Below are positions 1-64,000 of a DNA stretch of 64,000 bases, piece by piece; within the stretch, counting starts at the first letter, position 1, and each line of letters starts with the position of its first letter. The DNA is from Dehalobacter sp. DCA (GTDB lineage: Bacteria; Bacillota; Desulfitobacteriia; Desulfitobacteriales; Syntrophobotulaceae). The notes below the pieces were generated by a model. It was not told the DNA's origin, ran no database searches, and was given only the letters and a program-made list of their open reading frames with translations. The position numbers were made by a program, and so were the translations under genes. The stretch spans positions 1,178,001 through 1,242,000 of the forward strand of contig NC_018866.1 of NCBI RefSeq assembly GCF_000305775.1, written 5' to 3'.

Positions 1-91
1 ATAGTGCATGTAGTTCCAAGTCTTGTTGGATCCGGCTACAAGAGTGTCCCTCAAATTTTCTCAAACTGCCAACCACGCTTTTACGACAAAC

Positions 92-142
92 GGTTTGACT
101 GCCCAGCGATTATATTTTTGTTTTCTCTCTGGGCAGCAAACC
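92..142 (-). terminator. Hairpin downstream of rdhA-rdhB cluster 1
   Basis: An inverted repeat pairs GGTTTG-a-CTGCCCAG with CTGGGCAG-CAAACC (14 paired bases, one bulge) just after the rdhB stop. There is no clear T-run after the stem in the minus direction, so it may be a terminator or an RNA-stabilising 3' stem. Confidence 0.5.
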
Positions 143-177
143 ATTCAGTCTTACCTTAAAACTGAGAACAAAAATAA

Positions 178-483
178 TTACATTTTAGATGCATTATCAG
201 TTATTTTTGCTTTCGGTACAGTAAAAAACCAACGCCAGATCCCGACTCCTGAAATTACAGTGATTGCAGTCAAAAAGACTCCGCCCATTAAAGCAGCACG
301 AGACTCATTTTCACCGAGACTAGTGAAAATAAATATATCCGTTAAAAAGAGTAATAAAACCCACGCACAAACGACTAACCATTTCCACCAATTTAAGCTT
401 TGACCACGTTGCTTCGACCATGAATACAACCAATACACAGCTACCGCTGTTCCCATTCCTGCAATGAACGAATAAAGGCTCAT
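178..483 (-). CDS. rdhB: RdhB, membrane anchor of reductive dehalogenase (cluster 1)
   Basis: A 101-residue, very hydrophobic protein with three predicted membrane helices: residues about 3-20, 35-55 and 66-86. The size, helix pattern and place directly after an rdhA gene match RdhB, which is thought to hold the exported RdhA on the outer face of the cytoplasmic membrane. The start ATG follows an AGGAGG-type site with good spacing. The gap to rdhA is 12 bases, so the two are surely one transcript. Here rdhA comes first, whereas clusters 2 and 3 have rdhB first. RdhB proteins diverge strongly, so the call rests on topology and context rather than motifs. No charged catalytic residues stand out. 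Confidence 0.85.
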   Translation of the reverse strand: MSLYSFIAGMGTAVAVYWLYSWSKQRGQSLNWWKWLVVCAWVLLLFLTDIFIFTSLGENESRAALMGGVFLTAITVISGVGIWRWFFTVPKAKITDNASKM

Positions 484-495
484 CCGCTATCCCTC

Positions 496-2037
496 CTATT
501 TCTTAAAGATGCCTTCCGGTATTCCGTCAAAGAACATATCCGTTCTCATCCACCAAGGCACGTCTTTATAAGTCGCCCACGTCGGAGCATTATAATCATC
601 CTTTGACGGACTCGGATAAAAGCTCTTTTGCCCCCATAGCATGATTTGATGTGCTATTCCGGTTCGATCTCTTACAGCCAATTCACGGCTATACTTATGC
701 AACGCATTGTCATATCTGCGCCACGGACACACAGAATAACAAACACCACACATATGTCTGATGGGAACAGAAGCATAATAGTTCTGACATTTTTCTCTGT
801 CTGACATCCAACGTACTACGCCATCGTCCTGCAGTTCGGGTTGTCCGCTTGGAATAGAGCCACCAGGACATTTTTCCGCACAAATACCACACTTGTCGCA
901 GAAATCCTTTAAGCCCATGTTGATTGGCCGATCCGGCTCCATGGGAAGATTGGTCAGTACAACAGCCAATTTTACCGAGGGTCCAAATTCAGGTGTAACC
1001 AATATGCCAGGCCTTCCCATCTCACCTAATCCGGCATCAATTGCTAACGGCGTGGGTAAAAGTTCATCCCACCCTACAATTGGGTTTCCGTTATATCTGG
1101 CAGGATACCCCAAAGCTTTGATAAAACCCGTAAGTCTTGCAGCAGCAAGGCCTGACCGCGTATATGCCTCAAATGGACTGTAAAAAAGCGGTGTTGCTTC
1201 TATCAAATTAGGTTCATGGGGTACAGCAATGACAATTGCATATTGCCACCAATCCGGGATGTCTATGGGACCACCTCTTACCCCTCTTGGCGTTATTGGA
1301 TCGATTCCTACCGCAGCTAAAATTGGAAGCATCCTGGGGTCCACACCACCACCCCAGCCTAAGATCCACCTCGGATTGACTTTCGTAATACCCACTAAAG
1401 TCCCACCAAAGAGGCCTGCCATTTTTTTAATGAGTTTGCTTGTTTCTTTTGGATCCTTAACTTTTAATGGTTCTTTAATTACACCCTTAAAGTCCCACTC
1501 TTTTGGGTCCCCTACTAAGGGAGCAAGCATGCTGGTCCAAGCCTTGTTCCATGCAGTTGCAATCCCCCACATATCCTTATTCATTTTTTTCTCTTCTTCA
1601 GCGAGGTTCGGAAGAAGTTTGGTGAACCATGCTCTATCGCTTTCCAGTTTATCAGGATGCTTTGCGTAATATTCCTTCAATCTGGGCATTAAATTTTCTT
1701 CGCCTTTTTTGCTTAATAAGGCATCTTCCTGATAGTACAGACGACGAAAGGTTGGTGAATCAACGTCTTGATCCACACGATTGACTGGTCCTTTAATCTC
1801 ATAACCAGGCTTATCTACTCTAAATGGCTCACGATTAAAATATACTTCCCCTTGTTCTGATTCCCATCCCATCATCGTATCAATGGACTTTGCATCACCA
1901 AAGCTGCTGGCAGCAATTCCCCCGAGTGCCGCTACCCCTCCAGCAAGCCCGGCAAATTTAAATAAAGAACGTCTGCTGATTTGAACAGATTTAATCTTGT
2001 CTGCTACCGAGCCATTTTCTAACTGGTTATTTTCCAT
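496..2037 (-). CDS. rdhA: RdhA, corrinoid/Fe-S reductive dehalogenase (cluster 1)
   Basis: A 513-residue catalytic subunit of a respiratory reductive dehalogenase, which removes halogen from an organohalide outside the membrane using a corrinoid and two Fe-S clusters. Seen: a twin-arginine leader (SRRSLFKFAG, RR near residues 22-23) followed by a hydrophobic Ala/Gly stretch; a first cluster motif CDKCGICAEKCP near residue 380; a second motif with an isolated Cys near 417 then CGVCYSVCPW near 430-439. The start is placed at the internal ATG because ATGGAGTG lies seven bases upstream; the longer form would start with a GTG at 2046. The long intergenic region upstream holds two strong palindromes. 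The substrate cannot be told from sequence. It is longer than the other three RdhA here because of extra residues in the N-terminal half. Confidence 0.93.
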   Translation of the reverse strand: MENNQLENGSVADKIKSVQISRRSLFKFAGLAGGVAALGGIAASSFGDAKSIDTMMGWESEQGEVYFNREPFRVDKPGYEIKGPVNRVDQDVDSPTFRRLYYQEDALLSKKGEENLMPRLKEYYAKHPDKLESDRAWFTKLLPNLAEEEKKMNKDMWGIATAWNKAWTSMLAPLVGDPKEWDFKGVIKEPLKVKDPKETSKLIKKMAGLFGGTLVGITKVNPRWILGWGGGVDPRMLPILAAVGIDPITPRGVRGGPIDIPDWWQYAIVIAVPHEPNLIEATPLFYSPFEAYTRSGLAAARLTGFIKALGYPARYNGNPIVGWDELLPTPLAIDAGLGEMGRPGILVTPEFGPSVKLAVVLTNLPMEPDRPINMGLKDFCDKCGICAEKCPGGSIPSGQPELQDDGVVRWMSDREKCQNYYASVPIRHMCGVCYSVCPWRRYDNALHKYSRELAVRDRTGIAHQIMLWGQKSFYPSPSKDDYNAPTWATYKDVPWWMRTDMFFDGIPEGIFKK

Positions 2038-2190
2038 CCTGTTCACTCCATTCCAATTTGTGAAAATAAAAAAGATAATGTTAAAAGTCCCTTAGATGCT
2101 AAACATTTGCGCTATGAAGTTCTGGTTTTTTTAGACTTGTGAGTCTATACCTTTCCTCCTTTACTTTAAAATACAGATCATATCTTAAAC

Positions 2191-2202
2191 ACGAGCGCTC
2201 GT
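2191..2202. promoter_or_regulatory. Palindrome ACGAGCGCTCGT upstream of rdhA-1
   Basis: A perfect 12-base palindrome, about 155 bases before the rdhA-1 start. Palindromes of this shape are common operators of TetR-family repressors, but no intact tetR gene is in the window; a tetR fragment lies before rdhA-4. A GGAGG-like stretch lies between this site and rdhA without an open frame behind it. Confidence 0.45.
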
Positions 2203-2244
2203 ATTCAGTGTATAGCAGTCAACTTTTTGTGTATGTTAAACAAA

Positions 2245-2270
2245 TACTTTTCTGAATATTCAGAAAAGTA
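2245..2270. promoter_or_regulatory. Perfect 26-base palindrome upstream of rdhA-1
   Basis: The half-site TACTTTTCTGAAT is followed at once by its exact reverse complement, centred on AATATT. It lies between rdhA-1 and the HxlR gene. A perfect repeat of this length in AT-rich DNA is very unlikely by chance. It may be a regulator binding site for rdhA or, less likely, a small hairpin; there is no T-run after it. Confidence 0.6.
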
Positions 2271-2442
2271 AAAGTAAAACTGGCTTTGATCAAATGATGT
2301 ATTCCTTTAGGATAAGCCCCATTCTGACAACCCTAAGTATTTTTGTATAATGCAAACAAAGGAGCAATAGACTATTTCAGACTAATGCTCCCCAAAATAT
2401 TCGCCTTATTATTTTATACAACATATATTATCGGGGCACTTC

Positions 2443-2817
2443 TTAGTTTTTGTTCAATGTGTATTCAGACTCCTGAACCTGAATCCCCCAATGTGCAAGT
2501 TGTTTTAGAATCGGCATCAGGTCACTACAAAGGTCCGTCAATGCATATTCAACCCTCACCGGCATCTCCATATATTGTTTACGGTAGATAAGACCGTCTT
2601 CTTCCAATTCCTTCAATGAACCTGCCAACATCGTATTTGTTATGCCTCTAATCTTGCGTTTCAGTTCATTATACCTTGTTATACCGTCTTGATTAAGCGC
2701 GCATAAAATGGGTACTTTCCATTTTCCGCCTATTAACCTTAATGCACTTCCTAATGGACAATCCTCCATACATGGGCAGTTATTTCTGCATGCGCTGTTG
2801 TTTTGATCGCTTTTCAT
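2443..2817 (-). CDS. HxlR-family transcriptional regulator
   Basis: A 124-residue winged-helix protein of the HxlR (DUF24) family. Seen: an N-terminal Cys-rich lead (CRNNCPCMEDCP, residues about 9-20), then the family core from about residue 22 with GGKWKVPILCAL, the recognition-helix region around ITNTMLAGSLKELEEDGLI, and the wing ending in VRVEYALTDLC. Several HxlR proteins sense thiol-reactive or oxidative signals through Cys near the N terminus, and this one has four Cys before the core. It is divergent from the split-barrel gene at 2943, with a TAGTA/TACTA palindrome between them, so autoregulation and control of that gene are likely. A role in rdhA-1 control is possible but unproven. 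Confidence 0.88.
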   Translation of the reverse strand: MKSDQNNSACRNNCPCMEDCPLGSALRLIGGKWKVPILCALNQDGITRYNELKRKIRGITNTMLAGSLKELEEDGLIYRKQYMEMPVRVEYALTDLCSDLMPILKQLAHWGIQVQESEYTLNKN

Positions 2818-2875
2818 AGTCAGTTTTTCCTTACCTACTCATCATTTTCTGCGTACTTGAAAAATAAAATCCAGG

Positions 2876-2891
2876 TAGTAATATTGTACTA
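2876..2891. promoter_or_regulatory. Candidate HxlR operator
   Basis: TAGTAATATTGTACTA contains inverted TAGTA and TACTA half-sites separated by six bases. This resembles operators of HxlR/YodB-type regulators. It sits between the divergent HxlR gene (start 2817) and the split-barrel gene (start 2943), a natural place for shared control. Confidence 0.45.
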
Positions 2892-2942
2892 GGTAGCAAA
2901 ACTAAAGTAAAGACTATCAAAAAATATTAAGGAGATGGCGAG

Positions 2943-3248
2943 ATGGTTATTAATGAAGGGGTCAAAGCAGTCATTGAGGGTTCGGCCTTTCTTTCCCTTG
3001 TCACACTGGGTGCAGATGGCATTCCTCACCCAATTATTGTTGGCAAAGGCGAAGTTGTAGGTGACACAGTAGTCTTCGGCATTTACAAAATGGACGTAAC
3101 ACAACAGAATTTAGCAGCTGACAAAAACATATGGGTTGTTGCAGCCACAATGGACGGCGGACCTAAAGGCTATCGTCTCAATGGTACAGCTGAGGTCAAG
3201 GATAAGAAGCTCATTTTCACCCCAGCAAAAGTTGATGCTCTGATATAA
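2943..3248 (+). CDS. Small FMN-binding split-barrel (pyridoxamine-phosphate-oxidase-like) protein
   Basis: A 101-residue protein of the PNPOx-like split-barrel fold, a family whose members usually bind FMN or related flavin cofactors. Conserved blocks shared with its paralog at 44100 are GIPHPIIVGK (residues about 27-36), FGIYKMDVTQQN (about 46-57) and ATMDGGPKGYRLNG (about 67-80). A strong AAGGAGATGG site precedes the ATG. It is transcribed away from HxlR and followed by an intrinsic terminator, so it is monocistronic. Both paralogs sit beside an rdhA cluster. Function is unknown; flavin binding, or a redox role near dehalogenation, is inference from fold and place. Confidence 0.78.
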   Translation: MVINEGVKAVIEGSAFLSLVTLGADGIPHPIIVGKGEVVGDTVVFGIYKMDVTQQNLAADKNIWVVAATMDGGPKGYRLNGTAEVKDKKLIFTPAKVDALI

Positions 3249-3312
3249 ACCTTCTTTCTAGGAGCTATTGACACTAATGTAAATAAATTAAGGTAATATG
3301 AGTCCCATCTCT

Positions 3313-3352
3313 AACGCTTCAATATTATTTTGAGGCGTTTTCCTTTTTTCTT
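3313..3352 (+). terminator. Intrinsic terminator after the split-barrel gene
   Basis: Stem AACGCTTCAA / TTGAGGCGTT with a seven-base loop, followed by a T-rich tract, 65 bases after the stop at 3248. Confidence 0.8.
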
Positions 3353-3427
3353 GGGCAGCGTAGACATACAAGATACTCCGCTGGATACTCCACTCACACA
3401 TTCTCGCAGCTACAATATTTGAAGTGA

Positions 3428-3453
3428 TAAAAAGCCAGGATTTTCTCCTGGCT
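3428..3453 (-). terminator. Intrinsic terminator of methyltransferase operon 1
   Basis: Read on the minus strand: stem AGCCAGGA / TCCTGGCT with a five-base loop, then TTTTTA. It lies about 100 bases after the stop of the 47-residue gene and ends the transcript that begins at 5529. Confidence 0.8.
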
Positions 3454-3554
3454 CGAGACTGTAGTAATCTTCTATGACATTAAATAAAACAGCCTGAAAT
3501 TGACCTATTAACTTATTTCGGTTATTTTTTCTTAGTTTCCCTTATTCTCTTTGT

Positions 3555-3698
3555 TTAAAAGAGCGCCAGGAAAGTTACATAGGCAAAAATCATTTCCTGC
3601 CCGATATCCCAATTCATACCCATCGCAGGATCTTTATCTGCGAGCTCCGGATGCTCTTTTACGATATCACTCCAAGAGATCAACAATTGTTCTTCCAC
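3555..3698 (-). CDS. Small protein (47 residues) at the end of a corrinoid methyltransferase operon
   Basis: An unrecognised 47-residue acidic protein. The GTG start is chosen because AGGAGGTG lies 6-8 bases upstream; a longer frame to 3740 would overlap the methyltransferase gene and lacks a site. Seen: an amphipathic first half (EEQLLISWSDIVKEHPEL), a Met/Trp-rich centre and a hydrophobic C terminus (FAYVTFLALF). It begins 16 bases after the URO-D gene stop and precedes the operon terminator. The spacing, strong ribosome site and operon place suggest a real gene, perhaps a partner of the methyltransferase. Confidence 0.6.
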   Translation of the reverse strand: MEEQLLISWSDIVKEHPELADKDPAMGMNWDIGQEMIFAYVTFLALF

Positions 3699-3714
3699 CG
3701 TGAAGCACCTCCTA

Positions 3715-4887
3715 TTAATAAATACCATACTCCATGACAAACTTGTTTACGGCGATGATGTTTTCCACCTTGCCGTCAGCTGCCGAAAGAAGTTCCTTAT
3801 CGGTTGAGAAAATATATCCTCCGCCAGGAGCCAGATCATCCAATAATTCTTTCGCTTTGGTAATACATTCTTCCTTCGTGCCATATTGTAACAACGTTAA
3901 CGGAAAAAGACCTAGTATGCACATGGTATTTCCAAGCTTCTGTTTAAGTTCTTTAGAATCGCCGTGTTCGAACCATCCCAGTGTTTTCTTGGCAGGCAGA
4001 TCTTGAAGATGATCATAGTAGCGTGACCAATCTCCTTCATAGAATGGCATTGGAATTACTCCATTAGCCACGAAGGCCTCGATAATCGTTTTAAACATAG
4101 GCCAGTAAAATTTATCAAAATCTGCTGTTTTAAGCATAGTAGGTAAATGTAAAGGAAGTAGGATGATTTTGGGGTTTGCTTTCGGTGGTGTTGAAAACAT
4201 CTGACCCATTCCAAACCTTATTACTAACGGAGTAAGTGCCTGCGCAGCCTCAAGCAATTCTTCAGGCCGACGACGCATATCCATAAATGCGCCTTTAATA
4301 CCCCGGAAGAAATCGGCAATCCAATCTAATGGCATTATTGCTAAACCATCAAATAGCATAGGTATTCCATACTGGGTTATTAGATTAGCCTCTGCAGCGC
4401 CCTTTTTCGCTCCATACATACCAAATTGCATAGCGCCTTTTGCTAGTGCTAAATCCTTTGCAGGTGATTCTTTTGCCAATTCCGAATATTTCCGCGGCAA
4501 AACTTTTTCCACCATGAACCTAAATGGGTCTTTAATAAATTCAGGATATTCTTCGCTAGTCATTACTTCCGCATTCTCATCTGAATATTGAACAATGTTG
4601 CTTTCATTCAAATAATGAAAAGATTTACTGCCCAAAGCCTGATACATGCCACCGGGTCTGGCGTAAAACATGTGCAAGACGTCCATCGGTATGTCGTTAA
4701 CTACTTTTAGAAGAGACTTACTGCATTTATCCAAATCCCAGTTGGATTCGGAGTCAGTGTACCCTGCATAGTAGGAAGACCATGTTCCAAGAGCGGAAGA
4801 GATCGGAACTCGATCCGGTTGTTCTAGATTAATGGCTTTGTAAACTCTTTCTACACGTTTTTGGTAAAGGTTCATTATTTCACTCAT
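3715..4887 (-). CDS. URO-D-fold corrinoid methyltransferase (MtaA/MtbA-like)
   Basis: A 390-residue protein of the uroporphyrinogen decarboxylase superfamily, the branch that moves methyl groups between a substrate or cofactor and a corrinoid protein. Seen: family N terminus KRVERVYKAINLEQPDRVPI (residues about 9-28), and a C-terminal barrel part with PGGGYIFSTD near 356-365. True heme decarboxylases are shorter and not paired with a corrinoid protein. It starts four bases after the corrinoid protein stop, so the genes are translationally linked. The methyl donor cannot be read from sequence; O-methyl or N-methyl compounds are the usual candidates. The ATG at 4887 is preferred because GGTGGG lies seven bases before it. 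Confidence 0.85.
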   Translation of the reverse strand: MSEIMNLYQKRVERVYKAINLEQPDRVPISSALGTWSSYYAGYTDSESNWDLDKCSKSLLKVVNDIPMDVLHMFYARPGGMYQALGSKSFHYLNESNIVQYSDENAEVMTSEEYPEFIKDPFRFMVEKVLPRKYSELAKESPAKDLALAKGAMQFGMYGAKKGAAEANLITQYGIPMLFDGLAIMPLDWIADFFRGIKGAFMDMRRRPEELLEAAQALTPLVIRFGMGQMFSTPPKANPKIILLPLHLPTMLKTADFDKFYWPMFKTIIEAFVANGVIPMPFYEGDWSRYYDHLQDLPAKKTLGWFEHGDSKELKQKLGNTMCILGLFPLTLLQYGTKEECITKAKELLDDLAPGGGYIFSTDKELLSAADGKVENIIAVNKFVMEYGIY

Positions 4888-4890
4888 CAA

Positions 4891-5529
4891 TCAACCCACC
4901 CATCTTTGGCATATTTTGACCCCTTCAGCTGCGTTTGTCGAAAAGGCGTCCGCCCCTATGCTTTGACATACATTCTCATTAACGGGTACTCCGCCGATAA
5001 TCACCTTGACTGAATTTCTAAGGCCCGCATTGTTCAGTCCATCAACCGTTTCTTTCATACTATCCAGCGCTAAAGTCAGTACGCCGCTTAAGCCTACGAT
5101 ATCAGGGTTAACCTCTTTAACCTTGTCCACGATCTGGCTAACCGGAACATTGATCCCCAGGTCGATCACCTCGAAATTTGCGGCTTCAACCATGGATCTG
5201 AAAATATTTTTGCCGATATCATGAAGATCTCCGAAAACGGTAGCCAGGACAATCATTCCGCCTTTTGCTGAAGATCCTGCACTTAAAACCGGTTTGAGCT
5301 TGTCCATTACGTTTTGCAAAACTTCCCCGGCGAAGACCAGGTCTCCGATAAAGTACTCGCCCGAATCATAGCGTTCACCTACGAGCGTCATACCTTGCTG
5401 ACAGGCTTTAACAACTTCTTGAACTTCGGCGGCGTTGTCGTCTTTGCTTAGCACTTCATCAATCGCCTTGTTTAACACGTCTTCGTCCAAATCGGACATC
5501 GCTTGAATCAGGGCTTTCAAATCCATCAC
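4891..5529 (-). CDS. Corrinoid (B12-binding) methyl-carrier protein, operon 1
   Basis: A 212-residue protein of the MtaC/MtbC type. An N-terminal helical cap (residues about 1-85) carries methyl; the C-terminal Rossmann domain binds cobalamin. Seen: the base-off/His-on motif DLHDIGKN (D-x-H-x-x-G, about residues 102-109), then GLSGVLTLALDS and VIIGGVPVN. His in that motif is the lower cobalt ligand. It is the first gene of operon 1, ahead of the URO-D methyltransferase. Start may be this GTG or the ATG at 5526; a GGAGG lies 10 or 13 bases upstream respectively. Similar proteins are encoded at 22393, 24988 and 33854. Confidence 0.92.
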   Translation of the reverse strand: MMDLKALIQAMSDLDEDVLNKAIDEVLSKDDNAAEVQEVVKACQQGMTLVGERYDSGEYFIGDLVFAGEVLQNVMDKLKPVLSAGSSAKGGMIVLATVFGDLHDIGKNIFRSMVEAANFEVIDLGINVPVSQIVDKVKEVNPDIVGLSGVLTLALDSMKETVDGLNNAGLRNSVKVIIGGVPVNENVCQSIGADAFSTNAAEGVKICQRWVG

Positions 5530-5928
5530 TTCAAACCATCCTCCTTAAACTTTTTACAGCTATTTTTTAGTCTATTGATAATAAAGTTTGCTGTCTATAC
5601 AAGTAAATATATCATAGATAAAATTTAATAAAGCTTAGCGCTTACTAAGGGTATAATTTATATATTTTAAATTTTCAAAATTATTTACCGTATTATTTAT
5701 ACAACAGTTTTTACCCAATTTCATTGTGGATTATTTTTATTGGCCTAACAAATAATAACAAATAATTTTTATATTATTTGGAAATGCTTTAATTATCCTT
5801 ATTTTCTGACGATTCCTTTGTTTTGCTTTTCTGATAATCAAAGACAGAGTGTGTCTTGATTCACATATCTTCAGAAACAGAAATGATATGATAAGGTATA
5901 GGGGAATCTGTATGTGGAGGTGATTGCA
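5530..5928. other. Divergent intergenic region, operon 1 / CprK-like gene
   Basis: About 400 bases, very AT-rich, between divergent genes. It should hold both promoters. TTAG-CGCTTA-CTAA near 5634-5652 is a weak palindrome. I looked for the CprK box (TTAAT-N4-ATTAA) and found no convincing copy. Confidence 0.5.
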
Positions 5929-6603
5929 GTGTTTGACTATTCACATTTCCCATGGGAGCCTTCATCTGAAAAACTATTTGATTTTATGAAGACGAATGGT
6001 CAACGTTTTACTGTAAGCAAAGGACAAAGAGTCATAAATACCGGTGAAGAAATAAACTACATCCAGTGTGTCGAAAAAGGAACATTGAAGACCATGATGT
6101 TAAGTAAAGACGGAAGACAAAGAACAGTGAGTATTATTCAAGCCGGAGGAATTTACGGTTTAGTTCCCGTACTTCTGGAAGTAAAATCGTCTCCCCTTGA
6201 GATAAGGGCTTGTGAAGACAGCACAATTTGTTATGTCACGAAAAATCAAATTTTTGAAGGAATTAATGGTAACCCCATCTTGGCCTTTGCTTTTATGGAC
6301 TACTTGAGTAATTACGCTATTGCGCTTGTAGAAAATTTCGAATCCTTATGGTTTTTCCCTCCAAGACAGCGGTTTTTACTATTCTTACGTAATCTTTATT
6401 CACTCAATCACTCAGAATATGATAATTGGTATAAAGCCCCATATATCCTTACTCATCAAGAGATTGCAGATTCTATTGGTGCTACACGAGAATTTGTTAC
6501 GAAGCAATTCTCTGATTTAAAAAACAAAGGTATGATCAAAGTAATAGATCGAAATATATATTTTCCCGAAGACTTCAAATCATGGGTTGAATCCCAATTA
6601 TAA
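5929..6603 (+). CDS. CprK-like CRP/FNR-family regulator (first copy)
   Basis: A 224-residue CRP/FNR protein. Residues about 25-120 form the cyclic-nucleotide-type sensor barrel (GQRVINTGEEINYIQCVEKG); a dimer helix follows; the C-terminal winged helix holds ILTHQEIADSIGATREFVTK with the recognition helix near TREFVTK. In organohalide respirers such proteins (CprK/RdhK) bind the halogenated substrate and switch on rdh genes. The Cys pattern of oxygen-sensing FNR is absent. The GTG start is chosen because GGAGGTGA lies five bases upstream. It faces rdh cluster 2 convergently and is divergent from methyltransferase operon 1. The regulated targets are inference. Confidence 0.85.
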   Translation: MFDYSHFPWEPSSEKLFDFMKTNGQRFTVSKGQRVINTGEEINYIQCVEKGTLKTMMLSKDGRQRTVSIIQAGGIYGLVPVLLEVKSSPLEIRACEDSTICYVTKNQIFEGINGNPILAFAFMDYLSNYAIALVENFESLWFFPPRQRFLLFLRNLYSLNHSEYDNWYKAPYILTHQEIADSIGATREFVTKQFSDLKNKGMIKVIDRNIYFPEDFKSWVESQL

Positions 6604-6614
6604 ACTGGCCTCAT

Positions 6615-6821
6615 TTATTCTACTGCAAAGTTATGCATATCAATATCTTCTGGAATTTCAGGCTCCTGAGGAGTTTGGGATTCCATATTAATTTTTTGGG
6701 CACTTAAGTCTGCAACAGAATTAGAATCTATGTTCTGCCAAAAGATCAAACTGATTATTACAAGTGTAACAACACATAAGGCATGGTTTAGGATATCACC
6801 GATATTGTATTTATTATTCAT
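6615..6821 (-). CDS. Small single-span membrane protein after rdhC
   Basis: A 68-residue protein with one membrane helix (residues about 10-29, HALCVVTLVIISLIFW) and an acidic, proline-rich outside tail (TPQEPEIPEDIDMHN). A GAGGGAG site precedes the ATG. It starts 28 bases after the rdhC stop in cluster 2 and reads in the same direction, so it is likely the last gene of the operon. I do not recognise the family. Its acidic tail outside the membrane could bind a partner; that is only a guess. Confidence 0.55.
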   Translation of the reverse strand: MNNKYNIGDILNHALCVVTLVIISLIFWQNIDSNSVADLSAQKINMESQTPQEPEIPEDIDMHNFAVE

Positions 6822-6849
6822 TTTCTCCCTCGCGTTGATTTAATTACAC

Positions 6850-8028
6850 CTACTCGTTTTTATTCATCGGCATTTGGTGCTGGGTAACTTTCTCAGGTAA
6901 GTGCACGAGTTTTCCGAGTCTACGCCTGATTTTAGCGCAAATATCCAGAAAAGCACCTACTGGACAGAAGCAATCGCACCAGAACCGATAGATAAAGATG
7001 GACCCCGTCATAATCACAAGCAATAATAGCCAATTAAGAAAAGTCCCTGTAAGCCCAAACAACGTGCCAAATGGTTCATAACTACCAATAGCCGGGTTCC
7101 GGTACAGGAAAGTTAAAAGTAAGCCAGACCATAACAGTATCTTAGGCAATAATTTCAGGAGCTGATTAGATACCCTTCGGCACTTGCTGCGACCTCTTAC
7201 CATACTTGTTAATTCTTGTACTCCCCCGAAAGGACACAGCCAGTAACAGTATAGGTTGCGTCCTGAAAAAAGAGCGATTCCTAAACCACCTAGTACGATT
7301 ACATACCAAATCATATTACTGTGTATAGAAGGCCAATACCCCATCAATAATGCCGAGATAGAGGATAAGGAAATCTGGATTTTAAGCCAGAATCCAAAGA
7401 TAATGACTGCAGCAAGTAAAGTAATATACCGCATTTTGGACTTTTTCCACACCAAGCTTAGGACCCATACGGCTAAAAGCAGAATGATCGCGCTTGCTTC
7501 CGCTAACCCAAACTTCCAGGATTCCGGCTTTTCCGATATGCTTAGACCAAGTTGATTGACTGCCACTTCGTGACTTCCCTGTCGTACAGCATTGGCGATA
7601 GCCCTGGAACTTACCGTGGCCCCGGTGACGTAATCAATGTCAGCACCCAGTTCAATCGGATCATTTGCTTTTATGTTCTTAAACTGATCCAGAAATTTTG
7701 CCTTTAAGACTTTGTTCAAAAAACTAGGCGTCTCTCTGCTCTCCACAACCACAACCTGTTGGATCTCCCCCAGCGGATCAATTACTGCAGCTACCTTCAT
7801 TGGCCCGCCGTAACCATTGGCCTCTCCAAATACGACATAATAATGTTCCTTGCCGTTGCTTTGATCCGTTTTAAAAGTTGGAGGGTTGTTACTTATTTTT
7901 TCAAAGTTTGTTTGCGGCAAAATCTGTTTCATGTAAAGGAGTTCATCCTTCTCTGCTGCCATATTGGAATATGCCAAAGCCCCAATCAATATAGCAACCG
8001 CAACAACTATCATTATGCGTTTTAACAT
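6850..8028 (-). CDS. rdhC: RdhC, NosR-like membrane flavoprotein (cluster 2)
   Basis: A 392-residue NosR/PceC-type protein. After a signal-like helix (residues about 3-22) comes an outside FMN-binding domain with the flavinylation motif VTGATVSSR (about 132-140), whose Thr is the expected site of covalent FMN attached by ApbE. Five or so membrane helices follow, with two Cys motifs, CYWLCPFG (about 258-265) and CDCFCPVG (about 350-357), typical of the polyferredoxin-like loops of NosR. Proposed role in the family: electron transfer from menaquinol to RdhA. A GC-rich hairpin separates it from rdhA. A paralog is at 39696. Start is supported by TGGAGGAAGC. Confidence 0.9.
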   Translation of the reverse strand: MLKRIMIVVAVAILIGALAYSNMAAEKDELLYMKQILPQTNFEKISNNPPTFKTDQSNGKEHYYVVFGEANGYGGPMKVAAVIDPLGEIQQVVVVESRETPSFLNKVLKAKFLDQFKNIKANDPIELGADIDYVTGATVSSRAIANAVRQGSHEVAVNQLGLSISEKPESWKFGLAEASAIILLLAVWVLSLVWKKSKMRYITLLAAVIIFGFWLKIQISLSSISALLMGYWPSIHSNMIWYVIVLGGLGIALFSGRNLYCYWLCPFGGVQELTSMVRGRSKCRRVSNQLLKLLPKILLWSGLLLTFLYRNPAIGSYEPFGTLFGLTGTFLNWLLLLVIMTGSIFIYRFWCDCFCPVGAFLDICAKIRRRLGKLVHLPEKVTQHQMPMNKNE

Positions 8029-8101
8029 TACTGCTTCCTCCAGAAGTGTGACTAATAACTAGGCTGACAAATGAAGTAAATAAGAAACCTAATAATGATA
8101 T

Positions 8102-8125
8102 GCCGACTCCCGCTTGGGAGCCGGC
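8102..8125 (-). repeat. GC-rich hairpin between rdhA-2 and rdhC-2
   Basis: GCCGACTCCC pairs with GGGAGCCGGC (one G-T pair) around a four-base loop, in the 116-base gap between rdhA and rdhC. Without a T-run it is more likely a processing or attenuation stem that lowers rdhC expression than a full stop. A similar stem lies before rdhC of cluster 4. Confidence 0.6.
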
Positions 8126-8144
8126 AATTCTTTTGTAGTTCTAC

Positions 8145-9539
8145 TTACTTCCTTGGAAAGAATTTATTAGGATCCTGTGCCCACCAGCTTGCCACATCTT
8201 TGGGTTCTGAATAGCCTAACATTTTTTCCATCTTGACAAGCGTGGATCCTAGCGTCGGTGCCAAATGCGCTGCTAACTTATGCATTTCAGTTTTGGGTTT
8301 ATTGTACGGACAATAATGAACACAGTTACCACAAGCACTTATGTTATGATCATCCCAATAGGCTTTGCATTTACAAGCATCAATCGGCCACTTTTTAACA
8401 CCAGAATTTGTAGTGGAATATACGGCTTCGGCAGTACGATTATTATCCTTGGGAATAGACCCGGAAGGACAGTTATCAGCGCAAACCGCACAGGTCTCGC
8501 AGAACTTGGTCACTCCCATATCTATAGGTTTATCCGGCTGGATAGGCATGTCGGTGATAACACCACAAATACGCAGACGAGGTCCAAAGTCCGGGTTGAT
8601 AAGCAGACCATTCCGTCCCATTTCCCCCAGCCCTGCATCGACAGCCATCGGAATTCCCAAGCCTGGTCCATAACTGCCAAATGGCCAAGCACGGTAACCC
8701 ATATAATTAATAAAGAGGGCCAAGTGCATAATCAAGAATTTATCAAAGCTGTATGCCCGATACGTTTCAGCTACTTCAACACAGGAAAGGGTACGCTGGT
8801 AGGCCTCGTAGTCCATTTCAATACCACAGACGATAACGTTATTCATCTCTTGAGGCAATTCATCATCTACATTCGGCAGTTGTAATTTCTTTCTTTCTTC
8901 GGGTGTCATCACCGGCCCCAACAGGCCTTTTTCAAGACCAAACACTTTTGTAAACAAGTCTTTGGCATCCGTCTTCCAATTCTCAACGTGATACCTGTGA
9001 CTGTAAAGCCAATTCCGATTAAGCTTACAGGTTCCCACAACGCTTGCGCCGAAATGTTTAGCGGCCATTTTCACAGTCTGGGCTGCTTCTTCCGGAGTCG
9101 TCTTGTATGGTTGTGTTAATCCCGGAGGCAGTTCTGGCTCCCACAGGTGCGACGCAGCAAAGCTACCAACTTTAAACATCAACGCGGAACTCATAAATAA
9201 TGATAGATCGCGATGATCAAACCCAGGTTTTGGTGTCCCGGTAGCAATATTTTTTAAAGTATCATGAAAGGCTGTCATCCCTTGTGGGCCAAACATATAA
9301 AACGACTGGCTTTCATCCCAATACCCGCGGGAATGAGCGTTATTTCTATTATCAAATCGCCCGACTTCACCTTCAACCTCATAAGGCGGTTTATCCACTC
9401 TGGGGTATTCCAGCGCACTCGCAGCACCGTCTCCAAGTAATTTCTCTCTTGCTCCGGGCGTAAGTGTCAATATACTGGTCAGGGCTCCAGTCAGTGCAGT
9501 ACTTTTCAGAAAGGACCTTCTGCTAAGTTTCTTAGACAT
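8145..9539 (-). CDS. rdhA: RdhA, reductive dehalogenase (cluster 2)
   Basis: A 464-residue RdhA. Seen: twin-arginine leader LSRRSFLKSTAL (RR near residues 6-7), the family block GLGEMGRNGLLINPDFGPRL in the corrinoid-binding half, Fe-S motif CETCAVCADNCPSG, and a second motif with CKCKAYW then CGNCVHYCPYNKP near the C terminus. The first residue pair of the second motif is unusual, CKC, giving an extra Cys. It starts directly after rdhB-2 (stop 9541), so the two are tightly linked. Downstream are a hairpin, rdhC and a small membrane gene, making this one of the two clusters with an electron-transfer partner. Substrate unknown. Confidence 0.93.
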   Translation of the reverse strand: MSKKLSRRSFLKSTALTGALTSILTLTPGAREKLLGDGAASALEYPRVDKPPYEVEGEVGRFDNRNNAHSRGYWDESQSFYMFGPQGMTAFHDTLKNIATGTPKPGFDHRDLSLFMSSALMFKVGSFAASHLWEPELPPGLTQPYKTTPEEAAQTVKMAAKHFGASVVGTCKLNRNWLYSHRYHVENWKTDAKDLFTKVFGLEKGLLGPVMTPEERKKLQLPNVDDELPQEMNNVIVCGIEMDYEAYQRTLSCVEVAETYRAYSFDKFLIMHLALFINYMGYRAWPFGSYGPGLGIPMAVDAGLGEMGRNGLLINPDFGPRLRICGVITDMPIQPDKPIDMGVTKFCETCAVCADNCPSGSIPKDNNRTAEAVYSTTNSGVKKWPIDACKCKAYWDDHNISACGNCVHYCPYNKPKTEMHKLAAHLAPTLGSTLVKMEKMLGYSEPKDVASWWAQDPNKFFPRK

Positions 9540-9540
9540 T

Positions 9541-9858
9541 TTATGCTTTTTCTCCTTTCATTAACTTGGCAATCGTTTTTTTTCCAAAAGATTTGCTGAC
9601 CAATAATTGAGCAACAGCAACGATAACGACCCCAATAATACCCATCAGGAATAATCCGACTATTCCGGCTTTGGGCTGCCCCTCCCATACTCCCATGTAG
9701 AGCCAATATATTAAAAAATCTACATAGAGTGTAACAAATATTGATAATACCCAGCTCCAGATGCCGAACTTGCGGTTCTTCTTCTCCACAGACTTTTTGT
9801 ATAATTGAATAAGCAATACCGTAGCAAGACCCAAAATATATGCGATGATTCCACCCAT
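9541..9858 (-). CDS. rdhB: RdhB membrane anchor (cluster 2)
   Basis: A 105-residue hydrophobic protein with three membrane helices (residues about 4-20, 30-50, 62-85) and a Lys-rich tail. The frame is open back to 9954, but the extra stretch is Lys-rich and lacks a ribosome site; the internal ATG gives the usual RdhB length, with GGGAG 14 bases before it (rather far). It lies one base before rdhA-2. The order here is rdhB-rdhA, as in cluster 3. Confidence 0.82.
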   Translation of the reverse strand: MGGIIAYILGLATVLLIQLYKKSVEKKNRKFGIWSWVLSIFVTLYVDFLIYWLYMGVWEGQPKAGIVGLFLMGIIGVVIVAVAQLLVSKSFGKKTIAKLMKGEKA

Positions 9859-10093
9859 ACTATCTACCACGTCTCCCTTCTTCTCTACTTTTCCTTTTCT
9901 TTGTAATTTTTGCTTTTTTACCAATTTTTTGTGACCTGAACCTAATAAACACAATCATTAATGGGAACTTTTCATGTATTTTTCACGCTATATCCCCTCC
10001 TTGTAAATACTTTTTTCAACTTCATACGTCATCCGCTTCATAATATAAAGCATAATGTTAGAATTTTCTGTGTTACGATACACATAACAAGAA

Positions 10094-10123
10094 GCCCACT
10101 CAAAAGTATAATCTTGAGTGGGC
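10094..10123. terminator. Hairpin between CprK-like gene 2 and rdhB-2
   Basis: A perfect ten-base stem GCCCACTCAA / TTGAGTGGGC with a ten-base loop. It lies after the CprK-like stop at 10160 and before rdhB-2. T-rich DNA follows on the plus side and A-rich DNA precedes it, so it could end transcripts in either direction, most simply the regulator transcript. Confidence 0.65.
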
Positions 10124-10159
10124 CCTGGTTTGTATTTTTTTACCATCAACAATCCAAAG

Positions 10160-10861
10160 TCAGTACTTTAAAACTTCATTAATCATAGAAGCTAATTTTG
10201 AAAGATTGTAAATGTAAATTTTATCTTTTGTTTTTTTGAGTATTCTCTGCTCTTCTAGCATTTTAAACAGTTTACTCACTGAAACATAATGAGTTCCAGT
10301 AATGTCTCCGATAGTTTTTTGCGTTAGTTTGGTGTTTATAATGTAATAATTGTCCACAAGCTTTCCTTCAGAGATACAGAGATTATAGATAAACCGTAAT
10401 ATTCTGCTTGACGGCCGGTAATAACTTAAATCCCTTGTTTTTGCCATAAGACAATAAGACTTATCAAGAATATTTTGAATAACTTCCAGAAGTACCTGTT
10501 TATCCTCATTAAATATTTCCAGAATATCTTCAAGCGCAAAAAAATAAACCGTACTTTTTCTGATCGCATAAACCTGAACTTCGCTATTGTCTTCATTTGA
10601 ATTGATTGTTGCCCCGATCGTTTTTTCATTAACATGAAAAAGAAATTTGGTACAGCCATCATCTGAACCAATGCTTACACCCAGGCATCCGGACTTGACA
10701 TAAAGAATAGAATTAGCATTTTTACCCTGTGCTTGAACGATTGCTCCTTTAGGAAATATACGTTTATGTGCCAGATGCAAGTACTTCTCTAGTCTTTCAA
10801 TTTTTTCAAAATTCTCAAGCATATAAGGCCGGGGAATTTGCTTATTATTAATATCATCCAT
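10160..10861 (-). CDS. CprK-like CRP/FNR-family regulator (second copy)
   Basis: A 233-residue CRP/FNR protein with the sensor barrel at about residues 30-125 (HKRIFPKGAIVQAQGKNANS), a dimer helix, and a winged helix near 180-215 with KLTQKTIGDITGTHYVSVSK. The recognition helix differs from that of the regulator at 5929 (HYVSVSK against REFVTKQ), so the two likely read different sites. It lies upstream of rdh cluster 2 and downstream of cluster 3 in the same direction. AAGGAGG precedes the ATG with good spacing. By analogy with CprK it would be activated by a halogenated ligand; which cluster it controls is open. Confidence 0.85.
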   Translation of the reverse strand: MDDINNKQIPRPYMLENFEKIERLEKYLHLAHKRIFPKGAIVQAQGKNANSILYVKSGCLGVSIGSDDGCTKFLFHVNEKTIGATINSNEDNSEVQVYAIRKSTVYFFALEDILEIFNEDKQVLLEVIQNILDKSYCLMAKTRDLSYYRPSSRILRFIYNLCISEGKLVDNYYIINTKLTQKTIGDITGTHYVSVSKLFKMLEEQRILKKTKDKIYIYNLSKLASMINEVLKY

Positions 10862-11332
10862 TATCTAATTCCTCCTTTTGCATATACTAATATCCTTTAT
10901 CGATTCTTATGTTAAGATTAGATTTAGCAGGAGGTTAATAAAAGTGTATAAAATTAGTTTTAGATAATACAAAAAGATTAGATATTATGCCTTCACCTGC
11001 TTAAACAAATGAAGAATTGGGTCTAAACTTAGTTTATCAGGAATTATTTTATTTTAAAGAGTTTGTCAATTATTAGAAGACGAAATCAATATAAAAGATA
11101 ATATATTTTTATCTTGTGTATCGGTAACATAAATTATGAATATATTGTTCATTTTCTTAAATTTTTTAATGGTAAAGCTAAGTGTATTTTTTTTTACATA
11201 GCAATTTGTCTCTGATAACATTCGGATATAACAACTTAGGACTATTCCTTCCACTATTATATCCGAAGGGCTATCAGAGACATTATGCATTTTCTTACTA
11301 AATTTTCCCTTGAATTTTACATACTCAATGAG
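10862..11332. other. Intergenic region between rdhA-3 and CprK-like gene 2
   Basis: About 470 bases, AT-rich. It holds the promoter of the CprK-like gene and a long inverted repeat at 11207-11282. A 74-residue open frame at 11066-11290 spans the repeat, is low in complexity, lacks a ribosome site and is not regarded as a gene. Confidence 0.5.
11207..11282. repeat. Long two-part inverted repeat after rdhA-3
   Basis: Outer arms TGTCTCTGATA / TATCAGAGACA and inner arms TTCGGATATAA / TTATATCCGAA are both perfect, separated by three or four bases, with a 25-base loop. It lies 50 bases after the rdhA-3 stop. It could be a transcript 3' end structure, an attenuator or the trace of a small inverted-repeat element. 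Confidence 0.65.
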
Positions 11333-12655
11333 TTAATAACGTTCAGGCCACTCTAACCACCATTTGTACTTCTCAATCTGTTCAGTACCATAGCCAAACA
11401 TATCGTCAACCTGTTTAAGCAAACTTGACGCAGTTTCACCGTGACTACCGAGAAATGTACCGGCCTGATGGAACCAGGAGTCTTCTTTGGAATTCCATGG
11501 ACAAACCTTCATGCAGCGTCCGCACATGGACCCTTCTTTATTGGTTACACGGAATTCAACGCATTTCTTAATGTCACTCTGCCAACGCAAAATACCATTC
11601 TTTTCAATATAATCTTCGTCTTGGGTAATCGCTCCCGAAGGACAATTATCGGCACATTTTTTGCACACCCTGCAGAAATCCTGAGCGCCGAAATCAATTG
11701 GCCTATCTGGAGCTAGCGGCAAGTCCGTGGTCACAGCGGCAACTTTGTTGCGGAATCCAAGTGTTGGGTGAGCTACACAGTCACCTGTCCTTGTCATCTC
11801 TCCCAGTCCTGCGGATATCATACAAGGAGCCATGATCGCGGCATAATTGGAAAAATGATGCGCTCTGGCGTTGTAACCAAGATTACGGATATAGTTTGCC
11901 AAAATCACCGTAATAACGGCGGTTGCATGGTAAGAACGGAATGATTGGGAACCGCTGATGCCGTCATAGCCGGTAGATGCCAGCATGGTCTCCAAATGCT
12001 GATCAGTCATGACAACGATGACATAAGGCAGGCTCTCTGTGACAGGTACTGATTTAGACAAGTCATCTTTCATCATATCTGCAAGAGGAGGCGCCTTGAA
12101 CTCATAGTATGCAAATGAAGGCATTTTGCCGATGCCGACCTCATCAGCCCTTAAGAAATAGGCGCAGTCTTTGATATGCTGGGACATCTGTTCAGGGTCG
12201 GGAATATTCAATTTTTCAGGGGCGGTTTTTCCAGAGACCATCGGAGCTAAGCTTAAAGTAAACTTGGCTAAAGCATCTCCCAAAGGATATTTTGCAGCAG
12301 CATGGTAAAACATGTTCGCCTTAAAAGCCGCCTCGGAAACCTTATGGCGGAAAACCAAGTTGAATCCCTGATCTGCCTCATGGAATTTTTTTATAGGACC
12401 AACAATCTTGGTTGTGCCCAACCATTGGTCGTTAAAATCAGCCATTTTAACTGAGGCGCTGCCGTAATTCGTCGGATGAAGCTTCGACTGTCCTGCGGAG
12501 TTTGACACCGTCTCGGCGGCTTGCACCGGCAAAGCATTTGCCATACCAAGAATACCCATGGAAATAGCTGAGGCTGCTCCTGCCTTTAGGAAATTACGTC
12601 GGTTTATCCTTAGCTCCTGCTCCTGTTTCTGCCCTTCTTGTTTTTCAATAGACAT
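11333..12655 (-). CDS. rdhA: RdhA, reductive dehalogenase (cluster 3)
   Basis: A 440-residue RdhA. Seen: twin-arginine leader INRRNFLKAGAAS (RR near 18-19) with a hydrophobic core and a likely cleavage site after PVQA; the block SAGLGEMTRTGDCVAHP; Fe-S motif CRVCKKCADNCPSG; second motif CGRCMKVCPWNSK with its partner Cys 12 residues before. It is the shortest of the four RdhA. GAGGTGAAAAAGG precedes the ATG. It follows rdhB-3 by 14 bases. No rdhC lies in this cluster, so electrons would have to come from the RdhC of another cluster or another route. Confidence 0.93.
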   Translation of the reverse strand: MSIEKQEGQKQEQELRINRRNFLKAGAASAISMGILGMANALPVQAAETVSNSAGQSKLHPTNYGSASVKMADFNDQWLGTTKIVGPIKKFHEADQGFNLVFRHKVSEAAFKANMFYHAAAKYPLGDALAKFTLSLAPMVSGKTAPEKLNIPDPEQMSQHIKDCAYFLRADEVGIGKMPSFAYYEFKAPPLADMMKDDLSKSVPVTESLPYVIVVMTDQHLETMLASTGYDGISGSQSFRSYHATAVITVILANYIRNLGYNARAHHFSNYAAIMAPCMISAGLGEMTRTGDCVAHPTLGFRNKVAAVTTDLPLAPDRPIDFGAQDFCRVCKKCADNCPSGAITQDEDYIEKNGILRWQSDIKKCVEFRVTNKEGSMCGRCMKVCPWNSKEDSWFHQAGTFLGSHGETASSLLKQVDDMFGYGTEQIEKYKWWLEWPERY

Positions 12656-12669
12656 CCTTTTTCACCTCT

Positions 12670-12981
12670 TTAAGCTTCTAAGCTTGTATTTGCTTTTTTC
12701 TGTTGTTTACCGAAAAATCCCAAGAGTCTTGCTAAGACTACTGCTAGTACAACTGAAATACCTAAAAACAAAAAGATTGCTGTACTCGTTGCTTTGACAT
12801 GCCCTACGCTCGCATTAATATAAATGAAAGAAATCCCCATCCAAGTAATTGCATACCATGCGACGTATAAAACCCAATTAAGAATAGTTTTCCATTTTTT
12901 GTCCGTATTTGCTCTAGGTTTAATAAATAGTAGGCCGGCTAAAAAAAGAACACCCGCTAGAAACACCAAAAATGTACCCAT
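12670..12981 (-). CDS. rdhB: RdhB membrane anchor (cluster 3)
   Basis: A 103-residue protein with three membrane helices (residues about 3-20, 32-53, 66-88) and the WxxYxxxW-type pattern (WVLYVAWYAITW) often seen in RdhB. AAAGGAGGAGAAAT precedes the ATG. It is the first gene of the two-gene cluster; its promoter region is only 125 bases long and is bounded upstream by a strong terminator at 13077. Confidence 0.88.
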   Translation of the reverse strand: MGTFLVFLAGVLFLAGLLFIKPRANTDKKWKTILNWVLYVAWYAITWMGISFIYINASVGHVKATSTAIFLFLGISVVLAVVLARLLGFFGKQQKKANTSLEA

Positions 12982-13076
12982 ATTTCTCCTCCTTTATTTT
13001 TTATTAGCAGCTTCCGCAATTGCTCTGATTCCGGAAACCACAATTTCCAATTAAATATAGCATTTATTCTAAAAAA

Positions 13077-13100
13077 AACGCTTAGTATTTCTTAAGCGTT
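13077..13100. terminator. Bidirectional intrinsic terminator
   Basis: Stem AACGCTTA / TAAGCGTT with A-runs before and T-runs after, working on both strands. It ends the pseudogene at 13107-13437 and insulates rdh cluster 3. Confidence 0.85.
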
Positions 13101-13106
13101 TTTTGA

Positions 13107-13437
13107 TTAAAATTTAACTATATTAACATCATGGCAGGCCATAAATTCCTCCTGCTCTTCTGTCGGAATCCCCAGGGGGATGACCGCTTGGAAAAAACTA
13201 AAATTCGGATTCGAATCCGAACTTGGCAGGCCACTTTCTCCACCCCCAAAAGAAAAGACGCCATTTTTATTGACGTCCTTCATTGGGGCTAAGTTGTGAT
13301 ACAGCCCCTTTCTCAAATATTTGGTGGTTTCCTGGAGTAATGATAGATTTGTAAGCCAAAGCGGCAATGACAATTATTAACGGAAATGTTACAAATATAC
13401 GTATTCCTGACTTTTTCTTTTTTACTTTTCGTGCCAT
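13107..13437 (-). pseudogene. Frameshifted single-span membrane protein
   Basis: From the ATG at 13437 one frame encodes a Lys-rich start (MARKVKKKKSG), a membrane helix (IFVTFPLIIVIAALAY) and a short outside part, then stops near 13267. The other frame continues open to 13107 and encodes a Gly/Ser-rich stretch (FSFGGGESGLPSSDS) and an acidic C-terminal part (GIPTEEQEEFMACHD). Together they would form one protein of about 110 residues after a one-base shift between about 13270 and 13340. Family not recognised. It is possible that only the first 56-residue frame is real. Confidence 0.45.
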
Positions 13438-13447
13438 ACTCTAAAAC

Positions 13448-13494
13448 AGCTCCTTATTCTGTGCTGATATTATTCAACCACAGAACAAGGAGCT
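13448..13494. repeat. Inverted repeat between divergent genes
   Basis: Arms AGCTCCTTATTCTGTG and CACAGAACAAGGAGCT (15 of 16 paired) with a 15-base loop. On the minus strand the arm contains AAGGAGC, the only ribosome-site-like sequence before the ATG at 13437, so the stem would hide it. Confidence 0.6.
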
Positions 13495-13719
13495 ATTTTG
13501 GAATTCCAGCTTATGAATTTCTTAAGATTTTCTTATAACGGTATCTGGAGTTTCACTGTGATATACATGTTCTTTGCGACACTACTGCATCCTAATAGTT
13601 GTAAAAATAGGAATAAAACTTTATTAAGGAGAAAATCACCGTATCTTAAGGTTTTATTAAGACATTTCTTTTTTAAATATCCTAGAATAAACAAGTTAAT
13701 TACAACGGAGGTGAATTTA

Positions 13720-14433
13720 GTGATCATTACGATTTTAATGTTTATTATAGTGTCGATTACATGGTTTATTAGTACTTTGCCCTTCTTGGTTCCATACCAT
13801 ATACTACTGACCTCTCAAAGCAGAAAGATTGGCTATAAACTGTCAATTGAACATATTGTAATCGTATATATCTTTGTGTACTACCTTACTGGTGTTCTAG
13901 ATTTTACTGGTATTTATACCATTTTGAGGGATATCGTTCATAACAGCTTTGGTATAATAACACCAAAGGGGTTGAATATTCCACCTGATGAGATTAATCT
14001 GATTCCATTTCGTTGGCTTACAGAGGGTGTTCGCCCATACATAGAAAATATATTACTTTTTATACCTCTTGGATTTATGCTTCCATGTATTTGGAAAAAG
14101 TATGAAGTGTTATGGAAAACAGCATTATCCGGTATTACATTCTCTCTTATCATAGAATTGAGTCAATTGTTCAATAGAAATAGAGTAACGGATATTGATG
14201 ATTTACTGATGAATACTCTCGGAGCGTTAATCGGATGGGTAATTTTTAGGCTGCTGAAAGAACATTTATCAAAATTACAGGACAAGGTTTCTGTCCAAAG
14301 TACCAATATCGAAAAAATTCCCTTACTCCTTCGTGAAGAGGCATGTTTTTATATGGCCTGCGCATTCGCCGGTATGTTCTTTGTGTATAACCCATTTTTA
14401 ATTTACCCATTTTTAAGATCTTTATTTAATTAA
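13720..14433 (+). CDS. VanZ-like membrane protein
   Basis: A 237-residue VanZ-family membrane protein. Seen: several hydrophobic helices and the family signature INLIPFRWL, then ENILLFIPLGFMLP, LIIELSQLF and TDIDDLLMNTLGALIG toward the C terminus. VanZ of enterococci gives low-level teicoplanin resistance by an unknown route; most homologs are uncharacterised. The frame is open from 13498, but ACGGAGGTG lies seven bases before the GTG at 13720 and the stretch before it looks like leader DNA, so the shorter form is preferred. It is convergent with the VanS-like kinase, which supports a cell-envelope role. Confidence 0.78.
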   Translation: MIITILMFIIVSITWFISTLPFLVPYHILLTSQSRKIGYKLSIEHIVIVYIFVYYLTGVLDFTGIYTILRDIVHNSFGIITPKGLNIPPDEINLIPFRWLTEGVRPYIENILLFIPLGFMLPCIWKKYEVLWKTALSGITFSLIIELSQLFNRNRVTDIDDLLMNTLGALIGWVIFRLLKEHLSKLQDKVSVQSTNIEKIPLLLREEACFYMACAFAGMFFVYNPFLIYPFLRSLFN

Positions 14434-14454
14434 CAAAAAGACACGCTATCTGAC

Positions 14455-15621
14455 TTATGCAGATAACTTGTCCTTTTCTTGCTTTTGTGGAAGCACGACA
14501 GTAAAGACTGTCTTTTCTGTATTACTTTGCACGAAAATATTGCCTCCATGCGCGTTTACGATTTGTTTGGCAATAGCCAATCCAAGCCCGGCACCGCCTG
14601 TATTGGCAGAACGGGATGTGTCCAGCCGAAAAAATTTCTCAAATATCGTTTCCAGTTTTTCTCGTGGGATAGGATTACCTTGATTCGTAAAAGTTATAAC
14701 AATATTTTTGTCCTGCTGCTGAGCAGAAATGTCAATGACGCTGTTTTCATAGCTATAGGCCAGCGCATTTTTCAGGATGTTATTGAACACCCGGGCCAGT
14801 TTGTCTGCATCTCCCCACAGGGTGAGTCCATCGGGCACATTGACGGACACCTGCTTTCCTTGTGGAGTCAACATGGGATAGAATTCATCCGCCATCTGCT
14901 GGAGCATGAACTGTAAATTGATTTTTTCTTTATTCAAAACAATTGTTTGAAGATTAAATCTTGTAATCTCAAAAAACTCATCGATAAGCTGCTCTAAACG
15001 ATAAGCTTTTTCCAAGGTAATACCGACATATTTTGCCTTCTGCTCAGGAGGCATATCAGGAGCTTCATCCAGAAGACTTAAGTATCCTATAACGGAGGTC
15101 AGAGGTGTCTTGATATCATGAGCCAAGTAAACTACCAAATCATTTTTGCGCTGCTCGGCCTCAAGCGCGGCTTTCTTTTGTTTTCCCAAGTTGTTTTTCA
15201 TCTGATTAAGCTTATTTTCCATAAAATCCAATTCCGGTGCCAAGATAATTTCAGCATTAGATTCCTCAGCAAGTTTATCCATTCCGGCGCTGATTTCATC
15301 AAAATATTTTGTGAACCAAGAGACAAAAAACCGAAGAAGGATAACTAAAAAAATCAGGCTTACAACAATAAGAATCATATCCATATTGTTGCGAATCACC
15401 AACTGATAGATTGTCAGGGCGTCTGAATAATTAAAATGAAAAGCATTGACTAAAAATTGAACGATAAGATCTCCGAACTGTCCACGCAGGATTTCGCGCA
15501 ACAGAAAAACAGTCACAGCAGCGGCAACTGTGATCAGACTGATTTGCAAAAATACTTTCCTTTTTAATTTGGAATAATCATTCTTTCTTTTAGCTCTCTT
15601 ACTCTTCAATTTTATAGCCAA
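14455..15621 (-). CDS. vanS: VanS-like sensor histidine kinase
   Basis: A 388-residue membrane kinase. Two membrane helices (residues about 25-45 and 78-100) flank a short outside loop; then a linker, the H-box YLAHDIKTPLTSVIGYLS (phosphorylated His near 167), N-box NILKNALAYS, and the ATP lid GGAGLGLAIAKQIVNAHGG. These match VanS of the VanA/VanB type closely. Its start overlaps the end of the vanR-like gene by 23 bases, showing translational coupling. No vanH, vanA/D-Ala-D-Lac ligase or vanX gene is in the window, so the pair may sense a glycopeptide or cell-wall stress for another target, with the VanZ-like gene the nearest candidate. Confidence 0.85.
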   Translation of the reverse strand: MAIKLKSKRAKRKNDYSKLKRKVFLQISLITVAAAVTVFLLREILRGQFGDLIVQFLVNAFHFNYSDALTIYQLVIRNNMDMILIVVSLIFLVILLRFFVSWFTKYFDEISAGMDKLAEESNAEIILAPELDFMENKLNQMKNNLGKQKKAALEAEQRKNDLVVYLAHDIKTPLTSVIGYLSLLDEAPDMPPEQKAKYVGITLEKAYRLEQLIDEFFEITRFNLQTIVLNKEKINLQFMLQQMADEFYPMLTPQGKQVSVNVPDGLTLWGDADKLARVFNNILKNALAYSYENSVIDISAQQQDKNIVITFTNQGNPIPREKLETIFEKFFRLDTSRSANTGGAGLGLAIAKQIVNAHGGNIFVQSNTEKTVFTVVLPQKQEKDKLSA

Positions 15622-16306
15622 CCCCCCATACCGTCTTGATATATTTTGGATGCTCCGCGCTATCTTGCATTTTTTCCCTTAAATGCCGGATATGAACCAT
15701 TACCGTATTATTGCTGTTGCTGAAATACTTGTCTCCCCATACCTCTTGGAACAATTCTTCCGAACTGACTACCCGTCCGCGGTTGGAACAAAGGACCCAA
15801 AGAATGGAGAATTCAGTAGGAGTGAGAGCTAGCTTTTTTTCATTCAACGTACATTCATGGGTGTCCATGTCCAATACCAGGCCGGAAAAAGCAATCAAGT
15901 GTTCTTCCTGATTTCGCTCTGAAGAATTATATTTGGTAAATCTCCGGAGCTGCGCCTTGACACGGGCAATAAGCTCCAAGGGACGAAACGGCTTGGTGAT
16001 ATAGTCGTCCGCACCTAAGGTCAGTCCGGTGATCTTATCGATTTCTTCTTCTTTGGCTGTCAGCATGATAACCGGAAAGTTATGCTTTTCCCGGATTTGC
16101 TGACAGATAGAAAAACCATCTACATCAGGAAGCATGACATCTAAAATGGCGAGATCCAATCGTTCACTTTCAATGCAGTTAAGAGCATCCTTGCCGTCAT
16201 AAAATTTTAAGACATTATAATTTTCGTTTTTCAGATAAACTTCTACCAAATCGGCAATAGCCTGTTCATCATCAACTATTAAAATATTTGCGGCCAAAAG
16301 CGTCAT
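15599..16306 (-). CDS. vanR: VanR-like response regulator
   Basis: A 235-residue OmpR/PhoB-type regulator. Receiver domain at residues about 7-120 with acidic pocket DDE (12-14), the phospho-acceptor Asp in LAILDVMLPDVDG (near 55) and Lys in ITKPF (near 105). The C-terminal winged helix (about 135-233) has LTPTEFSILWVLCSNRGRVV and the recognition region NNTVMVHIRHLREKM. It is first in the pair with the VanS-like kinase. Only a weak purine-rich site precedes the ATG. Targets are unknown; the VanZ-like gene is convergent and would need its own promoter. Confidence 0.88.
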   Translation of the reverse strand: MTLLAANILIVDDEQAIADLVEVYLKNENYNVLKFYDGKDALNCIESERLDLAILDVMLPDVDGFSICQQIREKHNFPVIMLTAKEEEIDKITGLTLGADDYITKPFRPLELIARVKAQLRRFTKYNSSERNQEEHLIAFSGLVLDMDTHECTLNEKKLALTPTEFSILWVLCSNRGRVVSSEELFQEVWGDKYFSNSNNTVMVHIRHLREKMQDSAEHPKYIKTVWGVGYKIEE

Positions 16307-16585
16307 CTTCTTTCTTTTAAGTATATATCCCCATAATTATTATACCGCAAAGCAATAATCCATTTTATAGCTTTTTACTTATTATAATCTTAAGAATTTC
16401 TGAATATCGCGATACTGATAGTAGGCCATGTCTACCCATCTGCAATCAAAACCTTGATTTTTGGACTTTTCACTATTTTATCCCCCTAAAGAACAGTAAT
16501 AAATAAAAAACGAAAACTATTAAATTGTTTTCTATTCGCCTTTATCCGGCCTAAGTTAACGCTTTTGTAACAAATATAGTTAAAG

Positions 16586-16675
16586 TCAACCTAAAGCATA
16601 TTGGTAGATCAGCTCCCGCAGCGCCTTTTTGCCGCCAACCCAGCTGATGATGCTGTTCGTGGGCAAGACAGCCAT
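16586..16675 (-). pseudogene. 5' remnant of a phage-type DNA adenine methylase
   Basis: A 29-codon fragment reading IISWVGGKKALRELIYQY, the conserved N terminus of Dam-like DNA adenine methylases (the GGK loop binds S-adenosylmethionine). A stop follows at once and no catalytic DPPY part is present nearby. It lies in the 520-base gap between the VanR-like and PadR genes; the rest of that gap shows nothing I can name apart from the candidate operator at 16758. It suggests a former phage or conjugative element here. Confidence 0.55.
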
Positions 16676-16757
16676 TGTCAAATGCTTGCCGATTAGCATC
16701 TTGCGTTTTCGTTGAAATTCATTATCAGAACAACCGCTATTGACAAACCACCTAATA

Positions 16758-16789
16758 TGTATTACTGTATAGCGGTAGTAAGTGATACA
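16758..16789. promoter_or_regulatory. Candidate PadR operator
   Basis: Inverted half-sites TGTATTACT and AGTGATACA (8 of 9 matched) separated by 14 bases, about 40 bases before the PadR start. PadR regulators usually bind such palindromes over their own promoter. Confidence 0.45.
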
Positions 16790-16826
16790 AAATATTAGTC
16801 ATACAGAATAGTAAGGGGTGATTGTG

Positions 16827-17150
16827 TTGGAAAACCTAACGGAAATGCTCAAAGGCGTGTTGGAAGGTTGCGTGATGGAAATCATCAGTCGGGGGCAAAC
16901 CTATGGCTATGAAATCACCCGCAAGCTCAATGCTTTGGGCTTCACAGATGTTGTGGAGGGAACGGTGTACACCATCCTGATCCGGCTTGAAAAAAACAAG
17001 TTGGTGGAGACCACCAAGAAGCCCTCCGATATGGGACCGCCGCGCAAGTTTTTCGTGCTCAACGACGCGGGGCACAAGGAACTCCGGAAGTTCTGGGAAA
17101 AATGGGAGTTCGTATCATCAAAAATTGACGAGTTAAAGGAGAAAATATAA
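16827..17150 (+). CDS. PadR-family transcriptional regulator
   Basis: A 107-residue winged-helix protein. Seen: MLKGVLEGCVMEIISRGQTYGYEI-type family N terminus (residues about 7-30), EGTVYTILIRLEKNKLV in the recognition helix and wing, and a C-terminal dimer helix. The TTG start is chosen because AAGGGGTGA lies five bases upstream; earlier GTG codons overlap that site. Its stop overlaps the next ATG (ATAATGA arrangement), so it leads the operon PadR-DUF1048-DUF1048-ABC ATPase-ABC permease. Such operons are usually repressed by PadR until a toxic compound is present. Confidence 0.9.
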   Translation: MENLTEMLKGVLEGCVMEIISRGQTYGYEITRKLNALGFTDVVEGTVYTILIRLEKNKLVETTKKPSDMGPPRKFFVLNDAGHKELRKFWEKWEFVSSKIDELKEKI

Positions 17151-17497
17151 TGAATTTTTGGGAAAAAATCACAGGCAGTGACATGACTAAAGAATTGAAA
17201 ACTTTTGAATTGCGAGCCCAAAAGCTGCCGGCTGATTATCAAGCGGCATGGGAAAAAATTAAAGCCAATCTTTGGCCGCACTCAGATTTCACCGGTCGCA
17301 ACCTCATGCCAATTCTTGACGGTGTGCTTGGCCTGCTCGAAGAAACGGCTGCGGACGGTCAGCGTGTCCAAGAGGTTTTGGGTGACGATATCAAAGGCTT
17401 CTGTTCAGCGCTGGCCGGCGAAGAAGGGGCAAAGTCTTTTCGCGACAAGTGGCGCGAGCAACTCAACAATAATATCGCTAAAAAATTAGGTAAATAG
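17150..17497 (+). CDS. DUF1048 protein, first copy
   Basis: A 115-residue, mostly helical cytosolic protein of the DUF1048 family. Conserved pieces shared with the next gene: LPADYQAAWEKIK (residues about 28-40), ILDGVLGLLEETAADG and VLGDDIKGFCSAL. The pair shares about a quarter of residues, so they arose by duplication. DUF1048 genes often sit between a PadR regulator and a drug-type ABC exporter, as here. The biochemical role is unknown; a regulatory or adaptor part in export is a guess. Confidence 0.85.
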   Translation: MNFWEKITGSDMTKELKTFELRAQKLPADYQAAWEKIKANLWPHSDFTGRNLMPILDGVLGLLEETAADGQRVQEVLGDDIKGFCSALAGEEGAKSFRDKWREQLNNNIAKKLGK

Positions 17498-17506
17498 GAG
17501 GATAAA

Positions 17507-17857
17507 ATGCGAATACAAGATATTATCGAAGGCAAAAAAGAGTGGCGGGCGCACATGGCGCGTGTCAAAGCGCTCCCGCAAGATTATCAGTTTGTTTATA
17601 AAGAGATTCAAAAATATCTCTTTAAGGTCGGCCCTGTTGAGCTAACCGAAGGGACGGGCTTGCTCTCGGGGATTATCGATCTTTTTGAAGAGGGCGCGGC
17701 CTTGGGGAAAGGCGTGCTCGAAGTGACGGGCAGTGACGTAGCGGCTTTCTGCGACGATCTAATCAAAGATTCAAAAACTTACGCTGACATCTACCAAGAA
17801 TCTATTAACCAAGAAGTTAACAAGGCCATGAAAAAGGTGACGGCAAAAACAAAGTAA
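17507..17857 (+). CDS. DUF1048 protein, second copy
   Basis: A 116-residue helical protein, paralog of the preceding gene. Shared blocks are LPQDYQFVYKEIQKYL (residues about 22-37), LLSGIIDLFEEGAALG and VTGSDVAAFCDDL. It begins nine bases after its neighbour, with AGGAGG just before the ATG, and ends nine bases before the ABC ATPase gene. Heterodimer formation with the first copy is plausible. Confidence 0.85.
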   Translation: MRIQDIIEGKKEWRAHMARVKALPQDYQFVYKEIQKYLFKVGPVELTEGTGLLSGIIDLFEEGAALGKGVLEVTGSDVAAFCDDLIKDSKTYADIYQESINQEVNKAMKKVTAKTK

Positions 17858-17872
17858 AGGGGTGATATGGGG

Positions 17873-18634
17873 ATGGAAAAAGCAATCCAAGTGAAAGCGC
17901 TGCAAAAGTCTTACAAGCAGCTTCATGTCCTGAAGGGCGTGGATTTCGAGGTGGAAAAAGGCAGTATTTTCGCCCTGCTCGGCTCCAATGGTTCGGGCAA
18001 GACAACGATTGTCAAAATCCTCACCACGCTGCTCAAACAGGATAGCGGAACTGCCACCGTCAACGGCTTCAATGTTGCTTCAAGGCCTGACAATGTGAGG
18101 CAGTCGATCAGCCTGACCGGTCAATTTGCCGCCGTGGACGAGATTTTGACCGGACGGGAAAATTTGATCATGATCGCGAGGCTCAGGCACCTCAAAAATC
18201 CCCGTCAAGTCGCGGATGATTTACTGAACCGCTTCGGTCTGAACGAGGCCGCTGACCGCAGAGTTTCCACCTATTCGGGCGGTATGCGCCGTAGGCTGGA
18301 CATCTCCATGAGCCTGGCAGGGAAACCGCAGCTCATTTTTCTTGACGAGCCGACCACCGGGCTTGACCCCGAGGGGCGCATCGAGGTTTGGAAGACGGTC
18401 AAAGAGCTTGCCGGCCACGGCACGACAGTATTTTTAACGACACAGTATTTGGAGGAAGCTGAACAGCTCGCCGACCGGATTGCCATTCTGCATGAAGGCC
18501 GGATTATCATCAGCGGCACGCTTGCTGAGCTGAAAAAGCTGTTCCCGCCCGCTAAGGTGGAGTATGTGGAAAAACAACCGACCTTGGAAGAGATATTCCT
18601 GGCCATCATCGGCAAACGTCCACGGATGGACTAA
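17873..18634 (+). CDS. ABC exporter ATP-binding protein (DrrA-like)
   Basis: A 253-residue ABC ATPase. Walker A GSNGSGKTT (residues about 37-45), signature STYSGGMRRRLDIS (about 132-145), Walker B LIFLDEPTTGLD (about 155-166) and a switch His in TTQYLEEAEQ region. The C-terminal tail is short, as in drug and antibiotic exporters. GGGGTG lies eight bases before this ATG; an ATG six bases earlier is too close to it. It pairs with the permease at 18684 and acts at the inner face of the membrane. Local base composition is richer in G+C than the rdh region, which hints at separate origin. Confidence 0.92.
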   Translation: MEKAIQVKALQKSYKQLHVLKGVDFEVEKGSIFALLGSNGSGKTTIVKILTTLLKQDSGTATVNGFNVASRPDNVRQSISLTGQFAAVDEILTGRENLIMIARLRHLKNPRQVADDLLNRFGLNEAADRRVSTYSGGMRRRLDISMSLAGKPQLIFLDEPTTGLDPEGRIEVWKTVKELAGHGTTVFLTTQYLEEAEQLADRIAILHEGRIIISGTLAELKKLFPPAKVEYVEKQPTLEEIFLAIIGKRPRMD

Positions 18635-18683
18635 TGCCGCGGTGCCATGGATGGCAAAGAGCGGTAAAAAGGAGGAGAAGTAA

Positions 18684-19466
18684 ATGGAAGCGATAAAAAT
18701 GAATACAGTAAAGCAACACTTTTTCAGCGATATGAGCGTTATGCTGGGACGTTCTATGCGCCATATTTTCCGCAGCATGGACACCATCATCACGGTCACT
18801 ATCATGCCGATAGCGTTTATGCTGCTGTTCGTCTATGTGTTCGGCGGTGCCATTCAAGCCGGCACGGATAACTATGTGAATTATCTGCTGCCCGGTATCC
18901 TGTTGATTGCGATTGCCAGCGGTATAGCGTATACAGCTTTCCGCCTGTTTATGGATATGCAGCGGGGCATATTTGAGCGCTTCCACTCGATGCCGATTGC
19001 GCGTTCGGCTGCGCTGTGGGGGCATGTACTGACCTCGCTGGTATCCAATGCGATTTCGGTTGTCGTTATCATTCTCGTAGCGCTCATTATGGGCTTTCGC
19101 TCGTCAGCAGGCGTATTGTCATGGCTTGCCGTGGCGGGTATACTCGCGCTGTTTACCCTTGCCCTGACCTGGATCGCAGCGATTGCCGGACTGTCCGCCA
19201 AATCAGTGGACGGTGCAAGTGCCTTTTCCTATCCGCTTCTCTTCCTGCCGTTTATCAGTTCGGCCTTTGTGCCGACCGAGACGATGCCGGCGGTCGTTCG
19301 CGCCTTTGCCGAAAATCAGCCGGTGACCTCGATCGTGGAAGCCATCCGAGCGTTATTGTCCAACCAACCGGTTGGTAATGATATATGGGTTGCTCTTGCG
19401 TGGTGCGTTGGAATTATGTTTGTGGCCTATATCTTCGCGATGAGGGCGTATAAAAAGCGGGTGTAA
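18684..19466 (+). CDS. ABC-2 type exporter permease (DrrB-like)
   Basis: A 260-residue membrane protein with six helices: residues about 30-50, 65-85, 110-135, 145-170, 178-195 and 233-252. The ABC-2 signature region LFLPFISSAFVPTETMP lies between helices five and six, and FERFHSMPIARSA precedes helix three, both typical of DrrB/NodJ-type permeases. AGGAGGAGAAGTAA precedes the ATG. It is the last gene of the PadR operon. The substrate is unknown, with lipophilic toxins or antibiotics the usual candidates. Confidence 0.9.
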   Translation: MEAIKMNTVKQHFFSDMSVMLGRSMRHIFRSMDTIITVTIMPIAFMLLFVYVFGGAIQAGTDNYVNYLLPGILLIAIASGIAYTAFRLFMDMQRGIFERFHSMPIARSAALWGHVLTSLVSNAISVVVIILVALIMGFRSSAGVLSWLAVAGILALFTLALTWIAAIAGLSAKSVDGASAFSYPLLFLPFISSAFVPTETMPAVVRAFAENQPVTSIVEAIRALLSNQPVGNDIWVALAWCVGIMFVAYIFAMRAYKKRV

Positions 19467-19612
19467 AAATCAACGTTTTTGTATCCAACCTCAGCACAGA
19501 TGCATATTCCTAACGCCATCTATAAAACCACATCCTTTTGACCACTATTCGTCCTCAGAACTTAAGCTCGATTTTGAAGTCTTAAACACAAAATAAAACG
19601 AGTTGGATTGAG

Positions 19613-19848
19613 GTGGATTTCAGTCTCTGGGGCAGCGATGAAAACAAGATCTCCAATTTCATATTATAAAAGACGCCATCCTAAGCCGCCAAATTAACGC
19701 CTGGTATCTGCAAGCCTTCTGCTTAACCAGAAGCACATATAGAACCTTCAAAATCGCACGAATGTCTGATGTCCTTATGACGCCCAAGTCTTTCTCAGAA
19801 AGAATTAGTACAATTTTTGAACTAACTACAAAAGATATCAGTACTTGA
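19613..19848 (+). pseudogene. Remnant of a WYL-domain regulator
   Basis: Broken frames read FSLWGSDENKISNF, then after a shift HIIKDAILSRQ and INAWYLQAFCLTRSTYRTFK with IARMSDV. The WYL core and the RTFK segment mark a WYL-domain transcriptional regulator. The N-terminal helix-turn-helix and part of the middle are gone, and one frame change is needed. Nothing else could be named in the 430-base gap after the ABC permease gene. Confidence 0.55.
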
Positions 19849-19896
19849 AATAATTAATTCATGGTATTACCATTCTAATTGATAAATGATAGTGAT

Positions 19897-20229
19897 TCAC
19901 TTTTTAGCAGTAATGACATATAGATTGTCTCTAAAAAATACCTTCTGTGTTACATTTAATCCGGCTTTTTCTAACTCTTGCTCCATAACCGATGAAGGTA
20001 CCCTAATATGCAATGGAGGGCCATCCATTGCGCCTTCACTTTTTTCATATTCCAAGCACAAAAGTTGCCCGTTCTCTTTAAGCACACGGTTAATTTGCCG
20101 CATGGTCCTGGATAACGGCTGAACTTCATGTAATATTAATGAAGCAAGCACAATATCAATCGAATCATCTGATAGCGGAATATTATCAGTACTGCCTTTG
20201 ACCAAGTGATTGACTATATTGAAAATCAT
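19897..20229 (-). pseudogene. C-terminal part of a SAM-dependent methyltransferase
   Basis: A 110-residue open frame matching the second half of a class I methyltransferase (Methyltransf_11): IPLSDDSIDIVLASLILHEV, then MRQINRVLKENGQLLCLEYE. The N-terminal SAM-binding motif (GxGxG) is absent, and the frame runs directly into the AraC-type remnant on the other strand at about 20200-20230. So a deletion or rearrangement removed the start. Not expected to be active. Confidence 0.6.
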
Positions 20230-20322
20230 TTAACCGATGATGATCTATCTCTTGAAATAATTTCTGAATATGCTGGGGTTTCTGACCTTGTTTTAGTAAT
20301 AGAATCATACCTTAACATTTAA
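20200..20322 (+). pseudogene. Remnant of an AraC-type regulator
   Basis: The plus strand reads VIDYIENHLTDDDLSLEIIS then EYAGVSD, which matches the first helices of the AraC DNA-binding domain. The text diverges after GVSD and stops at 20322. It meets the methyltransferase remnant end to end, marking a recombination joint. Confidence 0.5.
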
Positions 20323-20325
20323 ATA

Positions 20326-20372
20326 CAGCCTTAGACAAAATACCTTTGTTTTAAAGGCATTTGTCTAGGCTG
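20326..20372 (-). terminator. Hairpin ending the one-carbon operon
   Basis: CAGCCTTAGACAAAAT pairs with ATTTGTCTAGGCTG (two small irregularities), with a further short inner stem. It lies about 85 bases after the stop of the pterin methyltransferase gene at 20455. Confidence 0.6.
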
Positions 20373-20454
20373 CAAAAGTATAGAACTATTAGATTAGTCG
20401 ACATAATCCATGTGGAAGTACATAATGATTATTTATACTTACTGAAGTCACAAT

Positions 20455-21258
20455 CTATTTTTTCTTAAACTCGTTTTTAGAAGCTACTGTATACTTCCTG
20501 CAGAATTTATCTTTGCCAAGCAAAAGATTTGTGGCAAACATTGATTCGATGAGATTTGTATCCGATGGATTAACCACCGCGCTATCCATTCCTGCAGCCA
20601 CCGCCAGTGTCAAAAAAGTCCTGTTAATCAGACTTCTGTTAGGGAGTCCATAGGAAATGTTGCTTAAGCCTCCAGTAATATGAGCCTCAGGATAAGTTGC
20701 ATGGATCGTCCTTATGCAATCGAATACAACGTTCCCCGCCTTCTGGTCAGTGGCTATTGACATGATCAGCGGGTCAATGTAGATTTTGCTGTCCTCTATA
20801 CCCATTGCCCGAGTGGCCGCAAAAATATTCTCCAGCACATGCATCCTTTCTTCAATTGATTTGGGCATGCCAGACATTGATTCATCCATAGACAGCGCAA
20901 TTACAGGACAGTTCCTTTCTTTTATGAAGGGTAAAAAATCATCGAGTCTTTTCTTATCTCCATTGATGGAATTAATCATTGGGGTGGACTTAACCACTTT
21001 CAATGCTTCTTTTATCGCTGATGGAGTTGAACTATCAATACATATGGGCGTATCCGTTACAGCCTGAACAGTTTCTATTAGCCAGATAATATCGTCCGTT
21101 TCTCTTTCAGGATCTGTTCCCGCATTGATATCCAGAAAATCTGCGCCCGATTCAGCTTGGGAAAGTGCAATGCTCTGTATATAGCTTGCATCTCTGCTTA
21201 TAATTGCTTCTTTGATAATTTTTCTTGTGCCGTTTATTTTTTCACCAATGAATATCAT
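20455..21258 (-). CDS. Methyltetrahydrofolate:corrinoid methyltransferase (MeTr, pterin-binding)
   Basis: A 267-residue TIM-barrel of the pterin-binding family (dihydropteroate synthase/MeTr). Seen: FIGEKINGTRK (residues about 3-13), GADFLDINAGT (about 38-48), ICIDSSTPSAI (about 71-81), NSINGDKKR (about 96-104) and ITGGLSNISYGLP (about 194-206). These fit the MeTr branch that transfers methyl between a corrinoid protein and tetrahydrofolate rather than folate synthesis. It is last in the operon with a URO-D methyltransferase and a corrinoid protein, so it likely moves the methyl group from the corrinoid to tetrahydrofolate, feeding the Wood-Ljungdahl pathway. Gap to the previous gene is ten bases. 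Confidence 0.92.
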   Translation of the reverse strand: MIFIGEKINGTRKIIKEAIISRDASYIQSIALSQAESGADFLDINAGTDPERETDDIIWLIETVQAVTDTPICIDSSTPSAIKEALKVVKSTPMINSINGDKKRLDDFLPFIKERNCPVIALSMDESMSGMPKSIEERMHVLENIFAATRAMGIEDSKIYIDPLIMSIATDQKAGNVVFDCIRTIHATYPEAHITGGLSNISYGLPNRSLINRTFLTLAVAAGMDSAVVNPSDTNLIESMFATNLLLGKDKFCRKYTVASKNEFKKK

Positions 21259-21268
21259 ACTTAACTCC

Positions 21269-22396
21269 TTACTTGTATTCTTTAGCTGCTTTAAACATGG
21301 CTACCATATTCTCAAATTTGGCATTTGCAGGAGCGTCGCAACCAGGTGTTATAAACAATCCTTTGTATCCAATATCATCTATCAGATCCGTGACATATTT
21401 ATAGACTGTTTCCGGTGTTCCAGTTGCAAGCAATTGCGACGGTACATCTCCCATAAGTGCAACGTGATCCCCCAATACTTTTCTGGCATTTCTCATGTCA
21501 GTCATTCCGTCGAGGTTCAGGATACTCATTTTTTCGGGAATTTCTAGGAACCTCTCTATATCTCTATCCCAGTTCTGGTCTAAGTGAAAACATGGGGTAA
21601 ATCCATTTTCTACCAGAGCCATACCCATCTCTTTCATATATGGCCATACAAGATTGTTCCATATTTTTGGAGATACAAGTGCACTTGCTCCTCTCCATCC
21701 GCCTACCCAGCAAGCTTTTCCGTGAGTTGCTTTCATTATATTCAACATATCTCCAATGATTGCGGGCATCATGGCATCCTGGGCAGCTTTAACTTTATCC
21801 GGCATTTTATAGCAATCCATAAAAAACTGGTTCATTGACCTACCGCCACAGAGTATCTCAAAAGGAGGACTGAAGGCTGCTGTATTTACGGAAGGATAAC
21901 CTGCCGATATATGTTTTTCTGCATTGATTTGTCCAAACTTCTGCGAATAGTCCATAAATTCTCCCAATTCACTCATATCAAGAACTTTTGGCAATATTTT
22001 CTGCTGCAGAGCTGGATATCCTTTATCTAATATCAGATCGTAATCCTCATTCTCCATTACTTTCTTCTCAGAAACCTGCCATAAGGAGTTTTCCGGAAGT
22101 TCTCTCCCTGGCATGTTTATTTTAGACAGCCATAAAGTCGACAGGATGACGTTAATAAATCCGCCACCAGACATATTGAGACAATCTATTGGAGCAAGCT
22201 CGTTAATTTCGTTGATGTATGCGATCGTTGTTTCAACATTTTTGTCAGGATTATTAGCAAACTCTGCCATGGTAATACCCATATGTCCGGCAGGTGTCGC
22301 TCCGCCTGCATAGCATGTAGTAGGGCTGTCATTTTTAAAATTTATGGTCTTTTCTATCTTTTCATTTCTCTCTAAAAACAGCTTACTTGGCATCAT
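21269..22396 (-). CDS. URO-D-fold corrinoid methyltransferase, operon 2
   Basis: A 375-residue URO-D superfamily methyltransferase. Seen: N-terminal ATPAGHMGITMAEFA, the middle block FSPPFEILCGGRSMNQF, a Trp-Gly-Gly loop (ACWVGGWRGAS), CFHLDQNWDRD with His and Asp that may hold a metal or substrate, and C-terminal LFITPGCDAPANAKFEN. His and Cys residues of this kind (HLDQNW and TPGCD) are typical metal-binding positions in this methyltransferase branch. Its ATG overlaps the stop of the upstream corrinoid gene by four bases. Likely the substrate:corrinoid transferase of the operon. It is distant from the copies at 3715 and 32769, so different methyl donors are expected. Confidence 0.88.
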   Translation of the reverse strand: MMPSKLFLERNEKIEKTINFKNDSPTTCYAGGATPAGHMGITMAEFANNPDKNVETTIAYINEINELAPIDCLNMSGGGFINVILSTLWLSKINMPGRELPENSLWQVSEKKVMENEDYDLILDKGYPALQQKILPKVLDMSELGEFMDYSQKFGQINAEKHISAGYPSVNTAAFSPPFEILCGGRSMNQFFMDCYKMPDKVKAAQDAMMPAIIGDMLNIMKATHGKACWVGGWRGASALVSPKIWNNLVWPYMKEMGMALVENGFTPCFHLDQNWDRDIERFLEIPEKMSILNLDGMTDMRNARKVLGDHVALMGDVPSQLLATGTPETVYKYVTDLIDDIGYKGLFITPGCDAPANAKFENMVAMFKAAKEYK

Positions 22397-23019
22397 AATC
22401 CCATCAGCTCCTTACATACCGTGACTGCATCCTGTGCGTCCTTGCCAAATCTATCTGCTCCGCAGTATTCTACCACACCTTGGTCAACCGGACCGCCGCC
22501 GATCATGATTTTGACTTTGTCTCTAAGCCCTGCTTCTGTTACCGCATCAACAGTTTCTTTAATAGCATCGTAGCTGGTTGTCAGAAGACAAGAAAGTCCC
22601 AAGACGGTTACATCCGGGTTTTCCTTCAGTGCGCTTAGAAATACCTCAGGGCTAGCATCCACTCCCACATCGATAACCTCGAAATTTCCAGCACTAAGCA
22701 TAGCTACTACAAGGTCTTTGCCAATATCGTGAATATCTCCTAATACTGTCCCCACGATAACCTTTCCTGCGCTCTCTCCGCTTTGACCCTTGAGATAGGG
22801 AGCTATCAGCTCGCCGGCTTCTTTGAAGATAGCTCCTGACATCATAAGATCTGACACAAAGAAATCACCACTTGCGAACTTGTTTCCCACTTCTATCATT
22901 CCTGCTTGACATTCTTTTAGAATATTCAGCGGACTTACACCGCTCTCCAGCTGTTTCTGAACTTCTGCCATTAGATTGTCGTCTTCAAGATTTGCTAGCA
23001 TTTGTGCGATACTGTTCAT
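22393..23019 (-). CDS. Corrinoid methyl-carrier protein, operon 2
   Basis: A 208-residue MtaC/MtbC-type protein: helical cap (residues about 1-85, with ASGDFFVSDLMMSG), then the B12 domain with TVLGDIHDIGKDLV (D-x-H-x-x-G near 100), GLSCLLTTSYDAIKETV and IMIGGGPVDQG. The conserved His would coordinate cobalt. It is directly coupled to the URO-D methyltransferase gene (four-base overlap). GGAGGTTTTGAA precedes the ATG. The separate corrinoid gene at 24988 lies upstream in the same block, so this region encodes two carriers. Confidence 0.93.
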   Translation of the reverse strand: MNSIAQMLANLEDDNLMAEVQKQLESGVSPLNILKECQAGMIEVGNKFASGDFFVSDLMMSGAIFKEAGELIAPYLKGQSGESAGKVIVGTVLGDIHDIGKDLVVAMLSAGNFEVIDVGVDASPEVFLSALKENPDVTVLGLSCLLTTSYDAIKETVDAVTEAGLRDKVKIMIGGGPVDQGVVEYCGADRFGKDAQDAVTVCKELMGL

Positions 23020-23097
23020 TTCAAAACCTCCATCTTTCTTTTGTTAGATTTATGATTAACTCCCGAGAGTTAATACCATTTACTAATGGTGAAGAGA

Positions 23098-23529
23098 TTA
23101 ATTGTCATGGACATGTCCATTGTACTGACTATGCTCTTTATGGCTTTCTAGTTTTACATCGTAACCGATCAGAAACTGTTTTCTACATTTATCACATATT
23201 TGATCCAACGTCCGAATTGAGGTTTCCTCATCGACATTGTGAACAATAGAGTTTATTATCAGCTTTATTTCGTTGTATGTTCCGTCGCCCGAGCACTCGG
23301 AGTTTACGGGGATATCTTTTCTATATATGCTCAGCTTTATATAATCCTTTTCCCCGCCTGTGAAAATAGCTTTGATATGTCCAATAAAAACGTCATCATT
23401 TTTTGATAATTCTTGAGCATACTTTTCAATTATGTAGCTAGTAATATCTGTCCATCTTTTCACAATTGTTGGGTCCGGCAATTTTAGTTCTAAGATAAAT
23501 GTAATAGGATTGAATTCATTCTGATACAT
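23098..23529 (-). CDS. Hypothetical protein with His-rich tail, partner of the G3E GTPase
   Basis: A 143-residue protein I cannot place. Seen: a mixed alpha/beta pattern with TFILELKLPDPTIVKRW near the start, a CDKCRKQF Cys pair near residue 110-117, and a His-rich end (SHKEHSQYNGHVHDN). The Cys pair and terminal His suggest metal binding. It begins nine bases after the G3E GTPase gene stop. Proteins of the CobW/COG0523 group often have a separate C-terminal domain with His-rich loops; this gene may supply that part in trans, since the neighbour lacks it. That is inference from size and place. Confidence 0.6.
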   Translation of the reverse strand: MYQNEFNPITFILELKLPDPTIVKRWTDITSYIIEKYAQELSKNDDVFIGHIKAIFTGGEKDYIKLSIYRKDIPVNSECSGDGTYNEIKLIINSIVHNVDEETSIRTLDQICDKCRKQFLIGYDVKLESHKEHSQYNGHVHDN

Positions 23530-23538
23530 GCAAACCCC

Positions 23539-24138
23539 TCAATTCCTCAAAATATTGTCTATTTTTTCTTTAAGTTGTGGATTTATGTAGACACTCTCAT
23601 AAATTGTGATCACAGGACAAGTTGCATTCTGTTCCTTCAGAACCTCATAAGCAGCTTTTACAACCTGCTCATCTACAAGTTCAAGCTTATTTATCAGAAT
23701 AAAATCCGCTTTCTCAATGCTAGCGAAAAGGAGCGGTCCCAATACTGTAAGGAACATATCGAGCCTGGTTAGATCAAATATAAAAAAATCAGAGATTTGT
23801 TTTCTGTCAATTCCGAGATTGCTTAGTGAATTTATTGTTATTCCAGGGTCTGCAGCGCCACTGGGTTCGATTACAATAACATCCGGATTATAGACTTCAA
23901 GTTGCTTCAGAGTGGATTCCAGACCAGATGCCATAGTACAGCATATACAGCCGCCAAAAATTTCCCATACATTGTATCCAAGCTGCTTCATGTATCTGTT
24001 GTCTATCCCTATTTCTCCCACTTCATTGATGATTAGCGCAACTTTTATATTTTTTGATGAAAGATACTCTATCAGTTCTTTAATAAATGTAGTTTTTCCT
24101 GAACCGAGAAATCCAGAAGTTAAAAAAATCTTGCTCAC
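23539..24138 (-). CDS. G3E-family GTPase (CobW/HypB/UreG type)
   Basis: A 199-residue P-loop GTPase. Seen: GFLGSGKTTF (Walker A, residues about 8-17), the metal-binding GGCICC loop (C-x-C-C, near 62-67) diagnostic of COG0523/CobW proteins, VIVIEPSGAADPG (Walker B region) and ILINKLELVD, which fits the base-recognition NKxD box. The C-terminal CobW_C domain is missing, making it about half the usual length. The GTG start is chosen because GAGGTG lies seven bases upstream. Members act as metal or cofactor chaperones for B12 enzymes, hydrogenase or urease. In an operon with corrinoid proteins it likely helps load or reactivate a corrinoid. A near-copy of the GntR operator lies 14 bases upstream of the GTG. 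Confidence 0.85.
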   Translation of the reverse strand: MSKIFLTSGFLGSGKTTFIKELIEYLSSKNIKVALIINEVGEIGIDNRYMKQLGYNVWEIFGGCICCTMASGLESTLKQLEVYNPDVIVIEPSGAADPGITINSLSNLGIDRKQISDFFIFDLTRLDMFLTVLGPLLFASIEKADFILINKLELVDEQVVKAAYEVLKEQNATCPVITIYESVYINPQLKEKIDNILRN

Positions 24139-24151
24139 GACACACCTCATT

Positions 24152-24173
24152 TACTTACCTGTACGTATATGTA
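24152..24173. promoter_or_regulatory. Second candidate GntR operator
   Basis: TACTTACCTGT-ACGTATATGTA matches 17 of 22 positions of the perfect palindrome at 25647-25668. It lies immediately upstream of the G3E GTPase gene, in the only sizeable gap inside the one-carbon gene block, so it would give GntR control of the downstream part of the block. Confidence 0.6.
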
Positions 24174-24230
24174 TGTATGTATAATATATTCCCTATATTT
24201 AATCATGTCAATATAAAATTTAATGCCTTT

Positions 24231-24257
24231 GCAATAAAAAAAAAGCCCCTCGGGCTT
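24231..24257 (-). terminator. Intrinsic terminator after the GntR gene
   Basis: On the minus strand the stem AAGCCC / GGGCTT with a three-base loop is followed by a run of nine T. It overlaps the last codon of the GntR gene, so the corrinoid-GntR transcript ends here and the GTPase operon needs its own promoter. Confidence 0.85.
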
Positions 24258-24981
24258 AAAATATTTTTCTGCTGTCATCCTCCTCAGGAGTCGCTGCTTT
24301 TATTGAATAGTATTGTTTTTTTATATAAAACCTATTGATATTAAGTATCTGATTTGTATCTCTCTTTATTATCTTCTTATTGATTAAAAAAATGGCATCT
24401 CCTGGTTGAGTTTCCAGGCATTTTGCTACATTTAGAGGAGCTGCAATAACGTTGATTTCAAGTTCCTTTCTGATGCTAAAGGCCAATTTTGATTCTAAAG
24501 CTTTGGAATAATTGGCAAAGTTGAGTATATCTTCAACAACAGGCTTCTTCGATATATACGGTGAGATAACAATTTCAAGCGCTATTGGTTTGTGCTCGCA
24601 AAAAGACAGCCTCTCAAGAACAACCACCTGATCGCCTGACTTCATACCAAATTCGTATCTTGTCTCCGGGTCAGGCTCTTCCACTCTTACTGAAATCAGC
24701 TTGATTTCATCAGTTTCACAGGCAAGGGAATCAAAATCGCTAAATCGAAGCTGAAAAATATCGATTTCAGGCTTTCTGACAAAGTTACCTTTTCCGGGAA
24801 CAGAGTATATATATCCTTCGTTTGAGAGCAGCGAAAGGCTTTTCCTGATCGTCATTCTGCTGACAGAATACTCTTTCATCATTTCAGATTCAGATTTTAG
24901 CATATCACCTGGTATTATCAAACCTTCCATTATTTTCTTTTTAATTTCCTCAACAATCGTTAAATAAAGTACATTCGTCAT
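24256..24981 (-). CDS. GntR/HutC-family transcriptional regulator
   Basis: A 241-residue regulator. Winged helix at residues about 5-70 with GDMLKSESEMMKEYSVSRMT (recognition helix SRMTIRKSLSLL) and EGYIYSVPGKGNFVRK in the wing. The C-terminal UTRA-type ligand domain (about 90-230) has VVVLERLSFCEHKPIALE. HutC-type regulators usually bind a small ligand and release DNA. It follows the corrinoid gene at 24988 by six bases, is ended by its own terminator, and two near-identical 22-base palindromes flank the pair. So it probably controls both operons. The ligand could be the methylated substrate of the operon. Confidence 0.9.
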   Translation of the reverse strand: MTNVLYLTIVEEIKKKIMEGLIIPGDMLKSESEMMKEYSVSRMTIRKSLSLLSNEGYIYSVPGKGNFVRKPEIDIFQLRFSDFDSLACETDEIKLISVRVEEPDPETRYEFGMKSGDQVVVLERLSFCEHKPIALEIVISPYISKKPVVEDILNFANYSKALESKLAFSIRKELEINVIAAPLNVAKCLETQPGDAIFLINKKIIKRDTNQILNINRFYIKKQYYSIKAATPEEDDSRKIF

Positions 24982-24987
24982 AATCCT

Positions 24988-25638
24988 CTACCTTACGTCC
25001 ATTTCCTTAATCCAATTTTCACATATATGAAGTCCTTCGTAAGCGTCATTGGTAGTAGCATCTGCATTACCAATGCGGTAACATTTCTTATTTATTACAG
25101 CTCCACCCACAATTATCTTAAGTGAATCTCTATGTCCCGACTTCTCTATTGCTTTAATTGTTTCAAATATATAATTGATCGATGTAGTCAGCACACAGCT
25201 GATACCCACAATATGTGGTTTAAATGCTATAATTGCCTCCACATATTTTTCCGGCCTTACATCGACTCCTAAATCCATAACTTTAAAACCTTCTGCAGTC
25301 AACATTTCAATCATGATGTCCTTGCCAATATCATGGATATCTTCAGATACAGTCCCCATAAGGATTCGTCCTTTATATGTAGTGTATTTATTTGTATTGT
25401 ATGTTTTCATCTCGTCAATTGACAAGACCTCTTTCATTAACATCCCGGATACAATAAGATCTCCAATAAAGGATTCTCCCGCCTCGTATTTCTTGCCGAT
25501 TTCATATAATCCGTCCAGCATAGACTGATAGATTTCTTTCGGGGATACACCTTCATTAAGCATTTTCTTAACTTCGGCCTCAGCTTTATCAACATTCAGT
25601 TCGCTGACATATTCGACAAGATTATTTCTCAAAAACAT
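24988..25638 (-). CDS. Corrinoid methyl-carrier protein, upstream copy
   Basis: A 216-residue corrinoid protein: helical cap (residues about 1-95, with YEAGESFIGDLIVSGML) and a B12 domain with VSEDIHDIGKDIM (D-x-H-x-x-G near 111-116), GISCVLTTSINYIF and IIVGGAVINKKC. It departs from the usual GTVxGDIHDIG with GTVSEDIHDIG. The start is placed at ATG; GTG three bases earlier is part of the GGGGGGTG site and TTG six bases later has better spacing, so the first residues are uncertain. A perfect 22-base palindrome lies nine bases upstream. It forms a two-gene unit with GntR. Confidence 0.9.
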   Translation of the reverse strand: MFLRNNLVEYVSELNVDKAEAEVKKMLNEGVSPKEIYQSMLDGLYEIGKKYEAGESFIGDLIVSGMLMKEVLSIDEMKTYNTNKYTTYKGRILMGTVSEDIHDIGKDIMIEMLTAEGFKVMDLGVDVRPEKYVEAIIAFKPHIVGISCVLTTSINYIFETIKAIEKSGHRDSLKIIVGGAVINKKCYRIGNADATTNDAYEGLHICENWIKEMDVR

Positions 25639-25646
25639 CACCCCCC

Positions 25647-25668
25647 TACGTACATGTACATGTACGTA
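25647..25668. promoter_or_regulatory. Perfect 22-base palindrome, GntR operator
   Basis: Half-site TACGTACATGT followed by its exact reverse complement. It sits nine bases before the corrinoid gene start, overlapping where the transcript begins, so a bound dimer would block transcription. A similar site lies at 24152. Confidence 0.7.
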
Positions 25669-25706
25669 TATTTATTATACACACATACTGCTATTTTGCA
25701 TATGTT

Positions 25707-25955
25707 TTGCACACCCTCATAATTAATTATACCGAATTGATATATAAACGCCTTACAGTCACTAGACGAACTTTCCTAAGAAGGGAGCAGGCAAAATCTG
25801 AAATATTCTGGTATATTGAGGTCTACTACAAAAGAAAAAGGCTTCATGCCGGTAATGGATACAAAACTCCGGAGGAGTATATGATTCAATCTATGGTTTA
25901 TATTTCCACCCCTCAAGATGTTGTCATATATTCAGTGCAACTGTATAATCTATAA
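25707..25955 (+). pseudogene. C-terminal remnant of an IS3-family transposase
   Basis: The frame includes EIFWYIEVYYKRKRLHAGNG and YKTPEEY, the well-known end of IS3/IS150-type integrase domains (usual text NRKRLHSSLGYLSPEE). The catalytic DDE part is missing, and the first 25 codons look unrelated. It differs from the intact IS3 copies elsewhere in this window, so it is an older insertion. Confidence 0.7.
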
Positions 25956-25957
25956 TA

Positions 25958-25971
25958 CGAACACACGTTCT
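25958..25971. promoter_or_regulatory. LexA (SOS) box
   Basis: CGAACACACGTTCT fits the Gram-positive LexA consensus CGAAC-N4-GTTCG with one end mismatch. TATAAT lies at 25951-25956 just before it. It precedes the small gene and the Y-family polymerase gene, which is the expected SOS arrangement. Confidence 0.75.
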
Positions 25972-26001
25972 GTGTGAATCTGTTTTTTAGGCGGGATGCT
26001 T

Positions 26002-26262
26002 ATGAAAGTCGTAATGAAACCCATCGAAGTTATAGCCTCCTTCAAAATTGACGGAATGTCCACACCATTAAGGTTTAGAATCGATGAACATGATTCCCCT
26101 TCCATCATTACCGTTGAACAGGTCTGTTTCAGGTCCGAGGATAAATTGGCAGGCAATAAAATGATTACATTTCGCTGTCAGAGTACGATTAACGGATTAC
26201 TAAAAGTATTTGAATTGAAGTTTGAACCAGGTACCGGCAAATGGTTTTTGTTTAAGATTTAG
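26002..26262 (+). CDS. Small protein upstream of Y-family polymerase
   Basis: An 86-residue beta-rich protein (VIASFKIDGMSTPLRFRIDE, then VEQVCFRSEDKLAGNKMITF and FELKFEPGTGKWFLFKI). I cannot assign a family by name. It lies under the LexA box and 12 bases before the polymerase gene, so it is in the same SOS operon. The second ATG is chosen over 25996 because AGGCGGG lies seven bases before it. An accessory role in translesion synthesis is plausible by context only. Confidence 0.65.
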   Translation: MKVVMKPIEVIASFKIDGMSTPLRFRIDEHDSPSIITVEQVCFRSEDKLAGNKMITFRCQSTINGLLKVFELKFEPGTGKWFLFKI

Positions 26263-26274
26263 GAGTGACTTTTT

Positions 26275-27528
26275 TTGAGCAGGCGTATTATTTTTCATGT
26301 CGACGTGAATTCAGCCTATCTCTCATGGGAAGCAGTCCATCGGCTTCAGCATGGTGATCCTTTGGATTTACGAACTGTGCCTTCCGTTGTTGGCGGCAAT
26401 CAAGAAACACGGCATGGTATTATTTTAGCGAAATCGATTCCATCCAAAAACTATGGCATCGTTACAGGCGAATCTCTCTTTGCAGCAAAACTAAAATGTC
26501 CGAACCTGATCATTGTCCCGCCTAATTATTATCTTTATATGCAATGCAGTTCCGCTTTTGGCGATATATTACGGGAATACTCCCCACTAGTTGAGCAATA
26601 CTCGATAGATGAATACTTTCTGGATTATATCGGAATGGAGAAAGTGCTTGGTGATCCGATTGCCGCTGCTTACCACCTAAAAGATCAGATCAGGGAGCAA
26701 TTAGGCTTCACCGTCAATGTCGGAATCTCCAGCAATAAACTTCTGGCTAAAATGGGATCGGAGCTAAAAAAACCCGACAGGGTTCATACACTATTCCCTG
26801 AGGAAATGCCTGTTAAAATGTGGCCGCTTCCGGTGGCAGAACTTTTTGGTGTCGGCAGGGCAACCGCACCAAAATTAAATGACCGAGGAATCTATACGAT
26901 TGGGGATCTGGCTAATGCCGATCCCAATCAACTAAAGCTTTTTCTCAAAAGTTTTGGCTTTCTGATCTGGAATTTCGCCAATGGCCGAGACGAATCCTTT
27001 GTCAAGATCAATCGGAGGCCGATAATCAAAGGTATCGGCAATTCGACGACGATTGCTTTCGATGTAACAGATACACCAACAGCGCATCTTGTCTTACTCT
27101 CTTTGGTTGAAAGTGTTGCCGCCAGATTGCGTCAGGCAGACTATTTAGCTCAGCTTGTCTCTGTTTCTATCCGAACCAATGACCTTTATTCTTACTCCCA
27201 CCAACGGAAATTGTATACCCCTACCGATTCCACGAATAAGATCCATAAAATTGCCTGTGACTTATTCGACGAAATCTGGAAAAATGAGCCCATCAGGCAC
27301 CTCGGGGTCCGGGTATCTGAACTGTGCACCAACAGCTTTATTCAACCGAGTTTATTTGAACAGGATATAGAAAAACAGCGTGCCATGGATCACGCTGTCG
27401 ATGAGATTCGTAGTCGATTTGGTCTGAGATCCGTTATGAGAGCTTCTTTCCTCCATAGCGGGCTGAGTGCCATATCCGGCGGAACGGTTACTGACGAGGA
27501 ATATCCCATGATGTCCAGCTTATTATGA
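26275..27528 (+). CDS. dinB: Y-family DNA polymerase (DinB/UmuC type)
   Basis: A 417-residue translesion polymerase. Seen: IFHVDVNSAYLSWEA with the first catalytic Asp (near residue 9), a Y-family steric/dNTP block AKSIPSKNYGIVTGE, the second catalytic pair in YSIDEYFLDY (near 107-116), and the helix-hairpin-helix LFGVGRATAPKLNDRGIYTI (about 198-217). The C-terminal little-finger domain follows (about 245-370). It starts with TTG after AGGAGTGAC. The N-terminal region has an added segment (TVPSVVGGNQETRHGIILA) typical of the Firmicutes UmuC-like group. It copies damaged DNA and is expected to be SOS induced. Confidence 0.92.
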   Translation: MSRRIIFHVDVNSAYLSWEAVHRLQHGDPLDLRTVPSVVGGNQETRHGIILAKSIPSKNYGIVTGESLFAAKLKCPNLIIVPPNYYLYMQCSSAFGDILREYSPLVEQYSIDEYFLDYIGMEKVLGDPIAAAYHLKDQIREQLGFTVNVGISSNKLLAKMGSELKKPDRVHTLFPEEMPVKMWPLPVAELFGVGRATAPKLNDRGIYTIGDLANADPNQLKLFLKSFGFLIWNFANGRDESFVKINRRPIIKGIGNSTTIAFDVTDTPTAHLVLLSLVESVAARLRQADYLAQLVSVSIRTNDLYSYSHQRKLYTPTDSTNKIHKIACDLFDEIWKNEPIRHLGVRVSELCTNSFIQPSLFEQDIEKQRAMDHAVDEIRSRFGLRSVMRASFLHSGLSAISGGTVTDEEYPMMSSLL

Positions 27529-27532
27529 TTAT

Positions 27533-28216
27533 CTAGCAGAATAGTACTGCTTGTTTATTTATCGGCTGAATGCATTCGTTTAAATCATATTTAGGTGAAT
27601 CTACTTTTGGGGATACTTCATAATGATTCATTTGCTTGGCATTATACGGGATCAATAGCGATTTAAGCAAAATCGGATCACTTAGCGTTGGGTCAAGCCA
27701 AATTTCTTCTTTTTCTTTATCCAGGATAACCGGCATCCGGTCATGAATGGATGCCATTAACGCATTGGCTTCCGTAGTAATAATGGAACAGCTGTCGATT
27801 GTTTTTCCGTCTAGACTCGTCCAAGAATCCCATATTCCAGCAAAGCCAAATACGTTCCTGTCTTTAAGCGTAAAACGATATGGAATCTTACTTTTCCCTT
27901 CTCGCTTCCATTCATAGAAACCATCAGCCAGAACCAGGCACCGTTTTGTTTGAAAACTATTTTTAAAGCTTGGTTTTGTATCAACCGTTTCTGCTCTGGC
28001 ATTTATCATTTTGCTGCCACTGGATGGATCTTTAGCCCAGAAAGGAACAAGCCCCCATTGAAACAGTTTTACATGGTTCATTCCGTCATTGGTCATGGCG
28101 AGAATCGGTTGCATCGGTGCAATGTTGTAACGCGGTTTCCAATCAATTTCGTCAGTAATTTTCAGGATTTCTGCAACTTCTTGAAATGTTAACGTCAAGG
28201 TGAATCTGCCGCACAT
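27533..28216 (-). CDS. SRAP-domain protein (HMCES/YedK type)
   Basis: A 227-residue SRAP protein. These proteins form a thiazolidine cross-link to abasic sites in single-stranded DNA through Cys2. Seen: MCGRF at the start, so Cys2 becomes N-terminal; YNIAPMQ (residues about 35-41); WGLVPFWAKD; INARAETVDTKPSF (with the Asn/Arg/Glu core); CLVLADGFYEWKR; and a late His in SIHDRMPVIL. The start is placed at this ATG because Cys2 must be exposed and GGAGTG precedes it; the longer frame to 28309 has no basis. It is convergent with the Y-family polymerase, making a DNA-damage pair. Confidence 0.93.
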   Translation of the reverse strand: MCGRFTLTLTFQEVAEILKITDEIDWKPRYNIAPMQPILAMTNDGMNHVKLFQWGLVPFWAKDPSSGSKMINARAETVDTKPSFKNSFQTKRCLVLADGFYEWKREGKSKIPYRFTLKDRNVFGFAGIWDSWTSLDGKTIDSCSIITTEANALMASIHDRMPVILDKEKEEIWLDPTLSDPILLKSLLIPYNAKQMNHYEVSPKVDSPKYDLNECIQPINKQAVLFC

Positions 28217-28371
28217 AACGCATTCACTCCGTCTGTTTGATCTGTTTTCATTTCTTATCAAAAATAATATTTCATAACTCCAATGTATGTCATCTATAAA
28301 ATGCCTCAAAAAACCAGGTCAAAAAACGCACTTTTTTACCCTAATTTTTGCCCATTTTTTGTTCCAAACCA

Positions 28372-28545
28372 CTACATCTTGTGGTCTAAGTTCCTTATCT
28401 TTCCTTCATTTTCATGCATATGCCATACGAATTCGCCTTTAAGCTTTACAAGCTTGACATATGACTCATTGATGTCACCAACAATTTTGGGACTCCAGTA
28501 CTCACTGAAAGTATTCAGCTTTTCATTAATATTTATTTTTTTCAT
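28372..28545 (-). pseudogene. Truncated cupin protein
   Basis: A 57-codon frame starting after a strong GGAGGTAAATTAAA site: INEKLNTFSEYWSPKIVGD, then KLVKLKGEFVWHMHENE, the first part of a small single-domain cupin with its HxH metal ligands. After HENE the text stops resembling the family and ends. So the second cupin motif is missing. The remainder of the 28310-28720 region shows nothing else recognisable. Confidence 0.6.
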
Positions 28546-28721
28546 TTTAATTTACCTCCAAGTTCAGCATTAATGATATTCTCTAACTATTTTTTCTGCA
28601 ACAGGACTACAACTTCTGTATGCCTTGAGGATACAAAAAAGATGCCGCATCCCTCTGGAACCCCCTTGGCGGCATGGTATATTTGGTGTGATTAATTCCC
28701 CCAAGCCATAGAGCAGATGAT

Positions 28722-29138
28722 TTGGAGCAAGTAACCAATAACAGTTCTCCACTGGAAAAAATTAATCTATTTATGTCGCTGTTCAGAGGTAGGGATGATG
28801 TATATGCAAGGAAATGGCAGAACAAAGAGGGTAAATTCGGATATTCGCCTGTTTGCCTGAATGAGTGGGCTAAAGAGGTTTGCAATAAACCTAAGACTAA
28901 ATGTTCAGGTTGCATGAATAAGGATTACGCAATCTTTGATTTAGCAGCTATCGATAAACAGCTAAATCACATGCTCAATATCCTGTCCTCCGGCATTAAT
29001 AATGGGGCTAAGATCACAATAGTCACAAGGCCGGAAACGGATTATAAGGAAAAGGATAAGTCTGCTTTTTTAGATATGCTTAATTCCATACGATTAGCAG
29101 GTGCAAATCTTATTTTCAAACCAAATATACACGGATGA
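28722..29138 (+). pseudogene. Internally deleted TOTE-type conflict protein (primase/PLD remnant)
   Basis: The first 70 residues (SSPLEKINLFMSLFRGRDDV, then KWQNKEGKFGYSPVCLNEW and CSGCMNKDY) match the start of the primase domain found in TOTE conflict proteins. From about residue 80 (LNILSSGINNGAKITIVTRP, then LNSIRLAGANLIFKPNIH) it matches the PLD-nuclease-like end of the same large proteins. Over 500 residues of primase and helicase appear to be deleted in frame. It then stops. No ribosome site is obvious. It is a leftover of a defence or mobile-element conflict gene. Confidence 0.6.
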
Positions 29139-29242
29139 ACCGGTTAATTAATAATTTATTGGATATGGCTCGTGTCGACAGCGGAGTTTTACAGCTCAAC
29201 CAAGAAGAGTGTGACATCTCGGATATATTGGTGTGGCGGTGA
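29135..29242 (+). pseudogene. Fragment of a KdpD-like sensor kinase
   Basis: A 35-codon frame overlapping the end of the previous remnant: MNRLINNLLDMARVDSGVLQ then LNQEECDISDIL. This is the helix just after the phosphorylated His of KdpD-type kinases. Nothing before or after continues the gene. Confidence 0.55.
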
Positions 29243-29764
29243 ATGAGGTTGATCCTTTTCAGATGAGAAAGATCAACTTCAATTTTGAATGCACATTAGG
29301 CTGCCTTTTCATAACAATAGGGAATTACTATATTCTCCACTTCTATGTCTCCGTCTTTTTTGGTTATTATAGAATATCTGGCATGTGGGCTGCCAGACTC
29401 CATAGAATGCTTATATGGTATGTCATCTTCGTAAGCTTGTAATCCAACACTTCCTGGATTAATAATCATCTTTCCGGAAGATACATACACCGTTCTTGAT
29501 ATATGACTATGTCCACAAAGTATAATTTGCTGATTTATATTCTTCAGGTCCTTTATCAATTCGATTTCAGGTCGCAAACTTATATTATTTTGAGTAATAT
29601 TTTCAAGTAAGTATTTATCATCGACTTCAGGTGTACCATGACAGAGGAAATAATTATCTTGAAATACACATGTACTACTTAATGATTTGAATAGGCTACA
29701 CTAAACTGGACAGTTTTCTTAAGGTCTTGTAAATTAAAAGTAATAATCAAAGGAGCAAAAGACA

Positions 29765-30049
29765 ATGACCAAAAGAGAACGAAGATCTTTTACCGATGAA
29801 TTCAAGAATCAAATGGTTCAGTTATATCTGAACGGCAAACCGAGAGCCGAAATTCTGAAGGAATATGATATAGGTGGTTCAACCTTTGACAGATGGACGA
29901 AACACCATGAGAAAACAGGTTCATTTCGTGAAAAAGATAATCTTAGTGATGAACAGAAAGAACTCATAAAACTTCGCAAAGAAAACCAGCGCTTGTTGAT
30001 GGAAAATGATATTTTAAAGCAAGCCGCGCTGATCATGGGACGAAAGTAG
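29765..30049 (+). CDS. IS3-family transposase OrfA (copy 1)
   Basis: A 94-residue helix-turn-helix protein (RRSFTDEFKNQMVQLYLNGK, then EYDIGGSTFDRWTK) with a C-terminal leucine-zipper-like helix (IKLRKENQRLLMENDILKQA). It binds IS ends. The OrfB frame lies at -1 relative to it; the end of orfA has a CGAAAG stretch that fits -1 frameshifting to make the full OrfAB transposase. Confidence 0.93.
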   Translation: MTKRERRSFTDEFKNQMVQLYLNGKPRAEILKEYDIGGSTFDRWTKHHEKTGSFREKDNLSDEQKELIKLRKENQRLLMENDILKQAALIMGRK

Positions 30050-30051
30050 AC

Positions 30052-30885
30052 GTGATAAGGCAAAATGCCCACAAATACTCGGTATCAGCAATGTGTAAAG
30101 TCCTACAAGTGAATCGCAGTAGTTATTACTACAAATCAACCTATCAGGAAGTTGAAGACGATGTTGAGCAGCACGTTATCGAGATTTTTGAATCAAATCA
30201 ACGGGTCTATGGTACCAGAAAGATTAAGATTGAGCTTCAAAAGAAGAATTTAACAGTCTCTCGTCGCCGAATCGGTCGATTGATGAAGAAAAATGGCTTA
30301 GTTTCAACATACACAGTAGCTCAATATAAGCCATTCAAAACCAAATGCAACGAAGCTGAAATCAAGAATGAATTGAATCGGGAATTTGAAAAAGCGGTGC
30401 CATTGGAGACCGTTGTTAGCGACCTGACATATGTTCGAGTAGGAACCAAATGGCATTATATCTGCCTTCTCGTTGATTTATTTAATCGGGAGATAATTGG
30501 ACAGAGCTGTGGCAAAGCGAAAGACGCTGCCCTGGTATATCGGGCTTTTGCTAGCGTGAAGTCCAATCTACATAATATTAGGATGTTTCATACAGACCGT
30601 GGCAGCGAGTTTAAAAACCAGCTAATTGATGAAGTAATTTCAACCTTTAATATTCAGCGTTCTTTGAGTATGAAGGGCTGTCCTTATGATAACGCCGTAT
30701 CCGAGGCTACCTTCAAACTAGTTAAGACAGAGCTTGTGAAAAACCGACGCTTTGTATCACTGGAACACCTAGAGAATGAATTGAAGTCTTATATTAAGTG
30801 GTTCAATGAAAAGCGAATTCATTCAACACTAGGCTACCTTAGTCCTCTGGAGTATAAAACCATTTACCTTAACAAATCTGTCTAG
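30052..30885 (+). CDS. IS3-family transposase OrfB (copy 1)
   Basis: A 277-residue DDE integrase. N-terminal HTH_21 part (residues about 40-95, VYGTRKIKIELQKKNLTVSR), then the catalytic core with first Asp in VVSDLTYVRV, second in MFHTDRGSEF, and Glu in NAVSEATFKLVKTE. The end NEKRIHSTLGYLSPLEYK is typical. It is probably made mainly as an OrfAB fusion. It differs from the second copy at one residue (TELVKN against TEFVKN). Confidence 0.95.
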   Translation: MIRQNAHKYSVSAMCKVLQVNRSSYYYKSTYQEVEDDVEQHVIEIFESNQRVYGTRKIKIELQKKNLTVSRRRIGRLMKKNGLVSTYTVAQYKPFKTKCNEAEIKNELNREFEKAVPLETVVSDLTYVRVGTKWHYICLLVDLFNREIIGQSCGKAKDAALVYRAFASVKSNLHNIRMFHTDRGSEFKNQLIDEVISTFNIQRSLSMKGCPYDNAVSEATFKLVKTELVKNRRFVSLEHLENELKSYIKWFNEKRIHSTLGYLSPLEYKTIYLNKSV

Positions 30886-31260
30886 TTTACTGTTGACAAT
30901 CCAATTTTATCCATTCCACCGATTGGGCATCTAGATCTTCCAACACATATCTCATAGTCTGATGTATATTAGTTTCGCCTATGGATTCCAATATAATTCT
31001 ATCCTGATTACCTGATATACTTATTATTTTTTCACACATGAGTATTTTTGCTGTACTGTAAGGCTCTATAGGTCCATATAAGGAATCCCCTAAATTTACG
31101 ATACAATCTATACCTCGTCTTCTTATATCTTGCAGCACCGACTCTAAAGCCCATACATTCCCATGAATATCTGAAATTACCGCAACTGCAATGCTCATAT
31201 CATTTTCCTCCAGGCGATTATTCAATATTACTTCAGTAAACAGTTCCTAAATAAAACAAG

Positions 31261-31932
31261 TTATTTATTTTTAATTTTTTGCGCTAATTCTTTCAGATCA
31301 GAATCAGTATAATCAGGTTTTATCCCAAATCGATCAAATGGTTTATTAAGCCTGTTAATCCACCCTGCTATAAATCCATATGATTTAGAACCGGCTACGT
31401 CCCAGTCATTTGATGAAACGAAAAAAATTTCTTCTTTATTGAAACCTAATCTTTGAGCAGCCAAACGATATGCATCAGGTTCAGGTTTATAAACTTTAAA
31501 AGCATCAACACTTATAATGTCATCCAAATACTTGTTTAAAGTTGTATTCTTTGCTAATTCATTAAGCATCCATATATTTCCGTTTGATAAAATAGCCAGC
31601 TTTCGAGGTCGAAAAATATCCAACGCTTCTATCACTTCAGGATAGGGGCTTAAGTATAAATATTCATTTAAAATTTTTTCTAACAATTCTTCATCATATC
31701 GTAACTCAAGTTCTTCTAATGTATAAATAAGTGCATCTTTTGTTATTGACCAGAAATCTGTATATTTATCCATCAAAGATTTTATCCATACATAATCCAG
31801 TTGCTTTTGTCTCCAAATTTGACTAATCTGCTTACCTTTAGTCGGATATATTTCTTCGCACTTTTTCATAACCGAATGCACATCGTATAAAGTACCATAT
31901 GCATCAAATAGAATTGCCTTAATTATAACCAA
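31261..31932 (-). CDS. Haloacid dehalogenase type II-like HAD hydrolase
   Basis: A 223-residue HAD protein. Seen: nucleophile motif ILFDAYGTLYD (Asp near residue 9), LAILSNGNIWML (motif II, Ser-Asn), the Lys motif FKVYKPEPDAY, and motif III/IV VSSNDWDVAGSKSYGF. The DAYGTL and SSNDWDVAGSKSYG texts match L-2-haloacid dehalogenases, which hydrolyse C-halogen bonds in the cytosol, better than general phosphatases. It is next to the broken metallophosphoesterase and divergent from a LysR gene. A link with organohalide use is attractive but not shown; a phosphatase role is still possible. Confidence 0.82.
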   Translation of the reverse strand: MVIIKAILFDAYGTLYDVHSVMKKCEEIYPTKGKQISQIWRQKQLDYVWIKSLMDKYTDFWSITKDALIYTLEELELRYDEELLEKILNEYLYLSPYPEVIEALDIFRPRKLAILSNGNIWMLNELAKNTTLNKYLDDIISVDAFKVYKPEPDAYRLAAQRLGFNKEEIFFVSSNDWDVAGSKSYGFIAGWINRLNKPFDRFGIKPDYTDSDLKELAQKIKNK

Positions 31933-32017
31933 TCACTCCTTTTGATTTACTCATTTTCTGTTTTTAGTATATCACGCAAACTAATATTATTAAATTTGAT
32001 AGTTTCAATATATTCTA

Positions 32018-32042
32018 TTATAATTTATAATACGAATTATAA
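32018..32042. promoter_or_regulatory. Candidate LysR-type binding site
   Basis: Perfect inverted arms TTATAATT and AATTATAA separated by nine bases, just before the LysR start at 32057 and within the divergent region with the HAD gene. It has the T-N11-A layout used by LysR regulators, though AT-rich DNA makes chance possible. Confidence 0.4.
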
Positions 32043-32056
32043 AGGAGTGATGAACT

Positions 32057-32833
32057 ATGGAAATAAAACAATTAAAAACATTTTCCGCAGTAGCAAAAAC
32101 AGGAAGCTTCAGCAATGCTTCTGAACTTCTTGGATATGCACAGCCAACTGTTACTACTCATATTAAGCTATTAGAAGATGAGCTTAAATTAAAACTATTT
32201 GAAAGACTTGGGCATAAAATCAAACTTACTGAAGAAGGAAAGCAATTACTCTATTATGCCGAAAATATAATAAAGTTTTCGTCTGAAGCTTTATCTTCTT
32301 TTTCCGAAAAAAATACAAAAATTGGTAAAATCACAATCGGGGCAAACGAATCCTTTAGCGTTGTACGTCTACCTATTATATTAAAAAATTTCATTCAAAA
32401 ATACCCCAATGCTGAAGTAAATTTAAAATTTGGATCAGTAAAAGAAATTTATGAAGCATTGCATAACAACGAAGCTGATATTGCTTTTTTCCTGACACGC
32501 GAAGTAAGTTACTCAGACCTTGTTGTTGAGACATTGATTGAAGAAGATATTGTTGCGGTTGTTCCTCCCAACCACCCTCTAACTTTGAAATCTTCAGTTA
32601 GTATTCTTGATTTTGAAAATCAAGATTTAATCATTACACAAGAAAACTGTACTTATCGGGCAATGATTCAGGAATTATTAAGTGAAAGAAATATTCATCC
32701 CCACTCTATAATAGGAATAAATAATATTTATGCTATAAAACAGCTTGTAATGAGTGGTCTTGGAATTGCTATTTTACCGCGTATTTCAGTAGAACAGGAA
32801 ATTGCCCAAAAGCTTCTGGATACAGCCCTTTGA
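32057..32833 (+). CDS. LysR-family regulator, probably C-terminally truncated
   Basis: A 258-residue LysR protein. Winged helix at residues about 1-60 (KQLKTFSAVAKTGSFSNASE, QPTVTTHIKLLEDEL), then the ligand domain with KITIGANESF, EADIAFFLT, and MSGLGIAILPRISVEQEI. LysR proteins are usually near 290-300 residues, and here the text ends about 30-40 residues early, right where it overlaps the end of the convergent methyltransferase by 65 bases. AAGGAGTGATGAACT precedes the ATG. It likely once controlled the divergent HAD gene. Whether the truncated form folds is uncertain. Confidence 0.8.
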   Translation: MEIKQLKTFSAVAKTGSFSNASELLGYAQPTVTTHIKLLEDELKLKLFERLGHKIKLTEEGKQLLYYAENIIKFSSEALSSFSEKNTKIGKITIGANESFSVVRLPIILKNFIQKYPNAEVNLKFGSVKEIYEALHNNEADIAFFLTREVSYSDLVVETLIEEDIVAVVPPNHPLTLKSSVSILDFENQDLIITQENCTYRAMIQELLSERNIHPHSIIGINNIYAIKQLVMSGLGIAILPRISVEQEIAQKLLDTAL

Positions 32834-33848
32834 TATATTCCTTGACTCGATTTTCAATTATTTCCGGTGTCCCTTCTTTAAACAACTCTGTATGGACTCC
32901 CACGGCATAAGCCTTATGAAAAGTATTAGCAAGCTCGCGGAAAGTCTTCAGATCCCTGCTGGGTCCTTGCTGAGGATCAGGGTCAAGATTTGTCATGATA
33001 TATGTTCCTGTTGAAGCCTGGCGGGCCAAAAACCTTGTCCAATCATCACCAAGAAGGTGCAAGCCCCAATAATAGTGCATAAATGGCAAAGGACTGGCAC
33101 TTTGAATCATTCTGGCCAGATACGGTGTGTCGAATTCCCAAAGCTGCTCCGGCCTAAAGTTGGGCACGCTGTTCCAAGCTGCAATAGATGTAATCCCATG
33201 AATCCCGGTTTCTTTAAAAGCCTGAGCAAACTTTATGGCTGCCTGGGTACATGCCTCAACCACTCTGTGCATTAAAAGAGGCTTTGTTTTCATCCATTTA
33301 ACGGCCAGAGGGTATCCCAAGATTTGTACGGCCACCGGGAGAGGCTGCATCGGCGTGGCAATTACTGCATACTCACCTTTTGTCTTTTTCACGAGCTGCT
33401 TAAACAGTTCCAGTCTGACCGGCATACGCCCTTCGGTACGTCCGTCCAAAGCTGCCACTTTTTCTTCCAGTTCTTCAACATCACGTTCACAGGTTATTGC
33501 TTCTTTAACAATTTGAGGGTTTGAATCTTTGGGTCTCTTTAAAGTACACCCTAGGATTTCAGCCTCGACAACGGTCGTTTCAATCCCTGGAAATACTACG
33601 TCATAGTCGAATTCTTCAAAAAATTTCACTATCGCATCCGAATGCTTTTCGGGATCTGCGGCCGCTTCACTGCAGGAGTAACCATACCGGTTGACAATCC
33701 ATTCCGTGAACAAAAATCCTGTCGGTATCCTATCGGCATGTTCTTGGAACACCGTCAGAATGATCCTCTCAATGTGCTGCAGTTTCTGGCCCTTGTCCCT
33801 TTTGCCAATGATGTTTTTTACCATTTCTATTTGCTCTTTACTGGCCAT
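32769..33848 (-). CDS. URO-D-fold corrinoid methyltransferase, operon 3
   Basis: A 359-residue URO-D superfamily protein. Seen: RIPTGFLFTEWIVNRYGYS (residues about 40-58), DYDVVFPGIETTVVEAEILG, PFMHYYWGLHLLGDDW (His-rich loop near 255-270), and LDPDPQQGPSRDLKTFRELA near 290-310. It follows the corrinoid gene by five bases. The C-terminal end lies in the overlap with the truncated LysR gene and may itself be altered by a rearrangement. It differs strongly from the copies at 3715 and 21269, and is the branch often paired with O-demethylation or methylamine-type modules. Donor not determinable. Confidence 0.85.
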   Translation of the reverse strand: MASKEQIEMVKNIIGKRDKGQKLQHIERIILTVFQEHADRIPTGFLFTEWIVNRYGYSCSEAAADPEKHSDAIVKFFEEFDYDVVFPGIETTVVEAEILGCTLKRPKDSNPQIVKEAITCERDVEELEEKVAALDGRTEGRMPVRLELFKQLVKKTKGEYAVIATPMQPLPVAVQILGYPLAVKWMKTKPLLMHRVVEACTQAAIKFAQAFKETGIHGITSIAAWNSVPNFRPEQLWEFDTPYLARMIQSASPLPFMHYYWGLHLLGDDWTRFLARQASTGTYIMTNLDPDPQQGPSRDLKTFRELANTFHKAYAVGVHTELFKEGTPEIIENRVKEYIKGLYPEAFGQFPVLLKYAVK

Positions 33849-33853
33849 ATTAA

Positions 33854-34498
33854 TTATTCACCACCTATCAATCTTTTTGCTTCGCGTATGGCTCCATCAG
33901 CGTCCTCAGCATATCCGTCGCCACCGATCCGTTGAACATATTGTGGGAATACAGCTACTCCTCCCATAAGCACTTTCACTTTGTCCCGCAGAGATTCTTT
34001 GACCAGCAGGTCCATTGTGTCTTCAATCCCTTTTAGGGTGGTGGACATGTAAGAACCAAGGCCTAAAATCTCCGGTTGTTCCTTTTTTACCGCTTCAATA
34101 AACGTATCAGCTGGAACATCTACTCCCAAGTCTATTACTTCAAAACCATCTGCCCTTAATAGCGCGGCAATGATATTCTTACCGATGTCGTGGACATCTC
34201 CTTCAACGCTACCAATTACTACTTTTCCGATAGATTTAGGAGAAGCATCACCCGTCATATAAGGAATGAGTATCTGTACGCCGGCATTCATTGCCTCACC
34301 AGCCATCATTAGCTCAGGGAGAAAATATTCACCTGTCGCAAATTTCCGACCTGCTTCTCTGGCTCCCGGTGACATTCCATTGATTATTTCTGTTGGAGTT
34401 AATCCTGCTTCAATCCCTTGACTCACCAATTCTTTGGTTAGATCATCATTACCGTTCGAAACTGCTTCAGTTAGCTGTTCTAAAATTTTTTTGCTCAT
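33854..34498 (-). CDS. Corrinoid methyl-carrier protein, operon 3
   Basis: A 214-residue MtaC/MtbC-type protein: helical cap (residues about 1-85, ATGEYFLPELMMAGEAMN), B12 domain with GSVEGDVHDIGKNII (D-x-H-x-x-G near 104-109), GLGSYMSTTLKGIED and VLMGGVAVFPQ. The usual Ser-Gly-Leu text of the second loop is altered to GLGSYM. It is first in the pair with the URO-D enzyme. A 365-base gap upstream leads to the PocR-type kinase; the gap holds the shifted C-terminal end of that kinase and otherwise nothing I can name. Confidence 0.92.
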   Translation of the reverse strand: MSKKILEQLTEAVSNGNDDLTKELVSQGIEAGLTPTEIINGMSPGAREAGRKFATGEYFLPELMMAGEAMNAGVQILIPYMTGDASPKSIGKVVIGSVEGDVHDIGKNIIAALLRADGFEVIDLGVDVPADTFIEAVKKEQPEILGLGSYMSTTLKGIEDTMDLLVKESLRDKVKVLMGGVAVFPQYVQRIGGDGYAEDADGAIREAKRLIGGE

Positions 34499-34863
34499 TA
34501 CATCTAATTCCTTTCTTTTTCTACTTTAATTGAGTCCTTTTGAAGTGGCCACCTTCAAAAAAATTTCACCCGTCCCAAGGAGTGTTTTGTCTAGGAAAAG
34601 GTTATTGAGATAATAGATTCTATTTTATTTGATTAGTCCCTCTGGATTAATTTTTGTTGATCTGGAGAAAAATTTTGAATTTTCGTTTAATCGATATCCT
34701 TAAATACTTAATATAGATAAAATATAATCTTAAAGGAAAATGGAAAAAGATGATTTGCATCCCAAGAATACAAAGATATGGCTAAGAAAGCTGGTGGAGT
34801 ATGAGTGACAATAGTGAACTGTATCACTAATTACCTATAACTAGCGGCATAATTAATGTTACC

Positions 34864-36093
34864 TTAGTACCTTTGATATCCCTGCAATCCATATGCCTCG
34901 CCAAACGACCGTCTCAATCTTTGATGGATATTTTCCAGACTGGAACCAGGGCAATGGCACCAGTGATCACTTTCGGTAAAACGTCGAGTTTCAATACCTA
35001 TTCCGTCATCAATGACATTGACTAACAAACGATTTCCCTGGATATCCTCATCAACCTTTATTAATAGGCGGTGTTTGCCGGGGACCGATTCGAACCCATG
35101 TTTGAATGCATTGTCTACCAGTGGTTGTAAAGTATAAGGAAGAATTTTCACGTTTAGATGTTCTTTTTTTACTATGATTCTTACGTTAATCCGGTTTCCA
35201 AACCTTAACTGTTGGATGCTCAAGTAAGAACTTATATGATCTAATTCCGTTTTCAAAAAGACCATTTCGATATTTCCCTCGATACCGTAACGGGCCACAT
35301 CCGCTAAAGCAAAAACAGCTCTCTCAGTCTCAACTGCTCCTTCGGCAAACGCCAATCGGGCGATTACATTTAAGGCGTTAAAAAGGAAATGCGGGTTCAT
35401 TTTGGCCTGCAGTTCCCTTAGTTCTGCATGTTTCAGCATCAACTGGTACTCAGTAATTTCTTTTTCCAGATTGCCTGTTTTTTGGATTTCTCGAAGCAGA
35501 CGCTCTTGATAGGACATCAATTCTTGTTGATAACGGGAAAGACTTTCGGAAACTGTAAGATAATTAGCCAAGGTAGAAATTAATCTTGCAACGGCTGTAA
35601 ACCGATCACCAGAAATCTTAGGGATAGTACTCAAATGTTTTAAATAATTCTCGTGTGGTCCATCTGTCCCTCCGGGCAAAGATTCCGCTTCCATGAGCTG
35701 AACTGGCCCGGTAATTAAACATCCTAAAAGAACATCATCTCGGGAATATAGAGGAGCAGAAATTAGAGTGAGACCGCAATGTCCTTTATAGACCTTGGAA
35801 CTTTCATTGTTATAACTATTTTTCAAACCCGTTTCAAAACAGTATAAACATTGAAAGAAATGCTTTTTATTAGCAAAATAGGACTGGCACCAATTAGGGA
35901 AAGACCCTAATGGGGGAGATATGGGAACTGCTCTGTTATCAATGAAGACAATATTAATCGCTAAGACATTAAAAAACATATTATTAATTTCTTGCATTGT
36001 TTCTCGTGTAATAATCTCAGCTAAGTGGTATGTCCTGTCAATAATGGTACTTATTCTATTAATCGCCTTTGCTTTATCGTTGCTTTGCGCCAC
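34864..36093 (-). CDS. PocR-type cytosolic sensor histidine kinase, frameshifted near its end
   Basis: A 409-residue kinase. Residues about 20-190 form a PocR ligand domain (CQSYFANKKHFFQCLYCFE, YKGHCGLTLISAPLY, LLGCLITGPVQL). Then a coiled coil (about 195-235), a LytS-type His region LQAKMNPHFLFNALNVIARL and an ATP-binding domain with LVDNAFKHG and VNVIDDGIGI. The frame ends after YGLQ, but a one-base shift near 34890 opens RDIKGTKVTLIMPLVIGN, the expected last strand, to a stop at 34827. No response regulator lies nearby. PocR domains bind small hydrocarbon derivatives; here it probably senses a methylated substrate for operon 3. The GTG at 36093 has GGGGG seven bases upstream. Confidence 0.82.
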   Translation of the reverse strand: MAQSNDKAKAINRISTIIDRTYHLAEIITRETMQEINNMFFNVLAINIVFIDNRAVPISPPLGSFPNWCQSYFANKKHFFQCLYCFETGLKNSYNNESSKVYKGHCGLTLISAPLYSRDDVLLGCLITGPVQLMEAESLPGGTDGPHENYLKHLSTIPKISGDRFTAVARLISTLANYLTVSESLSRYQQELMSYQERLLREIQKTGNLEKEITEYQLMLKHAELRELQAKMNPHFLFNALNVIARLAFAEGAVETERAVFALADVARYGIEGNIEMVFLKTELDHISSYLSIQQLRFGNRINVRIIVKKEHLNVKILPYTLQPLVDNAFKHGFESVPGKHRLLIKVDEDIQGNRLLVNVIDDGIGIETRRFTESDHWCHCPGSSLENIHQRLRRSFGEAYGLQGYQRY

Positions 36094-36601
36094 TACCATT
36101 CCCCCTTAGCAATTCTAGTTATATTATTAGTAGTAGTTATGCAGTTCTAGGATAATACTCCCAACTCCATAACCTTAGTTACAAAGATCGTGGCCAAAAT
36201 TTATCAATAAGCCTTGAAAAATGCTCGGTTGCCGTGTCGAAATAGACTTGGATCAACTGCTCGCAACAGTGGATCAGAATCAAACATTTATTTCACCTTC
36301 TTTTCGTATCGTATACTTGCATTATTCTCTACAAAACCGAGGATCGATCCTCTACCTTTAGGATAAAGTTCCAAGATTTCAGTAGGAAACAAAAATAATT
36401 TTCAATCTAGAAGTCGGAAGAAACATTAAGCAGCATAGTAATTTCTTTAAAACCTCCTTTTTATTAGTGGACTGGTTTAAGTGTATATTTTAAAGAAATA
36501 TATTTCTGTAAAGTATTTTACAAAAAAAAGAGCTGTCTTTGGTAAGACACTCCTTCTGAAATATAACTTAATTTATATCCAGTTTTTATAAATTCCTTTT
36601 A
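36094..36601. other. Intergenic region with no recognised gene
   Basis: About 500 bases upstream of the PocR kinase, AT-rich. It should contain the kinase promoter. I see no open frame of interest, no strong repeat and no terminator apart from weak T-runs. Confidence 0.4.
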
Positions 36602-36790
36602 CTACATATTGTCCACTAAATAGAACATTCGTTGATTAATCATAATGACACCTTCATGTTTAAGTTCGTTAAGAACATTAGTAACCATGACTCTTGAAGC
36701 ATTAACCAGATTGGCCAACTCTTGGTAGCTTAAGATAATGTTTATTTTCAATCCCTCTGGAGTCAATTCTCCATGATCCTTCGCGACCTG
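36602..36790 (-). pseudogene. C-terminal fragment of a CRP/FNR-type regulator
   Basis: The frame reads VAKDHGELTPEGLKINIILS then YQELANLVNASRVMVTNVLN and ELKHEGVI, the winged helix of a CRP/FNR protein. Upstream of VAKDHG the text is antisense to an IS110 transposase, so the sensor domain is gone. It may be part of a third CprK-type gene broken by IS110. Confidence 0.7.
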
Positions 36791-37636
36791 ATGCGCTATC
36801 GGTTTAAGTTGACTAATTTTATGTCCAGCGAGAAAAATCGGCTTCAAAACAGCTTAACGGTTTCTAATATTCAGCTTGGCAATGTGGTTTCAGATACCTT
36901 CGGTAAAAGCTCCATGAACATCATTGACAAGATCTTGGAAAATCCGCTTGATACCTCTTTTGACATCGAGCCTTTGATCCATGGTTCCATGAAGAAGAAG
37001 GTTCCTGAACTCGAACTCGCGATCGACGGATTGATGACACCCGAACAAGCAGGAAAATTAAAAGTCATTCAGCGACATTACGAAGACCTAAATTCGTGTA
37101 AAGCGGGCCTTGAAACAATTATTCTTTCCCTTGCCAAGTCCTACTCAGAAGAAACCAACCTCATCTTAACTGTTCCGTCGTTTAAAAACCTGTTTTCCGC
37201 TATTGCCATGGTTTCGGAAATTGGTGTAAAAATGGACGTATTCCCGACAGCTAAGCATTTATGTTCCTGGGCAGGACTTACTCCCACTAATAACGAGAGT
37301 GCCGGCAAGAAAAAGTCAGTAAGGATTTCAAAAGCGGGCTGTTACATTAAGCCACTATTAGTACAGTGTGCAACCGCCGTTGTCAAAAGTGATAAGCACC
37401 CTGAAATCCGAAACCGCTACTTAAAAAAGAAGCGTCGAGGTCACAAACGTGCAATTATTGCTATTGCACGAATGCTGCTAACTGCAATATATAACATCTT
37501 GAAGAACAAAGAGCCCTATAACCCTGAATTGTACAAAAAATCGGACGTTCTTCCAGTAGAACGTGAAATTACGATAGAGCAAGCGATTTTATTGGCAAAA
37601 GCCCAAGGTTACCGTATTATGTCGGTAGCAACATAA
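36773..37636 (+). pseudogene. C-terminal part of an IS110-family transposase
   Basis: A 287-residue frame. It starts in mid-protein with LRDLMRYRFKLTNFMSSEKN and includes the IS116/IS110/IS902 C-terminal domain: TVPSFKNLFSAIAMVSEIG, AKHLCSWAGLTPTNNESAGK and YIKPLLVQCATAVVK. The N-terminal DEDD catalytic half is absent here, but a matching N-terminal half lies at 58636-58956 on the minus strand and ends where this begins. See findings. Confidence 0.8.
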
Positions 37637-38185
37637 CCAACCAAAAACCATATTTACCCATTTAACCATTATTCGATGGCTTATTTGTTGTACCTATTTA
37701 CTTCGGTGGTTAGAGTTACTGTCAATTTCAGACTTGCCCTCCTGACATTCAAAGAATGTCATTAACCAATTAACATCATTAATATAAAATATTAATGGAA
37801 TATTCAATAATTTCATTGCAAGAACTGTTCCAATCTATGTGTTTATATATTTTTATTATCAGAGCTTTAGCCATTTGTAAATCCATCCTTTGATTACATA
37901 ATTGACCAAGCTAACTAAGTGAGTAGATACCCACCCGTGCGAATGAATAAGTCGCAGATAACGTAAGCGTCAAATAATTCCTACATAGTTTCATTTTTTT
38001 GTGCATGAGATAATCTTCCTAAGACACAAAGTGAGAGGTTTTATCGATGACACAAACGATAGTGGCCTAGTGGCTGTTTTCCACGTAGTACTGAGGAACA
38101 TCTACAAGGTAAAGACCGCCCTAGGTAATAAAATGTTCCCCTAGTTATTAGATATAAATAGCAGGTTACTGCCATAAATAAGTAC
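37637..38185. other. Intergenic region after IS110 remnant
   Basis: About 550 bases. It should include the right end of the IS110 element and the 3' end of the rdh cluster 4 transcript. No gene, no clear hairpin with T-run and no repeat were recognised. Confidence 0.4.
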
Positions 38186-39193
38186 CTATTTCTTAAATAT
38201 CTCTTTCATCTTGGAAGAAAAAAACAACTCACCTTCTGAATTGATGACCAGTCCCGAACCATTCACTTCGTCTATCAATTTCAGACCCTTCTCTGCACCA
38301 AGCACAAAAACAGCCGTAGCCAATGCATCCGCTTGTGAAGCCTGAGACACGATTACCGTGGATCCACTCACTCCTTGAACAGGATAACCAGTACGTGGAT
38401 CCATAATATGACTATATTTTTTCCCTTCAGCCCAGAAGAACTGTTCATAGTCACCTGATGTATCTATGTCTTGATTTTGCATTTGAACATAGCCAACTAC
38501 CTTTCCCTTAGCAACAGGATTACGGATTCCGATTTGCCAAGGGCTATTGTCACTTTTTTGGCCAATGGTGAAAATGTTTCCTCCCGCAGATACTAGAGCT
38601 GAAGTAATACTATTCTTACGAAGGATGCTTACTGCCTGATCTACAGCGTACCCTTTGGCAATACCACCTAGATCGAGAACCATCCCCTTCTGAGCTAGAA
38701 AGACTGTCTTTTTCTCTTGGTCCAAAACTACCTTCCTGTAATCTACCAGCTTCAAGGTTGCCTCTACCTCCTGAGCTGATGGCACCCTGTGTTGCCCCTC
38801 CAACCCAAAGCCCCACAGGGTCATAATCGGTCCGATTGTTGGATCAAAAGCGCCTTGGGTCATCTCTGCAACCTCTATAGATTGTTGGATGGCCTCAAAA
38901 GTCAAATCCGAAACCTCAACTGGCTTAACTCCAGCAGCTTGGTTAATCCTATCCAGTTCGCTTCCCTTTGAGAACTTATCGAGTTTCGAATCGATTTCAT
39001 TCATACGGTTCAACGCTTGTAAACCAATGCTCTTAGCTCCCCAGCCATTCACCTCTAGGGAGACTTCAGTATCAAACAAAAATCGGGTTTCCTGATAATG
39101 CACATTTTGGTTATATAGTATGAATCCAATCCACCCACACAGGCAGGTGAAAAACAAAATGAGAGATATTTTCAGAAATCGTCCTACTTTCAT
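38186..39193 (-). CDS. apbE: ApbE, FAD:protein FMN transferase
   Basis: A 335-residue ApbE enzyme, which attaches FMN from FAD to Thr or Ser of target proteins outside the membrane. Seen: N-terminal membrane/lipoprotein-like segment with a Cys (LILFFTCLCGW, residues about 11-21), FLFDTEVSLEV, FSKGSELDRIN, GAFDPTIGPIMTLWGFG, DLGGIAKGYAVD (Mg/FAD site, about 175-186), SAGGNIFTIG, YSHIMDPRTGYPV and ADALATAVFVLG. It is the last gene of rdh cluster 4. The likely targets are the RdhC proteins at 39696 and 6850, which both have the S/T-GAT motif. That link is inference from motif and place. Confidence 0.93.
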   Translation of the reverse strand: MKVGRFLKISLILFFTCLCGWIGFILYNQNVHYQETRFLFDTEVSLEVNGWGAKSIGLQALNRMNEIDSKLDKFSKGSELDRINQAAGVKPVEVSDLTFEAIQQSIEVAEMTQGAFDPTIGPIMTLWGFGLEGQHRVPSAQEVEATLKLVDYRKVVLDQEKKTVFLAQKGMVLDLGGIAKGYAVDQAVSILRKNSITSALVSAGGNIFTIGQKSDNSPWQIGIRNPVAKGKVVGYVQMQNQDIDTSGDYEQFFWAEGKKYSHIMDPRTGYPVQGVSGSTVIVSQASQADALATAVFVLGAEKGLKLIDEVNGSGLVINSEGELFFSSKMKEIFKK

Positions 39194-39233
39194 ATCACAA
39201 GTCCTTATGCTGAATTTTCCAAAGAAATACTAT

Positions 39234-39632
39234 CTACAGAATGCGTATTACCAGTTTGTTGGGAAGGCAGGTGATCGTCTCGCCGGACTTCGTGATCGAG
39301 CCCATCAAGGAACAGATCTTTTTTTCACAGATGTTATTGTCTTCAGGTAAATATATTCGTCCCTGATCGAATACGATCCGTGCGGTTCCGTTTTGGACAG
39401 GGATCAACAATTCCTGCTTGATTTCAAGAGGGATCAAACCTTCCTTCACAACTTTTCCATCGATTGAAACTTCCCAACGGTCGCTTCTCAATCGTTCGAA
39501 CGATTGCGCAAAAATATGTTTATTACCAGCCAGAACACCGCCCATAGCAAGAGCGCCTGCGGCCACACTACCGACCAAAAATTTACGCCTACTTATCTCA
39601 TCTATGGGCTTATCGACTTCATTATGTTTCAT
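39234..39632 (-). CDS. NusG_II-domain exported protein
   Basis: A 132-residue protein with a twin-arginine leader (EISRRKFLVGSVAAGALAMG, RR near residues 15-16) and a NusG domain II-like fold: WEVSIDGKVV, IPVQNGTARIVFDQGRIYL, and a C-terminal Cys cluster CEKKICSLMGSI...CLPNKLVIRI. NusG_II proteins commonly lie beside ApbE and FMN-binding electron-transfer proteins. The three Cys suggest a heme-like or metal site is unlikely but a redox Cys is possible. It is between rdhC-4 and apbE in the operon. Its exact role is unknown; a helper for flavinylation or electron transfer is inference. Confidence 0.8.
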   Translation of the reverse strand: MKHNEVDKPIDEISRRKFLVGSVAAGALAMGGVLAGNKHIFAQSFERLRSDRWEVSIDGKVVKEGLIPLEIKQELLIPVQNGTARIVFDQGRIYLPEDNNICEKKICSLMGSITKSGETITCLPNKLVIRIL

Positions 39633-39695
39633 TTATCTTTCCACTCTCATCTTTCTCTGCTTCGCTTGCAGATCTGACAGCCTTCCTTAATAAGG

Positions 39696-41042
39696 TCATC
39701 GATTGAGATATATTTGAAACATATTAACTACAATCATTAGAATAATGCTACTAATTAACACCAAGAACACAACGTCTTTAAGATTTATCTCGAATTTCAT
39801 CAACGTACCGCATTCCTTAGTGTGTACTGTTTCAAGAACTGTCATCTTTTTATGACTCAATTTATCAATTCTCCCATTAATGAATTTTTTAAAGCTTCTT
39901 AAATTTAAAATAAATTCATTAAAGACCATACCCGGACAAAAAAATCGACACCAGAATCTCCTGATTAGAAGTGATGGAAAGAGCACTAGGGGTAGGATAA
40001 ACCATTCAATGCCAAAACCTTGTAACCCAAATAAAGTAGAATAAGGCTCATAACCGGCAAAGCCGGGGGATCTAAGTAGGATGGAAGCCAATAATGCAAA
40101 ATATACCAAGAAATATTTGATCTTAGAGGCTTTCGTTTCTATTTTTTTGTTACAGCATTTAAAACTGCCTCCGCCAATCTTACTTAAAATTTCCTGCAAA
40201 GCACCAAACGGACAAAGCCAGAAGCAATAGAGGTTTCTACCAACCACAAAGGTAATAATTGGCATGCCGATCAGCAGAATATACCAGACCAGGTTCTCCC
40301 GAATGGAAGGGAAATTACCCATTAATAGCGCCGCCACGTTAGCCAGAGAAAAAGGAGTATTAAATTTAAAACCTATAAAGATTAGGCTGCCAATTAAGGT
40401 TACCCATCTTAATTTTTTGTTTTTTAATACAACCCCAATTAGCATCAAAATAACGAGCAACAGTACAGATATCTCTTTTGCACCAAACTTAAAAGCAACT
40501 TCCTCATCCGAAACATCCAATTTAAACTGGGTTCTTGCTACAGCGTGACTTCCCTGGGAGATTGCCTTAGCTATTCCGCGGGAGGTATACGTTGCCCCGG
40601 AGATACTATCAATATCTTTTTCAATGTTCAATGACTCAGTAATGTCCTTGCCAATGAACTGCTTAAGATAGCCATGGTTCAAAACCATCTGAACAAAAGA
40701 AGGTGTATCTTTATGGTTTACAATAATTGCTTTTTGGATTTTCCCTTCCAAATCAATTCCTGTAGCCATCTTAATCGGGCCGCCATAACCCACCGCCTGA
40801 TCAATAACTACATAGCCAACTCTTTGCGTCTTTCCATTCTCACCTTGAACTATTCCCTCATATGTTAAAGGAGAAGACGCAACCTTTTGGAAGGATTGGG
40901 CTTGAGGAAGGACTTCTTTGGCAAATGGCAGTAAATCTTTTTCGGGTAACACCCAACTAACAAATAATGAAATTACTAATGTCAATACAGCAATGATCTT
41001 AATCACATTTTTTGTTTTATTCTCTACTTTTTTGTTAATCAT
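39696..41042 (-). CDS. rdhC: RdhC, NosR-like membrane flavoprotein (cluster 4)
   Basis: A 448-residue NosR/PceC-type protein. N-terminal helix (residues about 12-30), outside FMN-binding domain with ISGATYTSRGIAKAI (flavinylation Thr near 152), then about six membrane helices with CFWLCPFGALQE (about 268-279) and CRFFCPGMVFNE (about 370-381). The second Cys motif lacks one residue of the usual CxxxCP pattern spacing seen in cluster 2 but keeps CxxxCP. The C-terminal end has one extra helix (VFLVLISSIILMIVVNMF) absent from the cluster 2 paralog, so it ends in the membrane. GGGGTAAGG precedes the ATG. Electron carrier to RdhA is the proposed family role. Confidence 0.9.
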   Translation of the reverse strand: MINKKVENKTKNVIKIIAVLTLVISLFVSWVLPEKDLLPFAKEVLPQAQSFQKVASSPLTYEGIVQGENGKTQRVGYVVIDQAVGYGGPIKMATGIDLEGKIQKAIIVNHKDTPSFVQMVLNHGYLKQFIGKDITESLNIEKDIDSISGATYTSRGIAKAISQGSHAVARTQFKLDVSDEEVAFKFGAKEISVLLLVILMLIGVVLKNKKLRWVTLIGSLIFIGFKFNTPFSLANVAALLMGNFPSIRENLVWYILLIGMPIITFVVGRNLYCFWLCPFGALQEILSKIGGGSFKCCNKKIETKASKIKYFLVYFALLASILLRSPGFAGYEPYSTLFGLQGFGIEWFILPLVLFPSLLIRRFWCRFFCPGMVFNEFILNLRSFKKFINGRIDKLSHKKMTVLETVHTKECGTLMKFEINLKDVVFLVLISSIILMIVVNMFQIYLNR

Positions 41043-41131
41043 TGTGACCTTACCCCATCTTTTGTACCAAATGGATGTTCTTATGCCTGAATTTACGATA
41101 ATATTTGTTGGAGATCATAAACACATGGGAA

Positions 41132-41147
41132 GGGGAAGCGCTTCCCC
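41132..41147 (-). repeat. GC-rich palindrome between rdhB-4 and rdhC-4
   Basis: GGGGAAGCGCTTCCCC is a perfect 16-base palindrome within a longer G/C-rich stretch in the 193-base gap between rdhB and rdhC. It probably forms a stem that attenuates or processes the transcript, as at 8102-8125. Confidence 0.6.
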
Positions 41148-41235
41148 CTCCCCCTTCGTTCTAATAAAACTTTTAATCTTAAAACCAATTATGATAACTA
41201 TATTATCAATTTACTTATTTACATTGCTTAGGGCT

Positions 41236-41553
41236 TTACGTACTCTGACTTATGCCACCAGTATGATCTTTTTTAGATGCAGGAATTCCTCTTATAATTA
41301 TTGTCCTGCTTAATGCCCCGATAACAACCGTAATACTTCCAAAGATAAGAAAACCTACTCCTGCAGCTTGAGGAGTACCCTCTAAAAGGCAGCTCCATGA
41401 CCAAGCAATAGTAAACAATAAAACCATAAAGCTTAAGGCAATTCCTGTCCAGCCAAGCCAAGTAATTGAAAATTTCGTATTCTTCCTCCAGATGTTAACG
41501 CCCCAACCAAAACTAGCAACCAACAATCCCAGGACAAAAGTCATCAGGGCCAT
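41236..41553 (-). CDS. rdhB: RdhB membrane anchor (cluster 4)
   Basis: A 105-residue protein with three helices (residues about 3-20, 33-53, 65-85) and the typical loop with Glu-Gly-x-Pro-x-Ala (LLEGTPQAAGVG, near 56-67) that is also seen in the cluster 2 anchor (WEGQPKAGIVG). AAAAGGAGGTAAAGAAC precedes the ATG. It begins 18 bases after rdhA-4. Confidence 0.9.
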   Translation of the reverse strand: MALMTFVLGLLVASFGWGVNIWRKNTKFSITWLGWTGIALSFMVLLFTIAWSWSCLLEGTPQAAGVGFLIFGSITVVIGALSRTIIIRGIPASKKDHTGGISQST

Positions 41554-41571
41554 GTTCTTTACCTCCTTTTA

Positions 41572-42981
41572 TTATTTCCACCAATCTGCTATCGCTTTTT
41601 CATCATTCGGCTTTCCGTATCCAAAAATATCATCCATATCTTTCATGAATGGAGTAATAACAGGTGCTCCTACTAGACTCCTAATTAAGGTATGGTGCCA
41701 GGCTTCCGGCTTAGTAAATGGGCAAGCAGCTATACAAGCTCCGCAGCAGTTTCTGACGTTATCACGCGACCAGAATTCAAAGCACTTCACCGGGTCAACA
41801 TACCATCTCTTTATTCCCGAATTTTGCATTTGCCCACGAGGTCCATCAATGGTAGGATCTTCATAGCTAATAGCTTGAGGGGCGCATGCTTCAGCGCATT
41901 TTTTGCAGGTTTTGCAAAATTCAGTTACTCCGAATGAAATAGGTTTATCATGATTTAAAGGCATGTCAGTAAATACTTCACAGAGTCTAACATTTGGACC
42001 AAATTCAGGCGTAATCATTAGCCCCGACCTGCTGTATTCCCCCAGACCCGCCTGAATAGCTATAGGTATAGCTAATGCACTGTCAGCTCCGATTGGAACC
42101 GCATGATATCCCAGATCTTTAATAAACATGGATAAACCGAATGCAGCATATCCAATCTGGGTATAACTTAATCCATATTCAGCTGATCCTAAAAAGGACG
42201 GGGCACACTTTGTTCCTTCTAGCGACTGTGGGATAATCATCGAGATTACATGCTTGGGCTCAAACCCAAAATCCGGAGGGATAAATTTCAGACTTTCACC
42301 CTCAGGCGTTTTAACAAAGGCAGCCGTTTCAGTAAAAACCCAACGTTTGTCAAAAGGCGCTATCCCAGCTTTAGCAGCGCCGAAAAATCTAGCTATTTTT
42401 TTTACTGCCATCGTTCCTTCTTCGGCACTTTTTACACCGGGGGAATGAATATTTCTCTCCGGATCGCCCCACCTAAAGTTCAGCTCGGGCACTTTGGGAT
42501 GCCATTCAAAAAAACCTTTATTGGCCCTGCAGGCGCTATTTTCCCCGTTAAGATAATAATCAACGGCCCAGCTTGCATGAGCAGCCGCACCATCAAGTAC
42601 AGTAAGACCGGGCGAACCATCTGTCTGCCAACCATTCCATCTTACTTCAGCAAAACGCTCTCTGAGTGCTAGAGGTTCGGGTACTCCCAATAAAGCCTGG
42701 CCCCATATATTCCTTTGATGGGTAAACGGTTTGTAGTCTGCCGGGATATTAAAGGGAAGTTCATCCAGTTCCTTGACCGTTCCAGCATATACCTGTTTGG
42801 GATCGATAAGTGATTTCCCTCCCAATGCAGTAGCTGCAGTGGCAATTGCAATACCCGAAGAAGCTCCAGCTCCAAATTTAAGGAATTGTCTGCGATTAAT
42901 TTTTGTTGCCGGCTTATCGTTGTTACTTTTTTCCTTGTCCATTGTTGCCGGCTCATCATTGTTACATTTTTCTTTTTCCAT
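41572..42981 (-). CDS. rdhA: RdhA, reductive dehalogenase (cluster 4)
   Basis: A 469-residue RdhA. The start is placed at ATG 42981 because AAAGGAGGG precedes it with good spacing; the open frame goes on to 43197 through a tetR fragment. Seen: short charged duplicated lead (EKEKCNNDEPAT / DKEKSNNDKPAT), twin-arginine motif INRRQFLKFGAGAS (RR near 29-30), block IQAGLGEYSRSGLMITPEFG, Fe-S motif CKTCKKCAEACAPQ, and second motif CGACIAACPF with a partner Cys 12 residues before. The repeated lead unit before the Tat motif is unusual. It is followed by rdhB, rdhC, a NusG_II gene and apbE. Substrate unknown. Confidence 0.92.
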   Translation of the reverse strand: MEKEKCNNDEPATMDKEKSNNDKPATKINRRQFLKFGAGASSGIAIATAATALGGKSLIDPKQVYAGTVKELDELPFNIPADYKPFTHQRNIWGQALLGVPEPLALRERFAEVRWNGWQTDGSPGLTVLDGAAAHASWAVDYYLNGENSACRANKGFFEWHPKVPELNFRWGDPERNIHSPGVKSAEEGTMAVKKIARFFGAAKAGIAPFDKRWVFTETAAFVKTPEGESLKFIPPDFGFEPKHVISMIIPQSLEGTKCAPSFLGSAEYGLSYTQIGYAAFGLSMFIKDLGYHAVPIGADSALAIPIAIQAGLGEYSRSGLMITPEFGPNVRLCEVFTDMPLNHDKPISFGVTEFCKTCKKCAEACAPQAISYEDPTIDGPRGQMQNSGIKRWYVDPVKCFEFWSRDNVRNCCGACIAACPFTKPEAWHHTLIRSLVGAPVITPFMKDMDDIFGYGKPNDEKAIADWWK

Positions 42982-42984
42982 AAG

Positions 42985-43092
42985 TTGACCCTCCTTTAGA
43001 ATATCGCTGAGTTTGGTGTTTTCATGTCCTTTCGAGTGCATCAGAGCAGCCGCTGCTTCTACAATCTCTTGACGTTTATCTATCAAGTTCAT
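42985..43092 (-). pseudogene. N-terminal fragment of a TetR-family regulator, in frame with rdhA-4
   Basis: About 35 codons reading MNLIDKRQEIVEAAAALMHS then KGHENTKLSDILKE, the first helices of a TetR DNA-binding domain. The helix-turn-helix recognition part is missing; the frame runs without a stop into rdhA-4. GGAAGGTG precedes its ATG and a TetR-like palindrome lies nine bases upstream. So a tetR gene was deleted except for its start and promoter. Confidence 0.7.
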
Positions 43093-43100
43093 CACCTTCC

Positions 43101-43120
43101 TGTACCTACCGGTTGGTACA
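43101..43120. promoter_or_regulatory. TetR-type operator upstream of rdhA-4
   Basis: TGTACCTACCGGTTGGTACA is a 20-base palindrome with one mismatched pair. ACCxACCGGTxGGT sites are typical for TetR repressors. Its place just before the tetR fragment indicates the old self-regulated promoter, which now drives rdhA-4. Confidence 0.65.
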
Positions 43121-43441
43121 ATATTAAAATACCATATCACTAGTTCTCTGTCAAGTTTTCGTCCAAATCTTATCTCCAAGATCGCTGGCGAAATCAAAAA
43201 TGAACTACTCTTTAAAGTTGTCGAAAATCAGTTGCAGCCAGTGTTCCAAGTTAAATTTTCGATGAAGGAGGTCCACTATACAAAGTTATATACATTTTAT
43301 TGAACAATACTGAGGCCTTTTTTGATTTTTGTAAAGTATCTAACATATTGCTTTTAAACCCTATGTTAAAATGAGTCAAGTTAAGTTGTTTGATCCAATA
43401 ACTTGAGGTATGAAATAGCTCAGAGAAGAGGTGATATTAAT
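43121..43441. other. Divergent intergenic region, rdhA-4 / DUF1638
   Basis: About 320 bases holding promoters for cluster 4 (minus) and the DUF1638 gene (plus). AT-rich. No clear CprK box was found. A weak TTGAACAA-type repeat is near 43300 but not convincing. Confidence 0.4.
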
Positions 43442-44059
43442 ATGGAGGTGCGCATAGTCGCCTGTGGTATCTTTCAACTTGAGCTTGAGCGAGCACTAGA
43501 GGAAATAAAAGCGGAATGGGCATCTTCTGACGAGTTCAAAGTTACTTATACAACCCCGGCTTTGCACGTAGACTATACTAAACTAAAAGATGGCATCACT
43601 GAAGCACTGGATAAGGTGACCGAAGAAAAGATAGTCCTCTTTTTCGGTTCTATATGCCATCCTGAGCTTAGCGAATTTACGGAAAAATTTCACGTTATTA
43701 GGCAGCAACCCAAGAATTGTATTGAATTGGTTTTAGGTCAGGAAAGACAGAAGGAGTTAGAGGCATCCGCTCGGGTTTTTTATCTTACTTCAGGCTGGTT
43801 GCGGAATTGGCAAAATATATTCAGGCATGGACAGGGCTGGGACGAAATAGACGCCAGACAGAATTTTGGTTTCTATGATAAAATTTTACTTCTAGACACT
43901 GGTGTTTCGGAGTTTAATCATGTGGATATCCTGGAGTTTTATGAATATACTCAGGTACCAATCGAAATTGAGAGAGTCGAACTAGACGTTTTTAAGAAGC
44001 ACGTGCTTGAAACTTTAAAAGAAGCATTAGCCCAAAAGCCTCCCCTTACAGCGGTTTAA
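43442..44059 (+). CDS. DUF1638 protein
   Basis: A 205-residue protein of the DUF1638 family. Seen: VRIVACGIFQLELERAL (residues about 3-19), VLFFGSICHPEL (about 72-83), NCIELVLGQERQKELEA, VFYLTSGWLRNWQNIF (about 121-136) and ILLLDTGVSEFNHVDILEFYE. DUF1638 genes are common in clusters of corrinoid methyltransferases in anaerobes; the family is unassigned. The Cys residues (ACGI, ICHP, NCIE) are candidates for metal or corrinoid binding. AGAGGTGAT lies before the ATG. It precedes the split-barrel gene by 40 bases and is divergent from rdhA-4. Confidence 0.85.
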   Translation: MEVRIVACGIFQLELERALEEIKAEWASSDEFKVTYTTPALHVDYTKLKDGITEALDKVTEEKIVLFFGSICHPELSEFTEKFHVIRQQPKNCIELVLGQERQKELEASARVFYLTSGWLRNWQNIFRHGQGWDEIDARQNFGFYDKILLLDTGVSEFNHVDILEFYEYTQVPIEIERVELDVFKKHVLETLKEALAQKPPLTAV

Positions 44060-44099
44060 TTGAGTAAATACTCGAAAAATATTTAAGGAGTGAATTTAC

Positions 44100-44411
44100 A
44101 TGGTTCTAACTGAAGAAATTAAAGAAGTTATATCAAATGCTCCGTTTATTCCCATTACCACTGTTTCCACTAATGGAGACCCGCACATGATCATAGTGGG
44201 AAAGGTAGCGGAAGTCAGAGATGGGGACATCCTGGGGTTTGGTATTTATAAAATGGAAGTTACCCAACAGAACATCAAGGATAACGGAAAGATGCAGGTT
44301 GTGATAGCGACAATGGAAGGTGGACCCAAAGGCTTCAGGCTTGAGGGCCAAGCCTGTATAGAAGAGAAACTGGTATTATTTAAAGCAGATAAAGTACAAA
44401 AGCTGCTCTAG
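44100..44411 (+). CDS. Small FMN-binding split-barrel protein (second copy)
   Basis: A 103-residue paralog of the protein at 2943. Conserved blocks: GDPHMIIVGK (residues about 27-36), FGIYKMEVTQQN (about 48-59) and ATMEGGPKGFRLEG (about 69-82). TTAAGGAGTGAATTTACA precedes the ATG. It is in an operon with DUF1638. The two paralogs share about half of their residues and both stand beside rdh clusters. Flavin binding is inferred from the fold. Confidence 0.78.
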   Translation: MVLTEEIKEVISNAPFIPITTVSTNGDPHMIIVGKVAEVRDGDILGFGIYKMEVTQQNIKDNGKMQVVIATMEGGPKGFRLEGQACIEEKLVLFKADKVQKLL

Positions 44412-44438
44412 AAATTTCTAAATGCACAATAATCTTCC

Positions 44439-44597
44439 TCGGGACAGATTAGCGTCGCCGGTCATAATGTGAGAAAGACCTCGGTGCAGTCGTTATCAAG
44501 GGTCCTCGGGCTTGTCCTACAGGACCCTGAATCTCAAATCATTGGTCGGACAGTAGAAGAAGATATCGCGTTTGGTCCTCGTAACTTTCTGGTCCCG
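44439..44597 (+). pseudogene. Internal fragment of a cobalt-type ABC ATPase (CbiO/EcfA)
   Basis: The frame reads SGQISVAGHNVRKTSVQSLS then VLGLVLQDPESQIIGRTVEE and DIAFGPRNF. QDPESQI and VEEDIAFGP are the Q-loop signature of CbiO/EcfA ATPases of energy-coupling-factor transporters. Walker A before it and Walker B after it are missing. It may come from the same transporter as the cbiQ pseudogene at 56819-58646. Confidence 0.7.
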
Positions 44598-44637
44598 TTA
44601 GAAGAGAATTGTCTAGGGAGGAGGGGTTCCCAAGTTT

Positions 44638-45324
44638 TCAAATTATTCTATCGTACTCTAATAGAATAATAATTATTTCTAAAGCAACAGGTAACACGTT
44701 ATCTCTAAGCTTCCTTACATCACATAAAGCCTTATCCACTGGAACCGCGCCATGATCTAAAAAATCAACAAGGTTACCACTGAGCGAATCCGGTAGCGCT
44801 CTAACAAAGGATTCTGGCTGCATTAAAAATATTAGCCCAGGTGAATATCTATGTTTGAATTTGTTATCTAAGTCATTATACTCTTTTGAATCAAACAACA
44901 ACTGAACAGCTTGGTTCAATTGTTCGTTTTTAGATAATGTCTGTAACTTACCGACTTTACTGAAAAGACTGTTAAAGGACAATGCTTTTTCGTCTTTTTG
45001 TTTATTGCAAACATTGATGCCGTAAATATAACCAATGTTATCTAGCATATCATGGGATAGACTCATGATATTCAAATAACAATATGAAGCCTTTGACATT
45101 GCAAATAAAGAATCATAACCATCTACATTAGTAATTGTTTCTATTAATTTATCAAACTCCAAAGAAATACTCAGGATTCCAAGCGTACGGGATAAGCAAC
45201 CGCTTGCCCACACGCACAATAACCCTTGACCCGCATTTGCAAATTTTTGTAATAATTTGATTCGATTTAAAACGGTAGAGCTAACACTTTCCATGCAATC
45301 ATAAAATTCTTTTGCTAAATCCAC
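44638..45324 (-). CDS. Hypothetical helical protein (228 residues)
   Basis: I do not recognise it. It is rich in helices and Leu/Ser/Asn, with NRIKLLQKFANAGQGLLCVW near residues 20-39, YDSLFAMSKASYCYLNIMSL near 68-90, and a hydrophobic end (LPVALEIIIILLEYD). No signal or clear membrane helix besides the end. It is second of a pair with the gene at 45450, and the pair is far from any known neighbour, lying between the CbiO fragment and the group II introns. A start site is weak (AAGGAGCAC, then GTTG). Codon use resembles that of neighbours. Confidence 0.6.
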   Translation of the reverse strand: MDLAKEFYDCMESVSSTVLNRIKLLQKFANAGQGLLCVWASGCLSRTLGILSISLEFDKLIETITNVDGYDSLFAMSKASYCYLNIMSLSHDMLDNIGYIYGINVCNKQKDEKALSFNSLFSKVGKLQTLSKNEQLNQAVQLLFDSKEYNDLDNKFKHRYSPGLIFLMQPESFVRALPDSLSGNLVDFLDHGAVPVDKALCDVRKLRDNVLPVALEIIIILLEYDRII

Positions 45325-45449
45325 AACGTGTGCTCCTTTTAGTCAATCATATAAAACGAACACGTTCACCAAGACAGCCACCCCGGCGGGTCTTACCACA
45401 CAAGGTGCGACATTCTAGGACTCAAAGAGATCATAGCTTTCATTGTTTG

Positions 45450-46343
45450 TTATTTCTTCGCTCGATAGGGAGACATGAACTTTTCATGTCTTTCTAATTG
45501 TTGATCCAGTTCATCCTCTGTTATGTCCGGAAGGTTATTGATATGGTTTAGAATTGCTTGAACATCTTTGCTTTGCTCACTTATAGTATTAAGAAATTCC
45601 CGTTCATCTTCAGGAATTATTGAAAATATCAAAGCGACTTGGTGTTCTTCTAGAAATCCACCTAACGGAATTTCTAACCCAAACTTCTCAAATATTGGTA
45701 AGGACTGTGAACCAATCGGATATTTCAACAGCATAGTAATAACAACATCAGTCACTGCCCTTGTCATAAAAGACTCATACATTTGAAGTGATTTTTGCGA
45801 GAACGTGCTATAATTGGCCAAATTTAATGCTTGTGAACTGTATCCATACCCCCTAGTATGAACAAATCCTCCTAGTTCGTTCAAGGTTTTCGACACCCGT
45901 TCTCTGAGCTTGAATTTGGTGTCGAAGTTTCGAAACAACTCAATTCTATCAAGGCTTTTGAATATGTCTCTTTGCCCCGGTGTACGTCCCTCCGAATGAA
46001 GCCAAGGTTGGACTTCAATATGCTCACAATCAATAGCAGCGAAGGAAATCCCCAACATCCCTAATTCCATAAATGATCTCAAAGCAAAAAAGGCATATGA
46101 GTAGAAGCCCTGAAGGGCTAATTCAAGTGAACTTCTTAATTCACACTGTGATTCCGAATATGGAAAGTAATGGCCCGAATCCAGGTTCACGTTGGTAAAT
46201 GGAATCAAATCACCTATCTCTTCATAAATCAGCAGATTTAAATGCAGCCTTTGCTCAAAACCCTGATTTTCGGAAATGAACTTTATTGATGTACTATATG
46301 TTTCGTCACAATGCGAATGATAAAGCTCATGCTTACTGACCAA
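45450..46343 (-). CDS. Hypothetical protein, HEPN-like features (297 residues)
   Basis: I do not recognise it. Seen: CELRSSLELALQGFYSYAFF then ALRSFMELGMLGI (residues about 66-100), then LNELGGFVHTRGYGYS (about 155-170), which together recall HEPN-like proteins with a helical bundle and a late His-Arg; and an acidic tail (NLPDITEDELDQQLERHEKF). No membrane helix. It is upstream of the 44638 gene in the same direction with 125 bases between. Such pairs near mobile elements are often toxin-antitoxin or defence genes; this is only a lead. Confidence 0.5.
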   Translation of the reverse strand: MVSKHELYHSHCDETYSTSIKFISENQGFEQRLHLNLLIYEEIGDLIPFTNVNLDSGHYFPYSESQCELRSSLELALQGFYSYAFFALRSFMELGMLGISFAAIDCEHIEVQPWLHSEGRTPGQRDIFKSLDRIELFRNFDTKFKLRERVSKTLNELGGFVHTRGYGYSSQALNLANYSTFSQKSLQMYESFMTRAVTDVVITMLLKYPIGSQSLPIFEKFGLEIPLGGFLEEHQVALIFSIIPEDEREFLNTISEQSKDVQAILNHINNLPDITEDELDQQLERHEKFMSPYRAKK

Positions 46344-46371
46344 ATAGGATCACCCCCTAGAAAACAGCTTA

Positions 46372-46654
46372 TTATTTCCGCATTTTCCCTACGTAACAGA
46401 ACCTACTCTCCTCTTTCATTCTACATGCTTCCTCTAATTCCTCCCAAAATAGCTTAAAACAGCTGCTATTTCTCCGGAAAACAAAGCCAGAATGTCCAAA
46501 AGACGACCCGCAATACAAATCAAATATAGTTCTGCGTACGCCTCTTACTCCAAAAAGACTATATGCCTGCTCAAACCCGCTCATACCAAGGCTTTCAGTC
46601 ACCCTCGAATAGCAATAGGTAAAGCTTTGATATGATCTCCACTTTTTGCCGGCT
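46372..46654 (-). other. Open frame after group II intron 1, possible 3' exon
   Basis: A frame reads through this stretch (KKWRSYQSFTYCYSRVTESL, then FEQAYSLFGVRGVRRTIFDL, SGFVFRRNSSC and so on). The composition is coding-like but I cannot assign it; it may be what remains of the gene interrupted by the intron, or chance. It stops 28 bases before the 45450 gene. Confidence 0.3.
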
Positions 46655-46688
46655 AAGTCGGAGGGATTGCTCCCTCTTTCTCGCCTAA

Positions 46689-46722
46689 GAACCGTACGTG
46701 TTGATTTCCCAACATACGGCTC
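46689..46722 (-). ncRNA. Group II intron 1, domain V
   Basis: A 34-base hairpin with GAGCCGTATG / CACGTACGGTTC arms, the usual size and shape of domain V, the catalytic core of group II introns, with the AGC triad near the base of the stem. Confidence 0.85.
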
Positions 46723-46747
46723 AAGCATACCTTTCTCCAAAAGTGAT

Positions 46748-47806
46748 TTAAAGCACTCCCGCCAATCTCTTGCCCTTGATAACTTTGTAATACTGGGCAA
46801 TTTGTGCTGGCATTGGGATTTCTCCCTTTGTTGGGAATGCCTTGTGATAGTCTATGTGGCATGAACTGTGAACTAGTTGAAGGTTCTTGTATGCACCTGT
46901 TCCACCCTGTATTACAGGATGTTTATGATGTGGTTCCAGGTCCTCCTTAAAATTCACTATGCTCATTCTACACATGGGGCAAACGTAGTTCTGCTTTTTA
47001 GCTAGTTTCTGCCGATAGGCTACATTGTTCAAGTCAAATTCCCGTTGGTCTCTCTTTGCAAAATATTCTTTGAGAGTGACATCATATGGGGAGTAGTTGT
47101 ACTTGATCTGCTGATGCCTGACAATAGGCGTCCATGCCATTTTCTTAAGTTGATTGCCAGTATTCGGGTCTGTCAGAATCCACTTGTTTCTGCTCTGTCC
47201 TGTTTTGTCCGGTTTGAAGTATTGGGCTTTAATCCACTTCCAGCCCTTTTTGGGGTGGGAGTGGATTAGAAACCGATATATCTTCTTCCAAATATAGTTG
47301 TCCATAGCAGAGAAGATCTCTTTTGCGACCGTTCTGCACCAGTAGTTAGCAGTGCCGATGATTACAGGGTTCAGCCTATTGATTAGAGTCTGCACATTGT
47401 TACCGTATGAGCTTTCTACAATATCCGCAACCTTTGTCTTGAAACTGCGGATACTGCTTTTTGACGGTTTAATCAGCAACTTTGCACCTGTGTGTGTCGT
47501 GTATCTCCTAATATTGAAGCCAAGAAAGTCAAAGCCATCGGAGATATGGGTTATTTTTGTTTTTTCTTCCGATAGCGTTAAACCTCTGTCACGCAGGTAA
47601 CTACCTAGTGTCGTGTAAGGATTTTCGGCTTCCTGTTTCGTTTCACACAGGATTACAAAATCATCAGCATATATACACATTGTGTAGGGGGTGTGGTTTT
47701 CATAGCTGGTTTTTTTCCCGTGGTGAACCAGAGTATAGTTAATCCCCAACTCTTGCTCCATGCCGTGAAGGGCAATGTTTGCTAAAAGAGGAGATATTAT
47801 TCCACC
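46748..47806 (-). pseudogene. Group II intron 1 reverse transcriptase, C-terminal part
   Basis: From GIISPLLANIALHG just inside the RIT junction, through the catalytic YADDFVILC (near the start of the frame), GLTLSEEKTKITH, the X/maturase domain (RLNPVIIGTANYWCR), and a C-terminal HNH endonuclease (CPMCRMSI, EPHHKHP, NLQLVHSSCHIDYH). Removing the RIT element joins it in frame with the N-terminal part at 51274. Confidence 0.9.
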
Positions 47807-47942
47807 TTATGCAAAGAAAGTAGTTATGCAAAGTAAAGTCGTGAAACACTGATGGAATCTGAAGTTATGTTAAATTTACTTTGCATAATGTCCAAAATGA
47901 TAATGAGTAATTAACTCAAAATATCTTTTTGGAGGGATTCTT

Positions 47943-49178
47943 ATGCATAACAAACCGTTACCAGTACTTCTAGAAGAACTTGAGCAGGAAATGAAGCGCC
48001 TCGGCTATACAGAAGCTACATTAAAGTTTTATCGCCGGCGTTGGCAGATGCTTATGGAATTTGCCAAGTCACGTGCTGAAGTATACTTCAGCGAGCAGCT
48101 TGGAATTGACTTCATTGAAAAATACTTCGACATTTGGAAAAAGGATTTTGAAAAAACTCTTTCTCAGCGCGATACTCAGGAGCTGCGTGTCATCCGGATA
48201 GTAGGCGACTTCCAGCTCCACCGCACTGTTTTAAGACGGTATTATAAACATCGAGAATTGCTTACCGATTCGTATTACATAGATATCAGCAACGATTTCA
48301 AAAAATACTGCGAACGCAAAGATTATTCCAAGGTGACGGTTGAACATTACGTGAAACAATCGCAGCGTTTCATGGATTATCTTATTTCTCAAGGAATCAG
48401 TCACTGCTATGATATTAGGCTCCCTGTTATCAACAGCTATATCCGAACACTAGCTGGGTATACCTATAAAACTGTGGAACAAATCATATGTTCCATACGT
48501 TCATTTTTAAGATATTTACAGGAGCAGGACATCCTGAAAACAGACTTGGCATCCAAGACACCAATGGTTCAGGCTCGTAAACAGACACGCATCCCATCTG
48601 TCTGGACGAAAGAAGAATTGGACTTACTGATAGGTGCCATTGACCGTGGAAATCCAAAGGGGAAACGGGACTATGCCATTATTCTTCTAGCTTGCGTGTT
48701 AGGTCTTAGGGTTAATGATATCAAAAACCTTACTTTTGGTTGTTTCCGCTGGGAAGAAAATAAACTGATATTCGCCCAGTCAAAAACAAGGGAAACAGTC
48801 AACCTACCAATTCCTTCTGAAGTGGGATGGGCTGTCATCGATTATCTGAAATATGGCAGGCCCAAAATTGATTCACCGATTGTATTTGTGAGACATTTGG
48901 CACCATTTCTGCCTTTTTCAGAAAGTGATCATCTGCATCAGTTAATTCGAGATTATATGCGGATTGCCCATCTGCCGACCTTGAAAAAGCACCGGGGTAT
49001 GCATTCGCTTCGCCATACGGCGGCTTCAAGAATGCTTGAGCATGACACCCCTCTTGCTGTTATATCAGATATACTGGGTCATACCAACACGGACTCCACG
49101 GCTGTTTATTTGAAAGTGGATGTCAATAAACTGAAGGAATGCTGTTTAGGTACTCCGGAGGTGGATGTGTATGAGTAA
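47943..49178 (+). CDS. RIT tyrosine recombinase A
   Basis: A 411-residue integrase. N-terminal SAM-like DNA-binding part (residues about 1-230), then the catalytic domain with Arg in LGLRVNDIK, HSLRHTAASRML (H-x-x-R), LGHTNTDST and the Tyr in AVYLKVDVNK. All of R-H-R-H-Y are present. It is first of three, overlapping the second gene by up to 14 bases. GGAGGGATTCTT precedes the ATG. Confidence 0.92.
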   Translation: MHNKPLPVLLEELEQEMKRLGYTEATLKFYRRRWQMLMEFAKSRAEVYFSEQLGIDFIEKYFDIWKKDFEKTLSQRDTQELRVIRIVGDFQLHRTVLRRYYKHRELLTDSYYIDISNDFKKYCERKDYSKVTVEHYVKQSQRFMDYLISQGISHCYDIRLPVINSYIRTLAGYTYKTVEQIICSIRSFLRYLQEQDILKTDLASKTPMVQARKQTRIPSVWTKEELDLLIGAIDRGNPKGKRDYAIILLACVLGLRVNDIKNLTFGCFRWEENKLIFAQSKTRETVNLPIPSEVGWAVIDYLKYGRPKIDSPIVFVRHLAPFLPFSESDHLHQLIRDYMRIAHLPTLKKHRGMHSLRHTAASRMLEHDTPLAVISDILGHTNTDSTAVYLKVDVNKLKECCLGTPEVDVYE

Positions 49179-50157
49179 TTACCTGTTTAAAGGACCATTT
49201 GCAGAGCATATTGAAAACCATGTCTCCCTGAAGAAAGCAATCGGCTACAAATATGAGGCAGAAGCAAGGCATCTATTGCGGTTTTCTTCCTTTACTGAAC
49301 AAAAATATCCTGAAGCAACAATGCTTACAAAGGAAATAGTGTTAGATTGGTGCTCAAAAAAAAGTTATGAGGCACAGGCCAATCAGTGTACGAGGGCTTC
49401 GATCCTACGGCAACTTGCCATATATATGGACAGTGTGGAGATTGGCGCATACGTCCTACCGAAAGGCTATTACCCCACGGAAGAACAATATGTGCCTCAT
49501 ATCTATACGGAAAATGAACTGCAGCGTTTCTTCCATGAGACAGATCAATGCCACTATGTCAGTGAATGTCCATATCGCCACCTCATCATGCCAGTATTCT
49601 TTCGTATGGTTTATTCCTGTGGCCTTCGTTCCTCAGAAGCAAGACTCCTGAAAGTATCAGATGTGAATCTTGAAACAGGCATACTGTCCATTCATCATTC
49701 AAAGAAAGATAACAGCCGATTGGTTCCGATGTCAGACGAACTTACAGAACGATGCCGGAATTTTTCTGCGAATGTGCATATGTTCTTAAAAGAAACTGAT
49801 TGGTTCTTCCCAGGATTAAATGGAAAACCAATGACTTTAGGGAACGTTTACCACAATTTCAGGCGTTTTTTATGGAGAGTTGGCATTTCTCACGGCGGGA
49901 GGGGAAAAGGACCGAGAGTCCAAGATTTTCGACATGCATACGCGTGTCACTGCCTAAAAAAATGGGTTATACAAGGAAAAGACCTTGCAGCATATCTTCC
50001 AGTACTGAAAACATATATGGGGCATGATTCTTTTGAGGAAACAGCGTATTACCTTAGGCTGACTGCTGATGTTTTTCCGGACATATCTATCAAATTGGAA
50101 GGATGTTATCCAGACATCATTCCAAGACTGGAAGGTAGTGCCGATGAAACCGACTGA
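49171..50157 (+). CDS. RIT tyrosine recombinase B
   Basis: A 328-residue integrase with Arg in SCGLRSSEARLL, DFRHAYACHCL, YMGHDSFEET and Tyr in AYYLRLTADV. The first His of the H-x-x-R box is replaced by Gln (RVQDFRHAY), unlike A and C. The second ATG is used because GGAGG lies eight bases upstream. It overlaps A by eight bases and C by 14. Confidence 0.9.
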   Translation: MSNYLFKGPFAEHIENHVSLKKAIGYKYEAEARHLLRFSSFTEQKYPEATMLTKEIVLDWCSKKSYEAQANQCTRASILRQLAIYMDSVEIGAYVLPKGYYPTEEQYVPHIYTENELQRFFHETDQCHYVSECPYRHLIMPVFFRMVYSCGLRSSEARLLKVSDVNLETGILSIHHSKKDNSRLVPMSDELTERCRNFSANVHMFLKETDWFFPGLNGKPMTLGNVYHNFRRFLWRVGISHGGRGKGPRVQDFRHAYACHCLKKWVIQGKDLAAYLPVLKTYMGHDSFEETAYYLRLTADVFPDISIKLEGCYPDIIPRLEGSADETD

Positions 50158-51157
50158 TTTTGCTACCTACCTTACAGAATTCCTTTCCATATATCTGCCC
50201 GGGCAGAAAAATGCAAGCAGAAATACAATAGCGTCCTACCGTGATACCTTTAAATTATTAATCCGGTATTGTCAGGAACAGAGGGACATCCCTGTCGAAA
50301 AGCTGAAGATGAGTATGCTGACAAATGGGCTGATTACTGATTTCTTGGAATGGATTGAAAAAAGTCGCAAGTGCAGCATTGCAACTCGGAATCAGAGGCT
50401 TGCAGCCATACATTCCTTTTACCGGTATGCACAGTACGAAGAACCGTCAGGAATACTTCATTTCCAAAAGGTAATAGCCATACCAATTAAGAAGACATCC
50501 AAACCATCGGTACCACATCTGACGCCTGAGGCAATGAAACTTTTATTATCACAGCCTGGCAAGATGACATCAAAAGGCAGACGAGATCTAACACTGTTAA
50601 GCGTCCTTTACGACTCCGGATGCAGGGTGCAGGAATTAGCCGACCTCAAGGTGCGTGATGTTGTACTCAATAATCCAGCAGTACTTATCCTTACAGGAAA
50701 AGGTAATAAGGTACGAAGGGTTCCACTGATGAAAAACACTATGACTTTGTTGGAGCATTATATTCAGGAGAATTCCCTTGATAAGCCCTGGAAAAGTGAT
50801 TATCCTCTCTTTATTAATAAGCAGCACAACAAGCTCACAAAGGAAGGCATAGCTTACATTATTTCTCAGTACGTTAGTTTAGCAAGAAAGATATCCACGA
50901 TTGTGCCGGAGAAAGTGATGCCCCATATGTTTCGACATTCGAAAAGCATGCACCTGCTGCAGGCCGGTGTCAACCTTATCTATATCCGAGACTTTCTTGG
51001 GCATGAGGATATCAAAACCACCGAAATTTATGCAAAGTGTGATTCTGAGTTGAAACGCAAGGCTATTGAGAATGCCTATCCAGATTTGGTAGATAGTAAT
51101 CTTCCTGATTGGAATAAAGATGCTGCATTACTTGTCTGGCTTTCGAATCTCAAGTAG
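50144..51157 (+). CDS. RIT tyrosine recombinase C
   Basis: A 337-residue XerC/D-like recombinase with Arg in DSGCRVQELADL, Lys in TGKGNKVRRVP, HMFRHSKSMHLL, FLGHEDIKTTEIYAK (His and Tyr). All catalytic residues are present. The ATG with GGAAGGTAG ahead is used; the frame is open earlier but overlaps B too far. Confidence 0.92.
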   Translation: MKPTDFATYLTEFLSIYLPGQKNASRNTIASYRDTFKLLIRYCQEQRDIPVEKLKMSMLTNGLITDFLEWIEKSRKCSIATRNQRLAAIHSFYRYAQYEEPSGILHFQKVIAIPIKKTSKPSVPHLTPEAMKLLLSQPGKMTSKGRRDLTLLSVLYDSGCRVQELADLKVRDVVLNNPAVLILTGKGNKVRRVPLMKNTMTLLEHYIQENSLDKPWKSDYPLFINKQHNKLTKEGIAYIISQYVSLARKISTIVPEKVMPHMFRHSKSMHLLQAGVNLIYIRDFLGHEDIKTTEIYAKCDSELKRKAIENAYPDLVDSNLPDWNKDAALLVWLSNLK

Positions 51158-51273
51158 TCCAGATATTATGCAAAGTAAATCTTGATGAAACACCCGAAAC
51201 ACGGTAGCTTTAGGGATTTACTTTGCATAATCATTTACTTTGCATAAGGGGGTTTATGCTAAGCTTTGCATAA

Positions 51274-51993
51274 GCCGCCCTGCGGCGTTCCTTCCTCGGT
51301 TTCATTAAATACCTTATTATCTACAAATCCAGCTTTGAGCCATCTGCCGATTAGTTCCGTTTCGGGAAATTCTTTGAGTTGTTGCATGATGTAGTCATGG
51401 TTCAGAGCGTCGAAGCACCCTTTGAAATCACCCTCAAATATCCATACTTTTTTGTTTTTACCTTTCATGGTATTGAAGATTCTTTCTGCTGCATCATGAC
51501 AGTTTCTTTTTGGCCTAAATCCATACGATGTGGGGTTAAACCTTGCTTCCCATTGCGGTTCTAATGCCAAACGAGCCACATTCTGATAAACTCTGTCTAA
51601 AACGGTAGGTATTCCCAATGGACGGAGTTTGCCATTTTTCTTTTCAATGTATGTCCGGTATGCTGGCTTGGGTTGATGAAGGGACAGACTCATATTCTTC
51701 ATTTTCATGTACAATTCAAGTCTGTCTTTGGGCGTTAACGCCTTATATCCATCTACTCCGGCAGTTCTCTTACCTCTGTTAAGCTGTGTTACCCTGCGGA
51801 TCGATACTAACAATGCCGCCTCGCTGTTCATCAGCATTCTTTGAAGGTCTCGTACTTTACGTTTGTCGCCTACACTTTCGGCATGGTATATTCGTTGTTG
51901 CAATTTCTCTACATACTCATTGATTTCCTGCCAGTTTATCTGGTCCCAATTAGTAATGAGAGGTCTTGCGGACTTTGTTTCCAAAGTGTTCAT
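51274..51993 (-). pseudogene. Group II intron 1 reverse transcriptase, N-terminal part
   Basis: Reads NWQEINEYVEKLQQRIYHAE, then RGKRTAGVDGYKALTPKDRL, GKLRPLGIPTVLDRVYQNVA, NPTSYGFRPKRNCHDA and EGTPQGG, the first motifs 0-4 of a group II intron reverse transcriptase. The frame is cut at PQGG by the RIT element. The YADD part is on the far side. Confidence 0.92.
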
Positions 51994-52598
51994 CGGCTGT
52001 TACCTCTCTTTTAAGAATTCACTTTCCGCTTTATTACCATGTTGTACACCAGTCAGAAGTCTGCATCCTTTGAGTTTATGCCATAGGGCACTATCCACAC
52101 AGTTATTTCCATTTCTGTTGCCTTTCAGCTTGTGGCGTTCGCTTTCTCTGACCTCCTATATCCTCTGAAGGATTCCGCTTTCCTTACGGTCAGCCTACCA
52201 TCCTATGATGGACTTCATAGGACTTACCAAGTTCGACTTCTATCAGTTACGAGTGGGTTAGGTTCCTCCAATACGCCGGTAGTCCTATAGGTTGTGCTAA
52301 GTGCATTTTAGGGGAAGATGCACTCCTTATACTACTAAACGATAGCAATCATATCCTAACTATCGACTGCGGTGACGACGCTTATAGAGATTCACTTATC
52401 ATTAACCGATACCACTCTTTCTCTTGCCCTCCAAGGCTTTGGATACTAAGCGTTGGATTAGGCTTTTCCTCATGCAACCCACAAAGGAATTACTCTCTTT
52501 GCAGTTTCGGACGAGAATATCCCACACAACTGGAATAGTAGCTTATGCTACACTGATATTTTGCGGAAGAAGTCGCTTCTTGTCGCAGCCCCTGCTCC

Positions 52599-52634
52599 AC
52601 ACCGTGCACGAAACTTTCGTATTCACACGGCGTT
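52599..52634 (-). ncRNA. Group II intron 2, domain V
   Basis: Hairpin with ACGCCGTGTGAATAC / GTTTCGTGCACGGTGT arms and a GAAA loop, followed by a domain VI-like stem (GCGACAAGAAG / CTTCTTCCGC) before the 3' end. The GAAA tetraloop is the classic domain V cap. Confidence 0.75.
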
Positions 52635-52656
52635 CCATCAACCTAACACTACTTCC

Positions 52657-54468
52657 TTATATCACAATATTTCCTACTTGTACTCTGAATTTATTCACTT
52701 TGGCTATCTGCTTTTTAGATAGTTCAAGCTTCGCCAGTATTTGTTGAATTGTTTCGGATTTGGTTGCATGTATCAATCTGTGAATATCAGGAGCAATTAT
52801 GACAAGATTACTGTATTTATCTCCTCCGCCAGCAATAATTGGAATGATACGATGGCAATGGAAATCATTTACTTCTAATCTTTTACCGAGTACCTCACAC
52901 ATTCCGCCTTGGGCAGAAAATAAGGATATTCGGTTGTCATTATACTCAATACTTCGGTCTATTACTGGATTTTTGCTTAGGTATATGAATTCGAAACCTG
53001 ATACACTTTCGATTAGTTGATGAATGAATTTTCTCCCTTCAGGTGTGAATTTGTTTACCATTTTGGAGTGATTCATTGCATTTTTAGTTTTACATGCTGA
53101 CATGGGGAATATGATGTGACCATGTATATATGTCTTCTTCTTAGCATATCCCTTATACCTTTCCAAGTATAGCTTGCTGGGAGAACCCTTATTGGTAGAG
53201 ATTGACTTCCACCTGATTTTAATGTTCCTATCAAGCTCATATCCGATTTTTGAGAAGTCTTTAGTACAATGTGTTGCTATACGATAGTAATTTTGAGTTC
53301 CAAGAACATAAGAATTGTAGAGACTTACATTCTTGTCTGCTGAATTCTTTTGGATTTTCTTGATAAGATCCTTCCCTTTAGCTATTATTTTCACAACAGC
53401 ACTGGGTTTGATATTTGAGTTAGCGACTCGTTTCCTTCCCTTAACAACAGCTTTGATTTTGAAGCCGAGGAACTCCGATGATTTCTTGCGCAGGTTTGTA
53501 ATCTTTGATTTTTCTGAACTTATTTCTAGATTTAGTCTCTCTTTGAGCCAGAGTTTAACTGCGACAAACATCCGTTCTGCTACATCTCTGGTTGGACACA
53601 TGATTTTGAAATCATCACAGTACCTGATGATATAGCATTCCTTCAGTTTTGACCCTCTGCGTATTGCTCTAATTTTGCCTTCGTTTCTTTTATAGGGGTA
53701 TGAAGTTTCATAGCTTTCCCATTGATCGCTGATCCACCAATCTAATTCATTAAGGACCACGTTAGAAAATAATGGAGAACACAGACCACCCTGCGGAACA
53801 CCCTTATTGGGGATTCCTATTCCTTCAATTTCTGCCTTTAACATAGCCGATATAATACAAAGAAGGTTCTTGTCCTGAATCCCCATAGTCCACATCTGTT
53901 TAAGAAGCTTTCCATGATCGACATTATCGAAAAATCCCTTTATATCCACATCTACAACAAAATGCAGGTGCTGAATGTTAATCATCCTGTGCATCGTGGC
54001 TAGTGCATGCTCTGTCCTTCTAGTGGGCCTAAATCCATAGCTATGATTGTGAAACCTTGCTTCACAGATTGGCTCAAGGATTTGATAAATACACGCTTGA
54101 ATCAGACGATCGGACATAGTGGGTATTCCAAGAGGGCGATTTTGGCCATTATCTTTTAAGATTTCTACCCGTCTGACCGATTGTGGTGTAAAGTTCTTCA
54201 ACCTTCTTTTGACCATTGTAATGACTTCTTGGTTGGTCATACCTGCTATGTCTTTGATGGTTAAACCGTCAGTGCCTTCTGTTTTACTCCCTGTGTTAGC
54301 CTTAATGTTTCGATAGGCTAATAGGATGTTGTTTTCTTCTACAATTTTTTCGTATAGTTTATTAAACTTTGCACCCTTGAGACTTCTTTCATACAATTCA
54401 TCAAGTATACTTTGTTGCCCATAATATTCATTGTGGCGCAACTTGGTATTCGCTGTAGTGGTAGCCAT
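52657..54468 (-). CDS. ltrA: Group II intron 2 reverse transcriptase/maturase
   Basis: A 603-residue intact multifunctional protein. Motifs: GTDGLTIKDIAGMTNQEV, NRPLGIPTMSDRLIQACIYQ, HSYGFRPTRRTEHALA, VDIKGFFDNVDHG, VPQGGLCSPLFSN, catalytic IIRYCDDFKIMC (YCDD), maturase domain X around YNSYVLGTQNYYRIATH, and a C-terminal HNH endonuclease (GMCEVLGKRL, DFHCHRIIPI, NLVIIAPDIHRLIH). It copies and splices its own intron. The start is set at this ATG with GGAGGTG eleven bases before. Confidence 0.94.
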   Translation of the reverse strand: MATTTANTKLRHNEYYGQQSILDELYERSLKGAKFNKLYEKIVEENNILLAYRNIKANTGSKTEGTDGLTIKDIAGMTNQEVITMVKRRLKNFTPQSVRRVEILKDNGQNRPLGIPTMSDRLIQACIYQILEPICEARFHNHSYGFRPTRRTEHALATMHRMINIQHLHFVVDVDIKGFFDNVDHGKLLKQMWTMGIQDKNLLCIISAMLKAEIEGIGIPNKGVPQGGLCSPLFSNVVLNELDWWISDQWESYETSYPYKRNEGKIRAIRRGSKLKECYIIRYCDDFKIMCPTRDVAERMFVAVKLWLKERLNLEISSEKSKITNLRKKSSEFLGFKIKAVVKGRKRVANSNIKPSAVVKIIAKGKDLIKKIQKNSADKNVSLYNSYVLGTQNYYRIATHCTKDFSKIGYELDRNIKIRWKSISTNKGSPSKLYLERYKGYAKKKTYIHGHIIFPMSACKTKNAMNHSKMVNKFTPEGRKFIHQLIESVSGFEFIYLSKNPVIDRSIEYNDNRISLFSAQGGMCEVLGKRLEVNDFHCHRIIPIIAGGGDKYSNLVIIAPDIHRLIHATKSETIQQILAKLELSKKQIAKVNKFRVQVGNIVI

Positions 54469-55166
54469 AGTCGGCAACACCTCCTTTCGAGGTTAGCCTC
54501 TTTTAGTCTCACCAGAACCTATGGAGTGATTTTGTGATCGTAAGTTTTCGTTTATTATAGATTGACTTGGGCCTATCCCTCCGCCACTTATTATCATGGT
54601 TTCATTGGTACTGTGGCCCTACTTTCACATTGATAGAGATAAGTTGCCTTATCACCGTTTCATAGAATATAAGTTCTTAACGTCCAATGCTTACCACGTT
54701 CCAACATCTTTATCTATGCATATACCTTTAGGTTGTTCCTTTGGGTTTGTAGACTTGATGATGCCTTTAACATCATAAGGATTTTCATACTATATATTTT
54801 TACTTTTCCTCGTCTACCAAGCTTTTGCTTGTACTAACATTTCTATTAGCCTAGTGATTCACCCGTACATTCGGAACTTTGTCAGTAGGTTTTGCCTACA
54901 TTCTTACCATGGATATTTTTTAGACTTCCGCGCTAAACCCGCACTGTTCACCTCTGAACAGGTTTCCAAAAGGTTTTTAATTCCAAAAGGGCAGGGTCAC
55001 GCGACTTCACCGAGCTCTAGACGCTTCGACGCTTATACATATACACGCCCATCGGAGTATTAAAGGAGCCTTTTTAGGCGTTACCCTATCATTCGACTCA
55101 TCAAGATGTTAGTTCTCTTTGTATTTCTACAAATGTCTAAACTTTTCATTTAGAAACGTGTCGCAC

Positions 55167-55284
55167 ATTTAGCACTACCACGCACTGTAAATGCACTCTG
55201 ACTGTTTCTCATTTCATTAACAGCATGATCTACACCTGATTGGACTATTCCAATTATTTCATTTAACTTGATTACTGATAAACT
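55167..55284 (-). pseudogene. Possible chemotaxis-receptor fragment (5' exon of intron 2)
   Basis: Just before the intron 2 start the minus strand reads SVIKLNEIIGIVQSGVDHAV then NEMRNSQSAFTV, which resembles the signalling helix of methyl-accepting chemotaxis proteins. It is short and the match is weak, so this is tentative. Confidence 0.35.
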
Positions 55285-55287
55285 AGA

Positions 55288-55421
55288 CTATTCAGCAAGC
55301 TTTCTAATTATCTTTGGGATTACTGAACAGAACCCATTTTTCCATATTTCTATGCTAAAATCAGGTTTCACAGCAAGCTTTTCAATAATGCGTTTCTCTG
55401 GGTGGCTAATTTTAACCTGCA
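55288..55421 (-). pseudogene. Gene remnant of unknown kind
   Basis: A frame ending in a stop at 55288 reads VQVKISHPEKRIIEKLAVKP then DFSIEIWKNGFCSVIPKII. It looks like real protein but I cannot assign it and its start is missing. Confidence 0.3.
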
Positions 55422-55499
55422 CCTTAGTCCAAGGAGAAGTGGCAATGACACAAAGAAACACAGTCTACGAACAGAACCGTTACAATTGAATGACAAGCT

Positions 55500-55534
55500 G
55501 GCCCCTGTTTTCTCGAATGTGGAAAACAGGGGCC
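55500..55534. terminator. Strong hairpin after cbiD
   Basis: Perfect 13-base stem GGCCCCTGTTTTC / GAAAACAGGGGCC with a nine-base loop, about 70 bases after the cbiD stop. No clean T-run follows on either strand. Confidence 0.6.
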
Positions 55535-55600
55535 TGTGCATTTAAGACTGAACAGGCTCGTGAAGAGTGCCTCGTAAGTTCTTTGTCTAACTAGTAAATG

Positions 55601-56728
55601 TCACGGTTCAACTGACCACACCCAGCCTTGTTCTTCTACAATATTGCGTGCCTTCAAATCCCAACCAACTAGTTGACCGTTCAACGACGTCATAACGGTT
55701 CCAACGCTCAAACGTCCGAAGGTGAACGCCTGGGCTCTTTCACTTGCTAGATGTGCCAGATGATGAAGCAATTTTTGCTCTCCAAGTTGTAAGAGCTCTA
55801 ACGTGGCTCGTTCGATCGTTGGAAACTCTGCCAAACGTTTTAAAGTATCGAGATTAACTCCGGCTAATGCGGCATGAGCCAGTAATATTTCCATTCGAGC
55901 ATCTGCTACACGGTTATGAGTATGGAAGATTCCAGCCGAAACTTTAATGAGTTTTCCGATGTGTCCTAATAAAATCACCTGTTCAATTCCCCGGTAAGCC
56001 GCTTCTTCCAATAAAAAGCCAACAAAATTACTCATCTCAACCACGGCTTCAGCAGAGACCATAAAACGTTCCGTCGCGACCCTATACCCATAGTGCCCTG
56101 GGGTAAGTACAATAGTTTTATGTCCATAAGCGACTGCCTGCTCCAACTCAGGTAGGATAGAGGTTTTAAACGCTTCCTCGGACATCGGTCGGACTATCCC
56201 ACTGGTTCCGAGTATAGAAATTCCTCCGATGATCCCTAGTCTTGGATTAAGGGTGCGTAAGGCAGCCGCCTCTCCAGCGGGAACTTCGATAATAATTTCT
56301 AGTTCTTCATGGGGAAAGACCTCCCGAACTGCTTCATAGATCATTTTTTTGGGCACTGGGTTAATGGCACTGTCTCCGACTGAGAGTGCCAATCCTTTTT
56401 TTGTAACAGTACCAACTCCTTGACCACCTCGGATGTGAACCTCTCCAGATGGTGAAATATAGCGCGCGCTGGCATGGATCTCAAGACCATGCGTAATATC
56501 CGCATCATCTCCGCCGTCTTTCAAAATACATGCTCTAGCCTCTGGATATCCAGCGATGCCACCATGGATAGGCATTGTAAAGCGTGCCGAACTCGGAAGT
56601 GGAATTTCTATTTGATCAGCTAAGCTGTCTCCTTTAAGGAGCAGACAGGCTGCTTTAGCGGCGCCAGCAGCACAACTTCCTGTAGTATATCCTTCCCGCC
56701 AAGTATGTCGATCTTTATCTCGTGCCAT
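55601..56728 (-). CDS. cbiD: CbiD, cobalt-precorrin-5B (C1)-methyltransferase
   Basis: A 375-residue CbiD enzyme of the anaerobic cobalamin pathway, which methylates C1 of cobalt-precorrin-5B using S-adenosylmethionine in the cytosol. Seen: REGYTTGSCAAGAAKAA (residues about 11-27), GGDDADITHGLEI, GVGTVTKKGLALSVGDSAIN, GIIGGISILGTSGIVRPMS, VILLGHIGKLIKVSAGIFHT. All main blocks are intact and the length is normal. It follows the broken cbiQ gene, so it was part of a cobalt uptake and corrin operon; other cbi genes are not in the window. The intact state beside a broken transporter suggests that corrin synthesis continues with cobalt from another system. Confidence 0.95.
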   Translation of the reverse strand: MARDKDRHTWREGYTTGSCAAGAAKAACLLLKGDSLADQIEIPLPSSARFTMPIHGGIAGYPEARACILKDGGDDADITHGLEIHASARYISPSGEVHIRGGQGVGTVTKKGLALSVGDSAINPVPKKMIYEAVREVFPHEELEIIIEVPAGEAAALRTLNPRLGIIGGISILGTSGIVRPMSEEAFKTSILPELEQAVAYGHKTIVLTPGHYGYRVATERFMVSAEAVVEMSNFVGFLLEEAAYRGIEQVILLGHIGKLIKVSAGIFHTHNRVADARMEILLAHAALAGVNLDTLKRLAEFPTIERATLELLQLGEQKLLHHLAHLASERAQAFTFGRLSVGTVMTSLNGQLVGWDLKARNIVEEQGWVWSVEP

Positions 56729-57164
56729 AGTTTCTCTCCCATAATCAGATTATTATAATTATCATCCAAATGGAACTACAGTTCAACTCGAACTAGCGAA
56801 GCGGAGTTTAGTCACAGTCTATAGAACCCCTAAGTGCAGACTGAAACGAATAAAAACAGCCAACGTCAATAACAGAACAATAAGAGAAAACACCCAGTAA
56901 TCTCTAGGAGCAAATGAAATCTCTCGCAGCACTGTACATGTCCTCGTCAAACCGTACCCTCGATTAAGCATAGCCATTGATAATGAATTAGCCATCAAAA
57001 TCGAATTAATAAACATGGGAATCATTATTGGAAAGTATGAGCGAATAGGACCGACAATCCCTTTATCATTAAATCTTGTCCCGCGCGCTTTTTGAGCTTC
57101 TAAGATAAATCGTCGTTTTCTATCTAGCGTCGGAATAAATCGTATCTGGATTGTCAACAGTAAA

Positions 57165-57998
57165 CTAGACAGATTTGTTAAGGTAAATGGTTTTATACTC
57201 CAGAGGACTAAGGTAGCCTAGTGTTGAATGAATTCGCTTTTCATTGAACCACTTAATATAAGACTTCAATTCATTCTCTAGGTGTTCCAGTGATACAAAG
57301 CGTCGGTTTTTCACAAACTCTGTCTTAACTAGTTTGAAGGTAGCCTCGGATACGGCGTTATCATAAGGACAGCCCTTCATACTCAAAGAACGCTGAATAT
57401 TAAAGGTTGAAATTACTTCATCAATTAGCTGGTTTTTAAACTCGCTGCCACGGTCTGTATGAAACATCCTAATATTATGTAGATTGGACTTCACGCTAGC
57501 AAAAGCCCGATATACCAGGGCAGCGTCTTTCGCTTTGCCACAGCTCTGTCCAATTATCTCCCGATTAAATAAATCAACGAGAAGGCAGATATAATGCCAT
57601 TTGGTTCCTACTCGAACATATGTCAGGTCGCTAACAACGGTCTCCAATGGCACCGCTTTTTCAAATTCCCGATTCAATTCATTCTTGATTTCAGCTTCGT
57701 TGCATTTGGTTTTGAATGGCTTATATTGAGCTACTGTGTATGTTGAAACTAAGCCATTTTTCTTCATCAATCGACCGATTCGGCGACGAGAGACTGTTAA
57801 ATTCTTCTTTTGAAGCTCAATCTTAATCTTTCTGGTACCATAGACCCGTTGATTTGATTCAAAAATCTCGATAACGTGCTGCTCAACATCGTCTTCAACT
57901 TCCTGATAGGTTGATTTGTAGTAATAACTACTGCGATTCACTTGTAGGACTTTACACATTGCTGATACCGAGTATTTGTGGGCATTTTGCCTTATCAC
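57165..57998 (-). CDS. IS3-family transposase OrfB (copy 2)
   Basis: A 277-residue DDE integrase with VVSDLTYVRV, MFHTDRGSEF and NAVSEATFKLVKTE. It is identical to copy 1 except TEFVKN in place of TELVKN. It lies -1 to OrfA as in copy 1. Confidence 0.95.
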   Translation of the reverse strand: MIRQNAHKYSVSAMCKVLQVNRSSYYYKSTYQEVEDDVEQHVIEIFESNQRVYGTRKIKIELQKKNLTVSRRRIGRLMKKNGLVSTYTVAQYKPFKTKCNEAEIKNELNREFEKAVPLETVVSDLTYVRVGTKWHYICLLVDLFNREIIGQSCGKAKDAALVYRAFASVKSNLHNIRMFHTDRGSEFKNQLIDEVISTFNIQRSLSMKGCPYDNAVSEATFKLVKTEFVKNRRFVSLEHLENELKSYIKWFNEKRIHSTLGYLSPLEYKTIYLNKSV

Positions 57999-58000
57999 GT

Positions 58001-58285
58001 CTACTTTCGTCCCATGATCAGCGCGGCTTGCTTTAAAATATCATTTTCCATCAACAAGCGCTGGTTTTCTTTGCGAAGTTTTATGAGTTCTTTCTGTTCA
58101 TCACTAAGATTATCTTTTTCACGAAATGAACCTGTTTTCTCATGGTGTTTCGTCCATCTGTCAAAGGTTGAACCACCTATATCATATTCCTTCAGAATTT
58201 CGGCTCTCGGTTTGCCGTTCAGATATAACTGAACCATTTGATTCTTGAATTCATCGGTAAAAGATCTTCGTTCTCTTTTGGTCAT
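58001..58285 (-). CDS. IS3-family transposase OrfA (copy 2)
   Basis: A 94-residue helix-turn-helix protein identical to the copy 1 OrfA, with the IGGSTFDRWTK motif and a leucine-rich coiled C-terminal helix. Confidence 0.93.
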   Translation of the reverse strand: MTKRERRSFTDEFKNQMVQLYLNGKPRAEILKEYDIGGSTFDRWTKHHEKTGSFREKDNLSDEQKELIKLRKENQRLLMENDILKQAALIMGRK

Positions 58286-58635
58286 TGTCTTTTGCTCCTT
58301 TGATTATTACTTTTAATTTACAAGACCTTAAGAAAACTGTCCAGTTTAGTGTAGCCTATTCAATCGCTGTTGTCAACATCATAGATACCTCTAGCGGTAC
58401 CTTCAGCTTATGAAAAAATTGAGTGAAATCATCCATTGACGTGGTCAAAGTCAATACCGAAGAGACGATCATCATACTAAAAAGCCGAAAGATAAACGTC
58501 GTGCCCATTAGGAATCCTCCCACGGTTTCTCCTAATCTCTCTCCTGGTAGGGCATAAAAGAGAATCGTTTGGCTTGAAACTCGAGCAAAGCGCTCTGGTG
58601 CAAAGCTAAATCCTGTAATTAGAATAATCGATATT

Positions 58636-58956
58636 AGGGATATAACTTCCTTGTAGCAGACCATGTTGTAACAGCCCCGCAATCCACTCGGCATCTTTTA
58701 CATCTGTTTTGCGTCCTGGCACATTCTTGATGTGCTTAGCATTGACCACCATTACCTTGAATTCTTCCAGCTCCAGAAGATTGTAAATCGGTTTCCAGTA
58801 AGAAGCTGTACTTTCCATCGCCACATGAGTAATGCCTTTGGATTTAAGCCAATCACCTAACGTAATTAAGTCATAGGTCATCGTTAAAAAGGTACGGATT
58901 TCTTTCCCTTCGGGAGTGAGCGCACATGCGACAACGTTCTTTTTATGAACGTACAA
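58636..58956 (-). pseudogene. N-terminal part of an IS110-family transposase
   Basis: Reads VHKKNVVACALTPEGKEIRT, ITHVAMESTASYWKPIYNLL, VMVVNAKHIKNVPGRKTDVK and DAEWIAGLLQHGLLQGSYIP, the DEDD catalytic half of an IS110 transposase (ending just after the KTDVKDAEW block). It stops where the cbiQ text begins. Its missing C-terminal half matches the fragment at 36773. Confidence 0.85.
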
Positions 58957-59319
58957 GCCGCATCAGTGGGTATACATGACATCATTCTATCCTACGTGCT
59001 CTCTAAAAGAGGCAACAATCTGTGGTGCACCTGGTCGCTGTGGTCAGTCTATTCGACGAGCTCGAAGCACCATAGAAACCCGACCTACCTTCGCCAGCCA
59101 AATAGGTAATTCGACATTAACCAATTTTCATCCTTTCGATGGTGCCGCGCTAGCAGCATGGGGGTCTATTCGCTTATTCTTAACCTCTTTTCTCTCATAA
59201 TAGACGGGCTTTGAAAATCCTTATGCTCCACTACAATTAGATTTCCGCCCACTGGACACCGGTTAGCATCTTCTACTCTGTTTTCTGAAAAGTTGCGTTG
59301 GGTATTTTAGGTGCATCCC
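58957..59319. other. Gap with IS110 left end
   Basis: About 360 bases. The first part probably includes the IS110 left end. A frame at 58976-59200 is rich in Arg, Thr and Ser and not convincing. Nothing else recognised. Confidence 0.35.
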
Positions 59320-59728
59320 TTAAAACGATGTCCTCAGAAACTCCTCGACACATTCGGGTGCAAGTCCACCTTGCAGCGGTGTAAATCTCCAAAAGCTTTG
59401 TAAAAACAGGCTCCAGTAAGGCTGAGATCCAAATAAAGCTGCAGAAAATAGAAACAAACTTAAACATGGCATGATAAAGTTTACATTTTTAAAAATCGAT
59501 AGTTCAATCAATGGATCTTGGGTTCGGCTCTCTAAAAAAATGATATGCAGAAATAGTCCAAGAAACCATATTCAAAGGGGCATGCAGGCTTTTACTGATA
59601 GCAGGCAATGCAACATTTACAATAAACAAATCAATATTAAGCAGTAGCACTCCAAGACAAGTAACAGCTAGCGTAAGCCATTTTGACTTTGTATTGATAT
59701 CATTGTCTTTAGTTAAGTCAGCAACCAT
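59320..59728 (-). pseudogene. Deleted DHA2-type multidrug efflux transporter
   Basis: The first 60 codons read TLAVTCLGVLLLNIDLFIVN then VALPAISKSL and WTISAYHFF, the first helix of an EmrB/QacA-type transporter. It then shifts frame into ESRTQDPLIELSIFKNVNF and LFLFSAALFGSQPYWSLFLQ, a later loop and helix. About a hundred residues between are deleted, and the C-terminal half is gone. Confidence 0.7.
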
Positions 59729-59978
59729 ATTTTCAAATAAAAATCCCTCTTCCGATAGGTATATTAGTTTTTTATCTACCTAATCGCTTTGCGGTTAACT
59801 TTTAGAAACTTCATTGATGGTTCAGTTGTCATCTGAAACCTAGTGAGTACATGTAGGTTCTCCTTTTTACAAAGGGAGTTTTAATTTTGCAGGAGTGCTT
59901 TATTGTACTTTCTCATTATAATTTGACTAATAAGCAGAGGTTAACAGTTTTACTTCAATAAAATAGGCGGGTTGAGAT
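59729..59978. other. Gap between two pseudogenes
   Basis: 250 bases of AT-rich DNA. It probably held the old divergent or linked promoter of the MarR and efflux genes. No clear element. Confidence 0.35.
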
Positions 59979-60262
59979 TTACAGTACCAAGGCTTCCAGT
60001 TTTAAAAACAACTTCTTAAAATCAGCCAATTCCACCACTTCCAAATATTTCTCCTGTGATGCTTGAGCTTCATCCCATTTCGCCCAAGCGTTGACCGATG
60101 CGGCTTTGCACAGATTCCACAATAACGAATACTGCGTAACTTTAAGTCCGATTGGTTCCAAAACCTTATCATAAAATTGGTTACCGCCCGTGAAGCTCGC
60201 CTTACATTCAAACAATGACAAGAGCTAAGAGATTTAGGATTGCATTTAGCAATATGAGTCAT
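59979..60262 (-). pseudogene. MarR-type regulator remnant
   Basis: One frame starts with MTHIAKCNPKSLSSCHCLNV then RRASRAVTNF, and a neighbouring frame goes on with YDKVLEPIGLKVTQYSLLWN, the first two helices of a MarR protein; then a deletion leads directly to the last helix (VELADFKKLFLKLEALV). The DNA-binding wing is lost and one frame shift exists. It lies beside the efflux pseudogene, as is usual for MarR and its target. Confidence 0.65.
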
Positions 60263-60288
60263 TGTTCACGCTCTTGAAACCGGCAAGA

Positions 60289-60960
60289 TTACATATTCTG
60301 ATGTTGATCTATAAAATATGATTCATCGATTAATCCGTGAGGGGGAATATTGATAAACTCATCTTCAAGCCATGGTCCATTAACCATCTTATCAATATAT
60401 CTCAGATTTCCTTGCGCTATTTGATGATCCAATTTCAGTAATTGTCCTATTTCCTTGGACCGCCGCAGATATTTTTCTTCATTCGGAATACCTGTACGGA
60501 TAAACAATACGCGCTTATAGCTGCTATACATCGTGGCGATAAGTATGGCAGTCATTTTTTCGCCATACTTTTCATAGGTGCGATTATACTCCCCAACAAT
60601 AGACCCTTCACTATTCGTCCAGCCACATGACATATACAATGTACCTATTTCATCCAAACGGTGTTTCTCATAACTTGCTTGAGAGCCGAGCAGCAGCGGA
60701 GTGCATTCATGTACTCGTGGTATTGTCAAAGTAAAGTCACCCGCCCGCAATTTTTTTGCAGCGCCCCCGCATAGCCCGTAGCCCAACACAACTCGCGAAT
60801 AGCCAATTGAACTATCCAGAATGCTCTGCAATTCCATCCCCAATTTTTCCGGATGATTATGACGTACCTGTGGGAGAAACTCGAATTCAATGTTACGGCC
60901 TGAGGCCACGGTAAGCAGTTCTTCTTTCATAACCTCGCAAGCAATTATCTTTAGAGTCAT
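60289..60960 (-). CDS. DUF1638 protein
   Basis: A 223-residue DUF1638 protein: LKIIACEVMKEELLTVAS (residues about 3-20), RVVLGYGLCGGAAKKLRAGD (about 56-75), IPRVHECTPLLLGSQASYEK (about 80-99), GTLYMSCGWTNSEGS (about 106-120) and VLFIRTGIPNEEKYLRRS. Three Cys (ACEV, LCGG, SCGW) and His in RVHECT are likely ligand residues. It has more of the family consensus than the copy at 43442. In this family, linked genes are corrinoid methyltransferases and QueG-like Fe-S proteins; here only broken pieces of those lie upstream. Appears intact. GAGAAGGAGAAAATG site precedes the start. Confidence 0.88.
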   Translation of the reverse strand: MTLKIIACEVMKEELLTVASGRNIEFEFLPQVRHNHPEKLGMELQSILDSSIGYSRVVLGYGLCGGAAKKLRAGDFTLTIPRVHECTPLLLGSQASYEKHRLDEIGTLYMSCGWTNSEGSIVGEYNRTYEKYGEKMTAILIATMYSSYKRVLFIRTGIPNEEKYLRRSKEIGQLLKLDHQIAQGNLRYIDKMVNGPWLEDEFINIPPHGLIDESYFIDQHQNM

Positions 60961-61070
60961 AACATTTTCTCCTTCTCACTCGCATCATTCATTTCACTGA
61001 TATCCTTGCTTACATAGTACTTGCATACAGACAACTCTCCATGCAATTGCTTATTTTTCACAGGACAATA

Positions 61071-61440
61071 CTACTTGTTATCTTTGCCAACGATTTTGTG
61101 TCCACCCGCGAAAATCATGCCAGGAGGGTGAAAGGGTTTCCAAGCTATAAAAGTCAAATATGCAGAAACGATCTGTATATATCTCTTTAAGTCATCTTGA
61201 CCTGAGGCATGTTTGTCCAAGTATTTGTCGATGCGGCGGGTAAATTCATTGAATATATCAACGTCGACCTGTTCTATGACATCGATACATTCCCTGCTCG
61301 TGATCTCCAGAAACGTCTTCTGATTATAATTGGCGACTAAACGGGAAATATACTTAGATCTATCGAAAGGTTGTTGCCGCTCTTGTTCACTAGGCGCGTT
61401 TCTTTGGAGAACGTCTTCTATAGAGAAATATAATAACTTT
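61071..61440 (-). pseudogene. Open frame without a start, unidentified
   Basis: About 120 residues reading FSIEDVLQRNAPSEQERQQP, NYNQKTFLEITSRECIDVIE and SAYLTFIAWKPFHPPGMIFA to a stop at 61071. No start codon with a ribosome site is found, and it follows the DUF1638 stub. The family is not recognised; the neat C-terminal text suggests the end of a real gene. Confidence 0.4.
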
Positions 61441-61446
61441 TCCTTT

Positions 61447-61515
61447 CTAAATCTGCACCAAGACTTGTTCTAATTCCAGTTGATAGATCCCGCATGCCAC
61501 GAAACATACTTTCAT
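61447..61515 (-). pseudogene. 5' stub of a third DUF1638 gene
   Basis: After AGGAGTTGACGTA the ATG opens MKVCFVACGIYQLELEQVLV, close to the start of the DUF1638 protein at 43442 (VRIVACGIFQLELERAL). It stops after 22 residues. Confidence 0.6.
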
Positions 61516-61694
61516 TACGTCAACTCCTAACCTAAATATAGTCTTGAATTTGGTCCTTCATCACTTCCACCTGATGGCCAGAAATCTGAAGCTAAGATTA
61601 ACACCATTAATTTTCGCTACCTTCATGCAGGCGGAACATCCTTTCGGACAACCCACCTCGACGGTAGGGCTATCATAGTCAAGCTCTTTATTGA

Positions 61695-62160
61695 CTACAA
61701 AGGACGAGCGTAGATGAAATAGCCAATGCCTTCGGCATAAGCGAAATTGTTTCTGCCGTAATTTACTATGCCTGCTTTGGTCGCAACCAATCGTTCTGGC
61801 AAACTGATCTTATCACCCACTTTGCACCCTAGTTTGCGCAGAAATTCCTGCATCAATTGTGGTCTAGCTCCATTGATACGTTCCGGCGGTGCATTATAAC
61901 ACCTCGCTTGGTAAACTCGGCCTATCTTGTCGGTCAATTCCTTCGGAAAGTTCTATTGCGAATAGTCATAAGCTGTTGTAATAATGGATTTTGCTGTAGG
62001 CATCAGCGAACGAGGTTACGCTCCAACCAACGGATAAGCCGGTCCTTTGACATAAAAAGAATACATCACGTGTATATTGGTTAAATCGACGATGTATTCA
62101 GGAAAGCTGTCGGCAGGAATAATGCCGACCTGGCTGTGCCCAAGATCTAAGGAAACTCTT
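61695..62160 (-). pseudogene. QueG-like Fe-S protein remnant
   Basis: With two in-frame stops the minus strand reads GHSQVGIIPADSFPEYIVDL, MPTAKSIITTAYDYSQ, GRVYQARCYNAPPERINGAR and PERLVATKAGIVNYGRNNFA. The AGIVxYGRNN text belongs to QueG/RdhA-like corrinoid Fe-S proteins that often accompany DUF1638. The ferredoxin part is missing. A distant cousin of reductive dehalogenase. Confidence 0.6.
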
Positions 62161-62582
62161 TAATGTGTGTTGTTAGCGACATAGTCATTTCTCCTCATTT
62201 AATCAAATTGTATTATCGAGTCACCCTTAAAGTGTATATACACTCAATTAATGACAAAAGTGCTTCTCGAATAGCATATCTACCTAACTCCCTAACGCAG
62301 ATATACAGTACCAGAGCTTCCATTCATTAGCCGTACTCAGTAGAGGCTTGTGCCATTTCTTAAAAAATATGATCGCACAACAGATCTTCACAATAACCCC
62401 TGTGGTTTACCCTCCCATGTCTCACGGGGTCCGTATTACCGGCCCTTACATTCCTTCGTTCTACCTTTCAGGGGATGGATCTCTTGCTGGGTCAAATGCC
62501 CGTATGGTGTGAATTGCCCTGGCCCTTCCGTACTTCAATTATCCTCAAGTGTAAGAATAAGTTTAAATTAAGTATTAACAAA
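62161..62582. other. Intergenic stretch, no gene recognised
   Basis: About 420 bases between the QueG-like remnant and the IS110 remnant. Part is richer in G+C near 62400-62540 and may be IS end DNA. No clear gene, repeat or RNA was seen. Confidence 0.35.
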
Positions 62583-62835
62583 TCAAATGGGTACGTTACT
62601 TATGCAGCAAGTTGCTCTTAATGTTATGAGTCTTCCACATAAAGCAATCAGTGATTGTTTTTTCTTCAGGGGATTGATTTGCCTTGTGGTTAAATAACGG
62701 TGTATTCTCTGGAATTCAGGGTTTTTGGCAACCAATGGTAAGACGCATCTAAATAGTAAAGCCCTCAGTTGAGGCCTACCTCGCTTGGTTAATGGTGCTT
62801 TGCCTTTATTATTAAATCTTTCATTTATAATACCT
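62583..62835 (-). pseudogene. C-terminal remnant of another IS110-type transposase
   Basis: Reads KAPLTKRGRPQLRALLFRCV, NPEFQRIHRYLTTRQINPLK and KKQSLIALCGRLI, the end of an IS116/IS110/IS902 domain. It is unlike the IS110 halves at 36773 and 58636, so a different element. Confidence 0.7.
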
Positions 62836-62933
62836 CCGTTAATTTCATACTATTCTTGCCCATTTTCTTTTTAAGCATATAACAGTATATTCACCAGCCT
62901 GTACAGTCGGACAGTTCAATCTTTTAGTTAAAC

Positions 62934-63542
62934 TTATTTTCCCGGCCTTACCATTGTATAGCTTATAACGCCTGAATCAGATATCTTGTCTTCACTGGTT
63001 GTCTTAAAGCCATACCTGTAGTAAATATCCAGATTATCAATATCCTGAGTAGCCAGAAAACAGGGCAACCCCTCAGAATCAATTTTTGTCAGCTGCTTTC
63101 TTATAAGCTTTGAAGCAATTCCCACGCCTTGTTTTTCTGGCAGCACAACTATGGGTGACAAACTCCAAAAAGGCGGCTGTATGCTTCTTCTCTGAGCGGC
63201 GATCAGTACTTTGATAAAACCAATCCACCTATCCTTTACATCAGATGGCAGTTCATTAAGGGAGCCCTCGCCAGTTCTGCTTCCAGAATTGTTCGTATCA
63301 GCTGCCAGCTGTGATAGTATCCATGTGGCTGCTCCAATGATTTTGCCATCTTCTTTAGCTAGATATATTTCATCCCTGCCGAGGCTGTTTATTAATCTGA
63401 TCTGAAATATTTTCCTGAGAAATTCGGCCCTTACTGTGTCATCAGGGGCTATATATTTATGTAAAGTGCCATTTTGGAAAGCCTTTGCAGTAACTAATGA
63501 AACCTCCTCCAAATCCTTTTCTTCCATCAACCTGATTTCCAT
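62934..63542 (-). CDS. GNAT-family N-acetyltransferase
   Basis: A 202-residue GNAT enzyme. N-terminal IRLMEEKDLEEVSLVTAKAF (residues about 3-22), middle GRDEIYLAKEDGKIIGAATW, and the acetyl-CoA loop in LSPIVVLPEKQGVGIASKLI (Q-x-x-G-x-A, about 130-149), then DNLDIYYRYGFKTTSE. The whole fold is present. The substrate is not predictable. GGAGGTTAAGTAT precedes this ATG; an ATG 15 bases earlier overlaps that site. It lies in a decayed region but looks intact. Confidence 0.88.
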   Translation of the reverse strand: MEIRLMEEKDLEEVSLVTAKAFQNGTLHKYIAPDDTVRAEFLRKIFQIRLINSLGRDEIYLAKEDGKIIGAATWILSQLAADTNNSGSRTGEGSLNELPSDVKDRWIGFIKVLIAAQRRSIQPPFWSLSPIVVLPEKQGVGIASKLIRKQLTKIDSEGLPCFLATQDIDNLDIYYRYGFKTTSEDKISDSGVISYTMVRPGK

Positions 63543-63727
63543 ATACTTAACCTCCATTAATTAATCACATTTTTGATTTTACGGTTATTAAGGCGTTACC
63601 GATTTTTATTGCCTTTAGTAGCTACTAATTATGGCTGTTTTTTACACGAATCGTTGCCGTACCCCAACTAGGTTAAGTATTCATATATATTAATCATAAA
63701 GGTGTACATACACGTTTATGATTAATA

Positions 63728-64000
63728 TTAAGGCACTAATGCCTCGATTTTAGAAAGTAATAGCGTAAAAGTATTCATATCTTCCTTCCCTAAGTATTTT
63801 TCAATAAAATTTTGTGCTTCTAACCAAAGCGGTGCCGCTATTTCTAAAATTTCATGTCCTTTATCAGTAAGCTTTAGGCGACGATCCCGAGCACCCTTTG
63901 TTGCAATATCTATAATAAGGTCTCTCTTTTCTAATGGTTAAGATTCCTTACAATGGTAGTTCTATCTAGTCTAATCTCCAAAGCCAAACTACTCACGCTT
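63728..64000 (-). pseudogene. MarR-family regulator, frameshifted and cut by the window edge
   Basis: From the window end the minus strand reads SVSSLALEIRLDRTTIVRNL then after a one-base shift near 63936 LEKRDLIIDIATKGARDRRL and KLTDKGHEILEIAAPLWLEA to a stop. This is the winged helix and dimer helix of MarR. The start lies beyond 64000. The shift would disable it unless it is a sequence error. Confidence 0.7.

Follow-up and report, generated by a model that had tools for sequence, protein, structure and literature searches.

Known COG0523 proteins bind zinc or cobalt at a CxCC motif, and recognition of the client protein is believed to lie with the C-terminal domain (PMC7689651); the CobW_C domain is carried by most, not all, members. 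The linkage between COG0523 GTPases and corrinoid methyltransferases is itself already known, having been published in 2009: the parts of Haas et al. 2009 that deal with COG0523 'subfamily 13' place its genes next to those of corrinoid methyltransferases in Methanosarcina, Clostridium botulinum and Desulfitobacterium hafniense, name as its neighbours mtaA/mtaB/mtaC, ram genes, and MeTr in Desulfitobacterium hafniense, and note that MtaA and MtaB are zinc-dependent (PMC2770081). The locus described here, from Dehalobacter, resembles subfamily 13 in that COG0523 GTPases are co-localised with corrinoid-dependent methyltransferases, but those parts of the subfamily's description mention neither a split form nor a partner of the kind found here, a separate small protein of what we call the GHIK family (PMC2770081). 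A literature search found the partner family and the split arrangement nowhere described, and both appear to be new to the literature.

Three other types of system invite comparison. One-piece COG0523 proteins (YjiA, CobW, ZigA) share with the pair the G-domain motifs, the CxCC motif and, in some genomes, a URO-D neighbourhood; however, they form their own tree clade and carry CobW_C, whereas the pair lacks CobW_C and has the separate GHIK protein instead, with a His in place of the Arg of the CobW_C R-x-K motif. The UreG/UreE and HypB nickel systems likewise combine a short G3E GTPase with a separate or His-rich metal carrier, but their families gave no match for the partner, and the pair has CxCC and sits in another kind of operon. 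Finally, RamA/RACo proteins are, like the pair, accessory genes of corrinoid methyltransferase operons, but the pair has no RACo domain and the two systems occur side by side in genomes.

Operon organisation

The window analysed, i.e., the whole stretch of 64,000 nucleotides, covers positions 1178001-1242000 of the 3,069,953-bp single-contig genome of Dehalobacter strain DCA, the proposed type of 'Candidatus Dehalobacter alkaniphilus' (PMC11578063). The operon lies on the minus strand in the order corrinoid protein, GntR, GTPase, 143-aa protein, corrinoid protein, URO-D, MeTr. That is, the gene for a half-length COG0523/G3E GTPase of 203 aa (23539..24150; PF02492, E 7.2e-33) ends 9 nt upstream of the gene for the 143-aa partner (23098..23529), which is followed by genes for an MtxC-type corrinoid-binding protein (22393..23019; PF02310 + PF02607), a URO-D superfamily methyltransferase (21269..22396; PF01208, E 1.3e-17) and MeTr, the methyltetrahydrofolate:corrinoid protein methyltransferase (20455..21258; NCBIfam NF005719, 334.5 bits vs. 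a cut-off of 259). Upstream are a GntR/UTRA regulator (24256..24981; PF00392 + PF07702), which also precedes the pair in L006 and G003, and a second corrinoid protein (24988..25641; PF02310 + PF02607), whose position upstream of the GntR gene is conserved. The first-pass annotation of this DNA had described a half-length G3E GTPase with GGCICC, then a 143-residue protein with a CDKC pair and a His-rich tail, then corrinoid protein, URO-D and MeTr genes, and we found each of these in place, the tail reading HKEHSQYNGHVHDN.

A promoter-like site, TTGACA-17-TATATT (24183..24211, minus strand; 11/12 consensus), sits 33 nt 5' of the GTPase start, and a terminator-like hairpin with a T run (24243..24257, minus strand) lies between the GntR gene and the GTPase. 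Together these suggest that the GTPase may be the first gene of the methyltransferase transcript, although the promoter-like site is only suggestive because the number of such sites in the region equals chance (21 observed vs. 21.0 expected from shuffles). The perfect palindrome TACGTACATGTACATGTACGTA upstream of the operon (25647..25668, no strand assigned) is a possible GntR operator. An Rfam scan of the region gave no match.

The GTPase and its partner

Walker A (GFLGSGKT), ExxG (EPSG) and NKxD-like (NKLE) motifs can be read directly in the GTPase, and the CxCC motif, GGCICC, occupies residues 66-71 (23938-23955); the protein thus has both the G-domain features and the CxCC motif by which COG0523 members of the G3E GTPases are recognised. 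The PF02492 match spans its length, no other relevant family matched, and it aligns with YjiA residues 6-186. Its orthologues are 75% and 53% identical. The ATG at 24150, which is common to the L006 orthologue, is the likelier start; the 24138 of the first-pass annotation is a GTG in the same frame, four codons further in. Among the paired GTPases (n=37, this one included) GCxCC is present in 34 and GGCxCG in two, with one cut by a contig end. CobW_C (PF07683) was absent from the GTPase, from the partner and from the whole genome in a search to E 1e-3, which bears out the half-length reading. Judged by these features, the window's GTPase is a COG0523-type half rather than a complete COG0523 protein. 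In a tree of the GTPases, a quick build with long branches, the one-piece CobW_C proteins group apart in a clade of their own (SH-aLRT 97); on this topology, therefore, the split form did not arise by recent breakage of a one-piece CobW_C protein.

The 143-aa partner had no Pfam match above threshold (only a weak one to DUF6565, E 0.03), no NCBIfam match and no convincing PDB sequence match, and a plasmid search for it also gave no match. The possibility that it is a known, unrelated enzyme, which would have undone the earlier proposal, was rejected on the strength of the Pfam, NCBIfam and PDB searches. Its GHIK motif lies at 23371-23382. The motif takes the form [GP]H[ILV]K in all family members, and His51, Lys53 and Ser67 are invariant in 40/40; by sequence the partner belongs to a family outside the known ones, with the signature [GP]H[ILV]K...S. 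The CDKC pair is not a conserved feature, as it is missing from the G003 orthologue, and the His-rich C-terminal tail varies among members, yet recurs. Stretches rich in His, taken as 5 or more His within 20 aa, are present at one or other terminus of 13/37 split partners vs. 13/450 background ORFs and 0/37 GTPases. The AlphaFold model of the partner, from a two-sequence input, has a ferredoxin-like alpha/beta fold (pLDDT 73.6, pTM 0.71), and Foldseek returned generic ferredoxin-like matches for it at E 0.03-0.04, with YjiA among the tied rows. McrD was also among these rows, alongside many unrelated proteins.

Adjacency and gene neighbourhood across the phylum

A profile of the partner, built from the members found first, was run against 398 genomes of the window's phylum; a rebuilt profile (ten sequences, two fusions included) was then run against genomes of the class (82) and again of the phylum (397). 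These searches, together with earlier finds, gave 40 partner loci in total, several of which are close relatives and hence not independent events. They comprise 37 split loci and three GTPase-GHIK fusions (364-374 aa, in three genomes). A half-length GTPase lies directly upstream, on the same strand, in 37/37 split loci; the gap is <=100 nt in 34 of them, and the other three overlap as a result of a mechanical ORF start set too far upstream. The adjacency of the two genes, which the first-pass annotation had singled out for checking in other genomes, is therefore fixed. The window's genome has three half-length COG0523 GTPases; each is paired in this way, and each pair is part of a corrinoid methyltransferase operon. 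Counts for whole genomes rest on family searches.

Neighbouring genes were annotated by profile. Within about 8 kb of the pair, URO-D was found at 31 of the 40 loci, a corrinoid protein at 31, MeTr at 19 and RACo at 11, vs. two corrinoid proteins and no URO-D, MeTr or RACo at 20 arbitrary loci of the same genomes. A URO-D and/or corrinoid gene is near the pair in 33/40 loci; the remaining seven have neither. In nine of the 11 loci with RACo, the first gene recognised upstream of the GTPase is the RACo gene. Proximity to URO-D is, however, a trait of the wider COG0523 group and not of the split form alone, since full-length CobW_C COG0523 proteins of the same class, taken as controls, were often near corrinoid methyltransferases too.

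The partner in the position of a C-terminal domain

By sequence, the GHIK protein is not a CobW_C member. An hhalign comparison of the family with 20 CobW_C domains gave only a weak alignment (P about 0.004-0.01, probability 4-8%), in a sensible register that sets GHIK against the R-x-K-G stretch of CobW_C. Of 60 column-shuffled controls of the wider profile, one scored spuriously high, and the shuffles are not counted as support. At one locus (L023, genome G100) a URO-D gene is followed by the split pair, and at another (L269, genome G006) a homologous URO-D gene is followed by a one-piece COG0523 protein (325 aa) whose C-terminal domain carries RIKG and matches PF07683 at E 0.005, short of the cut-off; the two URO-Ds are 55% identical over 450 aa and have the same C-terminal extension. 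A second replacement is seen between L020, with the pair, and L241, with a one-piece COG0523 protein that has a His-rich linker, the URO-Ds being 51% identical. These two replacements next to homologous URO-Ds, the position of the partner after the G domain, its fusion to that domain in three genomes, the ferredoxin-like model with YjiA among its tied matches and the weak profile alignment all suggest that GHIK stands in for the C-terminal domain of COG0523 proteins.

Metal site of the linked methyltransferases

The window's URO-D reads H-x-D...C at the columns aligned to 4ay7, an MtaA-type zinc enzyme whose ligands are His, Cys and Cys. The three positions are His271 (21584-21586), Asp273 (21578-21580) and Cys353 (21338-21340), all on the minus strand. 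When URO-Ds from seven genomes were aligned to 4ay7 and those within 8 kb of a pair were counted as linked, the metal-site His was present in 13/13 linked URO-Ds, as was a Cys or Asp two residues on, and the third ligand column was Cys in 5/13; the His was present in about 30/58 of the unlinked ones (Fisher p = 0.001). In four Dehalobacter genomes the figures for the His were 8/8 linked vs. 2/18 unlinked (p = 3e-5); for G004 and G005 the URO-D counts are short of a few genes. Each of the two unlinked exceptions (in G003 and G004) adjoins a truncated GTPase remnant.

The rule holds in one direction only: every linked URO-D has the metal-site His, but a URO-D with the His may well be unlinked. 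The His alone does not predict a pair, because three genomes (G006, G347 and G388) have about 20 H-x-D URO-Ds of another subtype with no pair nearby; it is possible that the pair acts in trans on such unlinked H-x-D URO-Ds. The unlinked type in the Dehalobacter genomes has F-E-K/R or similar at the metal-site positions. Two URO-Ds of this type in the window's genome are close to reductive-dehalogenase-like genes, in this respect like RdhV of D. hafniense, a UroD-family protein (PMC9888536). For comparison, the chloromethane URO-D methyltransferase CdmB has a structure without zinc and an activity insensitive to EDTA (PMC13222342), and our alignment gives S/Q/F at its three metal-site columns. 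The linkage of the pair thus tracks the metal-site type of the URO-D and points to metalation of the methyltransferase.

Proposed mechanism and alternatives

Building on the adjacency, the family, the fusions, the replacements and the metal-site association, all of which are established at the level of sequence, we favour, with moderate confidence, the hypothesis that the pair is a COG0523-type metallochaperone, split over two polypeptides, which supplies the metal site of URO-D methyltransferases, probably with zinc. Under this hypothesis, the CxCC motif of the half-length G3E GTPase would bind a divalent metal, with binding dependent on GTP. The GHIK protein would act in place of the C-terminal domain by which ordinary COG0523 proteins recognise their clients, with many members also holding a putative His-rich metal store. 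The pair would then hand the metal, most likely Zn(II), on to the H-x-[C/D]...C site, of MtaA type, in the URO-D of its own operon. Here we infer the GTPase-GHIK complex, GTP gating of the transfer, and which metal and which client are involved. The metal role is favoured over a corrinoid role because of five corrinoid proteins without a pair, three RACo genes in the same genome and a pair in a purine cluster, as detailed below. The further proposition that the pair is dedicated to the metal site of corrinoid-dependent URO-Ds, and that such systems need a metal-loading factor in addition to a RamA-type reactivase, we put at about even.

The alternative that survives best, although we consider it unlikely, is that the pair serves the corrinoid protein as a cobalt or corrinoid chaperone and gates its loading, by analogy with MeaB and methylmalonyl-CoA mutase or with CobW and the cobaltochelatase. 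CobW works with Co(II), and MeaB acts as a gate on B12 loading (PMC7689651). In the window the corrinoid gene comes straight after those of the GTPase and its partner, and 31/40 loci have a corrinoid protein within 8 kb. However, five of the 11 short corrinoid proteins of the window's genome are encoded outside the three pair operons and six inside (a count that leaves out two long proteins, probably MetH), so that the five, if functional, do without a pair in their own cluster, and linkage of the pair varies with the metal-site type of the URO-D, though both types accompany corrinoid proteins. At two loci (L097 and L119) the pair adjoins URO-D with no corrinoid gene within the fetched stretch, and another (L104) lacks any corrinoid gene. 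Further, a solo pair in G436 sits inside a purine-catabolism cluster (SsnA, 8-oxoguanine deaminase, YgeY) with no corrinoid gene; these three families are usually metal-using. The match to the MeaB family (PF03308) is also far under threshold (12.0 bits vs. a cut-off of 23.1). A corrinoid-specific loader, and with it the earlier suggestion that the pair loads cobalt or corrinoid, is less likely given the unpaired corrinoid proteins and the purine-cluster pair. What remains of the proposed two-part corrinoid chaperone is a two-part system with fixed adjacency and an undescribed partner; the corrinoid role is not supported, as linkage follows the URO-D metal site.

Less probable again would be a general zinc-homeostasis chaperone that rides in methyltransferase operons as insurance against low zinc and serves several enzymes. 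COG0523 subgroups have been tied to zinc starvation (PMC2770081). Solo pairs and the purine-cluster pair are consistent with such a role as well, but the promoter-like site would put the pair first in the methyltransferase transcript, and three distinct pairs are maintained in the Dehalobacter genome, one per operon. It is very doubtful, too, that GHIK is an independent UreE-like metal carrier or an adaptor (e.g., to RACo), with the GTPase working alone like UreG. UreG is a short G3E GTPase working with separate accessory proteins (PMC2770081), and the sequence similarity between GHIK and CobW_C is weak; nonetheless, the fusions and the two one-piece replacements put GHIK in the CobW_C position, and clear His-richness is found in only about a third of its members. 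Barely plausible is the idea that the pair is a GTP-driven reactivator of Co(II) corrinoid in place of RamA/RACo: the first-pass annotation saw no RamA in the window, which is true of the window's operon, but the genome has three intact RACo genes (PF14574) and a fragment elsewhere, RACo occurs at 11/40 pair loci, often directly beside the pair, and reactivation requires a redox centre (e.g., the RACo Fe-S cluster), of which the family search recognised none in the pair, neither protein matching the RACo domain. Replacement of RamA was rejected on account of the RACo genes in this genome and beside the pair elsewhere.

If the metallochaperone hypothesis is true, it would give a testable function to a gene pair of many anaerobic methyl-group users, whose carriers include dehalogenating bacteria of use in bioremediation. 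It would also explain why some URO-D methyltransferases may emerge unmetalated from other hosts. Finally, it would bear on how the clients of COG0523 proteins are found, since the client-facing part would here be a separate protein whose neighbours hint at the target.

Gene neighbourhoods of the GTPase-GHIK pair and of related URO-D genes

Two other Dehalobacter genomes apparently carry decayed versions of the pair, i.e., of the half-length COG0523 GTPase and the adjoining small GHIK protein. At these sites (G003:C1:2333698-2335239, locus L270 5699-7258; G004:C13:212163-213731, locus L271 5164-6714), a URO-D gene with the metal-site type of pair-linked URO-Ds (MtaA-type, H-x-[C/D]) adjoins a truncated GTPase (open frame of 119 aa in G003 and 109 aa in G004) that lacks the P-loop half, and no GHIK gene was found at either site. 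Within the window, the URO-D of a second URO-D/corrinoid cluster (32769-34498; a histidine kinase gene with a PocR domain lies upstream, at 34864-36099) may be degraded, since it stops early, is without the C-terminal Cys region, and overlaps at its end an opposite-strand LysR gene. The URO-D and corrinoid gene pairs of the F-E-K/R metal-site type (window 3715-5529, i.e., G000:C1:1181715-1183529; locus L273 3107-7464) are close to reductive-dehalogenase-like genes and are probably homologues of RdhV/RdhU, known from D. hafniense (PMC9888536). At L273, an inserted gene (598 aa) seems to split one URO-D copy.

The GTPase-GHIK pair was also found in a purine/selenium-linked catabolic cluster (L104/L272, G436:C1:1405000-1422000) with SsnA, 8-oxoguanine deaminase and YgeY, and no corrinoid genes were found in this cluster. 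Three fused GTPase-GHIK proteins (L025, L026, L121), all of the PHLK variant, have unrelated neighbourhoods: radical-SAM genes and one SAM-dependent methyltransferase-like gene at L025, and other neighbours at L026 and L121. In the third Dehalobacter operon with the pair, a DUF1638 protein (PF07796; L020 6694-7401) comes immediately behind the pair.

Possible metal-binding additions to GHIK proteins

One GHIK protein (L095 7742-8878, genome G388) is fused to a C-terminal DUF2284 domain (PF10050, E 1e-47), described as 'predicted metal-binding'. At locus L019 (G000:C1 about 2459000), the GHIK protein has no His-rich tail and is directly followed by a 99-aa DUF1292-like protein (weak match; 8006-8305) with a His/Cys-rich insert, HHHEGKDCSCHEKGHTH; this protein is perhaps the metal store encoded as its own gene.
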